Positions 1 through 64,000 of a stretch of DNA of 64,000 nucleotides are shown here, piece by piece. The notes beneath the pieces were generated by a model that saw nothing but the letters and a program-made list of their open reading frames with translations, had not been told where the DNA came from and made no database searches. Positions within the stretch are counted from its first letter, which is position 1, and every line of letters begins with the position of its first letter. Source of the stretch: Rhodothermales bacterium (GTDB lineage Bacteria > Bacteroidota > Rhodothermia > Rhodothermales > JANQRZ01); NCBI GenBank assembly GCA_028284265.1, contig JANQRZ010000013.1, positions 62,001-126,000 on the forward strand, read 5' to 3'. The position numbers were made by a program, and so were the translations under genes.

Positions 1-58
1 TCAGCCCGAGCAAATGACGATGTTGGAGCGCGTCGATCTCGGGAGCGGCGGTGGGCAT
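1..58 (-). CDS. pyrB: Aspartate carbamoyltransferase catalytic subunit, N-terminal fragment
   Basis: Only the first 19 codons lie in the window; the rest runs off the left edge. The peptide begins MPTAAPEIDALQHRHLLGL. The HRHLLGL stretch is typical of the start of PyrB, which condenses carbamoyl phosphate with aspartate in de novo pyrimidine synthesis. It starts 14 bp downstream of the pyrR stop on the same strand, the usual pyrR-pyrB order. The family call rests on a short peptide plus this context. Confidence 0.75.
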   Translation of the reverse strand, partial: MPTAAPEIDALQHRHLLGL

Positions 59-72
59 GGAGCGTGGGAGCG

Positions 73-645
73 TTACGGAGTGCGTTCGACGAGCCACACG
101 CCATCGGCCTCGTCGATTTCGGCGAGCCGGACGCGGACCTCCTCGCCGGGCGTGGTGGGGACGGTGCGCCCGATGAAGTCGGGGCGGACGGGCAACTCGC
201 GCAGGCCTCGGTCGATGAGGGCCAGGAAGCGGACGCTGGCGGGCCGACCGAGGTCCATCAGCGCATCGAGCGCGGCCCGCGTCGTACGCCCGGTGTAGAC
301 CACGTCGTCGATGAGCACGAGGCGGCGGTCGTCCACGTCGAAGGGAATGTCGGTTGGATGGACGACGGGCTGGCGGAGGCGCTTGCGAAAGTCGTCGCGG
401 TACATCGTCGCGTCGAGAATTCCGAACGGCAGGTCGAGTCCTTCGACCGAGGCGATCTTGTCGCGGAGCCGTCGGGCGAGGTGGACCCCCCGCGTCTGCA
501 TCCCGACGAGTGCGAGCCGGTCCGCCGGTTCCGCGTCGTCGTCCAAATGCTCGACGATCTGCCGGGCCAACCGGTTGAGCGTCCGGTCGAGGTCGGCTTC
601 GTCCATGAGTTGGGCCTTGACGGTATCATCGGGGGAGAGCAGCAT
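73..645 (-). CDS. pyrR: PyrR bifunctional pyrimidine regulator / uracil phosphoribosyltransferase
   Basis: A 190-residue phosphoribosyltransferase-fold protein. The PRPP-binding signature VLIDDVVYTGRT is at residues 110-121 and the PyrR-typical GMQTRGVHLARRL is near residue 48. In the family, PyrR binds pyr mRNA in response to UMP/PRPP and often has weak UPRTase activity. I chose the ATG at 645 (MLLSPDDTV) over an in-frame ATG at 738, because the extra 31 residues read through a palindromic repeat and look non-coding. It precedes pyrB closely, so an operon is likely. I saw no clear PyrR-binding attenuator upstream, so the regulatory role is by family only. Confidence 0.9.
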   Translation of the reverse strand: MLLSPDDTVKAQLMDEADLDRTLNRLARQIVEHLDDDAEPADRLALVGMQTRGVHLARRLRDKIASVEGLDLPFGILDATMYRDDFRKRLRQPVVHPTDIPFDVDDRRLVLIDDVVYTGRTTRAALDALMDLGRPASVRFLALIDRGLRELPVRPDFIGRTVPTTPGEEVRVRLAEIDEADGVWLVERTP

Positions 646-713
646 CGCCGAAAGGTACGGAGTCCGCTCGCTGTGGGGCGAGGTCTGCGCGGTGAACTTC
701 CGACGCTTCCATG

Positions 714-876
714 TGTCATCCTGAGCGAGCGCAGACACATCGTGTCGTAGCGAGTCGAAAGGATCTCTTCAGGCACGAGCATTCGGTCTAGCGCGGCATC
801 GCGTGCTGATTCGCACCGTTGCCTCCGTAGAGATCCATTCGACTCCGGCTCTTGCGAGCCTCCGCTCAGGATGACA
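714..876. repeat. Inverted pair of TGTCATCCTGAGC-type repeats
   Basis: The left arm starts TGTCATCCTGAGCG and runs to GGATCTCT (about 768). The right end, read on the other strand, again starts TGTCATCCTGAGCG and ends GGATCTCT. The two half-elements face each other with roughly 60 bp between them. The block fills the gap between the pyrR start and the membrane gene ending at 888. It looks like a dispersed REP-like palindrome related in layout to the elements at 32380 and 59660. Confidence 0.6.
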
Positions 877-887
877 AGAGAAACGGT

Positions 888-1463
888 TCAACTGATTCTC
901 CACGGCACCGCCAGCATCACGGCCCAGCAGACGAACGCGCAGGCGTAGATCGTCCCGGCGATGAGCGGCGTGTGGTCCAGCCAGCCGAGCATTGTCAGCA
1001 TATTGCCCCAGTCGTGGCTCTCCGAGCCGAGGTTGCCGATCAGTGGGAGCGACCGCGCCTGTGCGTCGGCGGCATAGATGCTCACGTCCACGAAGCTTTG
1101 CCCGAGCCATAGCAGCGCGAGTTGGGTGCCGAGCTTGTTGTGCCAGTAGACGCCTTGGAAGACGAGCAGCGCCGGGAGGGCAAGTTGGAGGATCGTCCCG
1201 CCCGCGATCTCCAAGAACCGACCGAAGAAGCGAAAGAAGAAGTGCCCCGCCTCGTGGACGATCAGGCAAGCCGCGTGGAAGAGGGTCCACAGTGCCTCGC
1301 CGAGCCAGAAGCCGCCGCCTTCAAGCGCGAAGAGGATGGCGAAGGGAACGAGGAGGAGCGACGAGGCCCACCGTCCAAGCCAGTATCGATGCCGAGCGTC
1401 CAGCGCAATCATAGGCGGAATATCGGCGTTGTCCATTCGATGCCAAAGCGCATCGCGTATCAT
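888..1463 (-). CDS. Membrane protein with HEAGH motif (M50-like)
   Basis: A roughly 191-residue polytopic membrane protein with HEAGH at about residues 70-74 inside a hydrophobic helix (CLIVHEAGHFFFRFFG). In site-2-type zinc proteases the HExxH helix lies in the membrane in this way. Further hydrophobic segments follow (TILQLALPALLVFQG and the C-terminal YACAFVCWAVMLAV). I do not see a convincing distal NPDG-like motif, so protease activity is uncertain. It is divergent from the DUF58 gene; in-frame ATGs at 1463, 1436 and 1412 are all possible starts. Confidence 0.6.
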   Translation of the reverse strand: MIRDALWHRMDNADIPPMIALDARHRYWLGRWASSLLLVPFAILFALEGGGFWLGEALWTLFHAACLIVHEAGHFFFRFFGRFLEIAGGTILQLALPALLVFQGVYWHNKLGTQLALLWLGQSFVDVSIYAADAQARSLPLIGNLGSESHDWGNMLTMLGWLDHTPLIAGTIYACAFVCWAVMLAVPWRIS

Positions 1464-1498
1464 CCGCTCTCTGCCTTCTGCTTGCCCCTCCCTGAACC

Positions 1499-2428
1499 GT
1501 GTCCGACGCTTCGCTCCGCTACCTCGACCCCGAGACCATCTCACAACTCGACACGATGGAGTTGCGCGCGCGGCTGATCGTCGAGGGCTTCATCACCGGC
1601 CTCCACAAAAGCCCGTACCACGGATTCTCCGTCGAGTTCGCCGAGCACCGGCCCTACAACCCCGGCGACGAACTGCGGCATGTCGACTGGAAGGTGTTCG
1701 CCAAAACCGATCGCTACTACGTTAAGCAGTACGAGGAGGAGACGAACCTCCGGCACTATGTGGTTCTCGACACGAGCCAGTCGATGCGCTACCGGGGCGA
1801 GGCAGCGCTGTCGAAGCTGGAGTACGGGGCGTATCTCGCTGCCGGGCTGCACTACCTGATGGTTCGCCAGCGCGATGCCACCGGCCTCGTTGCCTTCGAC
1901 GAGTCGGTCCACACGCTCGTCCCGCCGAAGAGCACGCCGGGCGCGCTCCGCCACCTGCTTGCGCAGGTGCAAGGACTGGTCGATGCGCCGCCGCAGGCCG
2001 CGCCGAAGACCGGGGCCGCCGCTGCCCTCCACGAGGTTGCCGAGCGGATCGGGCGGCGCTCGCTTGTCGTCGTCATCACCGACCTATTCGAGAACGTCGC
2101 CGCGCACGACGACCTTTTGAAGGCGCTTCAGCACCTCCGCTACCGGGGTCACGAAGTCCTCGTCTTCCATGTTCTCGACGGGGCGACGGAGCGGCGCTTC
2201 GCCTTCCCCGACGTGCCGATGCTGTTCCGCGACATGGAGACCGGCGAGGAGGTCACGCTCCAGCCCGCCCAACTCCGTGCCAGCTACGCCGAGGCGGTCC
2301 AGACCTTCGCCGAACGCTTCCGCCGCCGCTGCCGCGAGTACAACGTCGACTTCGTCGAACTCGACACCGCCGAGCCGTACAACACGGCGCTCCTCGCCTA
2401 CCTCAACAAGCGCCGCCGGTTGTACTGA
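1499..2428 (+). CDS. DUF58 domain protein (vWA-like)
   Basis: A 309-residue cytoplasmic protein with the DUF58 core RPYNPGDELRHVDWKVFAKT, followed by a von Willebrand A-like fold whose metal site reads LDTSQSM. DUF58 proteins usually sit beside MoxR ATPases and BatA/BatB-type membrane proteins. No MoxR gene is next to it here, although a BatD-like protein appears at the far end of the window. The start is GTG at 1499. It converges tail to tail with the EcsC gene with no spacer (stop 2426-2428, opposing stop 2429-2431). Confidence 0.85.
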   Translation: MSDASLRYLDPETISQLDTMELRARLIVEGFITGLHKSPYHGFSVEFAEHRPYNPGDELRHVDWKVFAKTDRYYVKQYEEETNLRHYVVLDTSQSMRYRGEAALSKLEYGAYLAAGLHYLMVRQRDATGLVAFDESVHTLVPPKSTPGALRHLLAQVQGLVDAPPQAAPKTGAAAALHEVAERIGRRSLVVVITDLFENVAAHDDLLKALQHLRYRGHEVLVFHVLDGATERRFAFPDVPMLFRDMETGEEVTLQPAQLRASYAEAVQTFAERFRRRCREYNVDFVELDTAEPYNTALLAYLNKRRRLY

Positions 2429-3247
2429 TTACAGCCGCTCTTTGCGTTCGAGGTAGAGCGAGCGGAAGAGCATGTAGGCCGTGCGCGCCGTCTGGTCGGT
2501 GAACCAGTAGTTGACGCCTGCGCCGATGGCAGCCCCGGCAATCGGGATGAGCTGGCCGAGCTTGCGGGCAGCGAGGTTCTTCGCCAGTTCGCGCGGGACG
2601 TGGCGGTTCTGGTCGCGGAACGTCCCCGAGACGCGGCGGCCCCGGTAGCCAGTGTCGTGTGCGAACGCGGCGGCGGCGACGCTCAACTCCCGCACAGCGT
2701 CGTTCTTCGCCTGCTGACTTCCCGAAGCAGCAACGTTGTAGATCGACACGATGAGGGGCTGGAACTCAGGCTTGCGAAGCGGGAAGCCGTAGGCCCCGCC
2801 GATCTGCTGGATCACGCGGAAGTTGATCGTGAACAGCAGCGGGATGTCGGCAGCGATGAAAAGCGGCCCGCCGAGACTCGTCCCTCCGCCTTCGATGGCG
2901 GCGAGAATAGCGTTCTGACTGAAGAAGTCGCGGGCAATCGGGTCGAGGTCTTCGAGCGCTTCGTCGCGCAGATCGTCCACCGTTTCCACGTCTAGGCCGC
3001 GGGCGCGGGCCTTGTCGAGCACGTCGTCCTCTTCGTAGGTCCACTCGCTGGCTTCATTGAGGATGCCGAGGCCCTCGACGATGCCGTCGGAGAGCCGGTC
3101 GATCAGCTCCTCCGGCACGACTTGGTCGAAGGCCCAATCGACGGGCTTCATGGCGAAGTCGATGGCTTGCTGGAGGAACGACGACTCGCCGTGCTGCCAG
3201 CGCTCGATCTCGCGCTGGGCTTGCTTCTCGTACTCGGTCAGACGCAT
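2429..3247 (-). CDS. EcsC family protein
   Basis: A 272-residue protein opening MRLTEYEKQAQREIERWQ. The middle part (FFSQNAILAAIEGGGTSLGG, then FIAADIPLLFTINFRVIQQI) and the C-terminal glycine-rich hydrophobic stretch (LIPIAGAAIGAGVNYWF) match the EcsC family layout. EcsC proteins are membrane-associated with poorly defined roles, in some species linked to the EcsAB transporter. No Ecs transporter is adjacent. The start at 3247 directly abuts a stem-loop that separates it from the response-regulator gene. Confidence 0.75.
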   Translation of the reverse strand: MRLTEYEKQAQREIERWQHGESSFLQQAIDFAMKPVDWAFDQVVPEELIDRLSDGIVEGLGILNEASEWTYEEDDVLDKARARGLDVETVDDLRDEALEDLDPIARDFFSQNAILAAIEGGGTSLGGPLFIAADIPLLFTINFRVIQQIGGAYGFPLRKPEFQPLIVSIYNVAASGSQQAKNDAVRELSVAAAAFAHDTGYRGRRVSGTFRDQNRHVPRELAKNLAARKLGQLIPIAGAAIGAGVNYWFTDQTARTAYMLFRSLYLERKERL

Positions 3248-3251
3248 GGAG

Positions 3252-3303
3252 GATGGGGTCGAGGTGTCGTGAGCGGAGAGGGGCTCACGAGCAGGACCCC
3301 ATC
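3252..3303. terminator. Nested stem-loop behind the response-regulator gene
   Basis: The outer arms are GATGGGGTC (3252-3260) and GACCCCATC (3295-3303). The inner arms are TCGTGAGC (3267-3274) and GCTCACGA (3283-3290). All pairs are perfect. It lies just after the stop of the leftward response-regulator gene and just before the EcsC start. There is no T-run, so a transcription terminator is plausible but not certain. Confidence 0.5.
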
Positions 3304-3305
3304 AC

Positions 3306-4778
3306 TCAGTCTGTATTGATGTCGTACTTCTTGAGGAGCCGGTACATCGTGGCCCGTCCGATGCCGAGTTCGACGGCGGCGCGGTCTACGTTGCCCTCGC
3401 AGATCTCGTAGGCGCGTTCGACAGCCTGCTGCTTCAGCTCTTCGAGCGGGATGATCTCTTGGCTCTCGCCGAGCGAAAGCGTGGGGAGGTCGTCTCCAAC
3501 TCCGGCCTCTATACCGTCGCCGCCGGGTGCAGGTTGCGCCGGGGCTGGTTTGGGCGGGGCGGACGGTGTGCTGCCGTTGCGCTCAGTCCACGGCGTGATA
3601 CCCGTGTTGAGGTCGAGCATCAGGTCCTCGACCGTGATCTGCTCGTGGTCCGAGATGAGGATGGCGCGCTCGACGGCGTTCTTCAACTCGCGGACGTTGC
3701 CGGGCCAGTTGTAGTGGAGGATCGCCCGGCTCGCCTTCTTCGAGAGCACCTTGTCATCGAATCCGTCGCGGTCGGCCTTGTAGGCCTCGACGAAGTGGTG
3801 GGCGAGGACGAGCACGTCTTGGCCGCGCTTGCGGAGCGGGGGGAGGGTGATCGGGAACTGGAAGAGGCGGTAGTAGAGGTCCTCGCGGAAGCTGCCCTCC
3901 GCGATCATGCGGAGCACGTCTTTGTTGGTCGCCGAGATGACGCGGCAGTCGAAGGTGATCGTCTTGTCGCCACCGACGCGGGTGATCTCGCGGTTTTGGA
4001 GTGCCCGGAGGAGTTTGGCTTGGAGGTCAAGGTCGAGTTCGCCGATCTCGTCGAGGAACAGGGTGCCACCGTCGGCCTGCTCGAACTTGCCGATGTGGCG
4101 GGCATGGGCCCCCGTGAAGGAGCCTTTCTCGTGCCCGAAGAATTCCGATTCCATCAGCTCGCGCGGGATCGCGGCGCAGTTGACGACGACGAAAGGGCCA
4201 TTCTTCCGGTTCGAATTGTAGTGGATCGCCCGGGCGACCAACTCTTTGCCGGTCCCGCTCTCGCCTTGGATGGCGACCGTGAGGTCGCCGCGCAGGGTCT
4301 TGTGGAGGAGCTTGTAGACCTCCTCCATCGCCGGGCTGTCGCCGATGATCTCTTCGAGGCCGTACTTCTCGGCGACTTCGCCGCGCAGGCTCTCGACCTC
4401 GCGCGTGAGTGCCACGCGCTCCTTGACGTAGCCGACCACTTTGTCGAGCTTGACGAGGTCGTCCTGTCCCTTTGTGATGTAATCATAGGCTCCGAGCCGC
4501 ATCGCCTCGACAGCCGTCTCGACGTTGCCCTGTGCCGAGATCATCACCACCGGCAGGTCGGGCCGCTGTTTCTTGATCCGCTTCAGCGTCTCGACGCCGT
4601 CGATTCCCGGCATCATGATGTCGAGCAGGATCAGGTCGGGCGCGTCGTCGAGGTGCTTCAGGACCTCCTCGCCGCTGTGGAACACCTGGACTTCGTGGTC
4701 GGCCTCTTTGTCGAGGCGGTACGAGAGGAGGCGGGCGTAGTGCTGGTCGTCATCGACGACGAAAAGGCGGTAGGACAT
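3306..4778 (-). CDS. Sigma-54-dependent response regulator (NtrC family)
   Basis: A 490-residue three-domain activator. The receiver domain is at residues 1-120, with the phospho-acceptor Asp53 in LILLDIMMPG. The AAA+ domain has Walker A GESGTGK at 172-178, the sigma-54 contact loop GSFTGA at 219-224 and Walker B FLDEIG near 241. A proline-rich linker (about 395-430) leads to a Fis-type helix-turn-helix at the C-terminus (ELGIGRATMYRLLKKYDI). It should activate sigma-54 promoters after phosphorylation. No histidine kinase is adjacent, so it is an orphan regulator here and its targets are unknown. Confidence 0.93.
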   Translation of the reverse strand: MSYRLFVVDDDQHYARLLSYRLDKEADHEVQVFHSGEEVLKHLDDAPDLILLDIMMPGIDGVETLKRIKKQRPDLPVVMISAQGNVETAVEAMRLGAYDYITKGQDDLVKLDKVVGYVKERVALTREVESLRGEVAEKYGLEEIIGDSPAMEEVYKLLHKTLRGDLTVAIQGESGTGKELVARAIHYNSNRKNGPFVVVNCAAIPRELMESEFFGHEKGSFTGAHARHIGKFEQADGGTLFLDEIGELDLDLQAKLLRALQNREITRVGGDKTITFDCRVISATNKDVLRMIAEGSFREDLYYRLFQFPITLPPLRKRGQDVLVLAHHFVEAYKADRDGFDDKVLSKKASRAILHYNWPGNVRELKNAVERAILISDHEQITVEDLMLDLNTGITPWTERNGSTPSAPPKPAPAQPAPGGDGIEAGVGDDLPTLSLGESQEIIPLEELKQQAVERAYEICEGNVDRAAVELGIGRATMYRLLKKYDINTD

Positions 4779-4937
4779 AGGGCCGCAGACAGAGAAAAGG
4801 AGGACAATCAGGAGCCTCCCAAGTATCGCCTCTGTCTCAGATTGATAAAGCCCGTGTCTCGCTTTGCGGCGCTATTTCGGTACACCCAGCCGAACGGTAA
4901 ATCCTTCGTCTCAGATGCCGTATCCAAAGAGGCTCTA

Positions 4938-5816
4938 TTACCGAATGAAGATCAAGCCCAACGCTCCAGCAATGAAGAGGTAGTAGGCGAAGTACCGCAG
5001 GTTACCGCGCTGCACGAAGTCGATCACCACCTTGATTGCCCAGATGCCCGAGGCGTAGGCGACCATTGTTCCGAGCAGCAGCGGCAACCAGTCGATGGCG
5101 GCCTCTGCTTCCAGCAGGTCGAGCACCTGAAGCAGCGTCGCGCCGATGATGACGGGGAGCAGCATCAGGAACGAGAAGTCGGCGGCTTCCTTGCGGTCCA
5201 CGTTGAGGTAGATCGCCGTGCAGATCGTCGAGCCGGAGCGTGAGATGCCGGGGATCATTGCCGCGCCCTGCGCGAGGCCGATGAGGAGCGACTTGAGCGG
5301 GCCGAGCCGCCCGTCGGGGTGCATCCGCAGCCGGGTCAGGAGGAGGAGCACGCCCGTCACGATGAGCATGCCGCACACGAAGCGCGGGTCGCCGAAACGA
5401 GCCTCCAGCCAGTCCTTGAAGAAGACGTAGACCAGCGCCGTCGGGATCATCGAGAGCAAGATGAACGCGCCGAGTCGGAGCGCAACGACCGGCCCAGCAG
5501 GCGCGGGCGGATCATCGCCGGTCTCGTTGCTTGCGTCAATACGACCCGGACGAAGCGCCGATGCCCAGATACTCGGCTGCCGAAGTCCGGCGAAGCCGTC
5601 GGAGAGGAGGGTACCGATGCGCTGTCGGTAGACCGTCAGGATTGAGAGCGTCGTGCCGAAGTGAACGAACACCTCGAATGCCAGGGCCCCTGCGCCTTCG
5701 GGCTCAGTGATGCCGAGGAAGTACTCGCCGAGGACGAGGTGGCCGGAAGAGGAGATCGGCAGAAACTCGGCGAGGCCTTGCACCAAGCCGAGGATGATGG
5801 CTTCCCACCAAGTCAT
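4938..5816 (-). CDS. uppP: Undecaprenyl-diphosphatase UppP/BacA
   Basis: A 292-residue integral membrane enzyme that recycles undecaprenyl pyrophosphate to the monophosphate for peptidoglycan and surface-polymer synthesis. Both family signatures are present: EFLPISSSGHL at residues 17-27 and IPGISRSGST near residue 190. The length is slightly above the usual ~270 because of a loop around residues 80-105. The start MTWWEAIILGLVQGL is typical for the family. Confidence 0.95.
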   Translation of the reverse strand: MTWWEAIILGLVQGLAEFLPISSSGHLVLGEYFLGITEPEGAGALAFEVFVHFGTTLSILTVYRQRIGTLLSDGFAGLRQPSIWASALRPGRIDASNETGDDPPAPAGPVVALRLGAFILLSMIPTALVYVFFKDWLEARFGDPRFVCGMLIVTGVLLLLTRLRMHPDGRLGPLKSLLIGLAQGAAMIPGISRSGSTICTAIYLNVDRKEAADFSFLMLLPVIIGATLLQVLDLLEAEAAIDWLPLLLGTMVAYASGIWAIKVVIDFVQRGNLRYFAYYLFIAGALGLIFIR

Positions 5817-5897
5817 GCGGGGAGGGGCGAGAGAGTGAGAGAGGAGAGGTAAACGGAAGGTACGGGGCGGGAATGGGAGAGAAGAAAGAGGAGAGGG

Positions 5898-5954
5898 AAG
5901 AGATAGAGGAGAAAGCAGCGCTCTTTTCTCTCTTGTCCGTCTTTTCTATCTCTT
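5898..5954. repeat. Purine/pyrimidine-rich inverted repeat
   Basis: AAGAGATAGA (5898-5907) pairs with TCTATCTCTT (5945-5954) across a loop that itself contains a smaller palindrome around AGCGCT. The upper strand is purine-only for long stretches before the loop and pyrimidine-rich after it. The right arm overlaps the last codons of the Rqc2-like gene. It could act as a terminator or just be low-complexity sequence. Confidence 0.35.
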
Positions 5955-7610
5955 CTCTTCTTTCAGCGCCGCGGGCGCGACCGGCTCTACCATCACGACA
6001 TCTTCGCGGTCTACGCGGACGAGGCCGGGCGGGCCGCCTTTGATGGGGCGGACGTACTTCCGCTCGGTCACAGTCACTGGCACGAGCGACTGCGACTTGG
6101 CCTGGCTGAAGTATGCCGCGAGCGTCGCTGCCTGCTCGATAACTCGGCGGTCTGGAATCGCTGTTTTGTTGTCGCGCCGGATGACGACGTGCGAGCCGGG
6201 CACATCGCGGGCGTGCAGCCACAGGTCGTGCGGGCTGGCGTAGCGGGTTGTCAACTCGGCGTTGCCTTTTGCGTTCTTGCCGACCCACGCCTCGTAGCCG
6301 CCGGGGAGTGGGAAGCGACGGAACGGTTCGTTGGTCTCACTCGCACCGGGGCGACCGAGGAAAGCAGCGAGTGCCTTTTCCTCTGCTTCCAGAAAGGCTT
6401 GGAAGTCCGGCAGACGGTCGAGGTGGCGAAGTCGGGTAAGGAGATCGGCAGCGGTTTCGGCTTCGGCGTGGACGCTTTCCCAGCGGCTCTCGGCATGGCT
6501 GCGCGCCGCCCGTGTGCGGCGAGCCTTGTCGTAGTACCGCTCGGCGTTCTCGATCCCGGTGAGGGCTTCGTCGAGCGGGATGGTGAGGTCTGAACCATCA
6601 GCGAGAATGTCCGGCAGCATGATGGCGTCGTGTCCGGCGGGCTGCTGCGTGGCCTGCGCCATGAGGAGGTGCCCGTAGCGCTCGTAGGTGTCGGCGCGGC
6701 TCTCGTTGGCGAGTTCGTCCAGCATCCGGTCGGCGCTGCGGCGCAGGCGCTGGGCCGAGGCGGCGAGCTTCTTTTCGAGCGGCTCGTAGAGGGCATCGAA
6801 CCGTTGCTGCGCGAGTCGGCGGCGGGCGTAGATGCGCGTCGCCTCATCCACCGTCTCGAACCGTTCTTCGCGCAGGCCATCATCGGCGCTGCGAAGGTTG
6901 AGGAGCGCGAACGCCTCGACACTGGCACCTCGCCAGAGGATGCGCGGCGACGGGGCCGCGAGATCGGCTTCGATAGTCTGCGCGGCTTCGAACAGCGATT
7001 GACGTTCAGCTTCAGTCACGTCGCCAGGCGATTCGGCATTGACCTCAGCGCGGGCGACGGTCTCCTCGGCGAGCGTCCGGTCGAACAGGGGCATCGCCGA
7101 CTGCACGGCCTGCACCACGGTCTTCCGGTTTGTTCGCCACCGCGCCTCGAAATCAGCGAACGTCTCGACGATGGGGGCCGTCCGCGGCTCGGGCGGTGAC
7201 TCGTCTTGCCATTCATCACCCGACTGGAAACTCTCGATTACCCGACCCCCTTCGATCAGCCACACGTTGGGGCGCGGGCCGAAAAGTTGGATCTGAAATC
7301 TCAGACCACCCTCTAGCTCGACGAACACCACGCGATCCCGCTCGGTGGTTCGCACCGCTTCGACGCGACGATCGTGCGCGGTCTCGAACAGGCTCGCGCT
7401 GTTGCGCCGGGCGCGACCGTGGCCGGGGTTGCGGAACAGCAGCCGAAGCTCGGGCCGGACAATGGCGACGAGCGTCCAGTCTTCCGCGCCTGTGAGGGCG
7501 AGGGACAGCTCGGCGCGGTTTTGCGAGTAGGCGTCGGCGACGGTCGCGCCGCGCAGCGAGGCGTCCCACTCGGCGGCGAGGGCGTGGAGCGTGTAGTAGG
7601 TGAGCAGCAT
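5946..7610 (-). CDS. rqcH: Rqc2/RqcH-type NFACT protein
   Basis: A 554-residue protein of the NFACT family. The N-terminal NFACT-N domain starts LLTYYTLHALAAEWDASLRG, a coiled-coil follows at roughly 270-440, and the NFACT-R domain near the C-terminus contains the stretch LWLHARDVPGSHVVIRR. Bacterial RqcH binds split 50S subunits carrying stalled nascent chains and directs alanine tailing. I chose the ATG at 7610; a TTG at 7625 would add MAPRP only. The C-terminus ends in the Lys/Glu-rich KEEKR within the purine-rich repeat. Confidence 0.88.
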   Translation of the reverse strand: MLLTYYTLHALAAEWDASLRGATVADAYSQNRAELSLALTGAEDWTLVAIVRPELRLLFRNPGHGRARRNSASLFETAHDRRVEAVRTTERDRVVFVELEGGLRFQIQLFGPRPNVWLIEGGRVIESFQSGDEWQDESPPEPRTAPIVETFADFEARWRTNRKTVVQAVQSAMPLFDRTLAEETVARAEVNAESPGDVTEAERQSLFEAAQTIEADLAAPSPRILWRGASVEAFALLNLRSADDGLREERFETVDEATRIYARRRLAQQRFDALYEPLEKKLAASAQRLRRSADRMLDELANESRADTYERYGHLLMAQATQQPAGHDAIMLPDILADGSDLTIPLDEALTGIENAERYYDKARRTRAARSHAESRWESVHAEAETAADLLTRLRHLDRLPDFQAFLEAEEKALAAFLGRPGASETNEPFRRFPLPGGYEAWVGKNAKGNAELTTRYASPHDLWLHARDVPGSHVVIRRDNKTAIPDRRVIEQAATLAAYFSQAKSQSLVPVTVTERKYVRPIKGGPPGLVRVDREDVVMVEPVAPAALKEEKR

Positions 7611-7670
7611 CGGGCGAGGTGCCAAGCGTGGGATTCGACCTCGCCGTGCGCTCGCCCGAGGCAGGTATCG

Positions 7671-7874
7671 CTAGCTGTTCCCGCGGGTCGAAAGGCCGAA
7701 GGGCAGGTAGGCCGGGCAGGTGCCGACGAGGCTGGTGAGGATAAACACAGCAGCGACGATGCCGAGCACAATCGCTACGGTGCCGCTGATGACGCCGGTA
7801 AAGTAGAGCACGGCGACGAGTACGGCGGCGGCGACACGCAGGACGCGGTCGAGGGAGCCCATGTTCTTTTTCAT
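7671..7874 (-). CDS. DUF2892 (YgaP-like) small membrane protein
   Basis: A 67-residue protein with two hydrophobic helices. It starts MKKNMGSLDRVLRVAAA, passes GVISGTVAIVLGIVAAVFILTS, and has the family-typical tail GTCPAYLPFGLSTR. The CPxY/LPFG ending is characteristic of DUF2892 proteins, often found with rhodaneses and redox regulators. The ATG at 7874 is chosen; the longer reading to 7952 adds only a proline-rich non-family peptide. It lies downstream of the Crp/Fnr gene on the same strand with a palindrome between them. Confidence 0.8.
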   Translation of the reverse strand: MKKNMGSLDRVLRVAAAVLVAVLYFTGVISGTVAIVLGIVAAVFILTSLVGTCPAYLPFGLSTRGNS

Positions 7875-7964
7875 CGGGGTTGGCGTTGGTGGCGAGGAAT
7901 GAAAATGTGCCCGCGCAGTGCGGAACGTGTAGCGCAAGGTAGGCGCCGGCATAGGGTCCGTTCC

Positions 7965-7978
7965 GTGACTTGCGTCAC
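7965..7978. promoter_or_regulatory. Candidate Crp/Fnr operator GTGAC-N4-GTCAC
   Basis: GTGACTTGCGTCAC is a perfect inverted repeat with a 4-base centre. It sits about 90 bp upstream of the DUF2892 start, between that gene and the Crp/Fnr regulator stop. Crp/Fnr-family sites are typically TGA-N6-8-TCA dyads, so this is a good candidate site for the neighbouring regulator. Binding is inferred, not shown. Confidence 0.5.
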
Positions 7979-7985
7979 CAACCGC

Positions 7986-8633
7986 TCATCGGCGGGCTAG
8001 TCCGGCCGCGTCGCCGATGACCACGCTACCCCGGTTCAGCGTCACGAGGCCCTCGTGCTCGAACTCTTTGAGCACCCGGCTGACAACCTCGCGCGAGGTG
8101 CCGAGGTCTGCTGCGAGGGCTTCGTGCGTCCGGGATACGCGCCCGGAGGTGTCCTGCTCCGCAAGCAGATGGGCCGCGAGGCGTTCGTCCACGCGCTGGA
8201 ACGCGACCGCCTCCACCAACTCTACCACGTCGGCAAAGCGACGAGCGAGGAGGTCAAACACGTAGCCGCGCCATGCAGGCGATGCGGCGAACCATGCCCG
8301 AAACGCATCGGCAGGCACAGCGAGCGCCTCTAGGTCTGTCTCCGCTTCGGCGAACGCGGGGAAGGGGCGGGCGCTGAGTACGCAGGACGCCGTCAGAATG
8401 CAGCTTTCACCCGGACTGATGCGGTAGAGTGTGAGCGTCCGCCCGGCTGGGCTGAGGCGGTAGACCCGGCCGGTACCGTGCACGACGAGTGGGAGGTGGC
8501 GGCACCGGTCACCTTCGAGGCAAATCGGCGCTCCGGCTTCGAGGTGGAGCACGCGAGCCTCCCGGCGGAAAGACTCCTGAATTGCTGGGGCGACCTCGGA
8601 CAGAAACGGGAAGGTCTGGGCCGCGTCGAGCAT
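7986..8633 (-). CDS. Crp/Fnr family transcriptional regulator
   Basis: A 215-residue regulator. The N-terminal cyclic-nucleotide-binding-like beta barrel is at about 20-130 (LEAGAPICLEGDRCRHLPLV). A dimerisation helix and a winged HTH follow; the recognition segment is DLGTSREVVSRVLKEFEHEGLV near residues 170-192. There are few cysteines and none in an Fnr iron-sulfur pattern at the N-terminus. Its ATG overlaps the stop of the upstream TPR lipoprotein gene (ATGA, 8631-8635), so the two are probably translationally coupled. Downstream it may control the DUF2892 gene. Confidence 0.9.
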   Translation of the reverse strand: MLDAAQTFPFLSEVAPAIQESFRREARVLHLEAGAPICLEGDRCRHLPLVVHGTGRVYRLSPAGRTLTLYRISPGESCILTASCVLSARPFPAFAEAETDLEALAVPADAFRAWFAASPAWRGYVFDLLARRFADVVELVEAVAFQRVDERLAAHLLAEQDTSGRVSRTHEALAADLGTSREVVSRVLKEFEHEGLVTLNRGSVVIGDAAGLARR

Positions 8634-9928
8634 CAGGGAACCTCGTCGATGAGGCAGTCGAAGGCAATGTCAGCGATGCGCTCTGCGAGGGCGTCGATCA
8701 ACTCGTCTTCCAAGTCCCGCTCGGCATCGGCGAGGGCGTCCTCGTCGAACAGGCGGCGCTCGGAGCGGTCGAGGTCGAGCGTGCGGACGGAACCGTCGTA
8801 CTCGCCCCGCTCGATCCGGGTGTGCGCTGAGCGCTCCACCTCGCGTCCGCAGAGCACGCGCCGCGAATCAGTATCAACGATGTCGAAGGCGACCGTTGCT
8901 TCGACTCGCACATCTTCCTCGATGCGGAGGTAGGTGACCCGGTCGCCGCCCCGCGTGCGGGCCTGCTTCGTCTCGCGCTCGCGTTCCTCCACCGTGCGCT
9001 CGAACTGCTCGATGTCGCCCGCGAAGACAGCGTCGACTCCAAGGGTGTAGCCGAGCCGGGCGGCGTCCGGCGGATCAAGCACGCCTCGCAGGCCGAGGTC
9101 GCGCAGAGCGCGGCGCACGAGGGCCGATTCCAGCGTGAGTACGAACGGCGGCGGCTGGGTCCAGTGGTTGATTTCTAACTCGTCGTTGAGGGCATCGAGG
9201 AAGCCGCGTGGCAGGTCGCGCCGGGTGCTACTGGGCTGGACCGGCGCGAAGGCGGCTCGGATGCTGCCTCGGTCGAGCGCTTCGGTCTGGAGACGGATGA
9301 TCTGGGCGGCGGCAGCACTGCCAGGCGGAACGAAGGCAAGCGCCTGCTCGGCACGGTCGAACGCTGCCCGGTAGTGGCCGCGGGCAAGGTCGGCCTCGGC
9401 CCACGCGACGGTGGCATCGAGTCGGGCTTCGGCGAGAAGATCGGTGGCTTCAGGTGACGGCTCGTAGGACTCGGCGAGGCTGTAGGCATCGAGCGCCTCC
9501 CCAAAGTTGCCGCGTGCGAGCGCCGCGTCCCCTTCATCGAGCAGGGTGGCGACGGCCGCATCGAAGTTGGCACGGCGCTGCTCAGCATAGTCTGCCGGGA
9601 GGTCCAGTATCACCCCGACCCGCTGCACTGTTGCCACAAGGCCATCGATGCCCCGGTGATTGTCTGCCGCCTCAACCCAGTCGCCCGCGTCCTCTGCTTC
9701 GTCGATCCGAACCAGCCGCTGGTTGATGGCGAGCTTTCCGGCCTCCTCCAATCGCCCTCGTGCCTTTCGCAAGTCGGGGTCTTTCTCCAGCGCGTCGGCA
9801 TAGTGGTAGGCCGCCGCCTCGTATTCGCCCCGAAGCTCTAGCTCTTGCCCTTCATTGTATAGCTCGTCCGCGCTCTTGCAGCCGACGAGGAACAGGATGC
9901 TGAATAGGAGCAGGAGGGCAGAGCGCAT
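8633..9928 (-). CDS. TPR-like lipoprotein
   Basis: A 431-residue predicted lipoprotein with signal MRSALLLLFSILFLVGC and the lipobox LVGC. Helical repeats follow: ELYNEGQELELRGEYEAAAY and later DEGDAALARGNFGEALDAYS, both typical TPR units of about 34 residues. The C-terminal half (from about 230) is a mixed alpha/beta region, with repeated RVEATVAFDIVDTDSRRVL-like strands that resemble outer-membrane-associated lipoproteins. I do not recognise a named family. I chose the ATG at 9928 because it places the signal peptide at the N-terminus. Confidence 0.7.
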   Translation of the reverse strand: MRSALLLLFSILFLVGCKSADELYNEGQELELRGEYEAAAYHYADALEKDPDLRKARGRLEEAGKLAINQRLVRIDEAEDAGDWVEAADNHRGIDGLVATVQRVGVILDLPADYAEQRRANFDAAVATLLDEGDAALARGNFGEALDAYSLAESYEPSPEATDLLAEARLDATVAWAEADLARGHYRAAFDRAEQALAFVPPGSAAAAQIIRLQTEALDRGSIRAAFAPVQPSSTRRDLPRGFLDALNDELEINHWTQPPPFVLTLESALVRRALRDLGLRGVLDPPDAARLGYTLGVDAVFAGDIEQFERTVEERERETKQARTRGGDRVTYLRIEEDVRVEATVAFDIVDTDSRRVLCGREVERSAHTRIERGEYDGSVRTLDLDRSERRLFDEDALADAERDLEDELIDALAERIADIAFDCLIDEVP

Positions 9929-9990
9929 GGCAGTAGGAGAGGGTGGAGGCACAAGCTACCACGCCGCACCGAATCGGGTGCACCGTAACA

Positions 9991-10812
9991 CTACAGCTCG
10001 CGGGCAATACGGGCAAGGATGGGTGCGGCGGCCTTGACGGAGTGGAGGTAGTAGCGGGCGGTGAGTACGAGGCGTTCGTCTTCGGAGAGGTCGCCGTGAA
10101 AGCCTTGCCGGGTGAGTCGGTCCTGCCGGGCGTGGTACAGACCGAGCGCGGCGGCGACCGAGATGTTGTAGCTCTGGATGAACCCGTCGATAGGGAGAAC
10201 CACGTTGAGGTCAGCGCGGGCGAGGAGGGTGTCGGAGACACCGTCGCGCTCGTTGCCGAAGACGAGCGCCGTCGGCTGCATGAAATCGATCTCGGCGATG
10301 GGGACGGCGTCGGCGGCGAGGTGGGTGGCGGCGATCCGGTAGCCCTCGGCGCGCAGTCCGTCGCAGGCGGTTTCGGCGTCCGGCCAAACGTGGAGGTTGA
10401 GCCACTTGTCCGCGCCTTGGCTCTGCCGCCGCGCCCGCCCGATCCCGCCTGCGACGGAGACTTTATCGGCGTCGAGCGTGGAGGTCCACTCAGCGGCGTC
10501 GCCTTGCAGGTCCACGAGGTGGGCCGCGCCGTAGCCTAGCCCTTCGGCGCTGCGGAGCACCGCGTTGACGTTGCCGAGGTCGTGGACCCGTTCCAGCACG
10601 GGCACCACATTCACCGTCCGAGCGGCGACCACCTCGGCAATTCGCGCCTGCCGGTCCTCCCCGACGAATGGCGCGAGGTGCTCGATTACATCGGAAGGCG
10701 TGAACGTACGGTCGCCGAAAACGAAAGAGGCAGGCGGGAGCGCGGGCACAGCGGAGTGGTTGGAACGGTGCGGTACGGGTGCCGTTGGAAGATACCCTTT
10801 CGCATCTCTCAC
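9991..10812 (-). CDS. trmH: TrmH/SpoU family RNA 2'-O-methyltransferase
   Basis: A 273-residue SPOUT methyltransferase. The three family motifs are visible: NVNAVLRSAEG at 81-91, LVFGNERDGVS at 183-193 and LPIDGFIQSYNISVAAA at 206-222. This layout, including the C-terminal helical extension, fits tRNA (Gm18) methyltransferase TrmH, which acts on the tRNA D-loop using SAM. The first ~35 residues have no clear family match, so the true start may lie slightly downstream. It is divergent from the SDR operon with only about 15 bp between starts. Confidence 0.85.
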   Translation of the reverse strand: MRDAKGYLPTAPVPHRSNHSAVPALPPASFVFGDRTFTPSDVIEHLAPFVGEDRQARIAEVVAARTVNVVPVLERVHDLGNVNAVLRSAEGLGYGAAHLVDLQGDAAEWTSTLDADKVSVAGGIGRARRQSQGADKWLNLHVWPDAETACDGLRAEGYRIAATHLAADAVPIAEIDFMQPTALVFGNERDGVSDTLLARADLNVVLPIDGFIQSYNISVAAALGLYHARQDRLTRQGFHGDLSEDERLVLTARYYLHSVKAAAPILARIAREL

Positions 10813-10827
10813 TCCTCACCCAGCCCA

Positions 10828-11547
10828 ATGCAACTCCAAGACAAAGTCGCCGTCGTCACCGGCGCGAGCCGGGGCCTCGGCCGTGCCTTCGCCGAGAGCC
10901 TCGCCGCCAGAGGCGCGACCGTCTTCGGCCTCGCCCGTAGCGAAGGCGACCTCCAAGACATTCAGGACCAACTCGGCCATGCTTTTCATCCGGTCGAATG
11001 TGACGTGCGCGACTCCGACGACGTAGCGCGAGCGTTCGACGTCGTCAAGGACAAGGCGGGCCGCTGCGACGTGCTGATTAACAACGCAGGCCTCGGTCGC
11101 TTCGGCGCGGTGGAGGATTACAAGGATGAAGCGTGGGACGTGATGATAGATACCAATGTCACGGGCCTTTTCTTCTGCACGCGGGCGGCGATCCCGATGA
11201 TGAAAGCGCAGAACGAGGCGTCCGGCTTCGGTGGTCACATCGTTAACATTGCCTCCGTCGCGGGGCTGATCGGCAATCCCCAGATCAGCGGCTACAACGC
11301 GACCAAGTTCGCCGTGCGCGGCTTCTCGGAGGCCATCATGAAGGAACTCCGCGAGGACGGGATCAAGGTGACCTGCATTTATCCCGGCTCAGTCGAGACT
11401 CACTTCGCCGACGAGGCGGGCACGAGCGGCTCGCCGAACCCGATGCAGCCGGGGGACATCGCCGACACCGTCGTCCATGTCCTCGAAGGGCCGGACAATT
11501 ACCTCATCTCCGAGGTCATGATGCGTCCCCTTCGCCCGAAAGGCTGA
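10828..11547 (+). CDS. SDR family oxidoreductase
   Basis: A 239-residue classical short-chain dehydrogenase. The NAD(P) motif TGASRGLG is at residues 11-18, the structural NNAG near 90 and the catalytic Tyr-x3-Lys in SGYNATKFA near 155. The substrate is not predictable. The ATG at 10828 (MQLQDKVAVVTG) is clear. It is the first gene of a compact three-gene set with the alpha/beta hydrolase (1-bp gap) and the FAD monooxygenase (5-bp gap), suggesting a shared small-molecule pathway. Confidence 0.92.
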   Translation: MQLQDKVAVVTGASRGLGRAFAESLAARGATVFGLARSEGDLQDIQDQLGHAFHPVECDVRDSDDVARAFDVVKDKAGRCDVLINNAGLGRFGAVEDYKDEAWDVMIDTNVTGLFFCTRAAIPMMKAQNEASGFGGHIVNIASVAGLIGNPQISGYNATKFAVRGFSEAIMKELREDGIKVTCIYPGSVETHFADEAGTSGSPNPMQPGDIADTVVHVLEGPDNYLISEVMMRPLRPKG

Positions 11548-11548
11548 C

Positions 11549-12412
11549 ATGCACCGACGCCCTGAGCCAGTCGCACCCGACCCGGTTACGCACGACCCTG
11601 TGGAGGTTGATGCGGCGTATCCGCCGGACCTGCGTGCCTTCACGTTCGAGAGCGCAGGTGAGCAGGTGCTCGGCTGCATCTACCTCGCCAACGGCCCCGG
11701 ACCGCACCCAACCGTCCTCCTGCTCCACGGCTGCCCTGGCAACGAGCGCAACTTCGATCTCGCCCAAGCGCTTCGCCGTGCCGGTGCGAACGTGGCCACC
11801 ATGCACTACCGAGGCTCGTGGGGAAGCGGAGGCGCTTTCTCGATTTCGAGCGCCTTGGAAGACGTGCCCGCCGCCCTCGCGTTTCTTCGCCACCCGGGCA
11901 CGGCTGCTGACTTCCGTATCGACGTAGATCAACTCATCCCGGTCGGTCACTCGATGGGCGGGTTCGCGGCACTGATGGCGGCGGCTTCGGACGAGCGCGT
12001 GCCTGCGGTCGCCGGGCTGGCCGCGTTTAACTTTGGGCTGCACGCCCGACTGATGAAGCAGGCCCCGTCCGTCTACGAGCTGACCGTCGAGGCGCTGCGT
12101 CCACTCGTGCCGCCATTGCAGGGCGCGACCGCAGATGGGCTTATCGACGAGATGCTGACGCACCGCGACGACTGGAACCTAGTAGACCGGGTTGCCGCGT
12201 TAAAGGACCGTCCGGTGCTGCTCATCGGAGCCGAGCAGGACGACCTCGCCGTGCCGATGTTGCACCACCGTCCGCTGGTCGAGGCCTTCGCTGTTACTGG
12301 GACATCCTGGCTTACCGAGACGACCATCGACGACGACCACGTCTACTCCAGCAACCGTATCGCGCTAGCTCGGATGGTGGCGGACTGGCTCGACGTAGCT
12401 ACGACATCGTAA
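11549..12412 (+). CDS. Alpha/beta hydrolase
   Basis: A 287-residue alpha/beta hydrolase with the oxyanion-region LLLHGCPGNERNFDLA at 57-72, the nucleophile elbow GHSMGG (Ser135) and the late acid/base region ending DDDHVYSSNR, where the histidine could complete the triad. It resembles the dienelactone-hydrolase/S9 peptidase-like group. It starts one base after the SDR stop, so it is probably co-transcribed and coupled. The substrate is unknown. Confidence 0.88.
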   Translation: MHRRPEPVAPDPVTHDPVEVDAAYPPDLRAFTFESAGEQVLGCIYLANGPGPHPTVLLLHGCPGNERNFDLAQALRRAGANVATMHYRGSWGSGGAFSISSALEDVPAALAFLRHPGTAADFRIDVDQLIPVGHSMGGFAALMAAASDERVPAVAGLAAFNFGLHARLMKQAPSVYELTVEALRPLVPPLQGATADGLIDEMLTHRDDWNLVDRVAALKDRPVLLIGAEQDDLAVPMLHHRPLVEAFAVTGTSWLTETTIDDDHVYSSNRIALARMVADWLDVATTS

Positions 12413-12417
12413 GTCCG

Positions 12418-13614
12418 ATGCAGCCCGCGTGTGTCATCGTCGGAGGGGGGCCTGCCGGGGCGATGCTCGCCCTGTTGCTCGCCCGGCGCGGCGTGCCGGT
12501 CACGGTGCTCGAAAAGCACACCGACCTCGACCGCAGCTTCCGGGGCAACACGCTGAACCCGGCGGTGCTGGAACTGCTGGCCGAGGTCGGTCTCGCCGAG
12601 CGCATCCTCGCGCTGCCGCACGCCAAGACGACTCACTTCACGGCGGTCGATGTTGCCGGGCCGGTGCGGTTCGCCGACTTCAGCGACCTCGCCACGCCAT
12701 TCCCCTACGTCCTCCTAATGCAGCAGGCAGACTTTCTGCCACTCGTTTTCGAGGAGGTGCTTCGCTATCCTCATGCTCGGCTCGTCACCGGAGCCGACGT
12801 GAAGGGGCTGGTCGAAGAAGAGGGCAGCGTGTGCGGTGTGGTGTACGAAAAAGACGGGGCCCGTCACACGCTCCGCGCCCCGTTGACTGTGGCGTGTGAT
12901 GGGCGGAACTCCGTGCTCCGGGAGCAGGCCGGGCTGCGACCCAAAGCCTACGGCGTGCCCATCGACGTGTTGTGGTTCACCTTGCCCCGGTGTCCCGGCG
13001 ATGACGAGGAGGCGGGGGCCTACTTCCGGTTCGGGCGTGACGCTATGCTGGCGCTGATGGATGCCGGTGCGCACTGGCAAGTCGGAGCGATCATCGCCAA
13101 AGACAGCTTCCCTGCGCTCCGTGCCGGTGGCCTCGATGCGTTTCGCACGAGCATCGCCCGAACCGTGCCCGACTTGGCTGACCGGGTAGATACGCTCCGA
13201 GACTGGAAGCAGACCGCCTTGCTTCGCGTGCAGATCGACCGGCTGCGACAGTGGCATCGGCCCGGCTTCCTGTGTATCGGTGATGCGGCACACGCGATGA
13301 GTCCGGTCGGTATGGTCGGGATCAACCTCGCTATCCAAGATGCTGCCTGCGCTGCCGATTTGCTGGCCGATGGCCTTCGGTCAGGAAGAGTGGAGGAGAC
13401 GGCTTTACGTGCCGTGCAGCGTCAGCGCGAAGGAGCCGTCCGGCTTGTGCAGCGTGCCCAGGCACTGGCCCATCGCTTCGTGTTAGCTCCGATGCTGTCA
13501 GCAGACGAGCCTCGCCTGAACCCGGTTGTGCGCAGGATCATGGCACAACCGCTGCTACGTCGGCAGGCCTCCCGGCTCATCGCTTACGGTGCACTGCGCG
13601 AGGGCGAGGCGTAA
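12418..13614 (+). CDS. FAD-dependent monooxygenase (PHBH-like)
   Basis: A 398-residue flavoprotein. The dinucleotide motif GGGPAGAM is at residues 9-16 and the second FAD motif GDAAHAMSPVGMVGINLAIQDA is near 288-309. This is the aromatic hydroxylase/PHBH fold, which uses NAD(P)H and O2. The conserved DG segment (TVACDGRNSVLREQAGL) is also present. It is the last gene of the SDR-hydrolase-monooxygenase operon and is followed by a strong hairpin. Confidence 0.9.
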   Translation: MQPACVIVGGGPAGAMLALLLARRGVPVTVLEKHTDLDRSFRGNTLNPAVLELLAEVGLAERILALPHAKTTHFTAVDVAGPVRFADFSDLATPFPYVLLMQQADFLPLVFEEVLRYPHARLVTGADVKGLVEEEGSVCGVVYEKDGARHTLRAPLTVACDGRNSVLREQAGLRPKAYGVPIDVLWFTLPRCPGDDEEAGAYFRFGRDAMLALMDAGAHWQVGAIIAKDSFPALRAGGLDAFRTSIARTVPDLADRVDTLRDWKQTALLRVQIDRLRQWHRPGFLCIGDAAHAMSPVGMVGINLAIQDAACAADLLADGLRSGRVEETALRAVQRQREGAVRLVQRAQALAHRFVLAPMLSADEPRLNPVVRRIMAQPLLRRQASRLIAYGALREGEA

Positions 13615-13620
13615 ACGAGC

Positions 13621-13651
13621 GAGCGCCTGCGGCTCGGGGCCGCAGGCGCTC
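13621..13651. terminator. Bidirectional intrinsic-type hairpin
   Basis: A perfect 13-bp stem GAGCGCCTGCGGC / GCCGCAGGCGCTC with a 5-base loop TCGGG, placed exactly between the convergent monooxygenase gene and the lipoprotein gene. No T-run follows on either side, but the position strongly suggests termination for both. Confidence 0.75.
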
Positions 13652-13675
13652 GACGCGTGTCGCTAGGACGCCTTG

Positions 13676-14188
13676 TTAGGGAGCCGAGATACCGTTCACG
13701 GCAGGCGAGAGGACCACGCTGCGGCTGGTGCCGTCCGCGAAGTCGATGTCCAGTTCGAGGCGCTCGTAAGACTCATCAGCCTGCCCCTTCACATCGGCGA
13801 TCCGCTTGCCGTCGGCGTTCATAATCTCGAAGGAGACGGACCGGTTCTGGCCTACGCTTCCGATGATCGAAATGCCTACCGGCTGCGCTGGGTTTTCAGG
13901 CGAAGAGAAAGCATTCTGCGGGATGTAGGCACCATACCCTGCGAAAGAAAGCTGCGCATCGTCCGCTCCGGGTGGTTGGTTCGTGCGCTCCGTGCTACGG
14001 AAGCTCATCTGGTAAGCTGCCGGGCTGTCCGGGGCTTCCCACATCTTGAAGAAGGTCGGAGGACCTGCTTCCCGCATCGTGACCGGAGCATCAATGCCCG
14101 ATGCCTCCATGGTCGGACCCATGAGGTCGTCGGCGCACCCGGTCAGCATGACCGAGCCGAGCAGAAAGAGAGTGAGGTAGATACGCAT
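13676..14188 (-). CDS. Small lipoprotein of unknown function
   Basis: A 170-residue predicted lipoprotein: MRIYLTLFLLGSVMLTGCADD, with lipobox LTGC. The mature part is beta-rich and ends in DGTSRSVVLSPAVNGISAP; no known domain is recognised. I chose the ATG at 14188 for the signal peptide; a longer in-frame reading to 14299 adds 37 residues without family features. It is convergent with the FAD monooxygenase and divergent from yajC. Confidence 0.65.
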   Translation of the reverse strand: MRIYLTLFLLGSVMLTGCADDLMGPTMEASGIDAPVTMREAGPPTFFKMWEAPDSPAAYQMSFRSTERTNQPPGADDAQLSFAGYGAYIPQNAFSSPENPAQPVGISIIGSVGQNRSVSFEIMNADGKRIADVKGQADESYERLELDIDFADGTSRSVVLSPAVNGISAP

Positions 14189-14570
14189 ATCGGTGTGGTG
14201 AGGTTTGGTGTAAGGCTGGAGTGAGACGACTTGGGCAGGAGTGGAAGTGGGCGCTAGCCCATGGCCCTGCGAGGTAACGCTGAGGGGGACGCTTGCCACT
14301 ATTGAGCCTCATGGACGGGGATAGAGCCGACGGGCGATCAGACAGAGAGACCGTAAAGGCAACCGTCCATGATGCGTCCGGCAAACGGTGCAGGACTCCA
14401 CGAAGGGTTACAGGAAACCGTGGGTATTCCGGGGGGCTATGGGGCGAGTAGGAGCAATCTGCCCTGCCGGTCGGTAGCTTCGTAAAACCGACGCGAGCCT
14501 CGTCTCAAAATGGTCCTGAACGAAGAGACGTATCTTGGCTGCCCGTTTCACCCCTAGCCCGATTTGGACT
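14189..14570. other. Intergenic region of about 380 bp, divergent promoters expected
   Basis: No credible gene is seen. It separates the leftward lipoprotein gene from rightward yajC, so it should hold promoters for both. CATGGACGG (14310-14318) and CCGTCCATG (14363-14371) form a 9-bp inverted repeat around a 44-base loop. The surrounding sequence does not match any riboswitch, tmRNA, SRP RNA or RNase P core that I can recognise. Confidence 0.5.
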
Positions 14571-14897
14571 ATGATCTCCACGCTCGCCCTCCATTTTTTC
14601 CTCCTCAGCGGCCCGCCTCCCGAGGGTGGTGGTGGTGGACTCGCCGGGCTGTTTCTGCCCTTCCTGCTTGTCTTCGTCGTCTTCTACTTCTTCATCATAC
14701 GCCCGCAGAAGAAGCGCGAGGATACTCGCAAGGCGATGATCGAGGCCGTCAAGAAGGGCGACCGGATCGTGACCATCGGGGGCGTCCATGCGACGGTGAC
14801 GAAGGTGGATGAGAACAGCGTGCTGGCTCAAGTAGACGACAACGTCAAGCTTCGCTTCGACAAAAACGCCGTCGCGTCGGTCGTCACGAAGGACTAG
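14571..14897 (+). CDS. yajC: Preprotein translocase subunit YajC
   Basis: A 108-residue protein with an N-terminal glycine-rich periplasmic tip, one membrane helix ([19 protein letters not shown]) and the YajC signature [28 protein letters not shown], then a small cytosolic beta domain. YajC associates with SecDF-YidC at the Sec translocon. No secD or secF is adjacent. The ATG at 14571 is used because the upstream reading to 14535 carries a non-family extension. Confidence 0.93.
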
Positions 14898-14979
14898 CGC
14901 TCTTCCTCGCTTCTCCTCAGCCTCACCTGAACCCGACGCCAGAGGCTCCGTTGAAGCGGCGAACCAACGCGGAACTCCT

Positions 14980-16245
14980 ATGCAGAACGAGCAAACCCTT
15001 TTCGACCGGATCGAGGACGCCTTGGACGACCTCCGGGCCGGTCGCCTCGTGATCGTCGTGGACGATGAGGACCGGGAAAACGAAGGCGACTTCGTCGGCG
15101 TCGCCGAGACGATGACGCCGGAACTCGTCAACTTTATGACGAAGCATGGGCGAGGCCTGATGTGCGTGCCGCTCTCGCGCGAGCGCGCCGTGGCGCTCGA
15201 CCTCGGCATGATGGAGCAGGCCAATACGGCCCTCTTCGACACGCCGTTCACCGTGTCGGTCGATTACAACCTCGGCACCACCACGGGCATCTCTGCCGCC
15301 GACCGCGCCAAGACGATCCGCGCCCTCGCCGATCCCACGGCCAAGACGACCGAGTTCGCCCGCCCCGGTCACATCTTCCCGCTCCGCGCCCAGACCGGCG
15401 GCGTCCTCCGCCGCGCCGGACACACCGAAGCCGTCGTCGATCTCGCCCGGCTCGCCGGGTTCGCGCCTGTCGGCGTACTCATCGAAATCATGAACGATGA
15501 TGGGACGATGGCTCGCGTCCCCGACCTCCGCCGGATCGCCGATGAGTTCGACATGAAGCTCATCACGATCAAAGACCTCATCGCCTACCGGATGCGGACC
15601 GAAGCGCTCGTTGAGCGTGTCGCCGAGGTCGAGTTACCGACGAAGTACGGGCGCTTTCAGCTTCACGCCTTCGAGGAGGTGCTGACCGGCGGGGTCCACC
15701 TCGCGCTCACCAAGGGCGAATGGACCGAAGATGAACCCGTCCTTGCGCGCGTCCACAGCCAGTGCGTCACCGGCGACATCTTCGGCTCGAACCGCTGCGA
15801 CTGCGGCGACCAACTCGCAACCGCCCTCCGACGCATCGAGAACGACGGCAAGGGTGTCGTTCTCTACATGAAGCAGGAGGGGCGCGGCATCGGTCTCATC
15901 AACAAGCTCCGGGCCTACAAGCTGCAGGAAGAGGGCCTCGACACGGTCGAGGCCAATGAGGCGCTCGGCTTCCAGCCCGACCACCGCGACTACGGGACGG
16001 GCTGCCAGATTCTCCGCGCCCTCGGCGTCCGCAAGCTCCGGCTGATGACCAACAACCCGACCAAGCGGATCGGCCTCGCGGGCTACGGCCTCGAAATCAC
16101 CGAGCGCGTGCCCATCGAGATCGCGCCGAACGACGACAACGCCGACTACCTCCGCACCAAGCGCGACCGGATGGGCCACCTCATCCTCGGCGACGGTCAC
16201 GACGCGGAGGTCTTCGAGGGGCTGCTTGGCGAGTCTGACGAGTAG
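14980..16245 (+). CDS. ribBA: Bifunctional DHBP synthase / GTP cyclohydrolase II
   Basis: A 421-residue fusion supplying both riboflavin precursors. The DHBP synthase half (1-~205) has the acidic metal loop [11 protein letters not shown] at 28-38 and the His-bearing RAGHTEA. The GTP cyclohydrolase II half has the zinc-site pattern [17 protein letters not shown] at about 258-274 and the later GRGIGL. Both active sites look intact. No FMN riboswitch fold is visible in the 80 bp upstream. Confidence 0.96.
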
Positions 16246-16311
16246 GGCACCGGTTCGTGCGTTGGTTTCTATCTTCCCATCACTTCTCCTTTCTTATAAG
16301 CGGCCTCTACC

Positions 16312-19300
16312 GTGCCTCGTTTCGTTTTGCTCGCTCTCCTGCTTGTGAGCTTCGTGGTGCTCGCCGGGTGTGGCGATGATGCAGAGGTACCGGAGGGGCT
16401 AGCAGACCGGGAGCCAGCGGCACTTGCTCGCCTCGCTGTCGAAACCGACTCCAGCGCGGATCGGTCGTTCTTCTTCACGGACAAAGCCGGAGCCTATTTT
16501 GTTGATGCGCTCGCGGGTGGACCGACCGACCCGGCGATGGGGTTCACTGTCGGCGGCTTTCGGATGATGAGCGGCTGGCGGTGGCACTTCGTCGAGGACT
16601 CCGTCGGCGTCGGGCCGGACCACGTCACGGTCGGGGTCGTCCGGCCAGACTTTGCGGCGCGGACCTATCGACAGGCCGACTCGTTGGGTGTGCTGGCGAG
16701 CCTGCTGCGGGCGGTGCGCGGGCCGGAGCTTCGGACGCTCACGGAGACCATCACATTGGTTGAGGGCGCGCTGCTCGTCGAAGTCGCTGATAGTGTGGGG
16801 ACGCTCGAACTGCGGCCCGTTGTGACGGACCGGCGCGGGGCGTCGGAGTACAGCGTGCAGGCAGAGGGCAATGCGCTGCTGATCGCCCGTGGCAATTATC
16901 TCGAACCCCGCGCTGGGAGTACACGCCCCGTCTGGCTGGCCGTGGCGGCGACCGACGGCTCGGTGCGGACGAGGACGACAGCAGTAACAGACGGTCTCGG
17001 TATCCGCGAGCGTGGGTTGGCCGCTGGGTCGATCCGCTTCGGGACACCCGGAGCCGTGGCTTTCGCAACGGGCAACACACCGGAGGAGGCTGCGGCAGCC
17101 GCTCGGCAGTCACTCCGTCGGCGCGAGGCGCTGCTCGACCGGCGGGCGCAACGGCTCGCCGCGGCGCTCGGCGGCAGCACGATCCGCACCGAGGACGAGG
17201 TCTTCAACCATGCCTTCGACTGGGCGCGGCTCTCGCTCGAATCGCTCATCCTCGAAGACTCGACCGGCGTTCAACTCGTCTCGGGTCTGCCGGGGGGCGA
17301 CAACCCGCGTGGGCGCTCGACGCTTACCGCCCTCGATGGGGCGTTCCTCGCTACGGGTCAGTGGGAGCGCGCCCGCCAACTGCTCACCGCCTTCGGTCGG
17401 GCGCAGCGCCGCGACCGCCGGATCGACCGCTTCGGTCGCGTTCCCAATGAGTTCATTGACGGGCGGCCGCAGTACACAACGGTCGATGCCACGCCGATAT
17501 TCGTGGACGCGGTGGGAGACTACCTCCGCACGACGGGGGACCGCTCGCTCATCACGGCCAACAGCGCCGAGTTCTGGACGCGGACCGTCTACGCCGTGCG
17601 CGGGCTGTATGAGGACACAGCCTCGCCCGACGGGTTCATCAGCAACCGAGTCGGCGAGACGTGGGTGCAGCCGTTCAATGGGCGAGGCCGGGTGCCGCGT
17701 CTGAACCGTGCTGTCGAAGCGCAGGGCCGGTTCTACGAGGCACTCCGGGCGATGCAGCCCATCGCTCGCATCATGGGCCAGATCAGCGGTCGCCCGACTT
17801 CGGCGGCAGCTTATGGCGACAGCGCCGCCGTGCTCCAGCGCCGCTTCGAGCAAACGTTTGTTCGGGATGGCCGAGTCGCCGACTTCGTCTCTACGAACGG
17901 GCAGCCGGATACCCGGCTCCGCCCGAGTGCCCTCTACGCGCTCCGCGCCTTCGACCTCCGAAGCGAGTCATCCCTCTTCGAACGGCTGACCGAAACGCTC
18001 GTCTACCCGCACGGCGTCTCGACGCTGCCGCAGACAGATTCGCTGTTTTACCCCTATCTCAATGCGGAAGACTTTTACGAGCCGGGCGCGGCGCGCTACG
18101 ACGGGACGGTATGGACGTGGCTGACAGGTCCGCTCGTCTCGCTCCTCGTCGAGCAGGGTTCGGTGGCGCAAGCCTACGAGCAGACCGATGCGTCGCAACG
18201 ATTGATCCTCGACCGGGGTATGGTCGGTGCAGCGGCAGAGAACCTCGACGCGCACCCGCACGATGGCGAGAGCGAGCCACGCCTCGGCGGGGCACCCGTG
18301 CAGCCGTGGACGCTCGCCGAGTTCATCCGCAACGCCTATCAGGACTATGCGGGCATCCGCTACCGGAGCGGCAATACCGTCGTCCTCGAACCGCACCTAC
18401 CCGAGTCGTGGGGCACGACGACCGCCACGTTCCGGCTCGGCGATGGCATGGTGCAGGCGACGATGCAGCAGAGCGCCGACGAGCTATCGGTGAGCCTCGT
18501 GCCTTCGGGAGCTTTGCCGCGTGGGGCGATGGTACGGGTACGCGGCTTCGGACAGATGAAGGCCGTGCCAGCTAGCCGCGTGCAGGGCGACACGCTCGTC
18601 GTCCCGCTCGATTCCATCGCGGTGACGATTTCGGCAGACGCCGTCACACTCAATGGCGAAAGCGTGCAGGCAGACAGTAGCTACACGGTGGCGAGCGCGG
18701 GCGGTGAGTTTGCCTTTGCTTCGCCGAACCTCCGCGATGAGTACCCGGTGATGCGGCAGGTCAAGCGCTCGCGCGTGCTCGGCCCGGCGCAGGTCAGCCG
18801 CACCAACCCGCTCTCGATCCCTATCCTCTCCCGCACCGACCCGGACGGCGACGACTGGGGCACGACCGCCACCTACGTTTATCCTACGACGATTCCCGAT
18901 CGAGTCCTCGACGCGACCTACCTCGAAATCACCCAAGACGACTCGACCCAGTATTTCCGCATCGAGTTCGCCGAAGTGGCCGACCCTGCCGCGCTCGGAT
19001 TCCAGCCCGCGCTCGTGGCGCTCGCCTTCAACACGGCGGAAGACGGCAAGAGGGAGGTGGGACGCAACTCGGGCTACCGGTTCCCGGCGAGCAACGCCTA
19101 CGAGTACATCGTCTTCGTCGGCGATGGGCTGCGGATCGAGGATGCGCGGGGCCGTGTGCTCGGTGAGTTCGGCGATATGGGCAGCGCGCTCGCCTCGGTC
19201 GAAGAAGGAGCGATCACCTTCTCGCTGCCAAAGTTCGTTCTTCCAGCACTACGGCGCGGGACGACGGTGACCCTCCTCGTCGGAGCCAACGATGAGAGTG

Positions 19301-19419
19301 GAGACATTGGAGCCTTCCGCTCCGTCCGGCAGAACGCCACCGAGGGCGTCGGCGGAGGCAAGATTAACGAGGGCGACCCCAACATCTTCGACGTGCTCAA
19401 CGCGAGGGTGGAGAGCTAA
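16312..19419 (+). CDS. Surface lipoprotein with glycogen-debranching-like (alpha,alpha)6 domain and DOMON-like tail
   Basis: A 1035-residue lipoprotein (VVLAGC, Cys20; GTG start). Residues about 290-700 resemble the C-terminal glucosidase domain of amylo-alpha-1,6-glucosidases: FNHAFDWARLSLESLI, a GD-rich GLPGGDNPRGRST loop, GTVWTWLTGPLVSLL and QPWTLAEFIRNAY. Residues about 800-1010 look like the beta-sandwich tail seen after glucodextranases and pullulanases (DWGTTATYVYPT, then YEYIVFVGDGLRIED). I infer an extracytoplasmic alpha-glucan hydrolase or binding protein. Catalytic acids cannot be assigned with confidence. It converges with the CBS gene with a 3-bp gap. Confidence 0.7.
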   Translation: MPRFVLLALLLVSFVVLAGCGDDAEVPEGLADREPAALARLAVETDSSADRSFFFTDKAGAYFVDALAGGPTDPAMGFTVGGFRMMSGWRWHFVEDSVGVGPDHVTVGVVRPDFAARTYRQADSLGVLASLLRAVRGPELRTLTETITLVEGALLVEVADSVGTLELRPVVTDRRGASEYSVQAEGNALLIARGNYLEPRAGSTRPVWLAVAATDGSVRTRTTAVTDGLGIRERGLAAGSIRFGTPGAVAFATGNTPEEAAAAARQSLRRREALLDRRAQRLAAALGGSTIRTEDEVFNHAFDWARLSLESLILEDSTGVQLVSGLPGGDNPRGRSTLTALDGAFLATGQWERARQLLTAFGRAQRRDRRIDRFGRVPNEFIDGRPQYTTVDATPIFVDAVGDYLRTTGDRSLITANSAEFWTRTVYAVRGLYEDTASPDGFISNRVGETWVQPFNGRGRVPRLNRAVEAQGRFYEALRAMQPIARIMGQISGRPTSAAAYGDSAAVLQRRFEQTFVRDGRVADFVSTNGQPDTRLRPSALYALRAFDLRSESSLFERLTETLVYPHGVSTLPQTDSLFYPYLNAEDFYEPGAARYDGTVWTWLTGPLVSLLVEQGSVAQAYEQTDASQRLILDRGMVGAAAENLDAHPHDGESEPRLGGAPVQPWTLAEFIRNAYQDYAGIRYRSGNTVVLEPHLPESWGTTTATFRLGDGMVQATMQQSADELSVSLVPSGALPRGAMVRVRGFGQMKAVPASRVQGDTLVVPLDSIAVTISADAVTLNGESVQADSSYTVASAGGEFAFASPNLRDEYPVMRQVKRSRVLGPAQVSRTNPLSIPILSRTDPDGDDWGTTATYVYPTTIPDRVLDATYLEITQDDSTQYFRIEFAEVADPAALGFQPALVALAFNTAEDGKREVGRNSGYRFPASNAYEYIVFVGDGLRIEDARGRVLGEFGDMGSALASVEEGAITFSLPKFVLPALRRGTTVTLLVGANDESGDIGAFRSVRQNATEGVGGGKINEGDPNIFDVLNARVES

Positions 19420-19422
19420 ACG

Positions 19423-19866
19423 TCAGCCCGGATAACCGCCCGCGATGAAGTTCTCTAGGTCGCGAACGTGTCCCTCGGTGGCTTCGAGGATGACCTTGAC
19501 ACAGTCGCCGAGCGAGATGATGCCGGCGAGTTGACCGTCGCGGAGGACGGGAAGATGGCGACACTTTTTCTCGGTCATCATCGCCATGCATTCTTTGGCG
19601 GTATGCTCGGGTGTGGCGCAGATGAGGTCCTTCGTCATCACCTCCTCAACGCAGGTGTCCTTCGAGGCTCGGCCGTGAAGGATGATCCGGCGGAGGTAGT
19701 CGCGCTCGGTGAAGATGCCCCGGAGCGAGCCGTGGTCGGTGACGCAGATTGCGCCGACGTTGTGCTCGACCATGCGCGAGATGGTATCGAAGACCGTGGC
19801 GTTGGGTTCGATAGTGACGACCCAGTCGCCTTTGCGGGTGAGGATGCTGGAAACGGGAGTTTGCAT
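19423..19866 (-). CDS. CBS domain pair protein
   Basis: A 147-residue protein made of two CBS motifs: TVFDTISRMVEHNVGAICVTDHGSLRGIFTERDY (first half, about 22-58) and TAKECMAMMTEKKCRHLPVL then GIISLGDCVK (second half). CBS pairs bind adenosyl nucleotides and tune partner activity. It is a stand-alone sensor with no fused catalytic domain and no obvious partner among its neighbours. The ATG at 19866 gives the usual family start MQTPVSSILTRKG. Confidence 0.88.
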   Translation of the reverse strand: MQTPVSSILTRKGDWVVTIEPNATVFDTISRMVEHNVGAICVTDHGSLRGIFTERDYLRRIILHGRASKDTCVEEVMTKDLICATPEHTAKECMAMMTEKKCRHLPVLRDGQLAGIISLGDCVKVILEATEGHVRDLENFIAGGYPG

Positions 19867-20138
19867 AGCGATACCTCTCAGATGTTTAGCGTTATACCAA
19901 TAAACGACACGCGAGCGGATCGGTGCCCGGCGTGTGTGGAGGCGAAGGAAAGTGCTCGTCTGCCTTGCCCTCTCGGTGTGGCTCCGCTATCATGCGGACC
20001 CCCAGTTCCGGGTGTGCATCGAACTTTGTTCTCAGGCACACCCGGAACTGTCCCCCTTCGAGGGGGACAGCTTTTCGAGCCAGCCCTAAGAGCGCGAGAA
20101 AAGCAGGGGGTCCCAACCGCCTCCAACGCTCTCGTTCC
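19867..20138. other. Intergenic region with two strong hairpins before the helicase gene
   Basis: No gene is seen in these 272 bp. CAGTTCCGGGTGTGC (20003-20017) pairs perfectly with GCACACCCGGAACTG (20036-20050). A second hairpin TCCCCCTTCGAGGGGGA follows directly at 20051-20067, then AGCTTTT. The pair could attenuate or terminate transcription entering the helicase gene, or be a dispersed palindromic repeat. Confidence 0.55.
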
Positions 20139-22517
20139 ATGCGTTCCTTCACCCTCTCCGATACGCCCACGACGCCCGATCCGATGGCGTCCGACCCGGC
20201 ATCCTCCGACCCCGCTGCCGCCGAAGCCGCCGCTGCCGATATCCTCGACGGCCTCAACCCGGTCCAGCGCGAGGCCGCCTCGACGGTCGAAGGCCCGGTG
20301 ATGATCGTGGCCGGGCCGGGGAGTGGCAAGACGCGGACGCTGACCCACCGGATCGCCTACCTCCTCGCGGCGAAGAAGGCGTGGCCGAGCCAGATTCTCT
20401 CGCTCACCTTCACCAACAAGGCGGCGAAGGAAATGCGCGAGCGGGTCGTCCGGCTCGTCGGTGCCGAGGACGCGCGTGGCATCTGGATGGGGACGTTCCA
20501 CTCGGTCTTCGCACGCATCCTCCGGCGCGAGGCCGAACGCCTTGGCTACACCCGCGACTTCTCGATCTACGACACGGCGGACTCAGAGAACATCATCAAG
20601 AATGTCCTCAACCGCTACAACGTGGACCCGAAGCGCTACACACCGCGCTCGATCCGAAACCGGATCAGCGGTGCGAAGAACGGGCTGGTCAGTCCGCAGG
20701 AGTACGCCCGTCTTGCTGCCGATCCGTTCGAGGAGGTCGCGGCGAAAGTCTATGGGCCGTACAACGACGCCCTCCGCCGCGCTAACGCGCTCGACTTCGA
20801 CGATCTCCTCATCAAGCCGATCGAACTGTTTCACCACCACCCCGACGTGCTGGAACAGTACCAAGGCCGCTGGAAATACCTCCACATCGACGAGTATCAG
20901 GACACGAACCACGCACAGTACAGCCTCGCCAAGATGCTCGCGGCGAAGCACAAAAACATCTGCGTGGTCGGCGATGATGCGCAGTCGATCTATGCTTTTC
21001 GCGGGGCCGATATCCAGAACATTCTCTCGTTCCAGAAGGACTATCCCGACGCGACGACGATCCGGCTGGAGCAGAATTACCGCTCGACGGGCCGCATCCT
21101 CCGCCTCGCCGACTCGATCATCAAACACAACGCCGACCAACTCGACAAAGACCTCTGGACGGACAACGCCGAGGGCGAGCACGTCGTTCTGATGGAGTCG
21201 CTCTCGGAGCGCGACGAGGCGCAGAAGGTCGAGCGCCGCATCCGCGACCTACATGTCCGCCACGGGGTCGGCTACCGCGAGGCGGCGGTGCTCTACCGGA
21301 CCAACGCACAGAGCCGCTCGCTCGAAGAAGCCCTGCGGCGCGGCGGCATTCCGTACCGCATCGTCGGCGGGCTGTCGTTCTATTCCCGGCGCGAGATCAA
21401 AGATGCCCTCGCCTACCTCCGTCTCGTCGTCAACCCCAACGACGCGGCCTCGATCCGCCGTGTCATCAACAACCCGACGCGCGGGATCGGGGCGAAGACG
21501 ATGGAGACGGTCGAGCAGTTTGCCGCCGCCGAAGGACTCACGCTCTGGCAGGCGCTCGAACGGGCGGGTGATACGGGCGTCGGCCCGCGTGCCGCCAACG
21601 CCATCGAAGGGTTTACGTTCATGATCGGGCGGCACGCGGCGAAGTCGGGGACCGCCCCGGCGGACGAAATCGCCCGCGACCTACTCGCCGAGAGCGGCCT
21701 GCTCGCAGCGCTCCGCGAGGAGAACACCGTCGAGAGCCTCGCCCGGTGGGAAAACGTGCAGGAACTCATCTCCGCCATCGCCGAGTTCGGCAATGCCAAC
21801 GCCGGACCCGAGCATACGCCGACCCTCTCCGAATTCTTGCAGCAGGTCTCGCTCGTCACCGATGCCGACGCCGACGAGGGCGACCCGAACCGCGTGACGC
21901 TGATGACGCTCCATGCCTCGAAGGGGCTGGAGTTCAAGGTGGTCTTCGTGACCGGGATGGAAGAGGGGCTGTTCCCGCTCGCCCAAGCTGCGCAAGACCC
22001 GAAGGAACTGGAGGAGGAGCGGCGGCTGTTCTACGTCGGCGTCACCCGCGCCGAGGAGTTGCTCTTCCTGTCGTATGCCCGGAGCCGCTACCGCTTCGGC
22101 GAGCAGCAGGCGGGCATCCGCAGCCGCTTCCTCGACGAGGTGGACGTGGACGACGTGATTCGCACCGAGGCCGGGCGCACGTTCGCCGGCAAGAAGGACC
22201 GGTTCTCGGTCAAGGGCGGCGGCACCGACTCGCTCGAAGGCATGGACCCGCATTACTACCGCCGCAGCCTTCGCCCCGACCAGCCGAAGCGCTCGCGCCC
22301 GAAGCCCGCGCCGCCGAGCGAAGGACAGCGGATTGTCTACGACGAGGGCGAGGCTGAGATCGTCCCCGGCGTGATGGTCGAGCACGCGACCTTCGGTGAG
22401 GGCAAAGTCCTCGCCGTCGAAGGCCGGGGCGACCGGGCGGCGGCGACGGTGTTCTTCCAGGCCGTCGGACAGAAGAAGCTCAAGTTGAAGTTCGCCCGGT
22501 TGCAGGTTGTGGGGTGA
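20139..22517 (+). CDS. pcrA: UvrD/PcrA/Rep-family DNA helicase
   Basis: A 792-residue superfamily 1A helicase. The Q-motif region LNPVQREAA is near 39-47 and Walker A GPGSGKT at 59-65. Motif II DEYQDTNHAQY, motif III GDDAQSIYAFRGA, motif IV NYRST and the late LMTLHASKGLEF and VGVTRAEE motifs are all intact. The C-terminus ends with the PcrA-type beta domain VEHATFGEGKVLAVEG, which in PcrA contacts RNA polymerase. It acts in nucleotide excision repair and replication-conflict processing. ATG 20139 is chosen; 20185 is also possible. Confidence 0.95.
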   Translation: MRSFTLSDTPTTPDPMASDPASSDPAAAEAAAADILDGLNPVQREAASTVEGPVMIVAGPGSGKTRTLTHRIAYLLAAKKAWPSQILSLTFTNKAAKEMRERVVRLVGAEDARGIWMGTFHSVFARILRREAERLGYTRDFSIYDTADSENIIKNVLNRYNVDPKRYTPRSIRNRISGAKNGLVSPQEYARLAADPFEEVAAKVYGPYNDALRRANALDFDDLLIKPIELFHHHPDVLEQYQGRWKYLHIDEYQDTNHAQYSLAKMLAAKHKNICVVGDDAQSIYAFRGADIQNILSFQKDYPDATTIRLEQNYRSTGRILRLADSIIKHNADQLDKDLWTDNAEGEHVVLMESLSERDEAQKVERRIRDLHVRHGVGYREAAVLYRTNAQSRSLEEALRRGGIPYRIVGGLSFYSRREIKDALAYLRLVVNPNDAASIRRVINNPTRGIGAKTMETVEQFAAAEGLTLWQALERAGDTGVGPRAANAIEGFTFMIGRHAAKSGTAPADEIARDLLAESGLLAALREENTVESLARWENVQELISAIAEFGNANAGPEHTPTLSEFLQQVSLVTDADADEGDPNRVTLMTLHASKGLEFKVVFVTGMEEGLFPLAQAAQDPKELEEERRLFYVGVTRAEELLFLSYARSRYRFGEQQAGIRSRFLDEVDVDDVIRTEAGRTFAGKKDRFSVKGGGTDSLEGMDPHYYRRSLRPDQPKRSRPKPAPPSEGQRIVYDEGEAEIVPGVMVEHATFGEGKVLAVEGRGDRAAATVFFQAVGQKKLKLKFARLQVVG

Positions 22518-22656
22518 TTCAGCGCAACCTTCGCGCCCCTGCCCCGTCTCGCTGTCAACGCCCGTTGTCAACAAAAGTGGGGCAATGCGGACTGCGCTGT
22601 TTTCCCGCGCTCGATTCCGTACCTTCTCCTCCCGACCGCCCTTGACCCCTGTTCCG

Positions 22657-22866
22657 ATGGACCATCCGATGGCAAACGACGACGCGCTCAAACAGGCGCT
22701 GAAAGAGGCTATTGCCGAGACGCTCCATGAACAGCGCGAGTGGCTTCAGGAGGTTGTCGCCGAGGTGCTCGAAGAGATGGCGCTCGACGAGGCGCTCCGC
22801 GAGGTGGAGGCCATCGAGCGAATGAAAGGCCCCGGCGCGTTCGGCGTGATCGAGGGCGAGGCGTAG
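22657..22866 (+). CDS. Small acidic helical protein resembling type II antitoxins
   Basis: A 69-residue protein MDHPMANDDALKQALKEA, nearly all helix, with alternating acidic and hydrophobic residues (EVVAEVLEEMALDEALREVE). Small proteins with LKEAIAETLHEQREWLQ-type helices are common as antitoxins of RelE/PIN-like toxins. No toxin gene is adjacent: uvrD-like lies upstream and a solute-binding protein downstream. The antitoxin reading is therefore tentative. The start could also be ATG 22669. Confidence 0.55.
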   Translation: MDHPMANDDALKQALKEAIAETLHEQREWLQEVVAEVLEEMALDEALREVEAIERMKGPGAFGVIEGEA

Positions 22867-22934
22867 CCCGGCTCCGAAGTAGGGTGTGGCTCCGGTGCGT
22901 ATTTTGACGCGCTCCGCTCACCCTTGTCGCTCCG

Positions 22935-23981
22935 ATGGTTCGTTCCTGCGCTGTACTCGGTTTCGCTCTCCTCCTTCTCGCAGGCTGCGGTGATGGTCGC
23001 GAGACGCTCGTCATCTACTCGCCGCACGGGAAGCAACTGCTCGGGGCCTACGAGGACGCCTTCGAGCAGGCGAACCCCGGCGTGGACGTACAATGGCTCG
23101 ACATGGGCAGCCAAGAAGCGTTCGACCGCGTTCGCACGGAGGCGACGAACCCGCAGGCGAGCCTCTGGTGGGGCGCACCGCAGACGATGTTCACCAAGGC
23201 CGCCGACCAAGACCTCTTGGAGCCCTACACGCCGACGTGGGCCGACGCTGTACCCGACGGCGAGCACGACCCGCAGCACCGCTGGTACGGGACGTACAAG
23301 ACGCCCGAGGTCATCATGTACAACCACGACGCGGTGGACTCGACCGAGGCTCCGACCTCGTGGGATGACCTGCTCGACCCGCGCTTCAGCGACCGGGTCA
23401 TCATCCGGGCACCGCTCGGGTCGGGAACGATGCGGACTATCTTTGGCGCAATGATCCAGCGAGCAGCTTCGGTCGAAGATGGCTTCCGCTGGCTGGCTCG
23501 GCTCGATGAGAACACGAAGACCTACGCCGCCAACCCGACCCAACTCTACCTCTCGATTGCCCGTGGCGAGGGCGATATCACGCTGTGGAACCTGCCGGAC
23601 GCCTACCTCCAGAGCCGCGACCTCGGCTACCCGTTCTCGTGGGTGATGCCCGCTGAGGGAACCCCCGTGCTCGTGGATGCCATCGCCATCGTCAAAGGCG
23701 CACCCAACCCGGAGCGGGCGCGCGAATTCTACGAGTTCGTCACCTCAAGCGAGGCGCTCATCGAGCAGGCCGCGCAGTTTCACCGTATCCCCGTCCGCAC
23801 AGACATCCCGGTAGACCGCCTTCCCGAATGGATGCGTGTGGACATCCCCACGATGCCCATGGACTGGGACTTGCTCGCCGAGCGCGAAGCGGAGTGGATG
23901 CAGCGCTGGGACGAGAATGTGAAAGGCCGAGGCACGGCCTACCTCGCCGCGAACCCGCCGGATGCTGTAGAGGCGGAGTGA
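22935..23981 (+). CDS. ABC transporter solute-binding lipoprotein (Fe3+/polyamine-type fold)
   Basis: A 348-residue lipoprotein with signal MVRSCAVLGFALLLLAGC (Cys18). The mature part starts ETLVIYSPHGKQLLGAYEDAFE, the hallmark of iron(III)-type extracellular solute-binding proteins. ITLWNLPDAYLQS and VLVDAIAIVKGAPNPERAREFYEFV also match the family. No permease or ATPase gene is in this part of the window, so the transporter partner is elsewhere or the protein works alone. Ligand unknown. Confidence 0.85.
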   Translation: MVRSCAVLGFALLLLAGCGDGRETLVIYSPHGKQLLGAYEDAFEQANPGVDVQWLDMGSQEAFDRVRTEATNPQASLWWGAPQTMFTKAADQDLLEPYTPTWADAVPDGEHDPQHRWYGTYKTPEVIMYNHDAVDSTEAPTSWDDLLDPRFSDRVIIRAPLGSGTMRTIFGAMIQRAASVEDGFRWLARLDENTKTYAANPTQLYLSIARGEGDITLWNLPDAYLQSRDLGYPFSWVMPAEGTPVLVDAIAIVKGAPNPERAREFYEFVTSSEALIEQAAQFHRIPVRTDIPVDRLPEWMRVDIPTMPMDWDLLAEREAEWMQRWDENVKGRGTAYLAANPPDAVEAE

Positions 23982-23985
23982 CGAC

Positions 23986-24795
23986 TTAGCTGTTCGCCTC
24001 GGTCGTGCTCACGTCGGCCTGACCGGCTCCGTACATGGCCATCGTCTCCGGGTCCTGCACGTAAGCGACCACGGTGATGTCATCGAGAGACAGGCCGTCC
24101 GGTATCGTGAGGGTGTGCGTTCCGGCTTCGGTAGCCACCGTCTCGAAGTCGCGCACGACGTTGGCATGTTCAAGCGTCTTGCCCGCGTTCTCGCCGCGCG
24201 AAATACCCTGAACGGCATGGCGCTGGACGAGGGCGAGGTTCAGCACCGTTCCCTCGGGCGCGTCCTCGACGCTGTAGGTTACAGTGGCTGTGCCTTCCTC
24301 GGCGGTTACCAGAAGGCTAATCATCGCCGGAGCCGACTGGGTGAGCGCCTCCTTAATCGCCGACTGCGCCTCGTGCCGCCGCGACCCCACGAACTCGCGC
24401 TGCCCATTGACGATCATCTGTGGCGTGTAGACCCGGCCCGACTGAAAGGTGCGGGCGTAGGCGCGTTGCCGCTGCGAATAGGCAGCGTCGCTAAACGGAT
24501 CAGTCCACCCGAGGCGGTTCCAGTAGTCGACGTGGAAGGCGAGCGGGAGGAGACGTGGATCGTCGCGTTCGGCGAGTTCCACGAGCAAGCGGTCCGCCTT
24601 CGGGCAGGACGAGCAGCCTTCCGATGTGAAAAGCTCCACGACGGCCACCGGCTCCGCAAGGCGCAGCATGACGGGTTCGGTTGGTGTCGCGGAGAGCGGT
24701 TCAATTTGTACGGAGGCTGGCGAAGCCGCAAGTAGGCCGACGACCCCCATCGCGAGAGCGAGCAGGGCTAGAGACAGAACGGAAAGGATTCTCAT
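23986..24795 (-). CDS. DUF1223 thioredoxin-like secreted protein
   Basis: A 269-residue protein with an N-terminal signal/anchor (LSLALLALAMGVVGLLAA), then the DUF1223 core: VAVVELFTSEGCSSCPKADRL with Cys61 and Cys64, FHVDYWNRLGWTDPFS, and VYTPQMIVNGQREFVGSR. The family has a thioredoxin-like fold with a CxxC pair and no firmly assigned function. It converges with the solute-binding protein with 4 bp between stops and is divergent from crcB. Confidence 0.9.
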   Translation of the reverse strand: MRILSVLSLALLALAMGVVGLLAASPASVQIEPLSATPTEPVMLRLAEPVAVVELFTSEGCSSCPKADRLLVELAERDDPRLLPLAFHVDYWNRLGWTDPFSDAAYSQRQRAYARTFQSGRVYTPQMIVNGQREFVGSRRHEAQSAIKEALTQSAPAMISLLVTAEEGTATVTYSVEDAPEGTVLNLALVQRHAVQGISRGENAGKTLEHANVVRDFETVATEAGTHTLTIPDGLSLDDITVVAYVQDPETMAMYGAGQADVSTTEANS

Positions 24796-24909
24796 GGCGA
24801 AGTATCTTCCTGCGACGTGCGAGATGCGAGCCGAAGTCTAGGGCATCGGCTCAGTGATTTGTATCAAGTCTCTGTTATATCCAGTTCAACCGTCAATAAC
24901 ATACCGGTA

Positions 24910-25287
24910 TTGTTGCGCTGGTCTCTGCTCATAATTGCGTTGGGGGGAGCGCTGGGAGCCATGGCTCGCTACGGAGTCGGCCTTCTCGCTATCCGTATCA
25001 ACGAAACCGGCCTGCCGCTGGGGACATGGGGCGTGAATCTCCTCGGCTCTTTCCTAATCGGCCTAGCCGTGCCTCTGATGGTCGGAAAAGGGGAGGCGCA
25101 CCGCCTCGTGCTCGTCGTCGGTTTCCTCGGATCGTTCACGACATTCTCCACCTTTAGCCTCGACACGCTCGCACTGTGGGAGAGCGGGCGACCGGGTTGG
25201 GCGGTCCTCAACGCCACCGGCAGCGTCGTGCTCGGCCTCGTCTGCGTGGCCCTCGGCTTCTGGGTCGGGCGGGTCGCAACGGCCTAG
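24910..25287 (+). CDS. crcB: Fluoride ion channel CrcB/FluC
   Basis: A small four-helix membrane protein. The family motifs GGALGAMARYGV, GTWGVNLLGSFLIG and GSFTTFSTFSLDT are present; the last contains the conserved TTFSTF ion-pathway segment. Fluc proteins are dual-topology dimers that expel fluoride. I prefer a TTG start at about 24910, giving the usual ~125 residues. An ATG at 24817 would add 31 residues read from AT-rich promoter-like DNA. No fluoride riboswitch consensus is visible upstream. Confidence 0.9.
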   Translation: MLRWSLLIIALGGALGAMARYGVGLLAIRINETGLPLGTWGVNLLGSFLIGLAVPLMVGKGEAHRLVLVVGFLGSFTTFSTFSLDTLALWESGRPGWAVLNATGSVVLGLVCVALGFWVGRVATA

Positions 25288-25293
25288 CCAAGG

Positions 25294-25560
25294 CTACTTG
25301 CCGATGATGTAGTAGAGGATTAGCCCGCCGACAGGGAAGAACACAATCAGCAGCGTCCAGAGAATCTTATCGCCCGATGAGCGTCCGCTCTGCCAGAGGT
25401 TCAGCAGCGCCACGATGTCGAGGATGACGATAATCAGGCCACAGACGCCGCCAACGGGGCCGGTGATACGGTCGATCAGGCTGGGGCCACACCCGGCCAG
25501 CAGCAGGGCGAGCAGCGAGAGTGCAGCGACGGGCAGGGCAGAAGACAGGCGGCGAAGCAT
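25294..25560 (-). CDS. PLDc_N domain mini-membrane protein, copy 1
   Basis: An 88-residue protein: a signal/lipobox-like segment (LSLLALLLAGC), then a PLDc_N-type unit with two helices and the typical LLNLWQSGRSSGDKILWTLLIVFFPVGGLILYYIIGK. PLDc_N is the N-terminal membrane part of cardiolipin synthases. Here it stands without a catalytic domain. It is followed upstream by a second PLDc_N mini-protein on the same strand. Confidence 0.75.
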   Translation of the reverse strand: MLRRLSSALPVAALSLLALLLAGCGPSLIDRITGPVGGVCGLIIVILDIVALLNLWQSGRSSGDKILWTLLIVFFPVGGLILYYIIGK

Positions 25561-25586
25561 CGGATACAGACGATTGAGACGGAAGA

Positions 25587-25832
25587 TTACTGAGCGTCGC
25601 GCACCTTGCGCTGGCCCCAGACGAGATAGATTACGATTCCGACCACCGGAATGAAAACGAGGACGGTCAGAAATACCTTCATCCCGAAGACGAGGTAGGT
25701 CTTCCATACCGAAATCGTGGCGAGGAGGGCGAGAATACCGTTGAGGACAGCGAGCGCTGTCATCAAGACCGTCGTGGCGAGACCGAGGAGCCCGAGGGCG
25801 GAGACGAGGGCAAGCATGGAGGTGTGGAGCAT
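25587..25832 (-). CDS. PLDc_N-like mini-membrane protein, copy 2
   Basis: An 81-residue protein with two to three hydrophobic helices ending VFLTVLVFIPVVGIVIYLVWGQRKVRDAQ. The PVVGIVIYLVWG segment parallels PVGGLILYYIIGK of the neighbouring copy and of cardiolipin synthase N-termini. ATG 25832 is chosen; longer readings run into the upstream region of dusB. The pair is likely co-transcribed; function unknown. Confidence 0.6.
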   Translation of the reverse strand: MLHTSMLALVSALGLLGLATTVLMTALAVLNGILALLATISVWKTYLVFGMKVFLTVLVFIPVVGIVIYLVWGQRKVRDAQ

Positions 25833-25938
25833 CAGTGAACGGGGGACTCTACGCGGCACCGTCTGTGAGGTTACAGCCGAGACGGAACAGGAATGCAGGG
25901 TGATGGGGTTGACGGGCCAAGACGCAACGCTTTTCCGC

Positions 25939-27021
25939 ATGACCATCGGCTCGATCCAGCTTCCCGAGCGCCCGCTCCTCCTCGCCCCGATGGAGGACGT
26001 GAGCGACCCGCCGTTCCGCATCCTCTGCAAGCGGTACGGGGCGGACGTGCTCTATACTGAGTTCATTTCGTCCGGTGGCCTGAGCTACGGGGCCGAGGGC
26101 AGCGTCCGCAAGCTCGACTTCTACGAGCAGGAGCGTCCGCTCGGCATCCAGATTTTCGGTGGTGAAATCGAGCAGGTCCGCGAGGCGACCCGCATCGTCG
26201 ATGCGGCCGGGCCGGACCTCATCGACATCAACTTCGGTTGTCCGGTCAAGAAGGTCGTCTGCAAAGATGGTGGCGCGGGTATCCTCCGCAACCTACCCAA
26301 GATGCAGGCCATCACCGCCGCCGTCATTGAGGAAGCGACGCGACCCGTCACGGTCAAGACCCGCCTCGGGTGGAACGACGAGTCAATTCAGATTATCGAG
26401 GTGGCGCGGATGCTAGAGGAGACCGGCATCGCTGCGCTTGCGGTCCACGCCCGGACGCGGTCGCAGATGTACAAGGGCGAGGCGCGCTGGGAGTGGCTCC
26501 GCCGGATCAAGGAAGAGGGAGTCCGCGATATCCCGTTCTTCGGCAATGGCGATGCCTACAACCCCGAGCGCATCAAGGCGATGTTCGACGAAACGGGCGT
26601 GGACGGCGTGATGATCGGGCGTGGAGCCATCGGCAACCCGTGGGTCTTCCGCGATGCCCGCGCCTACCTTGACACTGGCGAAGTGCCCGACCCGCCTAGT
26701 TGGGACGAGCGCGTTGGCGTAGTAGCCGAGCACCTCCAACTCAAGTGCGAGTGGCTCGGCGAGCGCACGGGCGTCCTCGAAATGCGCCGGATGTACGGTG
26801 GTTACTTCAAGGGGCTTCGCAACGCCAGCAAGCTGCGAATGCTGCTGATGGAGCAGGGCGAGATGGATGGCGTGCTGGAGGTGCTCCTCAACTTCCGCGA
26901 GGATGAACCAACAGTCCAAGTCGCCGTCCGCGAAGCGGTTAAGCCTGCCCGACTTCCGGCCACGGTCGCTGCCAAGCTGTCTCGCCCGCGCCGCGAAGCT
27001 GCCGAGGCGTGGCACGCTTAG
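25939..27021 (+). CDS. dusB: tRNA-dihydrouridine synthase DusB
   Basis: A 360-residue flavoenzyme. It opens IQLPERPLLLAPMEDVSDPPFR, then has DINFGCPVKKVVCKDGGAGIL with the conserved Cys101, VKTRLGWNDES, ALAVHARTRSQMYKGEA and the FMN-phosphate segment GVDGVMIGRGAIGNPWVF. It reduces uridines in the tRNA D-loop with NADPH and FMN. The C-terminal helical tRNA-binding part is present. ATG 25939 is preferred over 25903 because the homologous sequence begins immediately after it. Confidence 0.95.
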   Translation: MTIGSIQLPERPLLLAPMEDVSDPPFRILCKRYGADVLYTEFISSGGLSYGAEGSVRKLDFYEQERPLGIQIFGGEIEQVREATRIVDAAGPDLIDINFGCPVKKVVCKDGGAGILRNLPKMQAITAAVIEEATRPVTVKTRLGWNDESIQIIEVARMLEETGIAALAVHARTRSQMYKGEARWEWLRRIKEEGVRDIPFFGNGDAYNPERIKAMFDETGVDGVMIGRGAIGNPWVFRDARAYLDTGEVPDPPSWDERVGVVAEHLQLKCEWLGERTGVLEMRRMYGGYFKGLRNASKLRMLLMEQGEMDGVLEVLLNFREDEPTVQVAVREAVKPARLPATVAAKLSRPRREAAEAWHA

Positions 27022-27047
27022 GCTACTTCCAGTATCATCCGAATCGC

Positions 27048-27842
27048 ATGAGTGACGAGCGTCGATATAGCGAGCAAGAGATCGCTACGATTTTCGAGCA
27101 GGCTGCCGAGGCACAGGAGGCCGCACATCAATCCCGCTCGTCCGGTGAAGGGTTGACACTCGCCGAACTCCAGCAGATCGGCAAGGAGGCAGGTATTACT
27201 CCTGAGTTCATTGCGCGGGCTGCCGCCCGTATAGGTCAGGTCACCCCTGCTTCACCACCTCCTGCGACTTATCTCGGTCTTCCCATCAGTGTGGCGCGAA
27301 CGGTAGAGTTGCCGGGGCCGCTCTCGGAGAAAGACTGGGACCGACTCGTCGTAGACCTCCGCGAGACATTTCAAGCGACCGGGGAAATCCGCCGGGATGG
27401 AGCGCTCCGAGAGTGGCGAAATGGGAACCTACATGCGCTCGTCGAGCCAACCGAGTCCGGGCACCGCCTGCGCTTCCGCACCCGAAAGGGGAGCGCTCAG
27501 CAATCATTCAGCCTCAGCTTTTTCTTCTTGGTGATAGGGGCGATCTTCCTCGCGCTGTTGGCCGCAAAGAGCGACCCGGAGCCTGGCATGATGGTGATTA
27601 TGTCGCTGTTCGTGGCTGCCGGTCTGGGAGGGGCTGGGCTTACAGCCTATCGGCTTCCGCGTTGGGCACAGGAGCGAGAGCGCCAGATGGACGCGATTGC
27701 GGCCCGTGCTGTCGAGAGAATGACAGCTCCGGCAGCGGCCGAGATGGCCCCCGGCCCGACTTCGACAGACCACCTCGGCCTCGATGAGCTTGAAAGCTAT
27801 ACTGGTGGGGCTTCCTCCATGCCGCATAAGACGCGAACGTGA
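27048..27842 (+). CDS. Membrane protein of unknown function with N-terminal helical module
   Basis: A 264-residue protein. The N-terminus (YSEQEIATIFEQAAEAQEAA and then GLTLAELQQIGKEAGITPEFI) looks like a small helical, SHOCT-like module. Two membrane helices sit near 150-195 (LSFFFLVIGAIFLALLAA; MMVIMSLFVAAGLGGAGL) in a cytosolic context. No family is recognised. ATG 27048 is chosen over 27009, which would overlap the dusB stop. Confidence 0.6.
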   Translation: MSDERRYSEQEIATIFEQAAEAQEAAHQSRSSGEGLTLAELQQIGKEAGITPEFIARAAARIGQVTPASPPPATYLGLPISVARTVELPGPLSEKDWDRLVVDLRETFQATGEIRRDGALREWRNGNLHALVEPTESGHRLRFRTRKGSAQQSFSLSFFFLVIGAIFLALLAAKSDPEPGMMVIMSLFVAAGLGGAGLTAYRLPRWAQERERQMDAIAARAVERMTAPAAAEMAPGPTSTDHLGLDELESYTGGASSMPHKTRT

Positions 27843-27885
27843 AGTAGTTTACCTCGCTCGTGCAGCGCTTCTTGCTGGCTAGGCA

Positions 27886-27903
27886 GGTGCCGGAACCGGC
27901 ACC
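27886..27903. terminator. Short perfect hairpin GGTGCCGG-AA-CCGGCACC
   Basis: An 8-bp stem with a 2-base loop, 44 bp after the membrane-protein stop and 56 bp before the DUF302 lipoprotein start. There is no T-run. It is a reasonable terminator candidate. Confidence 0.4.
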
Positions 27904-27958
27904 GGTCCAAGCGTAGAACGGGTGCCTCTCAATCCTGCCCACTTCCCACCCCATCCCC

Positions 27959-28882
27959 ATGTTTACTCTGCGCTTTTTCCCCTTTCTACTTTTGTTTCTT
28001 CTCGTCGGTGTTGGATGCGACAGTGACAATGGTGATGCTCCGCCTCCATCCTCTGCCAATGTGCCAAGTCTGGTCCGTGCTCAGAGCGATACCGACGTAC
28101 CGGGCACGTTTAACCGACTCAGTCAGACCATTCAGACCAATCCGCTGGTTGACTTCGTCGCGGCTGTCAACCACTCCACGAATGCCCAGAACGCGGGCCT
28201 GACTCTGCGCCCGATGCGCGTCGTGCTGGCAGGCAATCCGGTGGCTGATACGCCGATTCTGCAAGCGAATCAGGTAGCGGGCATCGACGTGCCTCAAAGG
28301 CTGCTGGTCTATGAAGCCGCTGACGGCAGCGTGTTCGCGGCGTATGACGACCCAGAGTATCTCGCACAGCGCCACGGCGTTGGCGCTGTAGCAACGCTCG
28401 GACAGATCAGAAACGTGCTGCGGTCTTCCGCGCAGGCCGGTACCAATGGCACTGTGTCTGATCCGGGTGTCGGGACGATCAGCCTGAACCAAGGCCTCGT
28501 TTCCGCTGAGAGCAACTTTAATGCGGAGACTACCTACACACGCCTCCGTGCTGCCATCGAAGCCAACGCGACCCTGACCATCGTCGCGGAGGTGAGCCAC
28601 GATGCAAACGCGAAGGCCATCGGCGAGGACCTGCGCCCGACCCGCGTGATCGTTTTTGGAAACCCGGCGCTCGGCACACCACTGATGCAGAGCAGCCAGA
28701 CTACCGGGCTTGACCTGCCGCAGAAGATGCTGGTCTACACGGATGCGACGGGCAGCACGTTCGTCGTCTTCAACGACCCGGCCTATGTCGCAGCGCGCCA
28801 CGGCGCATCGGGCGTAAATGACGAGATCGGACAGATTCGCACCGCACTGCAAGGACTGGCCGCCACCGCAACGGGTAACTGA
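27959..28882 (+). CDS. Lipoprotein with two tandem DUF302 domains
   Basis: A 307-residue lipoprotein (LLVGVGC lipobox). It carries two clearly related DUF302 units of about 125 residues. Unit one runs FNRLSQTIQTNPLVDFVAAV through LRPMRVVLAGNPVADTPILQ and PQRLLVYEAADGSVFAAYDDPEYLAQRHG. Unit two repeats the same order (LRAAIEANATLTIVAEV, LRPTRVIVFGNPALGTPLMQ, PQKMLVYTDATGSTFVVFNDPAYVAARHG). DUF302 is a small alpha/beta domain of unknown function, usually single. This is an internal duplication. Confidence 0.85.
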   Translation: MFTLRFFPFLLLFLLVGVGCDSDNGDAPPPSSANVPSLVRAQSDTDVPGTFNRLSQTIQTNPLVDFVAAVNHSTNAQNAGLTLRPMRVVLAGNPVADTPILQANQVAGIDVPQRLLVYEAADGSVFAAYDDPEYLAQRHGVGAVATLGQIRNVLRSSAQAGTNGTVSDPGVGTISLNQGLVSAESNFNAETTYTRLRAAIEANATLTIVAEVSHDANAKAIGEDLRPTRVIVFGNPALGTPLMQSSQTTGLDLPQKMLVYTDATGSTFVVFNDPAYVAARHGASGVNDEIGQIRTALQGLAATATGN

Positions 28883-28923
28883 TCGGCACCTCTCTTTGCG
28901 CTTGCTACCCGGCGCGGTGGGCC

Positions 28924-30192
28924 TCAGCCTGCCGCGCCGTTTTCTTTGTTGCCCATCCGGTAGAGTGCCTCGTCCAGTCCCCACAGCCCGAGGCTGAAGG
29001 CGGCGAGCACGGCGAGCGCGAGGATCGGCTCCCAGATCACGAAGCCGCCGACGACGCCCAGAATCCCGCCGAGGTACTTGATGTAGTTGAGCTGCTCGTT
29101 CGAGGTTTTCTTGAGAAGGTTCTCCAGTTGTGCTTCGTCGAACCCGCGCGCGTTCTCGATAATCATGCTGTAGACATCGAGCCGTTCGACGAAGCCGAGT
29201 ACCGTTTTGGTGGCGAAGGCTTCGATCTGCTCGCTCCGGGCTTCGATGCGGTCTGGGACGGTGTCCAGCATCTCGTCGAGCCGGTCGAGGACGGGGTCGA
29301 GTGCGCCGGGGATTTCTTGGATCGCCTTGTCGATGCGGCGCTGGAAGTCCCGCTCGTTGAGCGAGCGATAGGCCTTGAGGGCAAGCCCGCCGAGGCCCTG
29401 CCCGGCGTAGTCCTCGATCTTCTGCATCGCCACCTCGCCGAGTTTCTCGCGCATCTCCTCGGAGCCTAGAACGCTCTCGACGTAGGCCGCCGTCAGGTCT
29501 TTCAACTCGTCCCGAAACTCCGGGTCTTCCACCACCGACTTCAGCACATCGACGGCTTGCTCGCGGTACTTCCGAATCGCGCCGCTCTCTTCAATCTTGG
29601 CCTTGATGATGTCCTCGTTGATCAGCTCCTGCGAGATCGCCTGCGCGAGGCGGAAGATGACGCGCTCGCGCTGCGCCGGGATGAGGCCCTGTGGGACGAT
29701 AGGGCGCTTCTCGCGAGGCTGAAACAGCATCGTGATCGCTAGCCAGTTCGTCGCAAATCCGATCAGCCCACTCACAGCGAGGATGCGGAGCAGGCCGGAT
29801 AGGGCCAGTTCGCGCCCGAACAGTTCGATGCTCGCGCCGGGGAAGTCCCACACGAACGAGAGCAGGAACAGCGCACCAAGCAGCCACGGGATGAGTCGCA
29901 TCACCGGCAGAATCGCGCCGAGGCGACCTTTCAGTCGTGGCGGCTCCGGCACCGGGGTAGGTGCAGTGGCGGTGCGCTTCGGGAGGTGGCGGCGGACGTA
30001 GCGCGCCAGCAGCAGCCCGAGGTCATGTGCCCGCCGCTTCGTGACGGCCTTCGCCTCCTCGACCGTATGCGCGTGCTCGCTCTCCGACTCGTCCGGTTCG
30101 ATGTCCACCGCCTCGACATCGAGTGGCTCGATCTCGTCCGGGCCGATGATGCCGGGGACGGGCGTGACGCGGGGCTTCTTGGAATCGCTCAT
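28924..30192 (-). CDS. DUF445 membrane protein
   Basis: A 422-residue protein. An acidic N-terminal tail leads to two membrane helices near 90-160 and the DUF445 signature GLIGFATNWLAITMLFQPREKRPI...QGLIPAQRERVIFRLAQAIS. A long amphipathic helical region follows, then a final hydrophobic hairpin (ILGVVGGFVIWEPILALAVLAAF). Function unknown in the family. The start is 8 bp from the HD-domain gene stop, so they may be co-transcribed. Confidence 0.88.
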   Translation of the reverse strand: MSDSKKPRVTPVPGIIGPDEIEPLDVEAVDIEPDESESEHAHTVEEAKAVTKRRAHDLGLLLARYVRRHLPKRTATAPTPVPEPPRLKGRLGAILPVMRLIPWLLGALFLLSFVWDFPGASIELFGRELALSGLLRILAVSGLIGFATNWLAITMLFQPREKRPIVPQGLIPAQRERVIFRLAQAISQELINEDIIKAKIEESGAIRKYREQAVDVLKSVVEDPEFRDELKDLTAAYVESVLGSEEMREKLGEVAMQKIEDYAGQGLGGLALKAYRSLNERDFQRRIDKAIQEIPGALDPVLDRLDEMLDTVPDRIEARSEQIEAFATKTVLGFVERLDVYSMIIENARGFDEAQLENLLKKTSNEQLNYIKYLGGILGVVGGFVIWEPILALAVLAAFSLGLWGLDEALYRMGNKENGAAG

Positions 30193-30200
30193 GCAGGCTT

Positions 30201-30755
30201 CTACGCGAACCCGAGCCGTTTGGCTTCACGCTGCATGCCTTCGATCACATTGGCGATGTGCTCCATCAGATCAACCCCTAGTTCCTCCGCGCCTTGGTGG
30301 ATGTCCTCGCGGCTGACCGCGGCGGCGAAACGCTTGTCCTTGAGCTTCTTCTTGACCGATTTCGGCGTCAGGCCCTCCAGCCCGTTCGGGCGGACGTACC
30401 CGACGGCGGTGATGAACCCGGCGAGTTCGTCCACGGCGAAGAGCGTCTTCGCCATCTTCGTCTCGCGCGCCACGCCTGAGTAGGACGCGTGTCCGAGGAT
30501 CGCGGTGCGGATGGTCTCGGGGTAGCCCCGCTCCTCCAGCACCTTCACGCCGACGAATGGGTGCTCGTCCAGCGAGGGGTGCTTCTCGTAGTCCATGTCG
30601 TGCAGCAGCCCCGTGATCCGCCATGTCTCCACGTCCTCGCCGAACTGCTCGGCGTAGGTCGCCATCGCCGCCTCGACTGCATAGGCGTGGCGGCGGAGGC
30701 TGTCGGTTTCCGTCCACTCGTGAAAGAGGACGAGCGCGTCGTCGTAGCTAGGCAT
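30201..30755 (-). CDS. HD domain hydrolase
   Basis: A 184-residue protein with the metal-binding HD pair in TGLLHDMDYEKHPSLDEHPFVG, an upstream RHAYAVEAAM His and a downstream ILGHASYSG His. This is the HDIG/HDOD-like pattern used by phosphohydrolases. The substrate cannot be inferred. It lies directly before DUF445 on the same strand. Confidence 0.88.
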   Translation of the reverse strand: MPSYDDALVLFHEWTETDSLRRHAYAVEAAMATYAEQFGEDVETWRITGLLHDMDYEKHPSLDEHPFVGVKVLEERGYPETIRTAILGHASYSGVARETKMAKTLFAVDELAGFITAVGYVRPNGLEGLTPKSVKKKLKDKRFAAAVSREDIHQGAEELGVDLMEHIANVIEGMQREAKRLGFA

Positions 30756-30767
30756 GAGAAGGGATGT

Positions 30768-31379
30768 CTATTTGAATCGGAACCACCATACTGCGCCAGC
30801 AGCCAAGATCAGTATCGCGACTACAAGGACAAAGGTAGATCCGCTTTGCCCGTTGCTCTCTGGGGAATATCCCGAACCGAGATGACGGCCTAGTGTGTCG
30901 CGTGTCACCAGCCAAGGGGCACCCGAGTACTCGGGATAGGCAATCAGCGTAGAATCTAGCTCTTCTGAGGTGAGCACAGGCACAGAACGCATGCAAAGCC
31001 AAGTGAAGAGAATGCCTCCCCATGCGTTGGCCTCGATCAGCATTTCTTCACCAGTATCAGGTATGGTCATAGCGCAGGAGGAATGGTCAGTGCGTATCTC
31101 GATACGCTGACGGGGTTCTCCCTTCCACCATCGATCTACCTCAAAAAGAAGCGACTCGTGGCGCTCTTGATCGGAGGGGACTAACCAAGACGGAAGCTCC
31201 AACCACATGAGGTTGTCGAAAATGTGGACCGTGCGGTGGCTAATGAGCCTTCCGGTGAAAAGCACGTCGCTGCTGTCCACAATCTCGGTCCACGGACGGT
31301 CATCGATGCAGCCGCAGGCTTTGGCCTCAGGTGCGATCAGAATGGCAAGAGATAAAATGCAGACGCCTCTCAGATACAT
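30768..31379 (-). CDS. Low-GC secreted protein with TIMP/NTR-like start and C-terminal anchor
   Basis: A 203-residue protein with signal peptide MYLRGVCILSLAILIAPEAKA, a mature N-terminus CGCIDD, then SSDVLFTGRLIS and LFEVDRWWKGEP. The CxC start followed by a DVVFxG strand resembles TIMP/NTR-like bacterial proteins. A C-terminal helix (FVLVVAILILAAGAVWWF) plus RFK would anchor it. The gene is visibly AT-richer than both neighbours, which suggests acquisition. Family assignment is tentative. Confidence 0.55.
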   Translation of the reverse strand: MYLRGVCILSLAILIAPEAKACGCIDDRPWTEIVDSSDVLFTGRLISHRTVHIFDNLMWLELPSWLVPSDQERHESLLFEVDRWWKGEPRQRIEIRTDHSSCAMTIPDTGEEMLIEANAWGGILFTWLCMRSVPVLTSEELDSTLIAYPEYSGAPWLVTRDTLGRHLGSGYSPESNGQSGSTFVLVVAILILAAGAVWWFRFK

Positions 31380-31397
31380 ACTCCCCGACCTCCCGAC

Positions 31398-32369
31398 TCA
31401 AAACACATCCACGAGGCGAAGGTCTTTCAGGAACCGCTTCGGGTCGGCTTGGAACTCAAGGACGAGTTGGTTCAGGTTCGTCGCGGTCGTGTTTAGGTTG
31501 TGGTAGAGCGTCGGGTCATTGAGCATTAGCCCGAGCGTGCCCTCGCCGCTGTCGAGCTTGGCTAGGACGGCGTCGAGTTGGGCGGAGGTCGTCTCGAACG
31601 AGGCGAGGCTGGACTCGACGCCGACGAGAGCGCGGTTGAGGCGCTGGATTGTCATGGCGAGCGAGTCGGCGTTCTCATCGGCGAAGGCTCCGGCCTGAGC
31701 GGTCAGCGCGCCGACGTTGTCCGAGGTCTGACGGAGGCTGGCAAGCGTGGCTTCGATCTGCTGTGCCTGCGAGGTGAGCAGCCGATTGGCCGAGGCCGAG
31801 GCGAGGCGAAGCTGGCGGATCGTCGCGCTGAGGTCGCCGTCCTCGGCGAGGAGGGCATCGACGTTCGAGAACGTCCCGGCGGCTCCGGTGATGAGCGTGT
31901 CCACACTCCCGAACAGCCGCTCGGCGTTGTTCTGGACGAGGCCCACGATGTCGGACGAGGGTTTCGTCACGAGCACGTCGCCGTCGCCGAGCGGTGGCGG
32001 GCCGGGATCGGCGGGGTCAATCGTCACGCCGACGTTGCCGAGCGCGGAGAGGCCGCTGATTCGGGCGACGGAGCCTTGGGGGATCGGTGTGTCGTTCGTG
32101 ATCGACAGGACGACTTGGGCGGCACGGGCATCTGGCTGAAGCGTCACATCCTGCACCGTCCCGATCTGCACCCCGCTGATATCGACCGGGTTGCCCGAGG
32201 CCAAGCCTTCCGTATCGTCGAACACCGCGACCAACTCGTAGCCCGCGCCGAAGACCGGCAGGCCCGCGAGATACCGGGCACCGAAGAAGGCGATGAGCGC
32301 CGCGACCGTAATGGCGACGCCGACTTTGAACTCGTTTCCGTATTGCATAAGGGTGGGGCTGGGAGCCAA
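31398..32369 (-). CDS. mlaD: MlaD family (MCE) lipid-transport protein
   Basis: A 323-residue protein with one N-terminal membrane helix (VAITVAALIAFFGARYL) and an MCE domain (VFDDTEGLASGNPVDISGVQIGTVQDV). A long helical region about 150-290 follows (repeated Leu/Ala heptads with SLRQTSDNVGAL), and the C-terminus ends RFLKDLRLVDVF. MlaD hexamers pass phospholipids between envelope membranes. It is last in an mlaE-mlaF-mlaD order on the minus strand, but a palindromic repeat fills the gap to mlaF. Confidence 0.88.
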   Translation of the reverse strand: MAPSPTLMQYGNEFKVGVAITVAALIAFFGARYLAGLPVFGAGYELVAVFDDTEGLASGNPVDISGVQIGTVQDVTLQPDARAAQVVLSITNDTPIPQGSVARISGLSALGNVGVTIDPADPGPPPLGDGDVLVTKPSSDIVGLVQNNAERLFGSVDTLITGAAGTFSNVDALLAEDGDLSATIRQLRLASASANRLLTSQAQQIEATLASLRQTSDNVGALTAQAGAFADENADSLAMTIQRLNRALVGVESSLASFETTSAQLDAVLAKLDSGEGTLGLMLNDPTLYHNLNTTATNLNQLVLEFQADPKRFLKDLRLVDVF

Positions 32370-32379
32370 ATCAACGGGC

Positions 32380-32473
32380 TGTCATTGCGAGCGACCGAAG
32401 GGAGCGCGGCAATCTCCTGAAGAAAGAACCGAGGTCGGGAGATTGCTTCGTCGCTCCGCTCCTCGCAATGACA
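32380..32473. repeat. REP-like palindromic element, TGTCATTGCGAG family
   Basis: About 94 bp bounded by TGTCATTGCGAG on one strand and the same sequence on the other (CTCGCAATGACA at 32462-32473). Internal arms share GGCAATCTCC and GAAGCAATCTCC. It occupies the mlaF-mlaD gap. A second copy is at 59660-59744. Confidence 0.8.
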
Positions 32474-32498
32474 GGTGTGGTGATAGGCAAAGGGGTTA

Positions 32499-33233
32499 TC
32501 AGATAACGTACTCGCTCGCCTTGACGAAGGCGAGGGTGGCCTCGTCGGCGCAGCAGCGGAGGTCTTCCATCGTGCCAGTCCAGTGGAGGCGGCGCTCGTG
32601 GATGAACCCGGCGCGGTCGGCGATGGCGAGGACCGAGTTCATGTCATGGGTGATAACGATGCTCGTCGCATGGAGCGTCTCGGCGAGGTGGACGATGAGG
32701 TCGTTGATGGTGGCCGAGGTCTGCGGGTCGAGACCGCTCGTCGGCTCGTCGTAGAGGATGTAGCGCGGCTCCAGCGCGACGGCGCGGGCGAGGGCGACGC
32801 GCTTCTGCTGCCCGCCCGAGAGTTCGCTCGGCTTCTTCGACCCGGCGTCGGGGAGTTTCACCACGCTCAGGCACCAGTGGGCGCGGTCCATGATCTCAGC
32901 CTCGGACTGCCGCGTGAACGTCCGTAGCGGGAACGCCACATTCTCCAGCGCCGACATCGAATCGAATAGTGCTCCGCCCTGAAAGAGGACGCCGAACTGG
33001 CGGCGGATCTTGCGCAGTTCGCCGTAGGACAGCGCGTGGAGGTCGGTTCCGTCGATCAGCACGCGCCCCGCGTCTGGCGTAAGCAGGCCGATGATGTGTT
33101 TGAGCAGCACGCTCTTGCCCGACCCGCTCCGTCCGATTACCGCGAACGTCTCGCCATCGCGGATTTCCAGCGACACGTCTTCGAGGACGGACCGCCCGTC
33201 GAAGCCTTTGGACAGGTTCTGTATTTCGATCAT
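32499..33233 (-). CDS. mlaF: ABC transporter ATPase MlaF-like
   Basis: A 244-residue ATPase. Walker A GRSGSGKS is at 34-41, the signature LSGGQQKR near 139, Walker B YILYDEPTSGLD near 158-169 and the switch His in ITHD near 195. In this family it powers phospholipid movement with MlaE in the inner membrane. It lies between mlaE and mlaD, each separated by palindromic repeat DNA rather than by tight coupling. Confidence 0.93.
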   Translation of the reverse strand: MIEIQNLSKGFDGRSVLEDVSLEIRDGETFAVIGRSGSGKSVLLKHIIGLLTPDAGRVLIDGTDLHALSYGELRKIRRQFGVLFQGGALFDSMSALENVAFPLRTFTRQSEAEIMDRAHWCLSVVKLPDAGSKKPSELSGGQQKRVALARAVALEPRYILYDEPTSGLDPQTSATINDLIVHLAETLHATSIVITHDMNSVLAIADRAGFIHERRLHWTGTMEDLRCCADEATLAFVKASEYVI

Positions 33234-33243
33234 GGGGCTGTTT

Positions 33244-33304
33244 GCTGTTAGCTTTTGGCTATTAGCTCTCAGGGCTAACAGCTAAAAGCCGAGAGCTAAT
33301 AGCT
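33244..33304. repeat. AT-rich composite palindrome of AGCTATTAGC units
   Basis: TATTAGCTCTC pairs with GAGAGCTAATA at the far side, and GCTGTTAGC pairs with GCTAACAGC in the middle. The block is much AT-richer than flanking genes and fills almost the whole mlaE-mlaF gap. It appears to be a dispersed palindromic repeat type distinct from the TGTCATTGCGAG family. Confidence 0.7.
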
Positions 33305-33305
33305 A

Positions 33306-34073
33306 TCAAAGCATAATCACCGCGAGGACGTAGTCGGCGAGCAGGACGAACACGCACGACATCACCGTCGCCTGCGTCGTACTCCGGCCCACGCCCTCGG
33401 CACCGCCGGAGGTGTAGTAGCCGTAGTAGCACGAGACGCTCGTGATTGCAAACCCGAAGGCGAGCGACTTCACTACGCCGAAGAACAGGTCGTAGGGCCG
33501 AAACAGCAGGCGTGCGCCGTCGATGAAGGTGGCGAGCGGGATCACTCCCGTCGTCTCGCCGACGACGATGCCCATCCCGATGCCGACCGTGCAGGCGACG
33601 ACGTAGATCAGCGGAAACATCAGCACGCCCGCGAGGATGCGCGGCAGGACGAGGTAGCTCGCCGAGTTCAGGCCCATCGCCTCCAGCGCGTCGATCTGCT
33701 CTGTTACCCGCATCGTCCCCAACTCCGCCGCGATCCGCGCCCCGACACGCCCGGCGAGGATGAACGCTGCGATCAGCGCGCCGAGTTCGAGGATCACGCT
33801 CGTCGTCACGAACGACCCGACCGCCGTCTTCGGGAGGTAGAACGAGCCTTCGAGCTGGTAGATCGACTGTACTGCGGCAACGGCTCCTGTGAACGCCGAG
33901 GCGAGCGCCACGATGGGCAGCGAGTCGATCCCGACGCGGACGAACTGCTCGGTGAGGTTGCGGTAGTAGAGCCGGAGGTGGGGCGTCCCGCTAAAGGCGC
34001 TCCCGAGGAGCAACCCGAACCGACCGAGGCCGGTGAAGAAGGCGTCCGTCCGATGTCGGATGAGCGCGACCAT
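33306..34073 (-). CDS. mlaE: MlaE-like ABC permease
   Basis: A 255-residue membrane protein with an amphipathic N-terminal helix and five to six hydrophobic helices. The MlaE core is RVGARIAAELGTMRVTEQIDALEAMGLNSASYLVLPR, followed by FGFAITSVSCYYGYYTSGGAEGVGRSTTQAVV-like sequence. It is the inner-membrane permease of the phospholipid transport system and the first gene of the leftward mla set. It is divergent from radA. Confidence 0.93.
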   Translation of the reverse strand: MVALIRHRTDAFFTGLGRFGLLLGSAFSGTPHLRLYYRNLTEQFVRVGIDSLPIVALASAFTGAVAAVQSIYQLEGSFYLPKTAVGSFVTTSVILELGALIAAFILAGRVGARIAAELGTMRVTEQIDALEAMGLNSASYLVLPRILAGVLMFPLIYVVACTVGIGMGIVVGETTGVIPLATFIDGARLLFRPYDLFFGVVKSLAFGFAITSVSCYYGYYTSGGAEGVGRSTTQATVMSCVFVLLADYVLAVIML

Positions 34074-34176
34074 GCGGTGTCACAGGGGTGGTGTATACTG
34101 GCGGTCGGGGCTTAACGTCATTGCTCGTTACGACGTTGCGTGAAGATACTCGTTACACCGGACACCCTCCTGTCAC

Positions 34177-35550
34177 ATGGCGAAACCCAAGACCATCTTT
34201 ACCTGCCAGAGCTGCGGCCACGTCGCGCACCGCTGGATGGGCAAATGCCCCGAGTGCGAGGACTGGAACTCGTTCGTCGAGGAGACCGAACGCTCATCGG
34301 TCAAAGCCCCCGTCATGCAGATCGTCCCGACGTTCGGGCGAGGCACCACCGGATCGAAAGCGCAGCGGATCACCGAGGTCGAGGTCGCCGAACAGCCGCG
34401 CTTGGTGACAGGGCTGAGTGAGTTCGACCGGGTGATGGGCGGCGGCATCATGATCGGCAGCCTCACGCTCGTCGCGGGCGACCCTGGCATCGGGAAGTCG
34501 ACGCTGATGACGGAGCTGGGGCGATTTCTTCCAGCGCATACGGTGCTCTACGTCACGGGTGAGGAGTCGGCGCGGCAGGTCAAGCTCCGCGCCCAGCGCC
34601 TCGGCGTCGACACGGGGGAGTTCTTTCTCCTCGCCGAGACCAACGTGGAAGAAATCGTGGCCGCCGTGCAGGACATCGGCCCCGACGTGCTGGTCATCGA
34701 CTCGATTCAGACGGTCTACCGGCCTGACCTGACGAGCGCGCCCGGCTCGGTCAGCCAGGTCCGTGAGTCGACCGCCGCGCTCCTCGCCCTCACCAAGCAG
34801 CTTGCGACGGCGACCTTCCTCGTCGGGCACGTCACGAAGGCAGGCAGCATTGCCGGGCCGCGTGTGCTGGAGCACATGGTCGATACGGTCATCTATTTCG
34901 AGGGCGACCGGCACCACGCCTACCGCATTCTCCGCACGGTCAAGAACCGCTTCGGTGCGTCGGGTGAGTTGGGTCTGTTCGAGATGCGCGAGAGCGGGCT
35001 GCGCGAGGTCGAGAACGCAAGCGAGATCTTTCTCTCGGAGCGACAGTACGGCGCGAGCGGCTCGGCCATCGTCTGCGCCGTCGAGGGGACGCGCCCGATC
35101 CTCGTCGAGATTCAGGCACTCGTCACGCCCGCGAGCTACGGTACCCCGCAGCGTACCGCGACGGGTTTCGACCCGAAGCGGCTCCAGATGCTCCTCGCCG
35201 TCCTCGAAAAGCGCGAGGGGATGCGGCTCTCGCAGCAGGATGTGTTTCTCAACGTCGCGGGCGGCGTCCGATTGGAGGAGCCTGCCGTGGACCTCGGCGT
35301 GGCGCTCGCCGTGGCGTCGTCCTTCCGCGACGTGCCCGCCGACAGCGGGACGGTCGTGATCGGTGAAGTCGGTCTCGGCGGCGAGGTGCGGGCCGTGAGT
35401 CGGATCGAGGCGCGGGCCGCCGAGGTCCACAAGCTCGGCTTCGAGCAGGTGCTCCTGCCCAAGTCGAACCGCAAGGGCGCAAGCTTCCCCGAAGGGCTGA
35501 AGGTGCAGGCCGTTGAGCGGCTAGGGCAAGCACTCGACGCCGTGCTCTGA
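34177..35550 (+). CDS. radA: DNA repair protein RadA
   Basis: A 457-residue RecA-like branch-migration protein. It has a zinc ribbon with Cys10, Cys13, Cys24 and Cys27, Walker A GDPGIGKST at 101-109, the RadA-specific KNRFG motif near 256 and a Lon-like C-terminal domain (DLGVALAVASSF, then VGEVGLGGEVRAVSRIEARAAE). It ends VQAVERLGQALDAVL-stop. The last 50 bases are duplicated at 37078-37127 with only third-position differences, so this 3' end was probably replaced or displaced by recombination. Confidence 0.96.
   Translation: MAKPKTIFTCQSCGHVAHRWMGKCPECEDWNSFVEETERSSVKAPVMQIVPTFGRGTTGSKAQRITEVEVAEQPRLVTGLSEFDRVMGGGIMIGSLTLVAGDPGIGKSTLMTELGRFLPAHTVLYVTGEESARQVKLRAQRLGVDTGEFFLLAETNVEEIVAAVQDIGPDVLVIDSIQTVYRPDLTSAPGSVSQVRESTAALLALTKQLATATFLVGHVTKAGSIAGPRVLEHMVDTVIYFEGDRHHAYRILRTVKNRFGASGELGLFEMRESGLREVENASEIFLSERQYGASGSAIVCAVEGTRPILVEIQALVTPASYGTPQRTATGFDPKRLQMLLAVLEKREGMRLSQQDVFLNVAGGVRLEEPAVDLGVALAVASSFRDVPADSGTVVIGEVGLGGEVRAVSRIEARAAEVHKLGFEQVLLPKSNRKGASFPEGLKVQAVERLGQALDAVL
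35501..35550 (+). repeat. Left copy of duplicated radA 3' end
   Basis: 50 bp forming the present radA tail. It matches 37078-37127 at 44 of 50 positions. All six differences are in third codon positions, five of them keeping the same amino acid and the sixth changing TGA to TAA. The two copies bracket the leucine-rich-repeat gene as direct repeats. Confidence 0.85.
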
Positions 35551-35677
35551 AGAGCGGAGGTATCGCGAAGTGCCCTGAGACAGAAATGGGGCCCTCGTAG
35601 CTTGGTCTTCAACAAGCGTCGTTATTAGATGTTTGAGATACCTGACGCCATCGTTCCCCTCGAACTACGGTAGTACA

Positions 35678-37051
35678 ATGCGCCTCTCTTCAAAGGACTC
35701 GCGCCGCTTGCTCTTGCTCAGTCTTTTCGTCGTCGGTACGGCTGTGTTAGCCCACGCTCAGATCTGCGTCGGTGATGTTGAACTCAAGACACAAGAGGAG
35801 GTAGCTGCCTTCAACTGTAGTGAAGTGATGGGCAATTTGCTCATCGGCGATTATGACAACGAGGACGATGTCAGGGACCTGACCCCTCTCTTAGAGCTTA
35901 CTTCTATCGGCGGCTACCTCAGTATCGGAGGCAGTGCTGTACTAAAGTCGCTAGACGGGCTTAATAATGTCTCCACTGTCGGCGGCAATCTCACTTTCAA
36001 TTATAACCCTTCGCTCGAATCCCTTGATGCTTTAGAAAGCCTCACCTCCGTCGGCGGACTCTATATCCAAAGAAACGATGCACTAGATTCTCTTGTAGGC
36101 TTGGAGGGAGTCACCTCTGTTGATGTCAGCATTCTCATTCGGGACAACGCTGTGCTGGAATCGCTAGCTGGTCTCGACAGTGTATCCTCTATCGGTAACT
36201 ACCTCCTTATTGATGACAATGTCGCACTGAGATCCATGGCGGGCTTAGAGAACCTCGCTTCCGTAGGAAATTTTGTCCGCATTGTAGGGAATACCTCGCT
36301 GGAGTCGCTGACAAGTTTAGAGAGGCTCGCATCCGTTGAGGGTGGTCTCATCATCGAGAGCAATGACGCGCTGGTATCGCTGTCGGGCTTAGAGGGTCTT
36401 GCCTCCATCGGCGGCCGAATGTCTGTCCGCGATAACGCCACGCTAGAGTCGCTGTCAGGTTTGGAGAGCATTACCTCTGTTGGTGCCCGGCTTGGCATTC
36501 ATAGAAATGCCACTTTGAGGTCACTAGCAGGCTTGGAGAACCTCACTTTCGTAGGTGGCGACCTCAGCGTCTCCCTCAACACCGCGTTACGAGACTGCGC
36601 CTGCGGTCTCTCAGGTCTCATCTCGGACCAGCCTCCTGTCTTTTCCGGCGTTAAAGGTTCTGTCTCGATCAGTGACAATGATTCTAGCGGGGTGTGCAAC
36701 TCGCCGCAAGACGTTTTGGAGGCCTTTGCGTTGTGTAAATCGGTGGCGAGTGAGCCCTCTGGGGCTGACCCTCCGGCAGACCCGTTGCAACATCTCACAC
36801 TCGACACGGGCTATCCTAACCCGTTTGCCGAGGTAACGACAGTGGCGTTCACGCTGCCCAATTTAGCAAGGGTGCGTCTGGCAGTCTTCGACGCCCTCGG
36901 ACGCGAAGTGGCTGTACTCCTTGAGGAGCCTGTGAGAGCGGGTCAGCACGCGGTGAGGTTTGATGCCGGGAGGATGGCGAGCGGAACGTATGTAGTCCGG
37001 CTCGTGGTAGGGAAAGAAGCGTGGACGCAGCGTCTCACGCTTGTGAGGTAG
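35678..37051 (+). CDS. Leucine-rich-repeat surface protein with T9SS sorting domain (low GC)
   Basis: A 457-residue secreted protein. The signal peptide LLLLSLFVVGTAVLAHAQ is followed by receptor-L/LRR-like repeats of about 24 residues (patterns such as LESLAGLDSVSSIGNYLLI and LESLTSLERLASVEGGLII) over roughly 75-310. A cysteine-bearing cap (DCACGLSGL) follows, then a C-terminal T9SS domain beginning GYPNPF and ending LTLVR. Such proteins are exported by the T9SS to the cell surface. The gene is clearly AT-richer than its surroundings and sits between two copies of the radA 3' end, which suggests horizontal insertion. Confidence 0.85.
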   Translation: MRLSSKDSRRLLLLSLFVVGTAVLAHAQICVGDVELKTQEEVAAFNCSEVMGNLLIGDYDNEDDVRDLTPLLELTSIGGYLSIGGSAVLKSLDGLNNVSTVGGNLTFNYNPSLESLDALESLTSVGGLYIQRNDALDSLVGLEGVTSVDVSILIRDNAVLESLAGLDSVSSIGNYLLIDDNVALRSMAGLENLASVGNFVRIVGNTSLESLTSLERLASVEGGLIIESNDALVSLSGLEGLASIGGRMSVRDNATLESLSGLESITSVGARLGIHRNATLRSLAGLENLTFVGGDLSVSLNTALRDCACGLSGLISDQPPVFSGVKGSVSISDNDSSGVCNSPQDVLEAFALCKSVASEPSGADPPADPLQHLTLDTGYPNPFAEVTTVAFTLPNLARVRLAVFDALGREVAVLLEEPVRAGQHAVRFDAGRMASGTYVVRLVVGKEAWTQRLTLVR

Positions 37052-37077
37052 GATTTGTAGGGGGTACTTGCAGTGAG

Positions 37078-37127
37078 AGGTGCAGGCCGTCGAGCGGCTC
37101 GGGCAGGCGCTCGACGCGGTGCTCTAA
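37078..37127 (+). repeat. Right copy of duplicated radA 3' end
   Basis: It encodes VQAVERLGQALDAVL followed by TAA, in the same orientation as radA but without any upstream radA sequence. The synonymous GC-ending codons (GTC, CTC, CAG, GCG) look more native than the left copy. It may be the original radA end left behind after insertion of the 1.5-kb block. Confidence 0.8.
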
Positions 37128-37261
37128 AACGCCAAGCCGGGGTGAGGTTATCTTTTCAGCCGGTTGTCATCAGAGGACGACCGGCTCGCCACACAATAAC
37201 CCCGGAGCGGCTGCCGTTACCCGAGCGTGCACCGCACAGCCTAGCCGCTAGCCTACGCCGC

Positions 37262-37852
37262 ATGGAGCACCTGCCCGACGAAGACCTCGTCGCAGCCTAC
37301 ATCGATCACGGCGATGAGCGCGCCTTCCGCACGCTCGTCGAACGTCACCAAGAGCGCATCTTCGGCTACTTGGTGGGGATGATCCGCGACCGCGAGGTGG
37401 CGAGCGATCTCTTTCAGGAGACGTTCCTCCGCGCCATCGCGGCAATGCAGAAGCGACGTGGGTCCTACGAAAAGCAGGGCCGCTGGCTGGGCTGGGTGAT
37501 GCGCATCGCCCGCAACGCCGCCCTCGATCATATCCGCAGCCGCAAGAAGTGGCAGGATGTGGACTCGGGCGACGACGAGGGCACTTCGTTCTTTGATCGG
37601 CTTCCCGCTGAAGGCCCTGATGCCGTGGAGACGCTCGACCTTGCCGGTCGCGTCGAAGAGCTTCGGGCAGCCATCGAGTTGCTCCCGCCGGAGCAGCGCG
37701 AGGTCGTCCTGCTCCGCCATGAGTCGGAGTTGACCTTCCGCGAGATCGCCGAGATCACCGACGTTTCGATCAACACCGCACTGGGGCGGATGCGCTACGC
37801 GCTCATCAACCTCCGCAAGACACTCATCCCCGACGCAGCCCGCAACACCTGA
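37262..37852 (+). CDS. ECF-type RNA polymerase sigma factor
   Basis: A 196-residue sigma-70 family protein. Region 2 contains AFRTLVERHQERIFGYLVGMIRDREVASDLFQETFLRA, and region 4 contains LPPEQREVVLLRHESELTFREIAEITDVSINTALGRMRYAL. There is no region 1.1 or 3, as in ECF factors. ATG 37262 is used; an upstream in-frame reading passes through the duplicated radA tail and is not credible. It is followed by the repeat-bearing membrane protein that probably acts as its anti-sigma factor. Confidence 0.92.
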   Translation: MEHLPDEDLVAAYIDHGDERAFRTLVERHQERIFGYLVGMIRDREVASDLFQETFLRAIAAMQKRRGSYEKQGRWLGWVMRIARNAALDHIRSRKKWQDVDSGDDEGTSFFDRLPAEGPDAVETLDLAGRVEELRAAIELLPPEQREVVLLRHESELTFREIAEITDVSINTALGRMRYALINLRKTLIPDAARNT

Positions 37853-37889
37853 CTTACCCCTTCCTGCTTCTGATTCTATCGCTACGAAC

Positions 37890-39080
37890 ATGCACGACGA
37901 GTTGAACGCCATCCGGCGCGTCTACGGCGAGCTTGGTTCCGAGGAGATGTTCCTCGATGCCAGTGCTGAGGCCGAAGCCGCGTCGCTGGCTGAGATGAAG
38001 ACCGCCCTCGATGCGCTTCCACCGCAGCGCCCGGAGGCGAGTGTGCTCAACGCGGTGATGGCTGCTGCCGGAGCCGTTGCGCTCGGACCAATCCGCACGG
38101 TCTACGAGGAGGAGTCGGTGGACCTCGCTACGCCGGAGGCGAAAGCTGAAGCCGCTGCTTTGGCTGAGATCAAGGCAGGACTCGACGCGCTGCCGCCGCA
38201 GCGCCCCGATGCCAGTGTGGTGAACGCCGTGGTAGCCGCAGCCGGAGCCGCCGCGCTTGGTCCTATACGCACGGTTTACGGGGAAGAGGCGGCTGCCCTC
38301 GCCACGCCTGAGGCGGAAGCAGAGGCCGCTGCCCTCGCCGAGGTGAAAGCGGGCCTTGATGCCTTGCCGCCGCAGCGCCCCGCCCCTGCGCTTATTGATG
38401 CGGTCGTCGCCAGCGCGACTCCGTCGCGCACGCCCCGCGCGGTGCCCGTTGCGGCCACTGCCGGGCGTGCTGCTGACCGCCCGGCTCGTCGTGGTGTGCG
38501 TCGCGGTGCCGCCGTCGCGCTCAGTGCTGCATTCGCGCTCGTGCTTGCCCTCAGCATTGGGCTGTGGCCCGACGGCGAGTCGCCAGGACAAGAGGTTGTC
38601 ATTCCGCAGGCAGACGGCCTCGCCGAAGCTCCGGTGCTGGAAGACCAAGAGGCTGCGTCGGCTGATGACGCTTTCGCCGACGCCGCCCCTGTTGAGCCCC
38701 CGGCTCCCGTTTTGACTGAGCAGATCGCCGCAGCGCCGCCGCCGAGTGTGGCGCGCGCACGGCAAGAGGCCCCCGTGGCCTCCGCGCCTGCTCCGGGCGC
38801 TGGGTTCAGCGCCGTCGCCGAGCGTCGTTTCGCCGACGCCGTACCTGCTGAGGCAGAAGCCGATCTCCTCGGTGTCTTCGATGCGACGGATGATCTCGCG
38901 GAAGCCCTGCCGCTCGCCGATGGCGACGAAGAACTCCGCGTGCTCTACCTCCGCCTGCAAGAGATGCAGGCAGCCCAGGTCGGTGTCGAGTGGGGTGGTG
39001 CGCCCGTCTCGCTCGGGGCCGCGCCGGACTCGACGCCTGCCGCCCGCTCTGGCTGGATGCAGGTGCGCGTCGAACGATAG
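37890..39080 (+). CDS. Membrane protein with three tandem ~59-residue repeats, candidate anti-sigma factor
   Basis: A 396-residue protein. Three near-identical units start at about residues 10, 69 and 127, each with RTVYGEE-like, EAEAAALAEVKAGLDALPPQRP and VNAVVAAAGAAALGPI elements. A basic linker precedes a single membrane helix (VALSAAFALVLALSIGLW, about 208-226). The rest is a Pro/Ala-rich periplasmic part. Position after an ECF sigma gene and the cytosol-helix-periplasm topology suggest an anti-sigma factor, but no zinc-binding ZAS motif is visible. Role inferred. Confidence 0.6.
   Translation: MHDELNAIRRVYGELGSEEMFLDASAEAEAASLAEMKTALDALPPQRPEASVLNAVMAAAGAVALGPIRTVYEEESVDLATPEAKAEAAALAEIKAGLDALPPQRPDASVVNAVVAAAGAAALGPIRTVYGEEAAALATPEAEAEAAALAEVKAGLDALPPQRPAPALIDAVVASATPSRTPRAVPVAATAGRAADRPARRGVRRGAAVALSAAFALVLALSIGLWPDGESPGQEVVIPQADGLAEAPVLEDQEAASADDAFADAAPVEPPAPVLTEQIAAAPPPSVARARQEAPVASAPAPGAGFSAVAERRFADAVPAEAEADLLGVFDATDDLAEALPLADGDEELRVLYLRLQEMQAAQVGVEWGGAPVSLGAAPDSTPAARSGWMQVRVER
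37920..38424 (+). repeat. In-frame triplicated coding repeat
   Basis: Three successive ~174-180 bp units within the candidate anti-sigma gene, beginning near 37920, 38100 and 38274. The second and third units are the most alike, pointing to recent expansion. Confidence 0.75.
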
Positions 39081-39114
39081 CCTTTCCTGCTGACCGACCT
39101 TCCCACGAACCACG

Positions 39115-39792
39115 ATGACCCGCTTCGCCTGCCTGCTCGGCTTCACGCTCTGCGCGTTCCCCGCGGACGCTCAGATGTCGCCCGCATCCCGTAGCACCGA
39201 GGCGACCGTCGGCGTCCACCGGCTCGATATCCGCGACGGACGAGTTTACCACGACGGCACGCCGCTCCCGGCTGGCGCGATCCCGGCAGACCTCGACATC
39301 GACGGTGTCTCGATGTCATTCGAGTACAGCGGCCCGGTGGCCCCGGCCATTGGACTGAACGGACAACTCTACACCCTCGAAGGCAACCGGCTGGTCCCGC
39401 TCGACGAAGCCGAGATGGACCGGCAGGCGTTCGGGTTCGCGAAGCCTGAGCCGCTCGGACAGTCCGCTGCCCAACAGGCCGAGCAGGCGTATCTCCAAGA
39501 GCTTTCCGAGCGCGACCGTGCCCTCTACGAGCGACTCCTCCGTGAGCGTGAGATGGAAGGCGAAGCGCTTCGCCTCGCCCAGCAAATACGGCAGAATCCC
39601 GACGCAGCCTCGCTCCGGGCACAGCTCCGCGAAAAGCTCGATGCCATGTTTGAGTTGAAGCAGGAGAACCGCCGCGAAGAAATCCGACAGGTGGAGGATG
39701 TGCTCGAAGCCCTGCGTCAGCAGCTTCGCAAGCGCGAGGCACTGCGCGAGCAGGTCATCCAGCACCGGATGCGCGAGTTGACCGACCAATAG
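39115..39792 (+). CDS. Secreted coiled-coil protein, copy 1 of a pair
   Basis: A 225-residue protein with a signal peptide (FACLLGFTLCAFPADAQ), a beta-rich N-terminal half including SMSFEYSGPVAPAIG, and a charged coiled-coil C-terminal half ending LRKREALREQVIQHRMRELTDQ. Its C-terminal helix parallels that of the next gene (ELKQENRREEIRQVEDVL versus DLKQQARRERIEHLQAEG). It may be a periplasmic sensor or effector for the sigma/anti-sigma pair. Function unknown. Confidence 0.6.
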   Translation: MTRFACLLGFTLCAFPADAQMSPASRSTEATVGVHRLDIRDGRVYHDGTPLPAGAIPADLDIDGVSMSFEYSGPVAPAIGLNGQLYTLEGNRLVPLDEAEMDRQAFGFAKPEPLGQSAAQQAEQAYLQELSERDRALYERLLREREMEGEALRLAQQIRQNPDAASLRAQLREKLDAMFELKQENRREEIRQVEDVLEALRQQLRKREALREQVIQHRMRELTDQ

Positions 39793-39885
39793 CGCTTGAG
39801 CAATACCTGCGGGTGGAGAATCGGAGGGTGCAGCGGCGGCATGAGTCGCCGTCCACCGAACCTCTCTCACCAACACGTTCCAACC

Positions 39886-40671
39886 ATGCGATCTACCCTA
39901 CTGCTGCTGGCGCTCTGCGCTGGCCTCGCCCTGCCTGCCGCTGCCCAGGGCGTCACCATCGAGCGCGACGGCTCCGAGATCACCATAACCCGGCCCGACG
40001 GCACGACCGAGGTATTCACCGTCGACGAGGACGCGCCGCTTCGCATCCGTTCTAAGAACGGTCCCCTCATGATTGAGCGAGAGGGCCTCTCTGGTGAAGA
40101 TGACAAGGTGCGGCAACGCCTCAGGGAGCGGCTTGACATGGAGCGCGCTGGTCCGCGCACCTTTGCCTTCCGTATGCGGCCCGGCGACCAGCCCTTACGT
40201 TTCGAGGACTTCGCAGGCGATTTCGACTTCGAGTTCGATAGGGATTCGACGATGGAGCGGATGCTCCGCTTCCGTCATGGCCCCGGCGATGTGGAGATGC
40301 TCTTCGACGGGCAGGAGTTCATGCCCGGTCTGCCTAGTTTCGGGATGCGCGGCGTGGACCCGGAGACTCGACGCGAGATTGCCGAGGGGGAGCGCGAAAG
40401 CCGAGCGTTAGCCCGACAGCTTCGGCGCGCCGAGGGTAATGAGCGCGACGCCCTCGTCGACGAACTCCGCCAGACGCTTGAGCGCACGTTCGACCTCAAG
40501 CAGCAAGCTCGCCGCGAACGGATCGAGCACTTGCAGGCCGAAGGCGACCGGCTGCGCACCGACCGCGCCGAACTCGAAGCTGAACTCGCCGAGCGCGAAG
40601 CCGCCCGCCGCGAGATCATCGAGCAGCGCCGCAAGGAACTGCTCGGCGAGCGCGACGAGTTGGACTGGTAG
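39886..40671 (+). CDS. Secreted coiled-coil protein, copy 2 of a pair
   Basis: A 261-residue protein: signal MRSTLLLLALCAGLALPAAAQ, then GVTIERDGSEITITRPDGTT, an acidic/aromatic middle (FAGDFDFEFDRDSTMERMLR) and a long C-terminal coiled coil (about 185-258) rich in Glu/Arg. It is related in layout to the preceding gene. Likely the last gene of the sigma factor operon, followed by a hairpin. Confidence 0.6.
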   Translation: MRSTLLLLALCAGLALPAAAQGVTIERDGSEITITRPDGTTEVFTVDEDAPLRIRSKNGPLMIEREGLSGEDDKVRQRLRERLDMERAGPRTFAFRMRPGDQPLRFEDFAGDFDFEFDRDSTMERMLRFRHGPGDVEMLFDGQEFMPGLPSFGMRGVDPETRREIAEGERESRALARQLRRAEGNERDALVDELRQTLERTFDLKQQARRERIEHLQAEGDRLRTDRAELEAELAEREAARREIIEQRRKELLGERDELDW

Positions 40672-40695
40672 CCAGCGCTCGTTCTGTGGCTGACG

Positions 40696-40724
40696 GTAGG
40701 GGTAGGTTGGCAGCCTGCCCCTAC
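40696..40724. terminator. Hairpin GTAGGGGTAGG / CCTGCCCCTAC
   Basis: An 11-bp stem with one G-U-type mismatch and a 7-base loop, 25 bp after the coiled-coil gene stop. It is likely the end of the sigma-factor operon. Confidence 0.55.
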
Positions 40725-40741
40725 GCTATTTCGCGTCGGGC

Positions 40742-40772
40742 TTGAAATGGCGTACTTAATGTTTTACTTTAG
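40742..40772 (+). promoter_or_regulatory. Weak Bacteroidota-type promoter candidate
   Basis: TTG at 40742-40744, then 20 bases, then TACTTTAG at 40765-40772, in an AT-rich patch. The match to TAnnTTTG is imperfect and it lies about 200 bp before the amidase start, so confidence is low. Confidence 0.25.
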
Positions 40773-40969
40773 GTCCAAATTGCTTGCTGCCGTTTCATTC
40801 TGACCGTGTGCTCGGAGAGGGGCGCACGGTGCCGAGGGCGAGAAGTGAGCGTATCTGAGTGGAATGTCCACGCTGACGCCTAGGCCGACTGATGCCAGCC
40901 GGTTCGGCACGGTGTTCGTAAGTCTGCGTGCTCGCACGCAGCATCCCCGCCATCTGACCTCTTTCCGCT

Positions 40970-42139
40970 ATGAAGCGGCTCCCTCTCCTCGCACCCGTCG
41001 GGCTTCTGCTCGGACTGTTTCTGTTTCCGCTGGCTGCCCCCGCTGCCCCAGTCACGTCCGGCATCACGCGCATCTCGTTCACCGAGCGGTCGGACGACAA
41101 GGGCTACGTCATCCGCGTCCACACCACAGGCAAGGTACGGGCGCATAGCCTCGACCAGTCGGAGACCGAGGTTACGCTGACGCTCTACAACACGCGCCTC
41201 GAACCCGAACTGCGCCGCGGCGAGGCGCAAGGGCCGGTCCAGCGCTACACCATCACGCCAAGCGACGACCGCATCGTCCTCTCGTTCCAGATCGATCCGG
41301 CCCGGCCTGTGGAGGCGGCAGCCTATCCAGACCGCGACTCCGACGATCTCCTCCTCGGGATGATCTACAAGCCGGTGAGCCGGCCTGCCGTCTCGCGCGT
41401 AGCGGACGGCTTCGACGAGACCAGCTCCGAGCACTGGGCGCTCGACTGCATCGTGCTCGATGCCGGACACGGCGGTAAAGACCCCGGTGCGGTTGCCAAC
41501 GGTCTCCGCGAGAAGGATATCGCCCTCTCTGTCACGCGGAAAGTGGGGGCCTATGTTGAAGACCGCCTCGGCATCAATGTGATCTACACCCGCGAGGATG
41601 ATCGCTTCATCGAGCTTCACGAGCGCGGCCGGATCGCCAATGAGTCGTGCGGCAAGCTGTTCGTCTCGATCCACGCCAACGCAGTAAACAACCGTACCGC
41701 CCGAGGCACCGAGACATTCTTTCTGGGACTCCACCGGAGCGAGTCGGCGCGGCAGGTCATGGAGCGGGAGAACGGTGTCGTCAAGCTTGAGAGCGATCCC
41801 AGCCTCTATGAGGGGTTCGACGATGCCTCGCTCATCATGCAGTCGATGGCGACGACCGCCTACCAGCGCGAGAGCGAGCGCCTCGCTTCGCTCATCGAGG
41901 ACCAGTTTGAGAATCGTGCTGACCGACTGAGCCGAGGGGTCAAGCAGGCGGGATTTCTCGTGCTCTGGCGCGCGTCCATGCCCGCAGTCCTTGTCGAACT
42001 CGGCTTCATTACGAACCCTGCCGAGGCGCGGTACCTTCGCAGCGAGCACGGGCAAGACCTTCTCGCCAGCGCCATCTTCCGGGCGATCCGCGACTACGCG
42101 GAGCAATACCAGCGCGGCGTTCGCTACTCGATGAACTAA
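40970..42139 (+). CDS. N-acetylmuramoyl-L-alanine amidase (AmiC-type)
   Basis: A 389-residue secreted amidase with signal MKRLPLLAPVGLLLGLFLFPLAAPAA. An AMIN-like beta domain (about 30-145) is followed by the amidase_3 catalytic domain: LDAGHGGKDPGAVANGLREKDIAL near 163, NRTARGTETFF with zinc-region residues, and VLVELGFITNPAEARYL. It cleaves the amide between MurNAc and L-Ala in peptidoglycan, often during cell separation. The stop at 42139 is only 5 bp before the unusual apt fusion. Confidence 0.93.
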   Translation: MKRLPLLAPVGLLLGLFLFPLAAPAAPVTSGITRISFTERSDDKGYVIRVHTTGKVRAHSLDQSETEVTLTLYNTRLEPELRRGEAQGPVQRYTITPSDDRIVLSFQIDPARPVEAAAYPDRDSDDLLLGMIYKPVSRPAVSRVADGFDETSSEHWALDCIVLDAGHGGKDPGAVANGLREKDIALSVTRKVGAYVEDRLGINVIYTREDDRFIELHERGRIANESCGKLFVSIHANAVNNRTARGTETFFLGLHRSESARQVMERENGVVKLESDPSLYEGFDDASLIMQSMATTAYQRESERLASLIEDQFENRADRLSRGVKQAGFLVLWRASMPAVLVELGFITNPAEARYLRSEHGQDLLASAIFRAIRDYAEQYQRGVRYSMN

Positions 42140-42144
42140 CCGGA

Positions 42145-42996
42145 GTGAGACCTGTGATCGAGAAGCTCAGAATTGAAGAGCCGTGGTATCCTCTGGATTC
42201 TAAGAAGGTACAGGAAGGGTTAGAAAGGGAGCTTCGAGTAGAGGTGATTCGGGGGCACCCGCTGTATAACGTCTCCGTTACTGCTATCGCTAGGAGATAT
42301 GATCAGGACGACGTTTTGTACTGGATCAATGAGGGCGAAGAGAGCTTTGCTATCGTCCATCTTACTTATAGAGGTAAGTCTGAGGTAAGCCCTGAGTGGC
42401 CCAGAACCGCTCTCTTTGCCAACGCCGACAAGTTGCAGAAGCAACTAGACGCAGAGCGAGAAGACTTTTTCGCTCATATAGGGTTTCTCCGCGATGCCCT
42501 CCGCACCATCCCTGACTTCCCGGAGCCGGGCATTCAGTTCAAGGACATCGCGCCGATTCTCGCTAATCCGTCTTTGCTCCGGGTGGCTATCGACGCCCTC
42601 GTCGAGCCTGTCGAGGATGCACGGATTACCCACATCGCCGGAATCGAGTCGCGCGGATTTTTGTTCGGGACGCCGGTGGCGGAGCGGCTCGGTGCTGGGT
42701 TCGTGCCGGTGCGGAAACCGGGTAAGCTGCCGGGCGAGACGATCCGCGAGGAGTACGCGCTCGAATACGGCACCGACGCCATCGAAATCCAAGCCGATGC
42801 CCTCGGGCCGGGCGACCGGGTGCTCGTTCACGACGATGTGATCGCCACGGGCGGAACGGCAGCGGCAGCAGCACGACTCATCGCTCGCACAGGAGCAGCG
42901 GTGGTCGGTTTCTCATTCCTGATCGAACTCGGATTCCTCAATGGGCGGCAGCAGCTACCGAAGGACGTACCCGTCCATGTCGTTCTCGATGTGTGA
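42145..42996 (+). CDS. apt: Fusion: low-GC N-terminal domain + adenine phosphoribosyltransferase
   Basis: A 283-residue protein. Residues about 112-283 are a complete APT: LRDALRTIPDFPEPGIQFKDI, GIESRGFLFG and PRPP loop VLVHDDVIATGGTAAA. Residues 1-~105 (with AIARRYDQDDVLYWINEGEE and VVHLTYRGKSE-like pattern) look like a small stand-alone domain of an uncharacterised family, encoded by visibly AT-richer DNA. Between that domain and the first APT motif there is no in-frame ATG or GTG; the nearest alternative is a TTG near 42433. The enzyme is therefore translated as a fusion from GTG 42145 (or 42154). APT salvages adenine to AMP. Confidence 0.85.
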   Translation: MRPVIEKLRIEEPWYPLDSKKVQEGLERELRVEVIRGHPLYNVSVTAIARRYDQDDVLYWINEGEESFAIVHLTYRGKSEVSPEWPRTALFANADKLQKQLDAEREDFFAHIGFLRDALRTIPDFPEPGIQFKDIAPILANPSLLRVAIDALVEPVEDARITHIAGIESRGFLFGTPVAERLGAGFVPVRKPGKLPGETIREEYALEYGTDAIEIQADALGPGDRVLVHDDVIATGGTAAAAARLIARTGAAVVGFSFLIELGFLNGRQQLPKDVPVHVVLDV

Positions 42997-43072
42997 GTAC
43001 CTTTGTTACTCTCGCGTCCTCGGCCTCGGCTTGTCGGTCGCAGATACTCCCACCTTGCCAATCCTTCGCACC

Positions 43073-43636
43073 ATGCGCCTCTTCCGTCTCTCTTTTCCGC
43101 TTGTTTTGCTCCTTGCCCTCGCCGGTTGTGATTCCACGACCGATGGCGATGGAGGCGAGACTTTCCCGCTGCCCACGCCGCCTAACCACCGTGCCAGCTT
43201 CACCTACTCGGTAGGTGCCCTGACGGACGGCGACAATGTGAGCGAAAGCGCGAGCGAGACCTCGCAGGATGTCATCAACGATAGCCGGTTTGGCCCGTCC
43301 GATGTGGCCTCGGCGCGGATTCGCTCGATGTCGGTCGAACTAAACATGGACTTCCCCGGCGGCGAGTCCATCATGATCGACGAGGCAGTACTGATGCTCT
43401 CCGCGCCGGGGGTGAGCGAGCGGGTCGTTGCCCGAGCGTCCGATGTGATGCTCCAGATCACGACCACCAACGCCAGCCTGCGCCGGGCTACGCTCAACGT
43501 CGAGAGCGCAGACATCACGCAGTTCTTGCAGGAAGACACTTTCACGGGCACCCTCACGCTGCAAGTCGGCGAGGCAGGGGAGGGCAACTACCAGTTCACC
43601 GTCACCTTCGACGTGGACATCGAAGTGTTCGTCTAG
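43073..43636 (+). CDS. Lipoprotein of unknown function
   Basis: A 187-residue lipoprotein (LALAGC, Cys19). The mature part is all beta-like with Ser/Asp-rich strands (VSESASETSQDVINDSRF) and ends YQFTVTFDVDIEVFV. No family recognised. Its stop overlaps the stop of the convergent ridA gene. A TACCTTTG hexamer-like box at 42998-43005 may be part of its promoter. Confidence 0.65.
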   Translation: MRLFRLSFPLVLLLALAGCDSTTDGDGGETFPLPTPPNHRASFTYSVGALTDGDNVSESASETSQDVINDSRFGPSDVASARIRSMSVELNMDFPGGESIMIDEAVLMLSAPGVSERVVARASDVMLQITTTNASLRRATLNVESADITQFLQEDTFTGTLTLQVGEAGEGNYQFTVTFDVDIEVFV

Positions 43637-44028
43637 CGCACGGCCACGCAGGAAATCTCGACCCGTGCCCCACGCGGGAGCGCCGATACCTCAATGGCCG
43701 CCCGCGCGGGCGGCGACTCGCTGAAGTAGCGGGCGTAGACCTCGTTGACCTGACCATAGTCATTGATGTCGGCGAGGTAGACCGTGCAGATGACGACGTT
43801 GTCGTAGGTCATGCCCCCGGCGCGAAGAACTGCGCCGAGGTTGTCCAGCACCCGCGCCGTCTCTGCCTCGATGTCGCCCTGTAAAAGCTCACCTGTCTCC
43901 GGCACGAAGGCAATTTGCCCCGAGCAGTAGAGTGTGTTGCCTGCAAGGATGGCTTGGCTGTACGGGCCGATGGCGGCAGGCGCATTTGGGGAGGCGACGA
44001 TTTCGCGCCGGGTGGGGGCGGTGGGCAT
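43633..44028 (-). CDS. ridA: RidA family enamine/imine deaminase
   Basis: A 131-residue YjgF/YER057c/UK114-fold protein. Family residues are present: NAPAAIGPYSQAI at the N-terminus, SGQIAFVPETGEL, and the C-terminal active-site region PPARAAIEVSALPRGARVEI with the conserved Arg. RidA hydrolyses reactive 2-aminoacrylate-type intermediates released by PLP enzymes. ATG 44028 (MPTAPTRREIV) is chosen over 44121. Confidence 0.93.
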   Translation of the reverse strand: MPTAPTRREIVASPNAPAAIGPYSQAILAGNTLYCSGQIAFVPETGELLQGDIEAETARVLDNLGAVLRAGGMTYDNVVICTVYLADINDYGQVNEVYARYFSESPPARAAIEVSALPRGARVEISCVAVR

Positions 44029-44241
44029 GAAGGGTGGGGTTAGGTCGGAGTGTTTAGTTTCGCCCCACTCCGGCCTGTTCACAAGCGAAGTTTCGAGCAA
44101 GCTCGGATGTAGTTCCGGCAATGCGGGGAGAAGGTTCGGGCAATAGCCTATGGTGCCGCTGATTCAAGAATCCGCAGAGACGGAACGCCAAGGTGAGGGG
44201 CCTGTTGAAGCGCCCCCAACAGAAGGCATCCTGATTTTCTC

Positions 44242-45354
44242 ATGAGCACGAACGGACGTGTACTGGTAGCGATGAGCGGCGGCGTGGACTCCTCCGTCAC
44301 GGCGGCACTGCTGCACGACGAGGGCTACGAGGTCGTCGGCATCACGATGAAGACGTGGGACTACGCCGCGAGCGGTCCGCGTAAGCCGGGGCAGAAAGAG
44401 GTCGGCTGCTGCTCGCTGGAGTCGATGAACGACGCACGTAGCGTGGCGCTGAAGATGGACTTCCCGCACTTCATCGTAGACATCCGCGAGGAGTTCGGCG
44501 ACTGGGTGATCGAGCGCTTCACGAGCGAGTACCTCGCCGGACGGACGCCCAACCCGTGCGTGCTCTGCAACACCCACATCAAGTGGGCCGCCTTGCTGCG
44601 CCGCGCCGACGACCTCGGCTGCGACTTCATCGCCACCGGCCACTATGCGCGCGTCCGCCACGACGAGGCATCAGGTCGTTACGTTGTCTCGCGGGGTCTG
44701 GACGCTAACAAAGATCAGAGCTATGCGCTGTGGGGCTTGCCGCAGGAGCACCTCGCTCGCAGCATCTTCCCACTCGGTCAATTCACCAAGCCGCGCATCC
44801 GTGCGATGGCGAGCGAGTACGGCCTCGACCGCGTCGCCGACAAGCCGGATTCCTACGAAATCTGCTTCATCCCGGACAACGATTACCGGGGCTTCCTCAA
44901 GCGGCGCAATCCCGGTCTCGAAGCGGACGTGGCGGGCGGCGACTTCGTCCTCGCCGATGGCACGGTGATCGGGCAGCACGAGGGCTATCCGTTCTACACC
45001 ATCGGGCAGCGGCGCGGGCTGCGACTGCCGCTCGGCTATCCAGCCTACGTCACCCGCATCGACGCCGAGACCAACACCGTCACGGTCGGGCCACGCGAGG
45101 CGCTCCTCGGGCAGACGCTCACGGCCCGGCAACTCAACTTCGGCAAGCACCCCGACCTCTTCGACGAGCAGCCGGTCACGGCGCAGATCCGCTACAACGA
45201 TGCCGGAGCACCCGCCCTCGCATGGCAGACCGGCGACGATGAGGTCCGCATCGCCTTCACCGAGCCACGCGCGGCCATCACGCCGGGGCAGTCGGTCGTG
45301 CTCTACGACGGGGATGACGTAGTGGTAGGTGGTTGGATCCACGGAGTCGACTAA
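44242..45354 (+). CDS. mnmA: tRNA-specific 2-thiouridylase MnmA
   Basis: A 370-residue enzyme forming s2U34 in tRNA-Lys, -Glu and -Gln. The PP-loop AMSGGVDSS lies near residues 10-18. The first catalytic Cys is in TPNPCVLCN (about 108) and the second in SYEICFIPDNDY (about 210); both are intact. The C-terminal domain has GQRRGLRLPLG and RIDAETNTVTVG. It accepts sulfur from a relay not seen in this window. Confidence 0.95.
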   Translation: MSTNGRVLVAMSGGVDSSVTAALLHDEGYEVVGITMKTWDYAASGPRKPGQKEVGCCSLESMNDARSVALKMDFPHFIVDIREEFGDWVIERFTSEYLAGRTPNPCVLCNTHIKWAALLRRADDLGCDFIATGHYARVRHDEASGRYVVSRGLDANKDQSYALWGLPQEHLARSIFPLGQFTKPRIRAMASEYGLDRVADKPDSYEICFIPDNDYRGFLKRRNPGLEADVAGGDFVLADGTVIGQHEGYPFYTIGQRRGLRLPLGYPAYVTRIDAETNTVTVGPREALLGQTLTARQLNFGKHPDLFDEQPVTAQIRYNDAGAPALAWQTGDDEVRIAFTEPRAAITPGQSVVLYDGDDVVVGGWIHGVD

Positions 45355-45482
45355 AGGCGTTGCTCATGGCGTGGCAGGAATGGAGGGCAGGGAGGGTTCC
45401 TGAGTCCACTGGGGCGTATTTGCTCTACATTCCCTCCCCGCTCTCCACGCCCTATCTTGTCTCTCCACTCGATGCCTTCCCG

Positions 45483-45779
45483 ATGAAACGTGCCGTGCTC
45501 GCACTGCTTTTGCTCTCCACTGCTGGATGTGAGCTAGGCGAGATCGAGCACACGGGCACGGTCACATGGGTGGAGCAGGACCATGGGTTCTGGGGCATCG
45601 TCTCGCACGATGATAGCACGCGGTTCCGCCCGTCGAATCTCCCGGACGTGTTTGAGCGCGAAGGCCTGGTGGTCGAGTTCGAGGGCTACGTCCTCAGCGA
45701 GGAGCGCCAAGAGGGCGAGTGGGGTATCCCGGTCGAGTTGAGCGAGGTCGAAATCCAGATCGAGTCGCGTGATGACTGA
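45483..45779 (+). CDS. Small lipoprotein with OB-like fold pattern
   Basis: A 98-residue lipoprotein: MKRAVLALLLLSTAGC, then a short beta domain (HTGTVTWVEQDHGFWGIVSHDDS, LVVEFEGYVLS). Alternating strands and a turn-rich HDDSTRFRPSN loop suggest a small OB-like barrel. Function unknown. It overlaps the start of the zinc-ribbon gene. Confidence 0.6.
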   Translation: MKRAVLALLLLSTAGCELGEIEHTGTVTWVEQDHGFWGIVSHDDSTRFRPSNLPDVFEREGLVVEFEGYVLSEERQEGEWGIPVELSEVEIQIESRDD

Positions 45780-45954
45780 CGTCGGGAAGCGCGAGTGCCC
45801 GTCGTGCGCCATGACGGTAGACGCCGAGGCCGATGTATGCCCGGTCTGCGGCTATGAGTTCCCCGAGAACCGGACGGGCTTCGGGCCGATGGCGTGGCTG
45901 TTCGTTGCGCTCATGCTGCTGCCTGTGCTGTGGGTTCTGATGCGCCTGCTCTGA
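45769..45954 (+). CDS. Zinc-ribbon membrane mini-protein
   Basis: A 61-residue protein: a zinc ribbon with CPSC and CPVC pairs (RECPSCAMTVDAEADVCPVCGYEF), then one membrane helix (MAWLFVALMLLPVLWVLMRLL). It is probably a membrane-tethered metal-binding adaptor. It overlaps the preceding lipoprotein by about 8-11 bp, suggesting coupling. Confidence 0.65.
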   Translation: MMTDVGKRECPSCAMTVDAEADVCPVCGYEFPENRTGFGPMAWLFVALMLLPVLWVLMRLL

Positions 45955-46032
45955 GGACGTTGTCTTTGCCTCTGACAGAGAGGTGACAGGTGGGAGGTGT
46001 AGCCTCGGGGCAGATTGGATTACACCTTCACC

Positions 46033-46704
46033 ATGCCCTTGCCGTTCTCCGAGCGTGCCTGCACCTCGCTCCAGCACAGTCGCGATGAAGCCGTCCGCCT
46101 CGGTCACGATGCCGTCGGGACAGAGCATCTGCTGCTCGGCCTGCTGCGTGAGGGCGGGGTTTCCGTCCGGGTTCTGCGTGGCTGCGGTGTCAATACACAG
46201 CGGCTCCGGCGGGAGATCGAAGCCGCTGTGTCATCGGAAGCACAGGCCGACCCCGGCCTTCTCGACCTCGTACTCACTGCCGAAGCCGAGGAAGCACTCG
46301 CTGCCGCTGAACGTGAGGTCGATGAGTTGGGACTAGACACGGTCGGGGCAGAGTGGGTGCTGCTCGGTGTGCTTGAGGATGAGCAGGGGATTGCTACCCG
46401 CGTGCTCGGCGAGCAGTTCGATCTGGACGTAGCCACTGTGCGCGCCGAGGTGTACCGTCTGCATGGCATCGAGCTGCCGACAGAACCTACCGTGCGTGAG
46501 CCGGAGCCACCTTACCTCCTCGGTCGGGCTGCCTCTGCCGAGCACCGGCTCTCGATTGTCTTCGACGAAACGGCAACCGAAGCAGAGGTGGCCGAAGTGC
46601 TCGCGTTACTCTCCGAACTCTACCGCGCCCTCGGCGGTGACGGCCTCGTAATCCTCGACAGCGGCATCCCGGCGTGGGATGCGAAGGACACCGCCGATGA
46701 GTGA
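46033..46704 (+). CDS. Stand-alone Clp_N (double ClpC N-domain) protein
   Basis: A 223-residue protein. It begins MPLPFSERACTSLQHSRDEAVRLGHDAVGTEHLLLGLLREGG, a ClpC/ClpA N-domain start, and a second copy of the fold follows (LVLTAEAEEALAAAEREVDELGLDTVGAEWVLLGVLEDEQGIATRVL). The C-terminal ~60 residues form another small unit (EVAEVLALLSELYRALGGDGLVI). There is no ATPase module, so it may bind substrates or adaptors rather than unfold them. ATG 46033 matches the family start. It overlaps the next gene (ATGAGTGA), so the two are coupled. Confidence 0.85.
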   Translation: MPLPFSERACTSLQHSRDEAVRLGHDAVGTEHLLLGLLREGGVSVRVLRGCGVNTQRLRREIEAAVSSEAQADPGLLDLVLTAEAEEALAAAEREVDELGLDTVGAEWVLLGVLEDEQGIATRVLGEQFDLDVATVRAEVYRLHGIELPTEPTVREPEPPYLLGRAASAEHRLSIVFDETATEAEVAEVLALLSELYRALGGDGLVILDSGIPAWDAKDTADE

Positions 46705-47137
46705 GGCACTCGACCCTTCGAAGCGCGAGCCGCTGCAGATCGACCTCGCGGGCCGTAACCCCGCGCTCTTCGACGCGCTGTTCGCGCAGCTAGAGCAGGC
46801 GCTCGTCGATGTCGTGGAGCGGCTGACGCACGCGCAGGTGGATCCCTCCTCGCGCGAGATCATGGGTGAACTTCTCGGTGCCGCGCAAACCTACGTTGAG
46901 GCCAAGCTGAAGGCCCCGTCCATCGAGAACCAGCAGAAGCTCGCCGAGATCACCCGACTCTATGCCGAAGCCGAAGAGCGCCTCGCCCATGCTCGCGAGC
47001 AGCGCGCCTCCGCTGAGCGGCAGGAGCTGGAGAACCTCGAACGCAAGCTCGAACTCGCCCTCTCGATGATGCAGAAGCTCCGCACCCTCAAGCTCAGCCA
47101 AGGGCCGGACGGCACGACGCTGGACTTCACGGAGTGA
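46697..47137 (+). CDS. Helical partner of the Clp_N protein
   Basis: A 146-residue protein, almost entirely helical (ALFAQLEQALVDVVERLTHAQ, then EITRLYAEAEERLAHAREQRASAERQELENLERKLELAL), with no known domain. Its start overlaps the Clp_N gene stop, so the two proteins are likely made together and may interact. Convergent with cls, 2 bp apart. Confidence 0.6.
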   Translation: MSEALDPSKREPLQIDLAGRNPALFDALFAQLEQALVDVVERLTHAQVDPSSREIMGELLGAAQTYVEAKLKAPSIENQQKLAEITRLYAEAEERLAHAREQRASAERQELENLERKLELALSMMQKLRTLKLSQGPDGTTLDFTE

Positions 47138-47139
47138 AG

Positions 47140-48579
47140 CTACAGGATGGGGGCCAGTAAGCGGCCCGCACGGGCGGCGACGCGGAAAGCGTAGGACTTG
47201 TCGTCGAGGTCCTGCTGCGTGATCTGTGTGGACCGGGCGAAGTCGGCTTCTAACATCATTTCGAGATCGCCCGCGAATCCGGCGTCGGCGAAGAGGACGG
47301 TGATCTCGAAGTTGAGCCGGAAGGAGCGGTTGTCGAAGTTGGCGGTCGAGACGGCAGCATAGTCGTCATCGACGAGCAGGATTTTCTGGTGCATGAAGCC
47401 CTCATCGTAGAGATAGGTCTTCACGCCCGCTCGCTCGATCTCGGGGAGGTAGGTGTAGGGGACGTACTTGAAGAACACGCTGTCCGATTGGCGCGGCATC
47501 AGAATCCGTACGTCCACCCCGCGCAGCGCTGCGAGTTGAAGCGCGCCGAGCACCCGCCCGTCGGGCACGAAGTACGGCGTGGCGATCCATACCCGCTCCT
47601 CCGCCGACTCGATGGCGTGGGTGTAGAGTAGGCCGCAGGTCTCCAGTTCATCCGCCGGGCCGGAGGCGAGCATCAGCGCGTTGCGGTTCTCAGCCGATGG
47701 GGTCGGTGTCCACTCGACTTCTAGCAGTTCCTCGGTGCCGTAGAACCAGTCGCGTAGGAATGAGAGTTGGGCACCTTGCACGAGCGGCCCCTCCACCGCG
47801 ACGTGCGTGTCTCGCCACGGGCTGATGTTCTCATCTCGACCGAGGTACTCGTCCCCAACGTTGTGCCCGCCGACGGCTGCCCATCGCCCGTCCACGACGA
47901 CGATCTTGCGGTGGTTACGGAAGTTGAGCCGGAACCGGCCGAGCCAGCTTCGGCTACCGCCAAAGTCGGAGACATGGACTCCGGCCTCGCGCAGCGCTTT
48001 CTTGTAGGATCGGGGCAGCTTCGCCGAGCCGATTTCGTCGTAGAGCAGGTAGACCCGCACGCCCCGCGCTGCTGCCGCGATCAGCTTCTCTTTGAACGCG
48101 GTCCCGACTTGGTCGTCGTGGATGATATAGAACTGGGCGAGGATGTAGTCCTCAGCGCGGTCCATCGCGGCGAAGATCGCCTCGAATGTGGCGTCGCCAT
48201 TGATGAGCAGGCGACCCCCGTTCTTGCGGGTGAGGGGCAGCGTCGCCATCTCGTCGAAGGCTCGCAATTCGCCGCGCTCGCCATCGGGATCGACGACGTA
48301 CTCAGCGCGGATACGCTCCCGGTCTTCTGCGACCCGCTCGGCAATGGCGGTGTCGAAATCCCGCAGGGCCTCTACGTATTCGTCAAACTTGGTTCGTCCG
48401 AAAATCCAGTAGAACGGAAGCGTGACGATGGGGAGGAGGACGAGGGCGAGCACCCAAGCCGTCGCACCCTGTGGCGTGCGCGTCTTCATCACTGCGTCGA
48501 GCGCGCTCAACACGCCGAGTGTCTCAGCTGTGATGAGCAGCGCAGGCAGCAGCCAAGACGGGAGGTCGATGAAGGGCAT
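47140..48579 (-). CDS. cls: Cardiolipin synthase (phospholipase D family)
   Basis: A 479-residue membrane enzyme. An N-terminal PLDc_N helix pair (LPSWLLPALLITAETLGVLSA, about 1-70) precedes two HKD-type active sites, FRNHRKIVVVDGRWAAVGGHNVGDEYLG near 220 and FMHQKILLVDDDYAAVSTANFDNRSF near 395. It condenses two phosphatidylglycerol molecules. Two tiny PLDc_N-only proteins are encoded elsewhere in this window (25294-25832). Confidence 0.93.
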   Translation of the reverse strand: MPFIDLPSWLLPALLITAETLGVLSALDAVMKTRTPQGATAWVLALVLLPIVTLPFYWIFGRTKFDEYVEALRDFDTAIAERVAEDRERIRAEYVVDPDGERGELRAFDEMATLPLTRKNGGRLLINGDATFEAIFAAMDRAEDYILAQFYIIHDDQVGTAFKEKLIAAAARGVRVYLLYDEIGSAKLPRSYKKALREAGVHVSDFGGSRSWLGRFRLNFRNHRKIVVVDGRWAAVGGHNVGDEYLGRDENISPWRDTHVAVEGPLVQGAQLSFLRDWFYGTEELLEVEWTPTPSAENRNALMLASGPADELETCGLLYTHAIESAEERVWIATPYFVPDGRVLGALQLAALRGVDVRILMPRQSDSVFFKYVPYTYLPEIERAGVKTYLYDEGFMHQKILLVDDDYAAVSTANFDNRSFRLNFEITVLFADAGFAGDLEMMLEADFARSTQITQQDLDDKSYAFRVAARAGRLLAPIL

Positions 48580-48617
48580 GAGGCGACGAGAAGAAGAGAG
48601 GAGGATACGCCGCTCCG

Positions 48618-49634
48618 CTATTCTGAGCCTCGCGCTGCCCCAACACGCTGTACGTCACACATCGCGTGGAGCCGTGAGACCGTCCGGGCAAACTTCTCAG
48701 CGACGCCGCGCTCGATGCCTGAGGCGTTGGCACCGACGCTGAGCCAGCGCTCCGGTGGAACCTCGGCGGTGAAGTGGAAGACCGGCGGCGAAGGGTGCGT
48801 GTAGAGGTCGTCCACGACGCGGAGGAGGCGGAGCGCGTCGTCGGTCGAGTCGGTGCGGAGGTCGGCGAGGTAGAGCGCGTCGTGGGCCGCGAGGTCGGCG
48901 GTCAGGGCTTGACGCTCGGTCTCGATGGTGCGCTGCAGAAGGTCGGTGCGGTGGAGCCACAGCTTCGTGTCGCCGTCGCGCTCGAAGGCCAACCGCATCG
49001 CGGCCTCGGCGGCATCAAGCGGGCCGACCCACGCTTTGCCCGGCTTTGCCAATCCGCGCCTGAAGTCCTCGCCGGGGACGAACACGACGTGGTAGGTCCG
49101 CCGGAACTCCTCCGAGATGAACCGCTCCAGCCGGTCGCGCCCGAACTCGGCGGACATGAACTTTTCCGGCTCGGCGTTGCTCGTCGCGGCCACCGTCACG
49201 CCCAGACGGCCCAGCGTTTTAAGGACGTTGATGAGCCGGATCTCGTTCGCCGGGTCGTCAAGTTCGATCTCGTCGATCAGCAGCACGCGGTACGAGGCAG
49301 CGAGGCGCTTCGCGTAAGTCTCCGGCGTCTCGGTCGCCCGGAACAGCGCCGACGAGTGGAGGAACGCGCACGGCACATCGGGATGCAGCGTCCGGTAGAT
49401 CGAAACCAGCAAGTGCGTCTTGCCTGTGCCGACCGGTCCGACGAGGTAGAGGCCGCTCCGCAGCGAAGCGTCGCGTTTCAGCCAGCGGAGAAAGGCGGGA
49501 CCATCGTACCGAGCACGCACGCGCTCGGCAAACGCCTGAGCACCAGTGAGGGCGGTCGCCTGCGCCGGGTTCTGCGGGCGGTACGATGCGAACGTCGCCT
49601 CGTCGAAGCGCGGCGGTGGGGCGAGTGGGTTCAT
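48618..49634 (-). CDS. zapE: AFG1/ZapE-like ATPase
   Basis: A 338-residue P-loop ATPase of the AFG1/ZapE family. Walker A LVGPVGTGKTHLL is near residue 65-77 and the acidic LLIDEIELDD near 120. The family SNAEPEKFMSAEFGRDRLERFI segment and a long C-terminal region with YLADLRTDSTDDALRLLRVVDDLY-like helices are present. ZapE affects FtsZ-ring dynamics in E. coli; role here inferred. ATG 49634 overlaps the stop of the EamA gene (ATGA), so they are coupled. Confidence 0.85.
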   Translation of the reverse strand: MNPLAPPPRFDEATFASYRPQNPAQATALTGAQAFAERVRARYDGPAFLRWLKRDASLRSGLYLVGPVGTGKTHLLVSIYRTLHPDVPCAFLHSSALFRATETPETYAKRLAASYRVLLIDEIELDDPANEIRLINVLKTLGRLGVTVAATSNAEPEKFMSAEFGRDRLERFISEEFRRTYHVVFVPGEDFRRGLAKPGKAWVGPLDAAEAAMRLAFERDGDTKLWLHRTDLLQRTIETERQALTADLAAHDALYLADLRTDSTDDALRLLRVVDDLYTHPSPPVFHFTAEVPPERWLSVGANASGIERGVAEKFARTVSRLHAMCDVQRVGAARGSE

Positions 49635-50530
49635 GGTGCGATTCGGACACGCGGGGGGCGCGTCGCAAGGAAGGCGGCCATGAGGAGCACGACTCCGCCG
49701 AGCACGGCAAGCGGCCCGAGCACTTCGCCGAGAAACACAACGCCGAGGATGGCTCCGACGAATGGTTCTAGGTTGACGAGTACGCCTGCCCGTGCGGCTT
49801 CGGCATGGAGGAGGCCCCAGTTCCAGAGGAAGAACGTCACCGCTGTGCAGCCCAGCCCGAGGCCGAGCACTGCTGCCCAGACGCCCACCGAGAGGTCGAA
49901 CGTGGGCGGTCCGTCGAGCGCCCACATGAACGGTGCGAGGATGAGCGTGCCGAGTGCGAACTGGGAGGCGGTCGCTGCCATCACCCCGACGCGCCGTGCC
50001 AGCCGCCGCACGACGAGCGTCCACGCTGTAGCGATGCCAATGGAAACAAACACCATCGCGTCGCCGAGAAGCGTGCGTCCGGGCCCGATCTTCCCCACGA
50101 GGAGAACGACGCCGAGGGCCGCAAGGCCGACCGCGACCCACGTCATCCGTCCCGGTCGCTCACCGTCGAACAGCGTCGCCGCCACGGCCATCATCGGCGG
50201 GGCGGTCGCCACGAGGAGGGCGGCGCTCGACGCGGTCGTGCGGTCGAGGCCCTCGAACTGAAGGAGGAACATCCCCGGCCCCGAGAGGAGGGCGCAGACC
50301 ACGAGCAGCACGGTATCGCGCCGTGCCCATGTCACGTCTTGCCACCGGACGAACGGCAGGAGGGCGGCGGCGGCCAGCGCAAAGCGCCAGAAGACGAGCG
50401 TCGCCGCGCCTATCTCGTCGAGCGCGATTTTGCCGAGGATGAAGGAGCCACCCCACAGGATGCTCGCCCCGGCGAGTGCCGCATAGGCCAGCCGGTGCGG
50501 CTCGGCGGTGTGCCGCTCCTCAGCGCCCAT
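49631..50530 (-). CDS. EamA/RhaT family DMT transporter
   Basis: A 299-residue protein with about ten membrane helices in two EamA halves. The first starts LAYAALAGASILWGGSFILGKIAL, the second LGLGLGCTAVTFFLWNWGLLHAEAARAGVLVNLEPFVGAILG. The substrate of such drug/metabolite transporters is not predictable. It is translationally linked to zapE downstream and overlaps the PIG-L gene stop by 11 bp upstream. Confidence 0.9.
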   Translation of the reverse strand: MGAEERHTAEPHRLAYAALAGASILWGGSFILGKIALDEIGAATLVFWRFALAAAALLPFVRWQDVTWARRDTVLLVVCALLSGPGMFLLQFEGLDRTTASSAALLVATAPPMMAVAATLFDGERPGRMTWVAVGLAALGVVLLVGKIGPGRTLLGDAMVFVSIGIATAWTLVVRRLARRVGVMAATASQFALGTLILAPFMWALDGPPTFDLSVGVWAAVLGLGLGCTAVTFFLWNWGLLHAEAARAGVLVNLEPFVGAILGVVFLGEVLGPLAVLGGVVLLMAAFLATRPPRVRIAP

Positions 50531-52814
50531 CGACGAGCGGGAGGCTGACGAGGTTGGCGAAGAGGCGATACGCGCCGGGGTTGTAGATGTCGAACTGCCG
50601 GTACCACCCGAGCGCGGTGTAGAGGTACGTCCCCTCGCCGACTTCGGCCAAGAGCGTCGAACTCGTCAGCGGCTCTTCGCCCGGATCGTGCATCGAGAAG
50701 AGTTCGGTGTAGCGATGGTCGTAGCCGGCTGGGAAGTAAAGGCCGCGTTCCTGAATCCATCCGTCCCAGGCATCGGGTGTGATAACATTCGGCTTGCTAA
50801 AGAGGACATGCTCCGGTTCGAGGAGCGTCACGGGTGCGTCCTCGTAGGTTACGCGGTCGCGCCCGAGCAGCAGGGGATAGGGCGCGAAGCCCGCCGGGTT
50901 CTTCTTCGTCTCGTCGAAGGGGTCGTCGTACTGCTCGTTCCACTCGAACGTTTTCTGATAGGTCACGATGAGGTGGCCGCCGCCGCGCACCCAGTCGAGC
51001 AGCCGGTCGTTGTAGCGCCGCAGGTCTGAGCGGACGAGGTAGGCACGGATGTCCACGACGATGGTGTGGAGGCCTGCGAAGCTGGACGACGCGAGCGCCG
51101 CCGAGTCGAGCGGGACAACGGTAGCTCCCATCGTGCGGAGGGCGTACTCGGTCGTCTCGTCGTAGCTCTTGACGAAGCCGACGCGCAGCCCATCAGGCAC
51201 GTCCACCTCGGGCAGCGCGCGGGCGGTGCGTATCGCTGTGGTGGGCGTGTAGGGCGTCGGTGTCGGGACCGGGCGTACTTCCAGACGGAGTTCGTAGTCG
51301 ATGCGGGGGATTTCGTCGGGCAGCGTGAAGGCGAAGGTCTCATCCGTCCAGCCGGCTCGCTTCCCGACGGTCTGTTCGCCTACAAAGAGCGGGCGCACGC
51401 GGATGTTTTCTCCACCCGGCGGTGCGAGAACGAGTTGAGCCGTTGCTCCCGTCGCGTCTGGGTCGTCGATGCGGATGCGGTAGTCCAGCGTGTTCTCTCC
51501 CGGTTGCAACCGGACGATCCCGTCGGGTAGTTCGACTGTGATCGGTGCGGCGATGTCGAGCGCAAGGTGCTCGGCAGTGTAGATCGCCTCGGGCTGACCG
51601 GGCAGGCGGATGGCGTACTGGATCGGCGGCGTGCTGAGAAACCGGTCGTACTGACGCTCGGCCTTCGGGAGCGTCGGCTTGGCGTCGGGCGGGATGCGGA
51701 GGAAGGCGATCGGTTCGGTGTTCGAGGACGCCTCCGGTGGGACCGTCACCACGGTATCGACGGCCCCGGTGAAGACGATCTCGACGGGTGTGGGCTGGCC
51801 GTTCGGTGAGAAGGTGGTGCCGAAGCGCCAGTAGAGGGGCACGGTCTGGCCCGGCAATGCGCGCACATTTTCCGTCCGCAGGCCCTCGTTGTCGAGGAGC
51901 GAGGCGGTGAGGCGGCCCGTATCGAGAAGGGTCGCTAGCGGCAGGTCGTCGGCGTACTGGTTCGGGGCGAGGCCGACGGCGAGGTCGGTGGCACCCTCGG
52001 GAAGCGGCGGGACGCCCGGCGCCGTGCGGAGCAGTTGGAACTGCGTCGTCTCCCGCCGGAAGCGCGGCGCGAACTTGTCGAAGCCCTGCGAGCGGTGCTC
52101 GGCGGCGGCACGCACCGCAAGGTCCGATGCCGATTCGTCGCGCCCCGGAATCATGTCACCGACCGGCACGGCCACATCGGCCTCGGCATCGCCGCCGCTG
52201 AAGCGCCAGGTGCGAAGGAAGAGCCGCTTCGGCTGCCATAGGTCCACGCCCGGCTCGGCGAGTTGCTCGGGGTGGTAGCTTGCGTCGGCAGCGAGGGCGA
52301 AGGCGTCGTAGGCTGAGATGCCGACTACTTGGTGTTGCCCGTGTTGCGTCCTTGGCCCGACCGTCAGCGTGTCGTGGTTGGTAAAGATTACGTCCGGTTT
52401 CAGCTCGCGGATCACTCGGACGAGCCGCGCCGTCACCGCGTCGCGCCCGCCCCACTCGTCAAACGCCTCGGTGGCGAATTTCGAGTAACCGAAGTCGTAG
52501 AAGTTGAGAAAGCGAACCTGCGACCCGAGGATGCGCCCGGCCCGCTCGGTCTCCTCGGTGCGGATCGCGCCGAGCTTCTCGTAGAGGTCCGGCCCGATCT
52601 CGTTCTGCCCGCCCTCGCCCCGCGTATAGATCACCGAGTAGGCGACCGCATCGTGCGCCCAGCGGTAGTGGGCGAGCGTCAGGCCGTCCTCGTCGTCCGG
52701 GTGCGCCGCGAGGTTCATCACCACGAGCGGCGTCGGCTTGTCGATGCTCTGCGCGCAGGCGGACGCAACGAAGAGGAGGAGAAGGGCAAGCGGAAGGAAG
52801 AGGCGGGTGGGCAT
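50520..52814 (-). CDS. PIG-L family deacetylase, secreted, with long C-terminal extension
   Basis: A 764-residue protein. A signal peptide (LFLPLALLLLFVASACAQ) leads to the PIG-L core: LVVMNLAAHPDDEDGLTLAHYRW (Asp and Glu metal site) and the later HGQHQVVGISAYDAF with the metal His. This fold hydrolyses N-acetyl groups of GlcNAc-type sugars. The C-terminal ~500 residues contain beta-sandwich-like parts and a Rossmann/ThuA-like segment (RVGFVKSYDETTEYALRTMG, HTIVVDIRAYL) ending in a GGGHLIVTYQK-type loop. Probably acts on extracellular glycans. Confidence 0.85.
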   Translation of the reverse strand: MPTRLFLPLALLLLFVASACAQSIDKPTPLVVMNLAAHPDDEDGLTLAHYRWAHDAVAYSVIYTRGEGGQNEIGPDLYEKLGAIRTEETERAGRILGSQVRFLNFYDFGYSKFATEAFDEWGGRDAVTARLVRVIRELKPDVIFTNHDTLTVGPRTQHGQHQVVGISAYDAFALAADASYHPEQLAEPGVDLWQPKRLFLRTWRFSGGDAEADVAVPVGDMIPGRDESASDLAVRAAAEHRSQGFDKFAPRFRRETTQFQLLRTAPGVPPLPEGATDLAVGLAPNQYADDLPLATLLDTGRLTASLLDNEGLRTENVRALPGQTVPLYWRFGTTFSPNGQPTPVEIVFTGAVDTVVTVPPEASSNTEPIAFLRIPPDAKPTLPKAERQYDRFLSTPPIQYAIRLPGQPEAIYTAEHLALDIAAPITVELPDGIVRLQPGENTLDYRIRIDDPDATGATAQLVLAPPGGENIRVRPLFVGEQTVGKRAGWTDETFAFTLPDEIPRIDYELRLEVRPVPTPTPYTPTTAIRTARALPEVDVPDGLRVGFVKSYDETTEYALRTMGATVVPLDSAALASSSFAGLHTIVVDIRAYLVRSDLRRYNDRLLDWVRGGGHLIVTYQKTFEWNEQYDDPFDETKKNPAGFAPYPLLLGRDRVTYEDAPVTLLEPEHVLFSKPNVITPDAWDGWIQERGLYFPAGYDHRYTELFSMHDPGEEPLTSSTLLAEVGEGTYLYTALGWYRQFDIYNPGAYRLFANLVSLPLVDGR

Positions 52815-52871
52815 GGGCGTGCGATTGGCGTCGCGCTTTCCACAGCACCCGCGCCGCCGAGTTCCTTCATC

Positions 52872-55800
52872 TCATCGCACGAGGGTGACGCGCTGAGTGA
52901 AGACATGGTCCGCCGCCACCAGCCGGACCAGGTACATGCCACTCGCCAGTCCCGCGCCGTCGAGTGAGGCCGTATGTCGGCCTGCCTCCATCTCGTCGTC
53001 GGCGAGGACTGCTACCGTCCGGCCCAGCAGGTCGTAGGCCGTCAGACGAACAGGTGCCGCCTCGGGCAGGTCGTAGCGGAGCGTTGCTTCGCGGACGAAC
53101 GGATTGGGGTAGGCTGCATGCAGAGCAAACCGCTCCGGCAATGCCGCCACCGTTCGGGCCTTTGTCTCAATCGCGGCCTTGGCGATGTCCGATGCCGGGC
53201 TGGTGCCCCAGCCGTTCGCCTCCGTCACGGTCCACGTATCGCCTCCGAGCGGCTCGTCGTCGCGGAGCGCTTCGGGCACGCGCAGCGGAGCCACCGTCAC
53301 GGTGAGCGCAAACGGCTGTTGGTCAGTCGTCACGCTGGGGAATTGCCCCACCCTCAGCGTGTAGGTGTACGTCCCTGCCGGTGCCGTTCCCGGCACGGGC
53401 TGTACGAAGCTCCCCGTCACCGTCGTCCCCCCGGGCAGCGTTCCGGTGCGAATCATGCCCGATAGGCCGCCCGGACTCGCCGTGAAGAAGAGGTCGCCCG
53501 AAGCCGCGCTCCCGGTGTTGTTGCGGATCGCGTAGTCGAACGCGACCGATCCGCCGGGAGCAACGGCCAGCGGTGTCGTGCTGACAGCCTGAAGGTCGAA
53601 GCTGGGGCGGGCGGTCACGGTGACGACGACGCTCGCAGCGTTGTACGCGACGGCGTAGGTGTAGCCGTTCGGGGCTTCGACCATGGCGAAGGTGCCGGTG
53701 ATACCACCCGTCGCAGTGAGGACCGTGAAGCTGTCGCCGATCTGCGGGAAGAAGCCGAGGCGGTGCCGCAGCCGAAGTGTACCGCCGAGCGCGACGTTCC
53801 CAGCCACCGCGAGTTGGTCGTGCTCGGTGCCGGGCGCGAGGCCACCGAGGTCGAGGTCGAGCGAGGCGGAGGCGGTGGGGGCGAAGTCGCCGGTCCAGTT
53901 GAGGGTGCCGATGGCACCGGTCGAGTCGCCGGGGCTGACGGTGCCGGTCAGGGTGACGGTGGCGTTGGTGAGGTCGAGGGAGCCATCGCCGCCGAGGAGT
54001 CCGGGTCCGTCGAGGGTGTTGCGGACGATGAGGGTGCCGTCCTCGACCCGGACGGCTCCGACGTTGGTGATCGGGACGAAGACGATGCTTGTCCCGCCCT
54101 CCGTCTTGCTGAGATGCCCGCCGGCCTCAACGACGACACCGCCCTCGTCGGAGGTCGCTCGTGCGAGGGGACGGCGGGCCGAGCGGTCGTGCGCCTCCAG
54201 AGCTTTTGGACTCGCTCGATCCTCCACCGCACGCTGGTCGCCCGTCGCACGAGCGACGGCAACAAAGATGTCGTTGAAGTTCAGGAGATCCGTGCTGCCG
54301 CCATCGCCGATGGTGAAGGTGGCGTCGGCACCAAGGCCGATGTCAGTGTTGAAGGTGCTCGGGCCGCCGATGGTCGCATCTTCCTCAACCATGAAGTCTG
54401 CAGGTCCATTGGCGACGACGCCCGCTTGGTAGATGGCCGGAGCGAGGTTCTGGCCGCTGTTGTAAATGAAGAGGTCGTTGTAGCTGACCGCGCTGCTCGG
54501 CTGGATGGTTCCGCCATCGAGCGTGGTCTTGAGGTCGGTGGCGAGGTCGGAGAAACGAACGGATCCGAAGGGTCCGATGCGGAGAGTCGCGTCGTCCTGC
54601 GGCGTATCGGTGTTTGGTGTCGTGCTGAAGTCGACATCTGAGGGTACGCTGGAGCTGCCCTGCACGTTGAGGAGCGCGTTGTCTCCGGCGACGAGTTGCC
54701 GCTCGCCGCCCTGGAAGGTGCCACCTGCGAATAGGTTGGTCGTACTGTTGTCTCCGAGCACAAGCGTTCCGTTGTCGACTCCGACGCGCTTGGCTGTCAG
54801 CGGAACGCGGAAGTCTACATTGATGCCGTCCCTGACGTTGATGCGTCCATTCTCGGGGATGATTGCATTGCCGGGTTGCTCGAAGGCTGGAGAGCCAATG
54901 TCGAGGAAAGAATCGTTGATGTCGAAGTCGAAGAACCGGAGGTTGGCGTCTGCCGCAATGTTGAACGCCGTGATCGTCGAGGTCGGGTCCACGCCGCCAC
55001 CGAGGACGTCAGTGGTACCGCTTCGGAACGTGAGGTCAGCCGCATTGAAATCAGGGCTGCTCCGTAGCACCTCGATGAAGAGGTCCGGCACGTTGGGGTC
55101 GGGTGCCACGTTGCCGCCGTTGATCTCGGCCCCGCGGTTGACGGGCTCGACTGTGGGCAGCAGCACAGTGGTGCCGGAAGAGTTCGTGATGCGGGCGTTC
55201 TGGCCGTCCGGCCGGAGCGTGAATCTATCCTCGAAGTCTCCACGGAAGATTTGGAAGTCCCCGCTGATATCGACAGCGCCATCGCCGTTCCAGTCCCCTT
55301 CCGCCCAGGTCGTAGCATTGGGGTTGGAGAGGTCGAGCGCGGCGAAGTCCGCGAAGGTGAGGGTACCATCGAGATTGCTGTCACCTGTAAGGTTGAGTGT
55401 ATTCCCCGCCATGATATCGAGATCGCCTTCATTGTCAAAGCGTGTCTCGACGGTGACATTGTTTATCACCGTCATGGTGCCGGATGTGCCGTTGGTAAGA
55501 TTCCCGCTCACGGCGTCGTCGTTCCGCACATTAGCGTTCAGCGAAAGGTCGTCGTTGTTGACGACCGTGACGCCTTCTCCCAGGTTCGTGTTGGCGTTGA
55601 TATCGGTTGGTCCATCAAGGTTGACCACGAAGGCCCCGGTGCTCGGGTCGTTGTTGCGCAGCGTCGTCCCTGCATCGACCGTGGTATACCCTATCAGGGT
55701 GAGATCATCGTCGCCGGAACCAGTGGAGGTCACGGGGTTGGTCATGTTGACATCAATCGTAACGAGGTTGCCCGTGCCGTTGGCCTCCCAGATACTGGCG

Positions 55801-57932
55801 GCGGTGTTGTCGAACAGTCCGTCGCCTTCGACGATGGCCCCGTCTTGGAAGCGCACGGTTCCCCCGGCGTTGTTCCACGCGTCGAAGACCCGGAGTGTGG
55901 CACTGACGACTTCGACGACCGTATTCGCAAGCTGGTTGAGAACGTCGATCGAGACCGTGCCGCCGGGCCCAACAGTCACTGTTGCGTCGCCCGTCAGGCT
56001 CCCGACGTCCGTTTGCCAAGGGCCATCGACGCTGATACCTGCCCCCGGTCCAGCCGTCCAAGTGTCGTTGGGGCCGGGAACGCCCGGCATATTGGTCCCA
56101 TCGGCCCAGTTGTTTTGGTCGTCGAAGCTGGTGCCGTCGCCGTCGCCAGTCCAAGTGAAGTTGAGGCTCGCAGTCGGATCGGTGACCACGACTGCGTCGG
56201 AAAACTCACTCGTCCGCCCGGTAGGATCGGTGGCTGTGGCCGTGATGACATCTCCGACGGAGACCGCCTCGCTCGTGGTGAAGGTGAAGGGGGTCACGCC
56301 ATTGGGTGTGACCGACAGGGCACCGAGGTAGCGCCGCCCCTCCCCATTGCCCGAGGGGTCGGGCACAATGCTGGCGAAGAACTCAAGGGTGTAGGCCCCC
56401 GTGTCCTGTGTGTCAAGGGTGCCTTCGACGGTGAGGCTGCCCGCCGTGGCCGATGTCAGCACGGGGAAGTTCTGGAGGAGGTTGGGGCCGGTGTCACTGT
56501 CGCCACTGTCGTTCTCGGTCACGCCAGTGTTGCCGAGGTCGATGCCAAGGTCGCCATTGCCGAAGATGCTGTTCTGGCTCATGGTGATGAGAGACTGCGA
56601 CCCAGTGACGGCGATCCCGTCGAGGTTATTGGATACGATCGTATTCCCGACGACCTCGCCTGTTGACTCAAAGGCAATGTTCACGCCGTGCCCGGCGTTG
56701 CCGAGGATCTCGTCCGCGTTCGTTCCGATGAAGTTGTGCCGAATCGATGCTTCGGTTGCACTGGAAAGGCGGATGCCATCGCCGCTGTTCTCCATGATGG
56801 TGTTGGGCGCGGCGGCCGTGCCGATGACGGCGTCTGGCGCTTCGATTCTGATGCCGCCTGCAGCGTTTCCTCGAATCGTGTTCCCGAGCACCTGGTTGTT
56901 CAACCCGAGAGCGCCATTCGCTCTGATTTCGATACCATAGCCGTCGCTGCCTTGGCTACCGGCGATCTGGTTTCCGGCAGGGCCGATGCCGCCGATGACT
57001 GTGCCTTCGGCACCAAAGAGCGTGATTGCAGGGCCCTGGGTCGGGAGGGTCGTCTGGCCGTCGACTTGTGTCCCGATATAGTTGCCGATCAAGACGTTGC
57101 CATTCGCCGCACCGAGCTCAGCGCTCCCGGTGACGGAGATTCCAAGTGTTGAATTGCCAGAGATGACGTTGCGTTGCTCAGGCAGGGTGCCCCCGATCGC
57201 GTTATTCGGTGCATAGAGGATGCGTATGCCGCTAAAATTGGGGAGGGCCATCGTGCCAGTGACATCCGTGCCGATGTGGTTGCCTTCGATGCGGTTGCCC
57301 GTAGCCATCGTTTGAAATAGGCGGATCCCATCGCCCTGATCGTTTCCGCTGATGACGTTGCCTCCACTCCCCACACCTTGCCCTGTGCCAATCCGGTTGT
57401 TTGCGCTCTCGATTCGGATACCCCCCAATTTGTTGCCTATGGCTGCCGTACCATTGAAGTCCACCCCGATATGACAGCGTGCGACGAGATTGCCGCCGCC
57501 TTCCCTGAGCAGGATCGCCGTTTGGAACCGGTTGAGCACGAGCCCCACGATGGTACTTGACCCAGCGCTGACTACGAGGCCGTCGAAGCTCATGTCTATC
57601 CCGTCGAGTTGGATTGCCGGGATGCCCGCACTCGCGCCGTCGATCGTGACGGGATCGGTGATCTCCGGCAGGGGAGTGCCGAGCAGGATTGTGCCAGCCA
57701 CCAGTGCTGGATCGAACCGGATCTCGTCGGCACCGGGTGTATTGTTGGCGGCCGTGATCGCCTCGCGTAACGAGATCAGCCCGTCTGGTCCAGGGTCGGC
57801 GATGAGGGCAGCGATTGAACTTGTGTCTCCACTACCAGCGTCGGCGAGCGTACTGACGAAGACAGTATCGGCGCGAGTAGGCACGGCGACGGCTGCGAGC
57901 AGGAAGAGGGCGAGCGTGATACGTGTATGCAT
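52872..57932 (-). CDS. Giant secreted beta-helix protein with dockerin-like motif and T9SS sorting domain
   Basis: A 1686-residue protein with signal MHTRITLALFLLAAVAV. Order: a CSLREA-type segment (GLISLREAITAANNTPGADEI), a right-handed parallel beta-helix about 60-480 with NosD-like turns (GNHIGTDVTG, GNVISGNDQG), beta-sandwich strands, then calcium-binding EF-hand/dockerin-like loops DSNLDGTLTFADF and DWNGDGAVDISGDF about 845-900. Autotransporter-like adhesin repeats (FQGGERQLV, GTLIVRNTLDGPG) follow, and the C-terminus is the T9SS domain YPNPFVREATLRYDL...QRVTLVR. It is a likely surface adhesin or scaffold. A palindromic element is inserted in frame near residues 1225-1260. Confidence 0.85.
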   Translation of the reverse strand: MHTRITLALFLLAAVAVPTRADTVFVSTLADAGSGDTSSIAALIADPGPDGLISLREAITAANNTPGADEIRFDPALVAGTILLGTPLPEITDPVTIDGASAGIPAIQLDGIDMSFDGLVVSAGSSTIVGLVLNRFQTAILLREGGGNLVARCHIGVDFNGTAAIGNKLGGIRIESANNRIGTGQGVGSGGNVISGNDQGDGIRLFQTMATGNRIEGNHIGTDVTGTMALPNFSGIRILYAPNNAIGGTLPEQRNVISGNSTLGISVTGSAELGAANGNVLIGNYIGTQVDGQTTLPTQGPAITLFGAEGTVIGGIGPAGNQIAGSQGSDGYGIEIRANGALGLNNQVLGNTIRGNAAGGIRIEAPDAVIGTAAAPNTIMENSGDGIRLSSATEASIRHNFIGTNADEILGNAGHGVNIAFESTGEVVGNTIVSNNLDGIAVTGSQSLITMSQNSIFGNGDLGIDLGNTGVTENDSGDSDTGPNLLQNFPVLTSATAGSLTVEGTLDTQDTGAYTLEFFASIVPDPSGNGEGRRYLGALSVTPNGVTPFTFTTSEAVSVGDVITATATDPTGRTSEFSDAVVVTDPTASLNFTWTGDGDGTSFDDQNNWADGTNMPGVPGPNDTWTAGPGAGISVDGPWQTDVGSLTGDATVTVGPGGTVSIDVLNQLANTVVEVVSATLRVFDAWNNAGGTVRFQDGAIVEGDGLFDNTAASIWEANGTGNLVTIDVNMTNPVTSTGSGDDDLTLIGYTTVDAGTTLRNNDPSTGAFVVNLDGPTDINANTNLGEGVTVVNNDDLSLNANVRNDDAVSGNLTNGTSGTMTVINNVTVETRFDNEGDLDIMAGNTLNLTGDSNLDGTLTFADFAALDLSNPNATTWAEGDWNGDGAVDISGDFQIFRGDFEDRFTLRPDGQNARITNSSGTTVLLPTVEPVNRGAEINGGNVAPDPNVPDLFIEVLRSSPDFNAADLTFRSGTTDVLGGGVDPTSTITAFNIAADANLRFFDFDINDSFLDIGSPAFEQPGNAIIPENGRINVRDGINVDFRVPLTAKRVGVDNGTLVLGDNSTTNLFAGGTFQGGERQLVAGDNALLNVQGSSSVPSDVDFSTTPNTDTPQDDATLRIGPFGSVRFSDLATDLKTTLDGGTIQPSSAVSYNDLFIYNSGQNLAPAIYQAGVVANGPADFMVEEDATIGGPSTFNTDIGLGADATFTIGDGGSTDLLNFNDIFVAVARATGDQRAVEDRASPKALEAHDRSARRPLARATSDEGGVVVEAGGHLSKTEGGTSIVFVPITNVGAVRVEDGTLIVRNTLDGPGLLGGDGSLDLTNATVTLTGTVSPGDSTGAIGTLNWTGDFAPTASASLDLDLGGLAPGTEHDQLAVAGNVALGGTLRLRHRLGFFPQIGDSFTVLTATGGITGTFAMVEAPNGYTYAVAYNAASVVVTVTARPSFDLQAVSTTPLAVAPGGSVAFDYAIRNNTGSAASGDLFFTASPGGLSGMIRTGTLPGGTTVTGSFVQPVPGTAPAGTYTYTLRVGQFPSVTTDQQPFALTVTVAPLRVPEALRDDEPLGGDTWTVTEANGWGTSPASDIAKAAIETKARTVAALPERFALHAAYPNPFVREATLRYDLPEAAPVRLTAYDLLGRTVAVLADDEMEAGRHTASLDGAGLASGMYLVRLVAADHVFTQRVTLVR
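54154..54257. repeat. In-frame palindromic element inside the giant gene
   Basis: GTCGCTCGTGCGA (54154-54166) is inverted at 54245-54257 (TCGCACGAGCGAC). The 104-bp block encodes a basic, unstructured peptide with the mirrored ARAT...ARAT ends that breaks the otherwise beta-rich repeat pattern. The reading frame stays open across it. This is the behaviour of palindromic coding insertions such as Rickettsia palindromic elements, but a different sequence. Confidence 0.65.
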
Positions 57933-58046
57933 GGAAGGAGGCGTCGATGCGGTACAAGTGACGGTGTGTAGTATCATGGCAGTAGGTTGCTAATTATAAG
58001 GATCATGTGTCATGATACTTGTCGAGCTTCACTATTGCCGGATACC

Positions 58047-58226
58047 TCATCGCACGAGGGTGACGCGCCGGGTGAAGACACGGTCCGTCGCCACCAGCCG
58101 GACCAGGTACACGCCACTCGCCAGTCCCGCGCCACCAAGCGAAGCCGTATGTCGGCCTGTCTCTACCTCCTCGTCGGCGAGGACCGCTACCGTCCGGCCC
58201 AGGAGGAGGGCAATAGCGGTACGCAT
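58047..58226 (-). pseudogene. Remnant joining a signal-peptide-like start to a T9SS sorting tail
   Basis: A 59-codon remnant MRTAIALLLGRTVAVLADEE... ending RRVTLVR-stop. From LLGRT onward it matches the end of the giant gene (about 156 bp, roughly 90% identical to 52872-53030). The preceding MRTAIALLL resembles a signal-peptide start, so the whole middle of a T9SS protein seems deleted. It lies immediately upstream of the giant gene in the same orientation, as a direct repeat of its sorting domain. Confidence 0.65.
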
Positions 58227-58584
58227 AAACAGGACTAAGTATGGGACAGGTCGGCGATTGTAGAAAGTGGGGTACGCCTTGTCTACGTAAGCGAGACGCC
58301 ATAGTAGGCCAGCCGATTGCTCACTCATCAACCCATTTGTTGCTCAGTCTACGCTCACCTCTTGCTCACGGTGGTAGGCACAGATGGGCTTGGTATAAGT
58401 TGTTTGTAGTTAGGTCTTGAAGAAGTGAGGGCAAAGTACGAATCGTGTCCTGCGGGGCCAGTCTCTCAGGCGTGAGGTAGTGCGAGTCCTAGCACTGGCC
58501 TCGCGGCTATTCATTGGCCTCACACACGGGGCGTAAGTTTGGGGCCTCATTTCATCCGCCTTGCCCACACGACCTCGCCCGCTG
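58227..58584. other. Intergenic region before the M42 peptidase gene
   Basis: No further gene is credible here. The right part is a promoter region (see 58514-58541); the left part abuts the remnant T9SS fragment. Base composition is lower in GC than the coding neighbours. Confidence 0.5.
58514..58541 (+). promoter_or_regulatory. Bacteroidota-type sigma promoter of the M42 peptidase gene
   Basis: TTG (58514-58516), a 17-base spacer, then TAAGTTTG (58534-58541), an exact match to the TAnnTTTG -7 box described for Bacteroidota. It would give a ~36-base leader before ATG 58585. Confidence 0.6.
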
Positions 58585-59658
58585 ATGCCCCTCGCCGACC
58601 GCGACTTTCTCTTCGACCTCCTCTCCACGCCTAGCCCGACCGGCTTCGAGACGCCGGGCCAGAAAAAGTGGGCGGGCTACGTGCAGCCGTTCGCCGACCA
58701 CGTCGAGAGTGACGCCTATGGCAATGTTTGGGCGACGCTCGATGGAGAGGGGCCGACGGTCCTCCTCGAAGCGCACGCCGATGAGATCGGGTTCATGGTG
58801 AAGTACATCACCGACGAGGGCTTCATTCACATCGACCGGATTGGCGGGAGCGACCATGCCGTCGCGCGCGGCAAGCGAGTCCGCATCCTCGGATCGAAAG
58901 GGGAGGTGCTCGGCGTCGTCGGCAACACGGCGATCCATCTTCGCGACCGGTCGGGTGAGGAGAAGGCCCCGAAGCTCGAAGATCTGTTCCTCGACATCGG
59001 CGCGTCCTCGAAAGACGAGGTCGCCGAGCGCGGCGTTCGCGTCGGCCACCCGGCGGTCTACGCCGACTCGGTCGAGGCGCTTACCGAGCAGCGGCTCGTC
59101 GGGCGGGCGCTCGATAACCGGCTCGGCGGTTTCGTCGTGGCGCAGGCGCTCCGGCAACTCGCTGCGTCGAAAGAGAAGCGGGCCAGCCGGGTCGTCGGAC
59201 TGAACGCGGTACAGGAGGAGATTGGTGGGCACGGTGCGCGGATGGCGGCCTACCACCTCGAACCGGACGTGGCGCTCGTGCTTGACGTGACCCACGCCAC
59301 CGACTCGCCCGGCATCCCGAAGGCCAAGCACGGCGAGGTCAAGATGGGCGGTGGGCCGAGCATCACGCACGGCACTGTCAATCACCCGAAGGTCGTCGAA
59401 CGCCTCATCGAGATCGCAGAGCGCGAGGACATCCCGCTCCAGCACGAGGCCTCGTCCCGCTTCTCCGGCACCGACACCGACGTAATCTTCAACTCGAAGG
59501 CCGGGATTCCGAGTGCGCTAATGTCGATACCGCTCCGCTATATGCACTCGACCGTCGAGACTGTGGACCTCGGCGACGTGGAGCACGCCATCCGCCTCAT
59601 GACTGCCTTCGCCCGCTCCGTCACCGCCGACGATTCGTTCAGAGCAGACATCCTCTAG
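58585..59658 (+). CDS. M42 family metallo-aminopeptidase
   Basis: A 357-residue cytosolic peptidase of the glutamyl-aminopeptidase/endoglucanase-M group. Metal-site motifs are visible: EAHADEIGFMV near 61-71, VGRALDNRLGGFVVAQAL, NAVQEEIGGHGARMAAY and LDVTHATD, and STVETVDLGDVEHAI at the C-terminus. It forms large shells that trim peptides. ATG 58585 (MPLADRDFLFDLLSTPSPTG) is the family start; the TTG at 58561 adds an unrelated extension. Confidence 0.93.
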   Translation: MPLADRDFLFDLLSTPSPTGFETPGQKKWAGYVQPFADHVESDAYGNVWATLDGEGPTVLLEAHADEIGFMVKYITDEGFIHIDRIGGSDHAVARGKRVRILGSKGEVLGVVGNTAIHLRDRSGEEKAPKLEDLFLDIGASSKDEVAERGVRVGHPAVYADSVEALTEQRLVGRALDNRLGGFVVAQALRQLAASKEKRASRVVGLNAVQEEIGGHGARMAAYHLEPDVALVLDVTHATDSPGIPKAKHGEVKMGGGPSITHGTVNHPKVVERLIEIAEREDIPLQHEASSRFSGTDTDVIFNSKAGIPSALMSIPLRYMHSTVETVDLGDVEHAIRLMTAFARSVTADDSFRADIL

Positions 59659-59659
59659 C

Positions 59660-59744
59660 TGGCATTGCGAGGAGTGAAGCGACGAAGCAATCACCTCAGG
59701 AATGCTGAACCTCAGGAGGTTGCTTCGCTGCGCTCGCAATGACA
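59660..59744. repeat. REP-like palindromic element, TGTCATTGCGAG family
   Basis: About 85 bp starting TGGCATTGCGAG one base after the M42 stop. The far end is CTCGCAATGACA. The shared core GAAGCAA and CCTCAGG arms allow a long hairpin. Same family as 32380-32473. It may terminate both convergent peptidase genes. Confidence 0.8.
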
Positions 59745-59745
59745 G

Positions 59746-61239
59746 CTAAAGATCTACGCCATAGACCGCGCCGAACTTCTGGCGGACGTAATCCAGCCAC
59801 GGCTCGGCGCTGAGGGGGCCGCCGGTGGCCTCGTACATGATCTCGGCGGCGGAGCGGGCGCGGCCCCAGCGGTGGACGTGCTCGCGCATCCACCCGAGGA
59901 TCGGCTCGAACTCGCCGCGCGCGAACATCTCGCCAAGGTCGCCAAGGTCGCGCTGCGCGGCCTCGAAAAGTTGGACCGACATCAGCGTGCCGAGGGTGTA
60001 GGTCGGGAAGTAGCCCATCGCACCGAGCGCCCAGTGGATGTCCTGCAAACAACCGTCCGCGTTGCTCGGCGGCGTGAGGCCGAGCATGTCCTGCATCGCC
60101 GCGTTCCACGCTTCGGGCACGTCGGCCACTGCGAGGTCGCCATCAATGAGCGCGGTCTCGATCTGGAAGCGAAGCATGACGTGGAGGTTGTACGTCACCT
60201 CGTCGGCCTCGACTCGGATGAGCGATGGGCGAACCCGGTTGACGGCACCGTAGAAGTCGTCCTCCTGCACGTCGGCGAGCACGTCGGGGAAGGTCTGGCG
60301 GAGGCGGGGATAGGCCCAGCGCCAGAACGGGCGACTCCGTCCGACGAGGTTCTCCCACAGCCGCGACTGGCTCTCGTGGATGCCGAGCGAAGTCCCGTCG
60401 GCGAGTGGCGTCCGGTCGAGTGCGGGGTCGATGCCTTGCTCGTAGAGCGCGTGCCCTGCTTCATGGATCGTTCCGAACAGGCCGGTCGAGAAAAACGTCG
60501 GGGCGATGCGTGTCGTGATCCGCACGTCGCGGACCGAGAATGAGGTCGTGAACGGATGGGCCGACTTGTCCTGCCGTCCGTGGACGAAGTCGTACCCAAC
60601 CGCGCGGGCGACCTCCATCCCGAAATGCCACTGCCGCTCGGGGTCGAAGCTGCGGCGGAGTACGCTGTCGTCTGGCGACTCGGTCTCGGAGAGCGCGCGG
60701 ACGATGGGGATGAGGCTTTGGCGCAGGTCGCCGAAGACGCGCTTGATCTCGGCGGTCGTTGCGCCGGGTTCGTACTCGTCGAGGAGCGCGTCGTAGCGGT
60801 CCCCGTCGTAGCCGAGTGCCTCGGCCTGCTCCACGCTCAGGTCCACGATCTCCTGAAGGTTCGGCGCAAAGCGGACGAAGTCGTCGTTCTGTCGGGCGTG
60901 CTTCCACGCTTCGAGTGCTCGCGCCTTCGCTGTGGCAAAGCGGCTCACGAAGTCTGCCGAGAGCTTGGTCGCCCGGTCGTAGTCGCGGCGGGCGATGCGG
61001 ACGAGCGCTCGGTCGAGTTCGGCCTCCGGCGCATCGGCTTCCAGCTTGTCGAGGAGGGTACCGACCGTGTCGCTCGTGAGACGTTCGTGGGCGAGCGTCT
61101 TGAGGGTTGCGAGCTGGTGGGTGCGGGCCTCTGCCGCGCCGGGTGGCATGTAGGTCTCCTGGTCCCATTCCAGCAGGGCGGCGGCAGCGCCAAGGTCACT
61201 GACCGGCGCGAGGTGTTCTTTCAGCGTATCGAGGCTCAT
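59746..61239 (-). CDS. M32 family carboxypeptidase (Taq-like)
   Basis: A 497-residue zinc carboxypeptidase. Motifs present: the HEAGH zinc helix in GTIHEAGHALYEQGID near 260-270, GIHESQSRLWENLVGRS (the DxxES-type Glu) near 290-306, and RVEADEVTYNLHVMLRFQIE near 345. It removes C-terminal residues with broad specificity. The length matches the family. Confidence 0.95.
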   Translation of the reverse strand: MSLDTLKEHLAPVSDLGAAAALLEWDQETYMPPGAAEARTHQLATLKTLAHERLTSDTVGTLLDKLEADAPEAELDRALVRIARRDYDRATKLSADFVSRFATAKARALEAWKHARQNDDFVRFAPNLQEIVDLSVEQAEALGYDGDRYDALLDEYEPGATTAEIKRVFGDLRQSLIPIVRALSETESPDDSVLRRSFDPERQWHFGMEVARAVGYDFVHGRQDKSAHPFTTSFSVRDVRITTRIAPTFFSTGLFGTIHEAGHALYEQGIDPALDRTPLADGTSLGIHESQSRLWENLVGRSRPFWRWAYPRLRQTFPDVLADVQEDDFYGAVNRVRPSLIRVEADEVTYNLHVMLRFQIETALIDGDLAVADVPEAWNAAMQDMLGLTPPSNADGCLQDIHWALGAMGYFPTYTLGTLMSVQLFEAAQRDLGDLGEMFARGEFEPILGWMREHVHRWGRARSAAEIMYEATGGPLSAEPWLDYVRQKFGAVYGVDL

Positions 61240-61257
61240 ATGGTAGTCAAGGGCTGG

Positions 61258-61722
61258 CTAGGTCTCATGCAGTCGCTGCTCGCAGAGATCCTCTATGATC
61301 TGTTTCAGATCCATGTATTCGATGTTACGAAGCAAAAGGGAGGAATCGATGTGATATCTCGATAGACGACTCCAATACTCGCCTTTCTGGGCAGCAATTA
61401 GAAAAGCCTCTAGGTCATTTCTGATAGTTTCATTGCAATCAGTCCTAGTAGCGACGTCTGCAAACTTGCCTCGGTAATCGAATATGATTCGACTAAAGTG
61501 CCTCGGGATGCGATCGCCTCTCTTCAAGTAGAGATTGGACTTGATAGTGGTGTGTTCAGCGTAAAGCTCAATCCAGCCTATTGTTCGATTGTACTGCCAA
61601 GCGATCTTGTCCGGATTGGGATGAGGAGGATTGTCGCGCCAGTAATCTTCGGAGCTCGGGGACTGTTCTATCATCTTTTCGAGTCTTCTATCTCGTTGGT
61701 CACGAAGGTGCTGGTAATACAC
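61258..61722 (-). CDS. Low-GC orphan protein
   Basis: A 154-residue basic/aromatic protein (DRRLEKMIEQSPSSEDYWRD, YRGKFADVATRTDCNETIRND) of unknown family, in DNA much AT-richer than both flanking genes. The start is GTG 61722; in-frame sequence continues upstream but without an ATG. It looks like a recently acquired single gene. Function unknown. Confidence 0.55.
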   Translation of the reverse strand: MYYQHLRDQRDRRLEKMIEQSPSSEDYWRDNPPHPNPDKIAWQYNRTIGWIELYAEHTTIKSNLYLKRGDRIPRHFSRIIFDYRGKFADVATRTDCNETIRNDLEAFLIAAQKGEYWSRLSRYHIDSSLLLRNIEYMDLKQIIEDLCEQRLHET

Positions 61723-61785
61723 ATCTTCAGCTTCACGATAGATAGGGACATGAAATAAGATGTACGGAGCTAAAGATCAAGGCTT

Positions 61786-62715
61786 TCAGGATTCTGACAT
61801 CGAAGTGGACTTATTGCCGCCGTCGCCTTCGTAGAAGCGTTTGGGCAGAATCTCGTCGAGCCGCTCGCCGCCGACGACGCCGAAATCGAGCGTGCGGATC
61901 GGGAAGGGGATCGTGAGGCCGTTGTCGTCGAGGGCTTTCTTGAGCGCGATGATGCCTTCGCTCTGGGCATGGAGAAAGTCGGCGTGCTGGTCGGAGTCGA
62001 TCCAGTAGGCGAGGACGAAGTTGATCGAACTGTCGCCGAACTCGGTAAAGAAGAAGCCCACGCCTTTGTCCTTGTTTACAAAGTCGAGGCCCTTGATCGC
62101 GTCGAGGGATACCGAGCGGGCTTTTTCCAAGTCATCGCCGTAGGCTACGCCGCAGGAGAGGTCGATGCGTCGGTGCCCGGTGTTGTAGTTCGTGAGCGGG
62201 CTTTGGAAGACCTGCGCGTTCGGGATGATAGCGAGTTGCCCTTGGAAGGTGCGGAGGTGCGTCGAGCGGAGGTTGATCTCGTCCACGATGCCCGTGAAGT
62301 CATTCGTCTGGATCATGTCGCCTTCGAGGAAGGGGCGGCGGATCGAGAGCAGGATGCCCGCGATGAAGTTGGCTGCGAGGTCCTGAAACGCGAAGCCGAG
62401 TGCGAGGCCGAGAATACCCGCCCCCGCGAGGAGTGAGGTCACCGCCTTGTCCGCGCCCACCACGCCGAGTGCGATGAATGTCCCAATGGACAGCGCGACT
62501 ACGTAGGCAATGGTCGCGAGGAGGTGGTTCACCTGCTCGTAGGATGACGTCCGGCTGAGTACGCCTCTCACGCCCCGCCGAATCAGCCGCGCGATGACCA
62601 CGCTGACGAGAACGATGAGGATCGCCGCGACGAGGTTGGGCAGCAGCAGGATGAGGGCGTCGAGCCAACCTTGCAGTTTGGCAATGAGGTTGCTGAGGGT
62701 CTCGCTGAGGTTCAT
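61786..62715 (-). CDS. MscS family mechanosensitive channel
   Basis: A 309-residue channel. Three membrane helices (LILLLPNLVAAILIVLVSVVIARLI; LLATIAYVVALSIGTFIALG; and the pore helix SLLAGAGILGLALGFAFQDLAANFIAGI) precede the beta domain DFTGIVDEINLRSTHLRTFQGQLAIIPNAQVFQSPLTNYN. It opens on membrane tension and releases solutes on hypo-osmotic shock. ATG 62715 is chosen because the longer reading adds non-family residues. Confidence 0.93.
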   Translation of the reverse strand: MNLSETLSNLIAKLQGWLDALILLLPNLVAAILIVLVSVVIARLIRRGVRGVLSRTSSYEQVNHLLATIAYVVALSIGTFIALGVVGADKAVTSLLAGAGILGLALGFAFQDLAANFIAGILLSIRRPFLEGDMIQTNDFTGIVDEINLRSTHLRTFQGQLAIIPNAQVFQSPLTNYNTGHRRIDLSCGVAYGDDLEKARSVSLDAIKGLDFVNKDKGVGFFFTEFGDSSINFVLAYWIDSDQHADFLHAQSEGIIALKKALDDNGLTIPFPIRTLDFGVVGGERLDEILPKRFYEGDGGNKSTSMSES

Positions 62716-62908
62716 GGAAGCAGGGTGGGGTGTAGAGGAGGGTTGGCAGCAAGGTACAGACGGACGATAACCCTGAGACATGGGGCAAATGCAGCTACCC
62801 TCCGGCAAATCGTGAAGGCCAAGTGAAACGGAGGGCTTAGGATTTCGATATATTCGGTCGATCCTGACATTACCAAATTGTTAACAAGTGAACAGCAGGA
62901 GGGCAATC

Positions 62909-64000
62909 ATGCGCATACGAGCACTCATCGGGACGCTTCTTCTGCTCCTCGTGCCGCTTGCTGAGGCCGCCGACGCGCCGCGCGTCCAAGTCTTCTCTTC
63001 GGTCAGTCGGGATGTCGTCGCGGTCGGCGAGACGTTTATCCTCGAAGCCGAAGCCATCGTCACCCGCGCCGATGAATGCGAGGGCGTCTCGATGGAGGTC
63101 GAAGTCGAGGGCACCGGGTTCGAGATCGTGCGCGTCGAGGCTATCCAGGCCGAGCGGGGTACGGTGGCGGATGTGGAGATGGCAGTACTGACGCGCCGGT
63201 TCACGCTACGCCCTCTGCAAGAGGGAACGCTGGAGGTGCCCACGGTGGCGGTGCGCGCTGGACCTGTCGAGACCACCACCGAGCCGCGCACGCTTCACGT
63301 CTATGCTGGAGCCGAGCGGTTTTATGAGTCGGCTCGCTCAGTGCTGCCGGTCGTGGCTGAAGGCGATGACTTTACGCGCATCGGCTCGTCGTTCCTCATC
63401 GCCGAAGACGCTCTCGTGACGGCGTACCACGTTGTCGTCGGCACCGACCGGGTTCGGATTCAGCTTCCCAACGGCAAGCGTCTAACGACGGCGAAGGTCT
63501 GGGCCATCGACCCGGTGCGGGACATCGCGGTGCTTCACGTTGATCCTGCCGCTATGCGGCGTGCCGACGTGACGCCACTCACGCTGGCTCCCACCCACGA
63601 GCGCGGTGCGTTGGGTGATCCTGCTTTCACGGCGGGCTGGCCGGACGGTGTCCAGCAACCCGGCGTTGGTCTCCGCTACAACGATCTGCATCCCGTCGAG
63701 AACGAGACGATCTGGGTGTCCTCGAACCGTGTGCGTCCCGGCGATAGTGGCGGTGCGCTGCTCGACAAGCAAGGCCGCGTGCTCGGTGTCGTCACCTCGG
63801 GCCGCACGGCTGAGGGCCTCGACGTGTTTGCCGAAAACGTATGCCTCGCCACAGACCCCCGCCGTGCGCTCGCACTTCGTCTTCAGCGTGCCCAGCCGTA
63901 TGGCTTGCGTCAGGCGCTGGAGGTCCACGCTCGGGCCGGGGCGCGCTCCCACGCCCGCGTGCTCGAACTCGCCACCACGCTGACGCAGTCGATGGGGTGG
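62909..64000 (+). CDS. BatD-like domain fused to trypsin-like serine protease (partial, runs off right edge)
   Basis: 364 codons are visible; the 3' end is outside the window. Signal MRIRALIGTLLLLLVPLAEA, then a BatD-like beta domain (VQVFSSVSRDVVAVGETFIL, VEGTGFEIVRVEAIQAE), then a trypsin-like domain with the catalytic triad His174 in TAYHV, Asp205 in DPVRDIAVL and Ser280 in PGDSGGALL. A strong AGGAGG sits 8 bases before ATG 62909, unusual among the other genes here. Probably a periplasmic or surface DegP/HtrA-like protease with an N-terminal partner domain. Confidence 0.85.
   Translation, partial: MRIRALIGTLLLLLVPLAEAADAPRVQVFSSVSRDVVAVGETFILEAEAIVTRADECEGVSMEVEVEGTGFEIVRVEAIQAERGTVADVEMAVLTRRFTLRPLQEGTLEVPTVAVRAGPVETTTEPRTLHVYAGAERFYESARSVLPVVAEGDDFTRIGSSFLIAEDALVTAYHVVVGTDRVRIQLPNGKRLTTAKVWAIDPVRDIAVLHVDPAAMRRADVTPLTLAPTHERGALGDPAFTAGWPDGVQQPGVGLRYNDLHPVENETIWVSSNRVRPGDSGGALLDKQGRVLGVVTSGRTAEGLDVFAENVCLATDPRRALALRLQRAQPYGLRQALEVHARAGARSHARVLELATTLTQSMGW

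Follow-up and report, generated by a model that had tools for sequence, protein, structure and literature searches.

The window, by which we mean the whole stretch of 64,000 nucleotides that was analysed, contains an intact radA gene that is separated from its usual right-hand neighbour, an ECF sigma factor gene, by an insert carrying one gene and bracketed by two copies of the radA 3′ end. The genome under study is designated G000, its only same-genus relative G001 and its only same-family relative G002. The features of the locus are as follows.

34177–35550, plus strand: radA (Sms), 457 aa, intact and ending in the upstream tail copy (TIGR00416, 607 bits; 97% identical to that of G001)
35501–35551, plus strand: upstream tail copy, the working radA 3′ end, which probably arrived with the insert (88% identical to the downstream copy over 51 nt)
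35501–35513, plus strand: 13-bp tract that is the same in both copies (base 14 is the first mismatch)
35678–37051, plus strand: cargo gene for a secreted leucine-rich-repeat (LRR; Receptor L-like) protein with a T9SS sorting domain (PF01030, 7e-17; TIGR04183, 9e-8)
37078–37128, plus strand: downstream tail copy, apparently the stranded native radA 3′ end, with 15 codons and TAA (it abuts the native sigma leader and is nearer to the G001 tail)
37158–37186, plus strand: terminator-like hairpin, presumed to be the original radA terminator (stem of 11 pairs, MFE z = -2.6)
37192–37261, plus strand: conserved ECF sigma leader (ACAATAACCCCGG...), common to G001 and G002 by alignment
37262–37852, plus strand: ECF sigma factor, the ancestral right-hand neighbour of radA (TIGR02937, 4e-26; adjacent to radA across the order)

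The gene that follows the sigma factor (37890–39080) contains three tandem repeats of 58 aa (174 nt) with 72–78% identity, and has no match in Pfam or NCBIfam.

The cargo gene and its composition

In agreement with the first-pass annotation, the tail copies enclose a single LRR gene of low GC content. Translation probably begins at the ATG at 35678; the resulting 457-aa protein has a signal-like N-terminus and contains both a Receptor L domain and a T9SS type A sorting domain. The GC content of the insert is 0.545 compared to 0.641 for the window, and the GC3 of the LRR coding sequence is 0.60 compared to 0.87 for radA. A foreign origin cannot be read from these values and was rejected as an explanation for them, because other LRR genes of the same family are similarly low in GC (0.55–0.58; C23a in G000, C54 in G001 and C5 in G002).

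Genes of this LRR family are gained and lost between housekeeping genes. One LRR/T9SS gene is located behind ribF in G001 (C54, L188) and another in G002 (C5, L178), while in the genome under study ribF (C17, L187) is followed directly by rpsO and pnp, with no LRR gene. We considered whether the cargo had moved from the ribF–rpsO junction; this is unsupported, as the radA-linked protein groups apart from the ribF-linked ones in a tree that is itself weak.

Two copies of the radA 3′ end

The repeat finder gave a direct repeat of 51 nt between 35501–35551 and 37078–37128, matching at 45 of 51 positions (88%). This bears out the earlier report of a match of 44/50, which is what is found in the slightly shorter frame of 35501–35550 and 37078–37127. 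Comparison of the 64-kb window with itself by BLAST gave E = 5e-11 for the tail repeat, which is one of only three direct repeats in the window at E ≤ 1e-3. The expectation for a 44/50 match within the gap by chance is about 4e-16. The upstream copy consists of the final 15 codons and stop codon of radA. It had been considered that the downstream copy might be part of a conserved gene, which would speak against an insertion; it sits in no gene.

There are no differences between the copies at the 30 first and second codon positions, and five at the 15 third positions. All five are synonymous, and VQAVERLGQALDAVL is kept in both tails, as had been claimed. The sixth difference changes the middle base of the stop codon (TGA/TAA), and the statement that every difference is at a third position therefore holds for the five sense differences and not for the sixth.

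The junction was compared in relatives using one genome per species. Across the order radA is often found directly before the same ECF sigma gene, and among the 22 relatives with both genes placed side by side, the gap is 60–164 bp in 10. The junction is ancestral, and is short in many relatives. When position 35500 is joined to 37078, radA is complete and lies 134 bp from the sigma gene, so that the native spacing is restored. The native junction follows in G000 in the order downstream tail, terminator-like hairpin and sigma leader. The leader is shared with G001 and, nearer the gene, with G002, and its homology between G000 and G001 starts about 6 nt past the stop position.

It had been suggested that relatives should show either an empty site with one tail, or other cargo between two tails. 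The first of these is found in G002, where the junction is 588 bp long, with one radA tail and no obvious gene. The second is found only in part: the junction in G001 (C12:60419–65637) is 5.2 kb long and does contain other cargo, namely a histidine (sensor) kinase and a peptidyl-arginine-deiminase-like gene, but has a single radA tail. The contents of the junction thus differ among G000, G001 and G002, and it follows that different inserts were taken up in different lineages.

Of the two copies, the downstream one has the appearance of the original, native radA tail, and the upstream one probably came with the insert. The downstream copy has four sense differences from the radA tail of G001 and the upstream copy has eight. 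Judged against G001 and G002, the upstream copy has the derived state at four of the five sense differences, and the fifth is ambiguous. The GC3 of the upstream tail is 0.73 compared to 0.88 in the body of radA, which is no more than suggestive in a tail of 15 codons. The divergence of radA from that of G001, which is a different species, shows no clear step along the gene. Between G001 and G002, too, divergence is faster over the last ~32 codons (counted by eye) than in the gene body, so that an excess in this region would not single out a foreign tail.

The window has one more stranded gene tail, on the minus strand: the orphan sequence at 58046–58206 is 90% identical over 161 nt to the T9SS sorting-domain tail at 52871–53031. 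It lies just upstream of the large gene to which that tail belongs (start about 57932, stop about 52877).

Proposed displacement of the tail by recombination

The pattern of differences is best read as that of two alleles, which diverged while both were coding and were later brought together, because drift at every position would be expected in a non-coding copy that a local duplication had left behind. Both tails have a proline-to-alanine change that is absent from G001 and G002, which suggests that the donor would be closer than G001.

Our best reading of the locus is a single event of tail-displacing recombination, of a known kind and seen once, with a clear and well preserved scar. The ancestor would have had radA, its stop codon and about 134 bp before the sigma gene. 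A fragment from a related lineage, carrying the radA end of that lineage with an LRR/T9SS gene behind it, would have recombined at the end of radA, such that radA gained the donor tail and the LRR gene entered behind it. The 47-nt tail and stop of the recipient would then have been shifted downstream, to stay there as a fossil. The most likely process would be one-sided homologous recombination, with the radA homology as anchor and an illegitimate join on the right side (homology-facilitated illegitimate recombination), and the survivor would be a cell in which radA was still intact. Should the junction be the product of a crossover inside the repeat, the exchange on the left probably took place in the 13-bp tract at 35501–35513. 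ComEC is present in the genome, which on its own is no proof of natural competence. We give this account as a whole, including a donor from a related lineage and one-sided recombination at the radA end, about an even chance of being correct. Its core had been proposed in the first-pass annotation, namely insertion at the end of radA with the gene restored by a different tail allele and the old tail left downstream, and this core agrees with the short ancestral junction, with the downstream copy joining the sigma leader, and with the synonymous-only differences.

Displacement is recognised by a new 3′ end on a conserved gene with the old 3′ end downstream, and this is what is found here, in both the polarity of the copies and the native junction. 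The account is supported by the description of the same left-behind 3′ parts in rhs and type VI secretion (T6SS) loci. In rhs loci, displacement of the C-terminal tip leaves old 3′ parts behind (Jackson et al. 2009, PMC2935791); there too the incoming segment gives a conserved gene a new 3′ end, and the old end becomes an orphan fragment downstream. However, the new C-terminus alters the Rhs protein and the events recur in arrays, whereas the RadA protein is unchanged, the payload is an extra gene, and one event is seen. In T6SS clusters, effector and immunity genes are displaced by homology-facilitated illegitimate recombination (PMC5361080), which similarly combines homology as an anchor at one side with an illegitimate join at the opposite side, and moves ancestral 3′ material downstream. 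The piece displaced at radA differs in being 15 codons and the stop of a housekeeping gene, for which no function is expected. There is also a likeness to minimal mobile elements, for which homology in the two flanks mediates exchange between strains (PMC3082526), in that differing whole-gene cassettes occupy the space between two conserved genes (an LRR gene in G000, a kinase gene and a deiminase-like gene in G001, and none that is obvious in G002). At radA this likeness rests on comparing species rather than strains, and one flank is duplicated.

Alternative explanations

The insert may instead be the remnant of a site-specifically integrated element (CIME-like, with attL and attR), in which the att site mimics the radA 3′ end, the integrase acted in trans or has since been lost, and the LRR gene alone remains. 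This is a fair rival, because gene 3′ ends are common targets for integration with restoration of the gene: PAISt in Streptomyces integrates at the bacA 3′ end, and islands related to it have lost integrase and sites by erosion (PMC4057263). The radA locus resembles such elements in having a gene 3′ end as target, direct repeats bracketing the insert and an intact gene, and the first 13 bp of the repeat, identical in both copies, could represent a crossover core. It differs from them in having no recombinase, no second occurrence, a cargo of a single gene and an imperfect repeat. There is no integrase in the insert, as the first-pass annotation had noted, or near it, and the four PF00589 matches in the genome are all on other contigs. 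By inspection, none was seen among the main ORFs of the radA–sigma gaps of G001 and a further genome, G031. Nor does the attachment site appear to have been reused, since the suggested search for other genes between duplicated radA ends, which covered about 0.55 Mb downstream of 147 radA loci, gave no second tail. No mimic of the radA tail was found in viral contigs by exact degenerate pattern, and the insert has no match in phage and plasmid records; a mobile-element origin of the insert was rejected on these grounds. A site-specific remnant is possible, if unlikely.

A tyrosine recombinase is encoded near a contig end (G000:C11:789–1304, L180), beside a tRNA-like sequence identified by eye, and is possibly one end of an integrated element.

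Alternatively, the radA tail could have been duplicated locally as the LRR gene inserted, by repair or template switching, with the copies diverging in place. The alanine codon common to both copies fits such an origin within the lineage. On the other hand, a local duplication predicts more changes in the non-coding copy, at all codon positions, whereas most of the sense differences arose in the coding copy, and of 48 sites in the non-coding copy no more than one or two have changed. With the slowest rate considered, that of the G000 branch as a whole, one change or fewer in 48 sites has a probability of P = 0.005, and other assumed rates bring this down to as little as 1e-7. We regard local duplication as decidedly improbable.

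The roles of the tails could also be reversed: in this mirror case the native one is upstream, and recombination on the right brought in the downstream one from a relative, together with a stretch of DNA on the sigma side. The downstream copy has G or C at every third position and is the nearer to G001, and the sigma gene is somewhat closer to that of G001 than radA is (third-position differences 29/194 and 122/442 respectively). The GC3 of the sigma gene (0.82) is however no higher than that of radA, so that the right side does not resemble an import from a GC-richer relative, and an extra step is needed to place the LRR gene. This arrangement is very unlikely.

The first-pass annotation also raised the idea of a small, undescribed type of cassette. 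This is unsupported: there is no other double radA tail among the 147 loci, no integrase nearby, a low GC content found in other LRR genes of the family, and no gene-tail repeat at the edges of LRR paralogues in G000, G001 and G002, around which the only repeats are LRR-internal ones, those in sorting domains or other coding sequence, and short matches due to chance. The idea that a small integrase-less surface-gene cassette, mobilised in trans, uses the 3′ end of radA for attachment and carries a synonymously recoded tail that keeps the target working, with this locus as the first example, can be given very little credence; it would, if true, be a small new integration system, and the surveys here argue against it. 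It is concluded that the locus is not evidence of a new kind of mobile element.

Returning to tail-displacing recombination, the locus would represent a case in which a housekeeping gene had a surface-protein gene added behind it, the likeliest source being an exchange with a related lineage. It would also indicate that a DNA-repair gene can undergo the displacement of gene tails that is best known from toxin loci.
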